Of a DNA stretch of 7,784 nucleotides, positions 1-7,784 are shown in pieces. Source of the DNA: an uncultured Lachnospira sp. (lineage in GTDB: Bacteria > Bacillota > Clostridia > Lachnospirales > Lachnospiraceae); the NCBI GenBank assembly GCA_934358235.1, contig CAKRKK010000114.1, positions 1 to 7,784 of the forward strand, given 5' to 3'. The position numbers were made by a program, and so were the translations under genes. Under the pieces are notes generated by a model. That model saw only the letters and a program-made list of their open reading frames with translations, was not told where the DNA came from and did not search any database. Within the stretch, counting starts at the first letter, position 1; each line of letters opens with the position of its first letter.

Positions 1-2
1 TT

Positions 3-380
3 GAAAATCCTGTAGAATTTGCACATGAGATGGCAATTGTGAAGCTCATCCGCTCCGCAGAATGCCGGTTCGAAGCTTTAAATGAGGCTTTGAACACAAG
101 CTCAGATGATAAATTCTACGGGCAGAAAGGTTTCCGGTTGGTAGAGATGAGAGATGATAGTCTCATCTCAGACCGAAACCACGCAGCGTTATACGCTTGC
201 AAAATCATCCTTGCATTAAACAGCGAGGTTAAGATGGCAACCGGTAAGCCATTCTTGAGAAGAAGATATAACCTCAATATCCGCTTCTCACAGGTGGACA
301 TTACGGAGCTTGAACTCCTCATGTCAGACTTTGACGACTGCTTTGATGAAGCAGTCGAGGAGCTTAGAGCCGCCATTTAA
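3..380 (+). CDS. Unrecognised protein, 3' part (5' end outside window)
   Basis: The frame is open from the first bases of the window. The first internal ATG (30) has no Shine-Dalgarno site before it, so the real start probably lies to the left and only the C-terminal 125 or so residues are seen. The protein is hydrophilic, with no membrane segment or signal peptide. It has a basic stretch (FLRRRYN) in the middle and an acidic helical C-terminus (SDFDDCFDEAVEELRAAI). I do not recognise the family. The stop at 378-380 lies just before a strong hairpin terminator, which supports this as a genuine gene end. It converges on the small minus-strand operon. Nothing visible links it functionally to the surface-protein locus. 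Confidence 0.6.
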   Translation, partial: ENPVEFAHEMAIVKLIRSAECRFEALNEALNTSSDDKFYGQKGFRLVEMRDDSLISDRNHAALYACKIILALNSEVKMATGKPFLRRRYNLNIRFSQVDITELELLMSDFDDCFDEAVEELRAAI

Positions 381-382
381 AC

Positions 383-424
383 AAAAAAAATACAGCCACC
401 ATCATCGGTGACTGTATTTTTTTT
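383..424. terminator. Bidirectional Rho-independent terminator
   Basis: Eight A (383-390), then a stem of TACAG..CACC pairing with GGTG..CTGTA across a short loop, then eight T (417-424). The A-run on one side and T-run on the other make it work on both strands. It sits exactly between the convergent stops of the plus gene (380) and the minus gene (459). The stem has one mismatch. Confidence 0.85.
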
Positions 425-458
425 ATATTTATAAGGGAAAAAATTATGAAAATCAAAG

Positions 459-743
459 TTAATCATCTACATTAAGATGTTTATTGATAGCGGCATCTAC
501 ATCCGATAATCTGATCCACTGGTCGACTTCCTTATCGCCTTCGTAGATTGGAGCATCTTCCTGTTTCGCAAATTCAGCTACTTCATCAAGAACGGCGGTT
601 GCAAAGTTCTTGATTGCATCTGTTTTGATTTTTTCTTCTGTTATGGCAGGAAGTTCTTGCAATGCAGTCATTCTGTCAGATTCGTAGCAGTAATTTTGCA
701 TAACTGCGTTAATTGCATCCTGCCTTTTGATTAATTCACTCAT
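459..743 (-). CDS. Small hypothetical protein of mobile-element type
   Basis: A 94-residue soluble acidic protein. On the minus strand GAGGAGG lies about 8 nt upstream of the ATG (743), a strong ribosome site that fixes the start. The N-terminus (SELIKRQDAINAV, then LQELPAI) resembles, from memory, small proteins common in clostridial phages and integrative elements that begin L-I-x-R-Q-x-A-I and have a later L-P. A second similar segment (WIRLSDVDAAINKHL) closes the protein, hinting at an internal duplication. No catalytic motif or known function is visible. It is the second gene of a minus-strand pair, 52 bp after the first, and ends at the bidirectional terminator. The family resemblance is recalled, not searched. 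Confidence 0.75.
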   Translation of the reverse strand: MSELIKRQDAINAVMQNYCYESDRMTALQELPAITEEKIKTDAIKNFATAVLDEVAEFAKQEDAPIYEGDKEVDQWIRLSDVDAAINKHLNVDD

Positions 744-795
744 TTATCATTCCTCCTCTAAATTCTAAATATATGCAGTTCATTGTATCGTCATT

Positions 796-1080
796 CTATC
801 TGCGTCTGATGTTCTGCGCCTCTCGTGCATCTCTCATTTTCTGGAACCTGCTGTCATTCGGAATGCTGACACCGTCTTTTTCAAGCAGTGTGCGGATGTC
901 GTGTCTTGCCACAGCTTCAAAATCTGTTTTCTGGATCTGTTCGATCTTTACAATGAGATCAGGATCATCGGTTGAATCAAGAATACGTTTATCCATTTCC
1001 TTAAAGTCCTGCTCGATCTCTGACTGATGTGCCAAGATCTCATCAACTGTGAAGTTTTCTTTTGTATCTAAATATCCCAT
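796..1080 (-). CDS. Small hypothetical charged protein
   Basis: A 94-residue highly charged, probably all-helical soluble protein, rich in Asp and Glu early (EILAHQSEIEQDFKEMDKR) with a basic tail ending NIRRR. I chose the ATG at 1078-1080 because AGAGGTG sits 6 nt upstream of it. The frame also opens three codons earlier at a GTG (1087-1089), but that codon overlaps the Shine-Dalgarno itself and is unlikely. A well-formed extended -10 promoter lies 30 bp upstream. It is the first gene of a two-gene operon with the 459-743 gene. I do not recognise the family. There is no DNA-binding motif clear enough to call it a regulator. Confidence 0.75.
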   Translation of the reverse strand: MGYLDTKENFTVDEILAHQSEIEQDFKEMDKRILDSTDDPDLIVKIEQIQKTDFEAVARHDIRTLLEKDGVSIPNDSRFQKMRDAREAQNIRRR

Positions 1081-1109
1081 ATGAATCACCTCTCTTATTT
1101 GTCATGTAT

Positions 1110-1138
1110 ATTATAGCATAAATCAACATATAAGTAAA
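1110..1138 (-). promoter_or_regulatory. Sigma-70-type promoter for the minus-strand operon
   Basis: On the minus strand: TTTACT (1133-1138), a 17-nt spacer, then TATAAT (1110-1115) preceded by TGC, which makes an extended -10. It lies immediately upstream of the 796-1080 gene and its ribosome site, in the right orientation. It diverges from the surface-protein promoter. Confidence 0.7.
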
Positions 1139-1249
1139 GCAATAAATAAAAAATAATGCGACTACATAAATTATTTATTTTATTGAAAAGACATACATCC
1201 GGAAATTGAGTGAAAAGCATATCAAAATACATTTAAACGGAAAATGAAC

Positions 1250-1268
1250 GTTTATTGCAAAAATAAAC
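1250..1268. repeat. 7-bp inverted repeat over the -35, operator candidate
   Basis: GTTTATT (1250-1256) and AATAAAC (1262-1268) are perfect inverted repeats around a 5-nt centre. They overlap the -35 of the surface-gene promoter, where a repressor or activator could act. The surroundings are A/T-rich, so chance is quite possible. Confidence 0.3.
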
Positions 1269-1282
1269 CTTGTTGTTATAAT
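1255..1282 (+). promoter_or_regulatory. Promoter of the surface-protein gene
   Basis: TTGCAA (1255-1260), a 16-nt spacer, then a perfect TATAAT (1277-1282). Transcription would start near 1289, giving an untranslated leader of about 70 nt that contains the purine-rich ribosome site at 1315-1328. It is the only promoter of this quality seen between the divergent genes on the plus strand. Confidence 0.7.
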
Positions 1283-1314
1283 TGGACGCAAAATAGGCAA
1301 CTTATAGTTATTTT

Positions 1315-1350
1315 GAGGAAAGGAGAGGCAGATTGTATATTTTATATACA
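1315..1350 (+). promoter_or_regulatory. Leader with strong ribosome site and small hairpin
   Basis: A long purine-rich ribosome site (GAGGAAAGGAGAGG, 1315-1328) is followed by a perfect 7-bp inverted repeat with a TTT centre (TGTATAT/ATATACA, 1334-1350). The ribosome site lies about 40 nt from the annotated ATG (1367), too far for ordinary use. It is ideally placed (7 nt from AGGAG) for a TTG at 1333, which is in another frame. The hairpin could shorten the effective distance or regulate initiation. Confidence 0.4.
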
Positions 1351-1366
1351 TCTGTAAGTATGAAAA

Positions 1367-2935
1367 ATGAAAAAAAGATTTTCACCAAAGCAGTTGCTGC
1401 CTTCAAAAAAAGTCATTATGGCAATAGCTGCGGCTGCATGCGTTACGGCGTTTTCAATTGGAGGGGTGCATTATTATAACACTAATCTGAAAGAGACAGC
1501 GACAACAGCAACGTATTACAACCAGTATCTGGCAGCAAGTGGAGCAGATGAGGTGATCACGGACCAGGTAAAGGATTATATCTCAAATTACTTCCAGACC
1601 ATGAATGTGAAAGAATTTATTTCACAGGATGAAATGGCACAGATGATCGCACAGATTTCCACCGGTGTCATGAACCGACTGCCGACCGATACACTTTCAT
1701 CCGGGCAGGAACTGAAAGTAAAGGAAATGATATCAAAAGCAGTCATTGAAGCAGCAAACGAGAATAACAATCAGGCTACCGATAATACCGGGGCAGATGC
1801 GACAGTGATCACGGAGGAATTGCAGTCATACATTAAGACAACAATCGTTCCGAACATTACAGCGGAGATACAGATCAATCAGGGAGCCATCGACGATCTG
1901 AAAAAATCGCTTGCGGATCTTTCGGAAAAATACAAGGGAAATCAGAAAGAGTATGACGCATTGATCGACAGCATCAGTTCGAAACTTGGAAAGCTGGATA
2001 AAAATGGAGCTACGAATGATGATGTTGCAAATCTGAAAAAAGACCTTGAAAAATTATCAAAGGTTTTGGGCGATTATAAGTCCTCTTCAAGTTCGGACGT
2101 CACGGATGTCTCAAAAGAACTGGAGGCTGCTAAAAAAAATCTTCAGTCTAAGATCGATAAATACACGGAAGTATCGGACGAGCAGTTTACACAGATGAAA
2201 GAAAATCTGGCAGATTCCATTGAAAGAAGTGATGGAATGCTTGACGACCAGAAAAAAGATCTGATAAACAAGATAAATTCATTATCAAATGACAGCGTTA
2301 CGAACCTTGCGGATGCAAAGAAGGAGCTGCAGAATGCAATCAGCAGCGTGGATGCATCACAGTCCGCCGCACTGCAGGATGCGATCAATGATCTGACAAA
2401 CGGAACATTAACGGATCTCATTAATACGGTTGCAAAAAATAAAAATGATCAGGATCAGGTAAATGTTAAAACTAATGAAAAAATTAACGACCTGACAAAA
2501 GTAACTGCGGATCAGTTTAATTCCATGAAAACAAGTCTCATGGATCAGATAAACCAGAACAAGCAGTTAAGCGATGCAGATAAGGCAGCTCTTGAAACAA
2601 AATTAAATGAAGCAAGCAGCGATAATGTGAAAAAACTTGCGGATGCAAAGAAGGAGCTGCAGAATGCGATAGCTTCAGCAAATACTTCACAGACAGACGC
2701 TTTAAATAATGCAATTGATAATCTGACAAGCGGAACAATCACAGATTTGTCAAACAGCGTGAACCAGAACAAAGCGGCGCAGGATGCAGTGAATACCAGT
2801 GTGCAGACATCGATCGACGATATTAACGGTCAGTTAAATGACTGTACAGTAGAATATAAAAACGGACATTTCTACATTACCTATAATAAAGGCGGTGCAG
2901 ATTCAGTGTCAAAAAAATTGGATTATGCACCATAA
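1367..2935 (+). CDS. Surface protein, N-terminal anchor and coiled-coil stalk (constant part)
   Basis: The first 522 residues of a large surface protein. A basic N-terminus (MKKRFSPKQLLPSKK) precedes a hydrophobic segment at about residues 16-34, best read as a signal anchor or signal peptide. A C at residue 25 follows four alanines but lacks a good lipobox. From about residue 45 the chain is Lys/Glu/Asp/Asn/Gln-rich with heptad-like spacing, a long coiled-coil stalk. A 110-residue unit occurs twice (2180-2509 and 2510-2839), each containing LADAKKELQNAI. The last segment (DGHFYITYNKGGAD) looks like the start of a beta domain cut short at the stop 2933-2935. The rest of the protein lies in the -1 frame. 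The role is inferred as the cell-proximal anchor and stalk of an adhesin-like protein. The ATG at 1367 has no adjacent Shine-Dalgarno, so the start is uncertain. Confidence 0.8.
   Translation: MKKRFSPKQLLPSKKVIMAIAAAACVTAFSIGGVHYYNTNLKETATTATYYNQYLAASGADEVITDQVKDYISNYFQTMNVKEFISQDEMAQMIAQISTGVMNRLPTDTLSSGQELKVKEMISKAVIEAANENNNQATDNTGADATVITEELQSYIKTTIVPNITAEIQINQGAIDDLKKSLADLSEKYKGNQKEYDALIDSISSKLGKLDKNGATNDDVANLKKDLEKLSKVLGDYKSSSSSDVTDVSKELEAAKKNLQSKIDKYTEVSDEQFTQMKENLADSIERSDGMLDDQKKDLINKINSLSNDSVTNLADAKKELQNAISSVDASQSAALQDAINDLTNGTLTDLINTVAKNKNDQDQVNVKTNEKINDLTKVTADQFNSMKTSLMDQINQNKQLSDADKAALETKLNEASSDNVKKLADAKKELQNAIASANTSQTDALNNAIDNLTSGTITDLSNSVNQNKAAQDAVNTSVQTSIDDINGQLNDCTVEYKNGHFYITYNKGGADSVSKKLDYAP
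1405..1411 (+). repeat. Seven-A homopolymer near the start of the surface gene
   Basis: Seven A preceded by TTC. Loss of one A would connect the better-placed ATG at 1360 (or TTG 1333) in the other frame to the hydrophobic segment, giving a different N-terminus. It is a candidate slipped-strand switch, or simply a spot where the start call is unreliable. Confidence 0.35.
2180..2839 (+). repeat. Tandem 330-bp duplication in the coiled-coil stalk
   Basis: Two 110-codon units (2180-2509, 2510-2839) align along their length. E-Q-F-T-Q-M-K matches D-Q-F-N-S-M-K, both share LADAKKELQNAI, and both have L-T-(N/S)-G-T-(L/I)-T-D-L. Nucleotide identity is near-complete over about 30 bp beginning at 2306 and 2636. 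Copy number changes would lengthen or shorten the stalk. Confidence 0.8.
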
Positions 2936-2958
2936 GGTTAAATACCAATGATGGTGCA
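2911..2958 (+). promoter_or_regulatory. Candidate -1 programmed frameshift signal
   Basis: The heptamer A AAA AAA (2911-2917) is in the correct codon phase for X-XXY-YYZ slippage. It is followed by an 8-nt spacer and a perfect 8-bp stem, TGCACCAT (2926-2933) with ATGGTGCA (2951-2958), with a possible inner GGT/ACC pairing. The zero-frame stop TAA (2933-2935) falls at the top of the stem. A -1 slip joins the stalk to the downstream InlB/Ig frame, which is open on the right side only from 2890. A length change in the A-tract is the alternative explanation. Confidence 0.55.
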
Positions 2959-4347
2959 ACGCCTACGATCAGTGATATTGAATGCTCCTCTACAGCATAT
3001 GCAGACGGACCGTATGAAATAGAGCTGGAAGATCAGGCGGACAATATTTTACTTACTCCGACCAGAAACGGATGGTCATTTGTAAACTGGAAAGATGCAA
3101 ATGGCGCAGAGTTATCGGCAGATAATCTTGTGGACAGCCAGACATATTACGCACAGTGGATTGACGACATCAAACCAGCGCTGAGCGTACAGGTAACCGC
3201 AAATGTTGCATCAAGACAGACAGCAACAATTACTGCAACGGATGCAGGTAGTGGAGTTGCAGCCTATTACATTGGAAAACAGAACCCGGCGACAACCTCT
3301 GTAAACTTCACAAGCTCTGCATCAGGAACATATACCGGTAGTATCACATCCGATTCCACTTGGTATTTTGCAGTAAAAGATGCAGCCGGCAATATGGCTG
3401 TAACAACAAAGGATTTCTGTAAAGTAATGTTTGGTCTTGCTTCCGGAGAAACTGTTTCTCCAAGTACGATCGTTATCGAAAAAGGTAAACAGATAACATT
3501 GCCAAATCCGGCAAAAGCAGGATATTCCTTTAAAGGATGGAGCAACGTACAGAATCCGGATGTGGCAAATATCGCAACATTCTTTACGAAAGTTAAAGTA
3601 GACAACAGCATGACAGTTTATCCATGCTTTGTGGATGATATCGCACCAACATTTACTGCAACGTTCAACACGGGCGGTGTCGGAGCAAATGGTACGATCA
3701 CAATAACCGGAGTAACAGAACAGGGTAGTGGAGTTGCAGGATACTATATTGGTACAAGCAATCCGGCAAATGGAGTCACATGGGGAAGTACAACATCTGC
3801 TACAGTAAATGCTTCCGGAACATGGTATGCAGCGGTAAAAGATAATGCTGGTAATATAACTATAAAGAATAGTACATACTACAGTCTGACATTAAATGCC
3901 GACGGAGCAACTAATTATACGACAAATACTTCGTATATTAAATCCGGTACAACAGTAAATCTGCCTACTGGACTTACAAAATCCGGATACAAAGCAGACA
4001 CATGGACAGGTGGAATCAGTAGTATAACAATGAGTGGAAACGGCAGTTTATATCCTATTTGGAGTTCAATGATTATATATCGAGATATTACTCTAACTGC
4101 ATCCGTACAGCAATCAAGAGATTCTTATTATGGAAACGTGCAGATGGATATGAGTTCATATGGGTTTAAATCCATTACAAATTATACTATTCTTAGCGGA
4201 CCTTCTGGTACCGCCTTTGTCAATAATAGCCATGTAGCAACTAAAGGAATTGTTATTAATGGCACTGTTATAAGATTGCTTGCGCAAGGAACAGCAAACA
4301 ATCAATACCTAACTGCAACTATTAGAGTATACGGAGAAAAGCAATAG
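2917..4347 (+). CDS. Surface protein, InlB/Ig domains and expressed C-terminal end (-1 frame)
   Basis: The continuation of the surface protein in the -1 frame, open from 2890 with no convincing start of its own; a GTG at 3130 lies inside a domain and has no ribosome site. With a slip at 2917 the joined product would be 993 residues. Domains in order: InlB-like repeat ending YYAQW (about 2941-3162); Ig-like domain with SGVAAYYIGK and WYFAVKDAAGN (3163-3414); InlB-like repeat with GYSFKGW (3418-3630); Ig-like domain with SGVAGYYIG and WYAAVKDNAGN (3631-3882); and InlB-like repeat with GYKADTW ending GNGSLYPIW (3883-4062). The variable tip C1 follows. There is no LPXTG or other C-terminal anchor, so the C-terminus is probably the exposed, distal end. 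The recombination core lies in the last strand of the third InlB repeat. Function as an adhesin is inferred. Confidence 0.75.
   Translation: MGLCTIRLNTNDGATPTISDIECSSTAYADGPYEIELEDQADNILLTPTRNGWSFVNWKDANGAELSADNLVDSQTYYAQWIDDIKPALSVQVTANVASRQTATITATDAGSGVAAYYIGKQNPATTSVNFTSSASGTYTGSITSDSTWYFAVKDAAGNMAVTTKDFCKVMFGLASGETVSPSTIVIEKGKQITLPNPAKAGYSFKGWSNVQNPDVANIATFFTKVKVDNSMTVYPCFVDDIAPTFTATFNTGGVGANGTITITGVTEQGSGVAGYYIGTSNPANGVTWGSTTSATVNASGTWYAAVKDNAGNITIKNSTYYSLTLNADGATNYTTNTSYIKSGTTVNLPTGLTKSGYKADTWTGGISSITMSGNGSLYPIWSSMIIYRDITLTASVQQSRDSYYGNVQMDMSSYGFKSITNYTILSGPSGTAFVNNSHVATKGIVINGTVIRLLAQGTANNQYLTATIRVYGEKQ
4041..4062 (+). repeat. Shufflon site S1, in the expressed gene
   Basis: CGGCAGTTTAT (4041-4051) followed by ATCC and TTGG, reading G-S-L-Y-P-I-W. 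It shares the core and right side with every cassette entry below, but has no inverted partner to its left. It marks where the constant part ends and the variable part begins. Confidence 0.85.
4042..4347 (+). CDS. Cassette C1, the currently expressed C-terminal tip
   Basis: About 101 residues from G-S-L-Y-P-I-W to the stop at 4345-4347, read continuously with the constant part. It is a beta-rich small domain with YYGNVQMDMSSYGFKSI in the middle and ending TATIRVYGEKQ. It is clearly related to cassettes C3 and C8, which share a (S/G)-x-x-x-G-(F/L)-x-(K)-I segment, a central Asn/Gly-rich turn and the T-I-R-V-x-G ending. No transmembrane or wall-sorting signal is present. It is most likely the ligand-contacting tip of the surface protein. 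Its stop lies 5 bp from the convergent stop of C2. The family is not recognised. Confidence 0.75.
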   Translation, partial: GSLYPIWSSMIIYRDITLTASVQQSRDSYYGNVQMDMSSYGFKSITNYTILSGPSGTAFVNNSHVATKGIVINGTVIRLLAQGTANNQYLTATIRVYGEKQ

Positions 4348-4352
4348 CTATA

Positions 4353-4557
4353 TCAATCATAACCACAAGCCAAAACTCTCTTAACACATCCGGCTCGTAG
4401 GCAGTTATGCGAATTTAACTCTCCGTTGCATCCGGCTTTACAGCTATCTGTGTGATCATGTGCATTTATTACGTGATTACACGGTTTGTTATAAACAGTT
4501 TTATAACATGAAGATGTATGTGTGTGAGGTACAAACCATTCGGGAGATAAACTGCCG
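4353..4557 (-). CDS. Cassette C2, silent, Cys/His-rich tip
   Basis: About 67 residues on the minus strand from G-S-L-S-P-E-W to the stop at 4353-4355. It is unlike all other cassettes: eight Cys and seven His in patterns such as HTHTSSC, HDHTDSC, CKAGC and CLRAGC. That points to metal binding or a disulfide-stabilised knob. Similar H-x-H-x-x-x-C segments are, from memory, seen in clostridial surface proteins beside InlB repeats. The ATG just before the core (4560-4562) has no ribosome site, so I read it as part of the site, not a start. Inverting S1 against the left core of site A would fuse this cassette in frame to the constant part. Confidence 0.7.
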
Positions 4558-4586
4558 AACATATAACAGCTTTAACGGCAGTTTAT
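4547..4586. repeat. Shufflon site A (compound, two inverted cores)
   Basis: ATAAACTGCCG (4547-4557) and CGGCAGTTTAT (4576-4586) are perfect 11-bp inverted repeats around the 18-nt asymmetric spacer AACATATAACAGCTTTAA. The left core opens C2 (minus) and the right core opens C3 (plus). The spacer is the reverse complement of the type found at sites E and B. Confidence 0.85.
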
Positions 4587-4870
4587 CCCCATACTGGCAA
4601 CAAGTTTTAAAAACAATTTATTATTCTTGGCAACTTCCAAACAACGGTGTTACATATGGATATACTTATAGTGTTGGAGTTGATGCAAGTGAGCTTGGTT
4701 TTAGTAAGATTATTTCGGCAAGTCATGTTGATGGTGGAATTTATGGGAATAACAATCATACCGAAGTTATAAATAACGGACAAGCTGTTAGATGCTGGGG
4801 CGATGGTGGATCCCAAGGCACTATTGGAAATTACACAATAACTATTAGAGTTACAGGAATACCATTATAA
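4577..4870 (+). CDS. Cassette C3, silent, C1-like tip
   Basis: About 97 residues from G-S-L-S-P-Y-W to the stop at 4868-4870. It is homologous to C1 and especially C8: V-D-A-S-E-L-G-F-S-K-I, then S-H-V-D-G-G, then T-E-V-I-N-N-G and the ending TITIRVTG. The frame is open further left, but that stretch is the antisense of cassette C2 and site A, with no ribosome site. The cassette is therefore defined from the core. It is silent in this arrangement, and would be expressed when the A-C segment is inverted and rejoined appropriately, or after a further rearrangement. Confidence 0.75.
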   Translation, partial: GSLSPYWQQVLKTIYYSWQLPNNGVTYGYTYSVGVDASELGFSKIISASHVDGGIYGNNNHTEVINNGQAVRCWGDGGSQGTIGNYTITIRVTGIPL

Positions 4871-4887
4871 TAATAGAAAAAAGGGAG

Positions 4888-4924
4888 AAAACTGCCGAAA
4901 GTTGTTATATGTTCGGCAGTTTAC
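4888..4924. repeat. Shufflon site B (intact right core, decayed left core)
   Basis: AAAACTGCCG (4888-4897) and CGGCAGTTTA (4914-4923) surround a 16-nt spacer, AAAGTTGTTATATGTT, nearly the same as in sites A (reversed) and E. The right core opens C4. The left core has lost one base of the ATC and leads into no open minus cassette, so it looks like a remnant. Site B is in direct orientation with the right core of A. Confidence 0.75.
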
Positions 4925-5646
4925 ATCCAAATTGGCTGGTACAATCCTACACATTGTCATTTAATGCAAATGGTGGATATTGTGCAGAAAGTTCAAGATT
5001 AGTCCAATACGGCGCAGCTTACGGTGCATTACCAACACCATCTGCATCCGGTTATCAATTCCTCGGTTGGTTTACAGAGGCATCTGGTGGAAATCAGGTT
5101 TATAATACATCAGTAATGGCAGCATCTGATTGTGTTATATATGCTCATTGGGAATTAATAGACAATACACCACCTTCTCTATCATATACCTCAAGTGTAG
5201 CAGGGGCTGTATATCAAGGAAATGGATATGGCTCATTTACATATACCTTCTCAGATTCCGAGAGTGGTATTTATGGATATTACTGGGGAACAACATATCC
5301 ATCTGCAACAAATGTAACCTATACACCATATAGTGGTACATCCATAACTTTGAATAATACAGGTGGTACTTATTATTTTGCAGTAAAAGATAATAAAGGA
5401 AACATAAGTATTTCAATGTCAAAATGTCAAAAGGGATCTTATGGTGCAGCACAAACTATTTATACATCTGGGTTTAGACTTTTTACTGCATCTGGCAATA
5501 ATACAGGTGGATATGGTGTAGCAGATCCTAATGGTAATGCTATATGTTATGGTATAGCAAATAATGGCTGTACCTTTGATTGCAGCAATTACTCATACGT
5601 AATTGCTAATGCCAGTGGAGGTATGAATTATGTTATGGTAAATTAA
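4915..5646 (+). CDS. Cassette C4, silent, InlB + Ig + tip
   Basis: The largest cassette, about 243 residues from G-S-L-H-P-N-W. It opens with an InlB-like repeat (LSFNANGG, GYQFLGWF, then VIYAHW), continues with an Ig-like domain (SGIYGYYWGTTYP, then TYYFAVKDNKGNIS), and ends with a Gly/Asn/Tyr-rich tip (from about YGAAQTIYTSGFRLF to NYVMVN) unlike the others. Expressing it would lengthen the exposed rod by two domains as well as change the tip. The ATG at 4909 is embedded in site B without a ribosome site. A hairpin terminator follows the stop (5644-5646) and separates it from the convergent C5. Confidence 0.75.
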   Translation, partial: GSLHPNWLVQSYTLSFNANGGYCAESSRLVQYGAAYGALPTPSASGYQFLGWFTEASGGNQVYNTSVMAASDCVIYAHWELIDNTPPSLSYTSSVAGAVYQGNGYGSFTYTFSDSESGIYGYYWGTTYPSATNVTYTPYSGTSITLNNTGGTYYFAVKDNKGNISISMSKCQKGSYGAAQTIYTSGFRLFTASGNNTGGYGVADPNGNAICYGIANNGCTFDCSNYSYVIANASGGMNYVMVN

Positions 5647-5652
5647 TAATAT

Positions 5653-5709
5653 AAAAAAGGAAATAGGCTGTCATACAAAATAAGTGTTGCAGCCTATTCC
5701 ATCTTTTTA
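5653..5709. terminator. Bidirectional hairpin terminator between C4 and C5
   Basis: An A-run, then GGAAATAGGCTG (5659-5670) pairing with CAGCCTATTCC (5690-5700) with one bulged base, then a T-rich run (5703-5709). Located between convergent stops at 5646 and 5712, it would end transcripts whichever cassette of the group is fused to the promoter. Confidence 0.75.
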
Positions 5710-5711
5710 TA

Positions 5712-6150
5712 TTAATTTCCTAATAAAATATTAGAAACAGTCATTGAATTTGCAGTAGAACCAGACGAATGCCCGGAATTAGACTGCTCAAAATTAATCG
5801 TTATGGTATGATTTCCGGAATATGATGATATATTTTGGTTTATTGAAACTCCTGAAATATTATTGTATTGGGCAATGTAAATTATAGTACCATCAATATA
5901 TATGCGCACAGTACCACGATCGAATAATGTAGCATTTATATTCATCCGTAAATAATTGTAATCAGACATATTGACTGTTTTGGAAAAATTAATATACCAT
6001 GACGCCCCGTAATTTTCCCAAGTTTGTGCAGTAAGTGCTGAATTGGAAACACTATATGCTGACTGTCCTGTTTTACAATTGTTGTTACACGACCAATTGT
6101 TATCCATTAGGCTTACTGATGTTCTGTTCCAACTTGGGGATAAACTGCCG
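5712..6150 (-). CDS. Cassette C5, silent, beta-sandwich-like tip
   Basis: About 145 residues on the minus strand from G-S-L-S-P-S-W to the stop at 5712. Alternating hydrophobic strands such as WYINFSKTVNMSDYNYLRM, VRIYIDGTIIYIA and HTITINFEQS suggest a jelly-roll or carbohydrate-binding-module-like fold. That is inferred from pattern, not a family match. It carries a Cys pair near the start (WSCNNNC). It has no InlB or Ig repeat and so would be a short direct tip. The frame continues upstream through site C into the antisense of C6, but that part has no ribosome site and is not considered coding. Confidence 0.7.
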
Positions 6151-6178
6151 AACAGATTCAATATCTCCGGCAGTTTAT
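6140..6178. repeat. Shufflon site C (compound, two inverted cores)
   Basis: ATAAACTGCCG (6140-6150) and CGGCAGTTTAT (6168-6178) are perfect inverted 11-mers around a 17-nt spacer. Outside them, CCAACTTGGGG and ACCCAAGTTGG extend the symmetry nearly perfectly to about 20 bp per arm. Its spacer has diverged from that of A, B and E, so the spacer itself is not strictly required. The left core opens C5 and the right core opens C6. Confidence 0.85.
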
Positions 6179-6807
6179 ACCCAAGTTGGGTGGATGCAAT
6201 TCCTCCAGCTATATCTAAATCATTTATTACTTCATTGACAAGTATGGGTGTAATAGGTAACTTTAATCCAAGCACTGGTCAATTTGATGAGTATTGGCAG
6301 ACATGTGATGTTACAGTTAACTTCACGGCAACTGACAGTGAAGGAATTATTGCATATTATTTGGGAAAGTCAAATCCACTTACAACAACTGTAAATTGGA
6401 CGACAATTTCAAAAACAACAAGATTTACTTCTCAGCAAAGAATCGGCTTGAATGGCAATAATCCATTATATACGGCTGATCCATCCGGTACATGGTATTT
6501 TGCTGTTAAAGATTTAGCTGGAAACATATCAATATCTACAGTTGAAGCCATTTTTAAATGGGTACGTGGAGCATCAAATTACAGTACATCTTGGATTACA
6601 TTGCCTAATCCGGGAGGATATTACACAAATTTTGCAATCAGTTACAATCATTCCAGTAACTGTATGTATGGGACATACAACGGTGTTACAAAGTCCGCTG
6701 AAAATGCAGGTGTAATAGATTTCACGGTAAATGGTGGAAGTGCAAGTGTAAGATGGAGAAGTATCCCGGATGTTGCTACGAGCTATTATTATATTTATTA
6801 TAAATAA
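6169..6807 (+). CDS. Cassette C6, silent, Ig-like domain + tip
   Basis: About 212 residues from G-S-L-Y-P-S-W to the stop at 6805-6807. After a linker it has an Ig-like domain of the same kind as the constant part (TCDVTVNFTATDSEGI, AYYLGKSNP, then TWYFAVKDLAGNISIS), with a longer internal loop. It ends with a distinct beta-rich tip (SWITLPNPGGYYTNFAI to YYYIYYK). The open frame to the left of the core is the antisense of C5 and is not counted. It is followed directly by site D and cassette C7 in the same orientation, with no terminator between. Confidence 0.75.
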   Translation, partial: GSLYPSWVDAIPPAISKSFITSLTSMGVIGNFNPSTGQFDEYWQTCDVTVNFTATDSEGIIAYYLGKSNPLTTTVNWTTISKTTRFTSQQRIGLNGNNPLYTADPSGTWYFAVKDLAGNISISTVEAIFKWVRGASNYSTSWITLPNPGGYYTNFAISYNHSSNCMYGTYNGVTKSAENAGVIDFTVNGGSASVRWRSIPDVATSYYYIYYK

Positions 6808-6811
6808 TAAG

Positions 6812-6845
6812 AAACTGTAGAGCCAATATATGTTCGGCAGTTTAT
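6812..6845. repeat. Shufflon site D (intact right core, degenerate left core)
   Basis: CGGCAGTTTAT (6835-6845) is perfect and opens C7. To its left AAACTGTAG (6812-6820) matches seven of nine bases of the inverted core, around a spacer ending ATATGTT as in B and E. Like site B it lies within a group, in direct orientation, and has no minus-strand cassette attached. Confidence 0.65.
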
Positions 6846-7342
6846 ACCCAAACTGGATAAAACTACCTCAAAATTGGATTCTAACAATACCTGTTACTTA
6901 TCAAATGTCCGTATCGGATAAAGGAAACTCATCTTCCAATGGACAAATTATTGTCGAATGTACAAATGATTTGATCAGTATAAAAAATGACACCTCAACC
7001 GGTGCAAAAGCGACAATGTCTAACTGGAAATGCGATGGATATTATCATACTTCATCTGGTAAGGTTATATTATCGACACCATCTATTAAAGTTGACACAT
7101 ATGTAGAAAACTTCAAATTTAATCTGTGCTTTAAGGGATATGTTTCTCATTCTGAAACGGGGCGATACAATAATAGCGGTAATGATGGATATGGTTCATT
7201 TACTACAATCATTTCATATATAGATGGTCAATTTATTATAACGCCTACATCAGGAAATACATGTTCATGGGGAACTGGAACAACATCTGATCCCGGATGG
7301 ATTACAAGTACGTTTGTTTTAAGCGAAATTTCATTAAATTAA
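6836..7342 (+). CDS. Cassette C7, silent, unique beta-rich tip
   Basis: About 168 residues from G-S-L-Y-P-N-W to the stop at 7340-7342. No InlB or Ig repeat is seen. The sequence alternates short hydrophobic strands (WILTIPVTYQMSV, VENFKFNLCFKGYV, GSFTTIISYIDGQFII) with Ser/Gly/Asn loops, as in an extended beta-sandwich. I recognise no family. The ATG at 6830 is inside the site and has no ribosome site. A strong hairpin follows and separates it from the convergent C8. Confidence 0.75.
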   Translation, partial: GSLYPNWIKLPQNWILTIPVTYQMSVSDKGNSSSNGQIIVECTNDLISIKNDTSTGAKATMSNWKCDGYYHTSSGKVILSTPSIKVDTYVENFKFNLCFKGYVSHSETGRYNNSGNDGYGSFTTIISYIDGQFIITPTSGNTCSWGTGTTSDPGWITSTFVLSEISLN

Positions 7343-7383
7343 TGGTCTGTGTAGTATAAAAAGTGAATGATTAATGAAAAATT

Positions 7384-7414
7384 AGAAATAAGGGAGGATA
7401 ACTCCCTTATTTCT
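7384..7414. terminator. Perfect hairpin between convergent cassettes C7 and C8
   Basis: AGAAATAAGGGAG (7384-7396), loop GATAA, then CTCCCTTATTTCT (7402-7414): a perfect 13-bp stem. The stop codon of C8 (7413-7415) overlaps its right arm. Flanking T-runs are weak, so termination may be less efficient than at 5653-5709, but the position between convergent stops is equivalent. Confidence 0.65.
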
Positions 7415-7719
7415 ATTCATATCCTATTACACGTATTGTTGAGGAATAATCTCCTTCTCCAAGTTCTGGTCGAAGTGTTCCTTTACCACAGACTTTTACA
7501 TATAGTCCATTATTTATTACAGTTGCAGAATTGTTACCTACACCCCAACATCCACCACTCACGTGATATGCTTCAGTTATTTTTGATAACCCAAGTTGTT
7601 CTGCTGATATTGTTATAGAATACGTACCATTATATGGTCCATCTATATATTTGTAACGAATGTCTACCGTGTAATATTTTGCAATAGGCAAAGCAATCCA
7701 TAGCGGCGATAAACTGCCG
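7413..7719 (-). CDS. Cassette C8, silent, C1/C3-like tip
   Basis: About 101 residues on the minus strand from G-S-L-S-P-L-W to the stop at 7413. It is closely related to C3: I-S-A-E-Q-L-G-L-S-K-I, then Y-H-V-S-G-G, then A-T-V-I-N-N-G, and the ending TIRVIG. It shares length and ending with C1. It is on the opposite strand and in a different group from C1 and C3, so the same domain family has been spread and diversified through the array. The frame extends left of the core through site E into the antisense of C9, which is not counted. Confidence 0.75.
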
Positions 7720-7748
7720 TTAAAACTGACATATGTTCGGCAGTTTAT
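7709..7748. repeat. Shufflon site E (compound, two inverted cores)
   Basis: ATAAACTGCCG (7709-7719) and CGGCAGTTTAT (7738-7748) are perfect inverted 11-mers around the 18-nt spacer TTAAAACTGACATATGTT. That spacer matches the reverse complement of site A's spacer at all but a few bases. The left core opens C8 and the right core opens C9. Confidence 0.85.
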
Positions 7749-7784
7749 CCCCGAAATGGATATCCACACAGAAAATCATTACAT
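7739..7784 (+). CDS. Cassette C9, start only (cut by window edge)
   Basis: The first 15 residues of a further plus-strand cassette, G-S-L-S-P-K-W then ISTQKIIT, in the same codon phase as the others. It shows that the array continues beyond the window. Nothing can be said about its domain. Confidence 0.6.

Follow-up and report, generated by a model that had tools for sequence, protein, structure and literature searches.

Known switching systems and the present locus

The best-known C-terminal shufflons act on the conjugative pili of enterobacteria and on phage fibres. The PilV shufflon of the IncI plasmids R64, R721 and TP114 combines the recombinase Rci with asymmetric sfx sites that have a divergent outer arm (PMC9045228, PMC11852207). 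The Rin shufflon of Bifidobacterium prophages has an 11-bp asymmetric repeat 5' of variable C-termini and undergoes multiple inversions, and Min of p15B is a serine recombinase that carries out multi-segment switching of a fibre gene, both as described in PMC6109161. CwpV of Clostridioides difficile is reported to be a surface protein subject to phase variation and has been associated with resistance to phage (PMC4737114).

We analysed a 7,784-nt stretch of DNA, hereafter the window. Our preferred reading, to which we assign a probability of about 0.87, is a shufflon-like multiple-inversion system in which one constant gene for a predicted surface protein, likely from the gut bacterium Roseburia, exchanges its C-terminal tip at copies of a 10-base site. 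As in the PilV shufflon, a constant 5' part is followed by several inverted 3' cassettes with convergent ORFs within the segments, and as in R64-type sfx sites a conserved core and inner arm adjoin a divergent outer arm; the C-terminus, adhesive in PilV, is switchable there and would be so here. The R64-like architecture proposed in the initial annotation is supported: the asymmetric sites, variable outer arm and convergent pairs match the R64/TP114-type description (PMC9045228). The locus differs from R64 PilV in that its constant protein is a stalk carrying InlB B-repeats, without a prepilin match, in that a frameshift is predicted between stalk and tip, and in a likely Gram-positive host. 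With the Rin shufflon the locus has in common a likely Gram-positive gut setting, a short asymmetric repeat and probable multiple inversions, but Rin varies a phage receptor-binding protein whereas the protein here has, by eye, an anchor-like N-terminus. CwpV is likewise a phase-variable Gram-positive surface protein, yet as reported it is its expression that varies, not the choice among C-terminal cassettes (PMC4737114).

The Rin rix word TTCCCTAACCC is absent from the window. The sfx word, GTGCCAATCCGG, is likewise missing from the window; GTGCCAA, its first seven bases, has a single copy there, at 1029 and thus not within the array. In a PHROG search covering the 7.8 kb, nine of the ten scanned proteins had no match and one matched a function-unknown family weakly (E 0.0069). 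No description of this locus stood among the literature matches listed, and none of them pairs 'Roseburia inulinivorans' with 'shufflon'. A term search found no Roseburia in the accessible text of three inversion surveys (PMC5903667, PMC11892184, PMC10939037); Milman et al. 2023 (PMC9881135), on gene-altering inversions, lay outside this coverage.

The site array and its cassettes

A 10-base core, CGGCAGTTTA, is present in 10 copies between 4041 and 7747, on both strands, when up to one mismatch is allowed (nine are exact), compared with a mean of 0.33 and a maximum of 3 in 200 dinucleotide shuffles. Nine of these are cassette sites, and the earlier proposal of one core at the junction and at eight further cassettes on both strands is borne out for them; its count stood at nine, however, and missed a tenth, inverted site. 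The array contains the following features.

4041, 4576, 4914, 6168, 6835, 7738, plus strand: core copies
4548, 4888 (1 mismatch), 6141, 7710, minus strand: core copies
4042..4347, plus strand: tail cassette S1, 101 aa, in the expressed position; its site, 4041-4062, is the junction; relatives P0001, P0003
4353..4556, minus strand: silent cassette A, 67 aa, Cys/His-rich; site 4536-4557; relative P0006
4577..4870, plus strand: silent cassette B, 97 aa; site 4576-4597; identical tail on P0004
4888-4897, minus strand: cassette-less inverted site CGGCAGTTTT, which opens a 21-codon frame with no real cassette
4915..5646, plus strand: silent cassette C, 243 aa, B-repeat and Ig-like; site 4914-4935; relative P0021
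5712..6149, minus strand: silent cassette D, 145 aa, predicted CBM/MAM-like sandwich; site 6129-6150; relatives P0009, P0023, P0036, P0037
6169..6807, plus strand: silent cassette E, 212 aa; site 6168-6189
6836..7342, plus strand: silent cassette F, 168 aa; site 6835-6856; relatives P0005, P0008, P0022, P0030
7413..7718, minus strand: silent cassette G, 101 aa, B-like family; site 7698-7719
7739..7784, plus strand: cassette H, incomplete at the window end; site 7738-7759

All nine cassettes begin GGC AGT TTA followed by x-P-x-W, in the common codon phase that the initial annotation had described. This phase is open for 67-243 codons in 8/8 complete cassettes and the other two phases for 7-41 codons; as a control, about 12% of 7,160 positions in the region are open for at least 67 codons. 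In the ninth cassette, H, the frame is open for 15 codons to the window end. Given the codon use in these ORFs, the exact trio for G-S-L has p=0.0046, a value that applies to a single site, sites of common descent not being independent. As the exact GGC AGT TTA codons are kept, the DNA as well as the peptide looks constrained.

Aligning the nine cassette sites showed core columns 0-9 to be identical in 9/9, with no invariant column and two columns at 8/9 in the 24-base outer arm, and the site is therefore asymmetric. This asymmetry points to an Rci/Rin-like enzyme, likely a tyrosine recombinase encoded beyond the window; no recombinase gene lies inside the 7,784 nt, which stop within cassette H. 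The sites of serine invertases, in contrast, are close to palindromic around a 2-bp centre. A serine enzyme of the Hin/Gin/Min type is an unlikely variant of our preferred explanation, its odds overlapping with those of the whole; Min of p15B also performs multi-segment switching of a fibre gene (PMC6109161), but the asymmetric core and divergent outer arm found here resemble the Rci and Rin sites as reported.

Inversion is the operation that would swap the tips. We infer this from the sites in both orientations, the convergent pairs S1/A, C/D and F/G, and a model limited to opposed sites, in which one or two steps bring each complete cassette to the junction. The cassette-less site at 4888-4897 permits segment B to flip alone in this model and is dispensable there, all cassettes reaching the junction in equally few steps without it. 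The E and F sites are adjacent and direct, so deletion between them is also possible. Only the joined cassette would be made, since the others appear by eye to lack a start and ribosome site.

The S1 junction site has 9-13 exact in-register bases in common with the other nine sites and no more, which makes both homologous recombination and assembly error unlikely. Gene conversion from silent cassettes, in the style of pilS or vlsE, would also explain silent cassettes beside one expressed copy, and its products would look alike at the protein level. We consider it very improbable, however, as such short homology between otherwise dissimilar tails is, we judge, too little for RecA-type exchange, and the sites lie in both orientations, as inversion requires. 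Usual assembly k-mers are longer than 13 bases. We accordingly give almost no credence to misassembly at repeats, which would have yielded chimeric contigs both in the window and among the database entries: the exact overlap of S1 with any other site falls below that length, and in-phase joining of tails at identical codons is seen in 14 clusters, even though five database proteins (P0010, P0028, P0030, P0032, P0033) do look like chimeric fusions.

Alternative tails in related proteins

Comparison with other assemblies, which the initial annotation had suggested, was run at the protein level, on protein sequences from assemblies rather than DNA of one clone, and revealed alternative tails at the same GSL codons. 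Exact GSLxPxW occurs in 14 of the 23 relatives; P0014 stops at GSL and the other eight are without the exact motif. Four proteins, P0003, P0005, P0012 and P0013, have an identical constant part (304/304) and four different tails. The constant part of P0014, named Roseburia inulinivorans, belongs to the same 304/304 set and breaks off at GSL, while that of P0011 matches the set at 303/304 positions. P0006 and P0007 are identical to each other over the constant part (300/300), and P0004 is identical to the window (300/300) and carries silent cassette B as its tail (97/97). Inside the constant-identical sets the tails are 9-33% identical, leaving out P0014, which has GSL alone. Identical constant parts with different tails at the same codons support switching, and the shufflon-type reading first proposed gains further from one tail being silent cassette B letter for letter.

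Tails like S1, A, B, C, D and F stand at the junction of relatives, with 31-100% identity; among these relatives E and H had no counterpart at the junction and G a B-like one only. Related tails are also found on type IV prepilin-like proteins (P0022, P0023, P0036, P0037). These share with the window gene the module before the junction, at 60-62% identity, and carry tails resembling D or F, but unlike it they start with a PF07963 prepilin N-terminus and lack GSL where the tail is joined.

It could be argued that the cassettes are a fixed reservoir of gene ends, changing only over evolution through rare recombination or horizontal exchange and without a dedicated switch. The window has no recombinase, the tails other than the B of P0004 differ from the window cassettes by 19-69%, the tails of 5/14 GSLxPxW proteins (P0002, P0007, P0012, P0013, P0015) match no window cassette beyond constant-part repeats, and the four prepilin-like proteins place related tails on quite different N-termini. 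Nevertheless, we regard this reservoir as improbable. Four tails and a fifth protein ending at the junction share one identical constant part of 304 residues, P0004 is identical to the window over 300 and yet bears the window's own cassette B, and the site codons are frozen despite synonymous choices, as an active site would be.

Beyond these relatives, a protein search of one-genome-per-species contigs gave 10 stretches that fit the pattern, none of them a relative. A paired-core DNA pattern in genomes gave 22 stretches, none an array and a single one (L007) with a third core. No relative was found in viral contigs, in one scan among the best 80 candidates, and a site search there returned 43 stretches with one site each. 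Plasmid and phage records held no match to the locus; cassette C had weak partial matches in six plasmid records, three of them annotated as InlB B-repeat protein. Further scans gave matches in 0/7, 0/400, 2/391, 0/1 and 0/398 genomes. The two matching genomes (six loci) encode, by eye, other Ig-like proteins without this junction.

A predicted frameshift and the proposed role of the tips

The constant gene does join the cassettes, as the initial annotation held, but it is not the single ORF assumed there: it consists of two ORFs, with a frame change at 2917.

1255..1282, plus strand: promoter-like TTGCAA-16-TATAAT with TG extension, 5' of the constant gene, from a consensus scan only, which is weakly specific (37 matches in the stretch against 28.5 expected)
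1367..2935, plus strand: 0-frame ORF, 522 aa, ending SVSKKLDYAP
2911..2917, plus strand: slippery heptamer A_AAA_AAA in the 0 frame (TCA AAA AAA TTG)
2917..4347, plus strand: ORF in the -1 frame, with a constant part that is InlB B-repeat (Flg_new) and Ig-like, followed by the currently joined tail S1
2926..2958, plus strand: hairpin, predicted frameshift stimulator; stem 2926-2933 / 2951-2958, 8-nt spacer after the heptamer

The 0-frame ORF has an N-terminal hydrophobic stretch, by eye a likely anchor, followed by a coiled-coil-like stalk that contains a 110-aa repeat; a profile search gave no PF07963 prepilin model on 1367-2935. PF09479 (List_Bact_rpt / Flg_new) scores 41.8 bits in the constant part and 61 bits in cassette C, against a gathering cut-off of 27. 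A -1 ribosomal frameshift at 2911-2917 is predicted to join the two ORFs. Heptamer, spacer and stem-loop are arranged as for a -1 programmed frameshift, and the 0-frame stop (2933-2935) follows shortly 3' of the heptamer. The hairpin folds with a z of -2.98, 2/200 shuffles being as stable. Two observations count against the frameshift: a longer piece around the heptamer folds unremarkably (z -1.30), and the same ORF has six further slippery-pattern heptamers in frame. The frame break is kept in relatives, where the representatives P0024-P0027 and P0029 (five clusters, 22 contigs) end SKKLDYAP/Q and the distant P0034 (30% identical) ends AKKLTFAQ at a similar place, in a homologue search restricted to proteins of up to 1.75 x query (913 aa), which keeps fused products of ~990 aa out of view, so that unbroken forms are possible.

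Frameshifting would yield two products, the stalk by itself (522 aa) and a 993-aa form in which B-repeats and a variable tip are added to it. It would act as a second layer, setting whether the coiled-coil stalk receives a tip, while the shufflon sets which one. What is new here is the predicted -1 frameshift that joins the two ORFs of the constant gene. The tips would be binding domains, that of cassette D being predicted as a carbohydrate-binding-module-like sandwich. Their likely use is to vary what the anchored stalk binds, whether a host or diet glycan or, during DNA transfer, a partner cell; escape from phage is the alternative. A more ambitious picture, which we put forward tentatively and consider possible rather than probable, has the frameshift setting the tipped share and the shufflon picking among at least nine glycan-binding tips, with the gene carried by a conjugative element of Gram-positive bacteria and its product an adhesin that selects recipients or glycans, a Gram-positive PilV counterpart whose tip pool is common with type IV prepilin relatives.

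The tips in common link the locus to type IV prepilin-like proteins, and assemblies and gene catalogues may break such genes at the junction, as in P0014. Given the enzyme, the sites would also supply DNA shuffling tools with a new shufflase specificity. Frameshift and DNA shufflon together, if true, would place surface display under a control in two stages that can be tested, and binding by a common commensal gut Firmicute would be a switchable, strain-level trait.

Core sites and cassette frames

The core CGGCAGTTTA occurs in ten copies from 4041 to 7747, nine exact and one with a single mismatch, with orientations + - + - + - + + - + along the array; shuffling gave a mean of 0.33 copies and a maximum of 3. 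This agrees with the initial annotation, which had described a repeated core at the junction of the constant gene (the predicted surface-protein gene upstream of the array) with its present tail, S1, and at eight further silent cassettes, A to H, on both strands. The remaining site opens a frame of 21 codons only:

4888-4897, minus strand, cassette-less tenth site

When the nine cassette sites are aligned on the core, ten bases are invariant and the eleventh is T in eight of them. Downstream follow CC and then TGG at constant spacing; across the 24 outer-flank bases no column is invariant. The CC and TGG columns may reflect constraint from the protein and not from an enzyme, because they sit in proline and tryptophan codons and the proline wobble base is variable. 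The codon phase previously proposed to be common to the cassettes is also evident: from the GGC codon all eight complete cassettes are open for 67-243 codons in the shared phase and for 7-41 codons in the other two, and all nine cassette sites use GGC AGT TTA (GSL), an exact trio with p=0.0046 at one site from the codon use of these ORFs. By eye, an ATG stands two codons upstream of GGC in A, C, F and H, but lacks a ribosome-binding-like run at the proper distance. Cassette A (4353-4556, minus strand) encodes a 67-aa Cys/His-rich tail, HTHTSSCYK..., by eye unlike the other tails, which would fit a putative metal-binding knob.

In a model where only opposed sites recombine and H is held fixed, a single inversion is enough to bring A, D, G or the cassette-less site to the junction, and two are needed for B, C, E or F; one, two and three inversions give 24, 333 and 3,618 new orders. 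The cassette-less site has no proven role, since its removal from the model adds no steps for any cassette. A possible decayed inverted core with three mismatches, a match at chance level, lies at 6811-6820 on the minus strand, 14 bases ahead of the F site, and would have let E flip alone.

Alternative tails at the junction

Among 7,993 scored candidates we identified 23 relatives of the -1 frame protein (ORF 2917-4347, the InlB B-repeat/Ig-like part with S1). The constant part continues exactly to GSLxPxW in 14; P0014 ends at GSL, and the exact motif is missing in eight (P0010, P0016-P0020, P0022 and P0023). P0014 has the source name "InlB B-repeat-containing protein, partial, Roseburia inulinivorans", and the Roseburia attribution is based on one source name. 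The initial annotation had proposed comparing cassette order and orientation in other assemblies, and at the protein level P0004 supports switching: compared from TYYAQW to SGN, its constant part is identical to that of the window (300/300 residues), and its tail is cassette B, identical over 97/97 residues to the silent copy. Similarly, P0006 and P0007 are identical over 300/300 residues of the constant part, with tails 9% alike. P0003, P0005, P0012, P0013 and P0014 are identical over 304/304 residues and P0011 over 303/304, and the tails of P0003, P0005, P0011, P0012 and P0013 all differ, being 12-26% alike.

Junction tails akin to window cassettes were found for S1 (74%), A (70%), B (81-100%), C (39%, P0021), D (72%) and F (31-32%). 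Cassette G is 41-42% alike to B-type tails, and no counterpart of E or of H, which is cut by the window end, occurs at the junction in the 23 relatives. The tails of P0002, P0007, P0012, P0013 and P0015 matched no window cassette, save via constant-part repeats, and presumably represent cassettes beyond the window or from other strains. S1 has only 9-13 exact in-register bases in common with the other nine sites, which we judge too short a match for assembly confusion or homologous recombination.

Frame break and stalk

The constant gene, treated as one unit in the initial annotation, is made up of two ORFs. The 0-frame ORF (1367-2935), a coiled-coil-like stalk, terminates SVSKKLDYAP. In the -1 frame, which opens at 2890, there is no ATG, GTG or TTG ahead of 3130, and this stretch is nevertheless conserved, for instance in P0002 and P0005. 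Read-through would give a predicted product of 993 residues. Near the break lie the elements of a predicted -1 ribosomal frameshift:

2911-2917, 0 frame, A_AAA_AAA heptamer, followed by 8 nt and an 8-bp hairpin

The predicted hairpin (-14.2 kcal/mol, z -2.98) was equalled in 2 of 200 shuffles, and a longer piece round the heptamer folds with z -1.30 only. As the ORF contains seven in-frame X_XXY_YYZ heptamers, the heptamer alone is weak evidence for such a frameshift.

Twelve stalk homologues were found and ten sequences examined (P0031 and P0035 left out). P0024, P0025, P0026, P0027 and P0029, cluster representatives whose clusters cover 22 contigs, end in SKKLDYAP or SKKLDYAQ, and P0034, 30% identical to the stalk, terminates AKKLTFAQ. 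A sequencing error is unlikely, because the break recurs among these homologues. The search covered proteins of up to 1.75x query length, a limit that hides fused forms near 990 aa, so the break could also reflect phase variation at the A-tract or slippage during transcription.

P0028, P0030, P0032 and P0033 are fusions. The stalk N-terminus is joined to a VirB11-like ATPase piece in P0032 and to a VirD4-type piece in P0033, a weak hint that the gene may lie on a conjugative element. In P0030 (contig of 1,923 bases) the stalk is fused at VSD straight to GSLFPDW and an F-like tail, near the equivalent of 2180-2189, where the window carries GAGCAGTTTA, two mismatches from the core; the fusion could be either secondary-site recombination or an assembly chimera. 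Within the stalk is a repeat of 110 aa (330 bp), with 40/100 residues identical at shift 110 and a 38-nt stretch 95% alike in DNA. Stalk lengths vary among relatives (P0029, 367 aa; P0025, 522 aa; P0024, 632 aa), as if a change in repeat number altered stalk reach. Ahead of the array are three small genes, none of which matched a Pfam, PHROG or NCBIfam model:

3-380, plus strand, small gene
459-743, minus strand, small gene
796-1089, minus strand, small gene

Relation to known shufflons

The initial annotation likened the architecture to the R64 PilV shufflon, on a different protein class. The array would work like the R64/TP114 PilV shufflon, but it lacks the sfx word and no prepilin model matches the constant protein, so it is not classed as R64-type. 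A phage origin finds no support in the sequence; a PHROG scan of ten proteins gave a single weak match, to a family of unknown function. In the text of a 2025 survey of Rci-like invertases (PMC11852207), the terms Gram-positive, Firmicutes and Clostridi do not occur. The array would also work like the Rin shufflon of Bifidobacterium prophages, where an asymmetric 11-bp repeat lies upstream of every variable end (PMC6109161).
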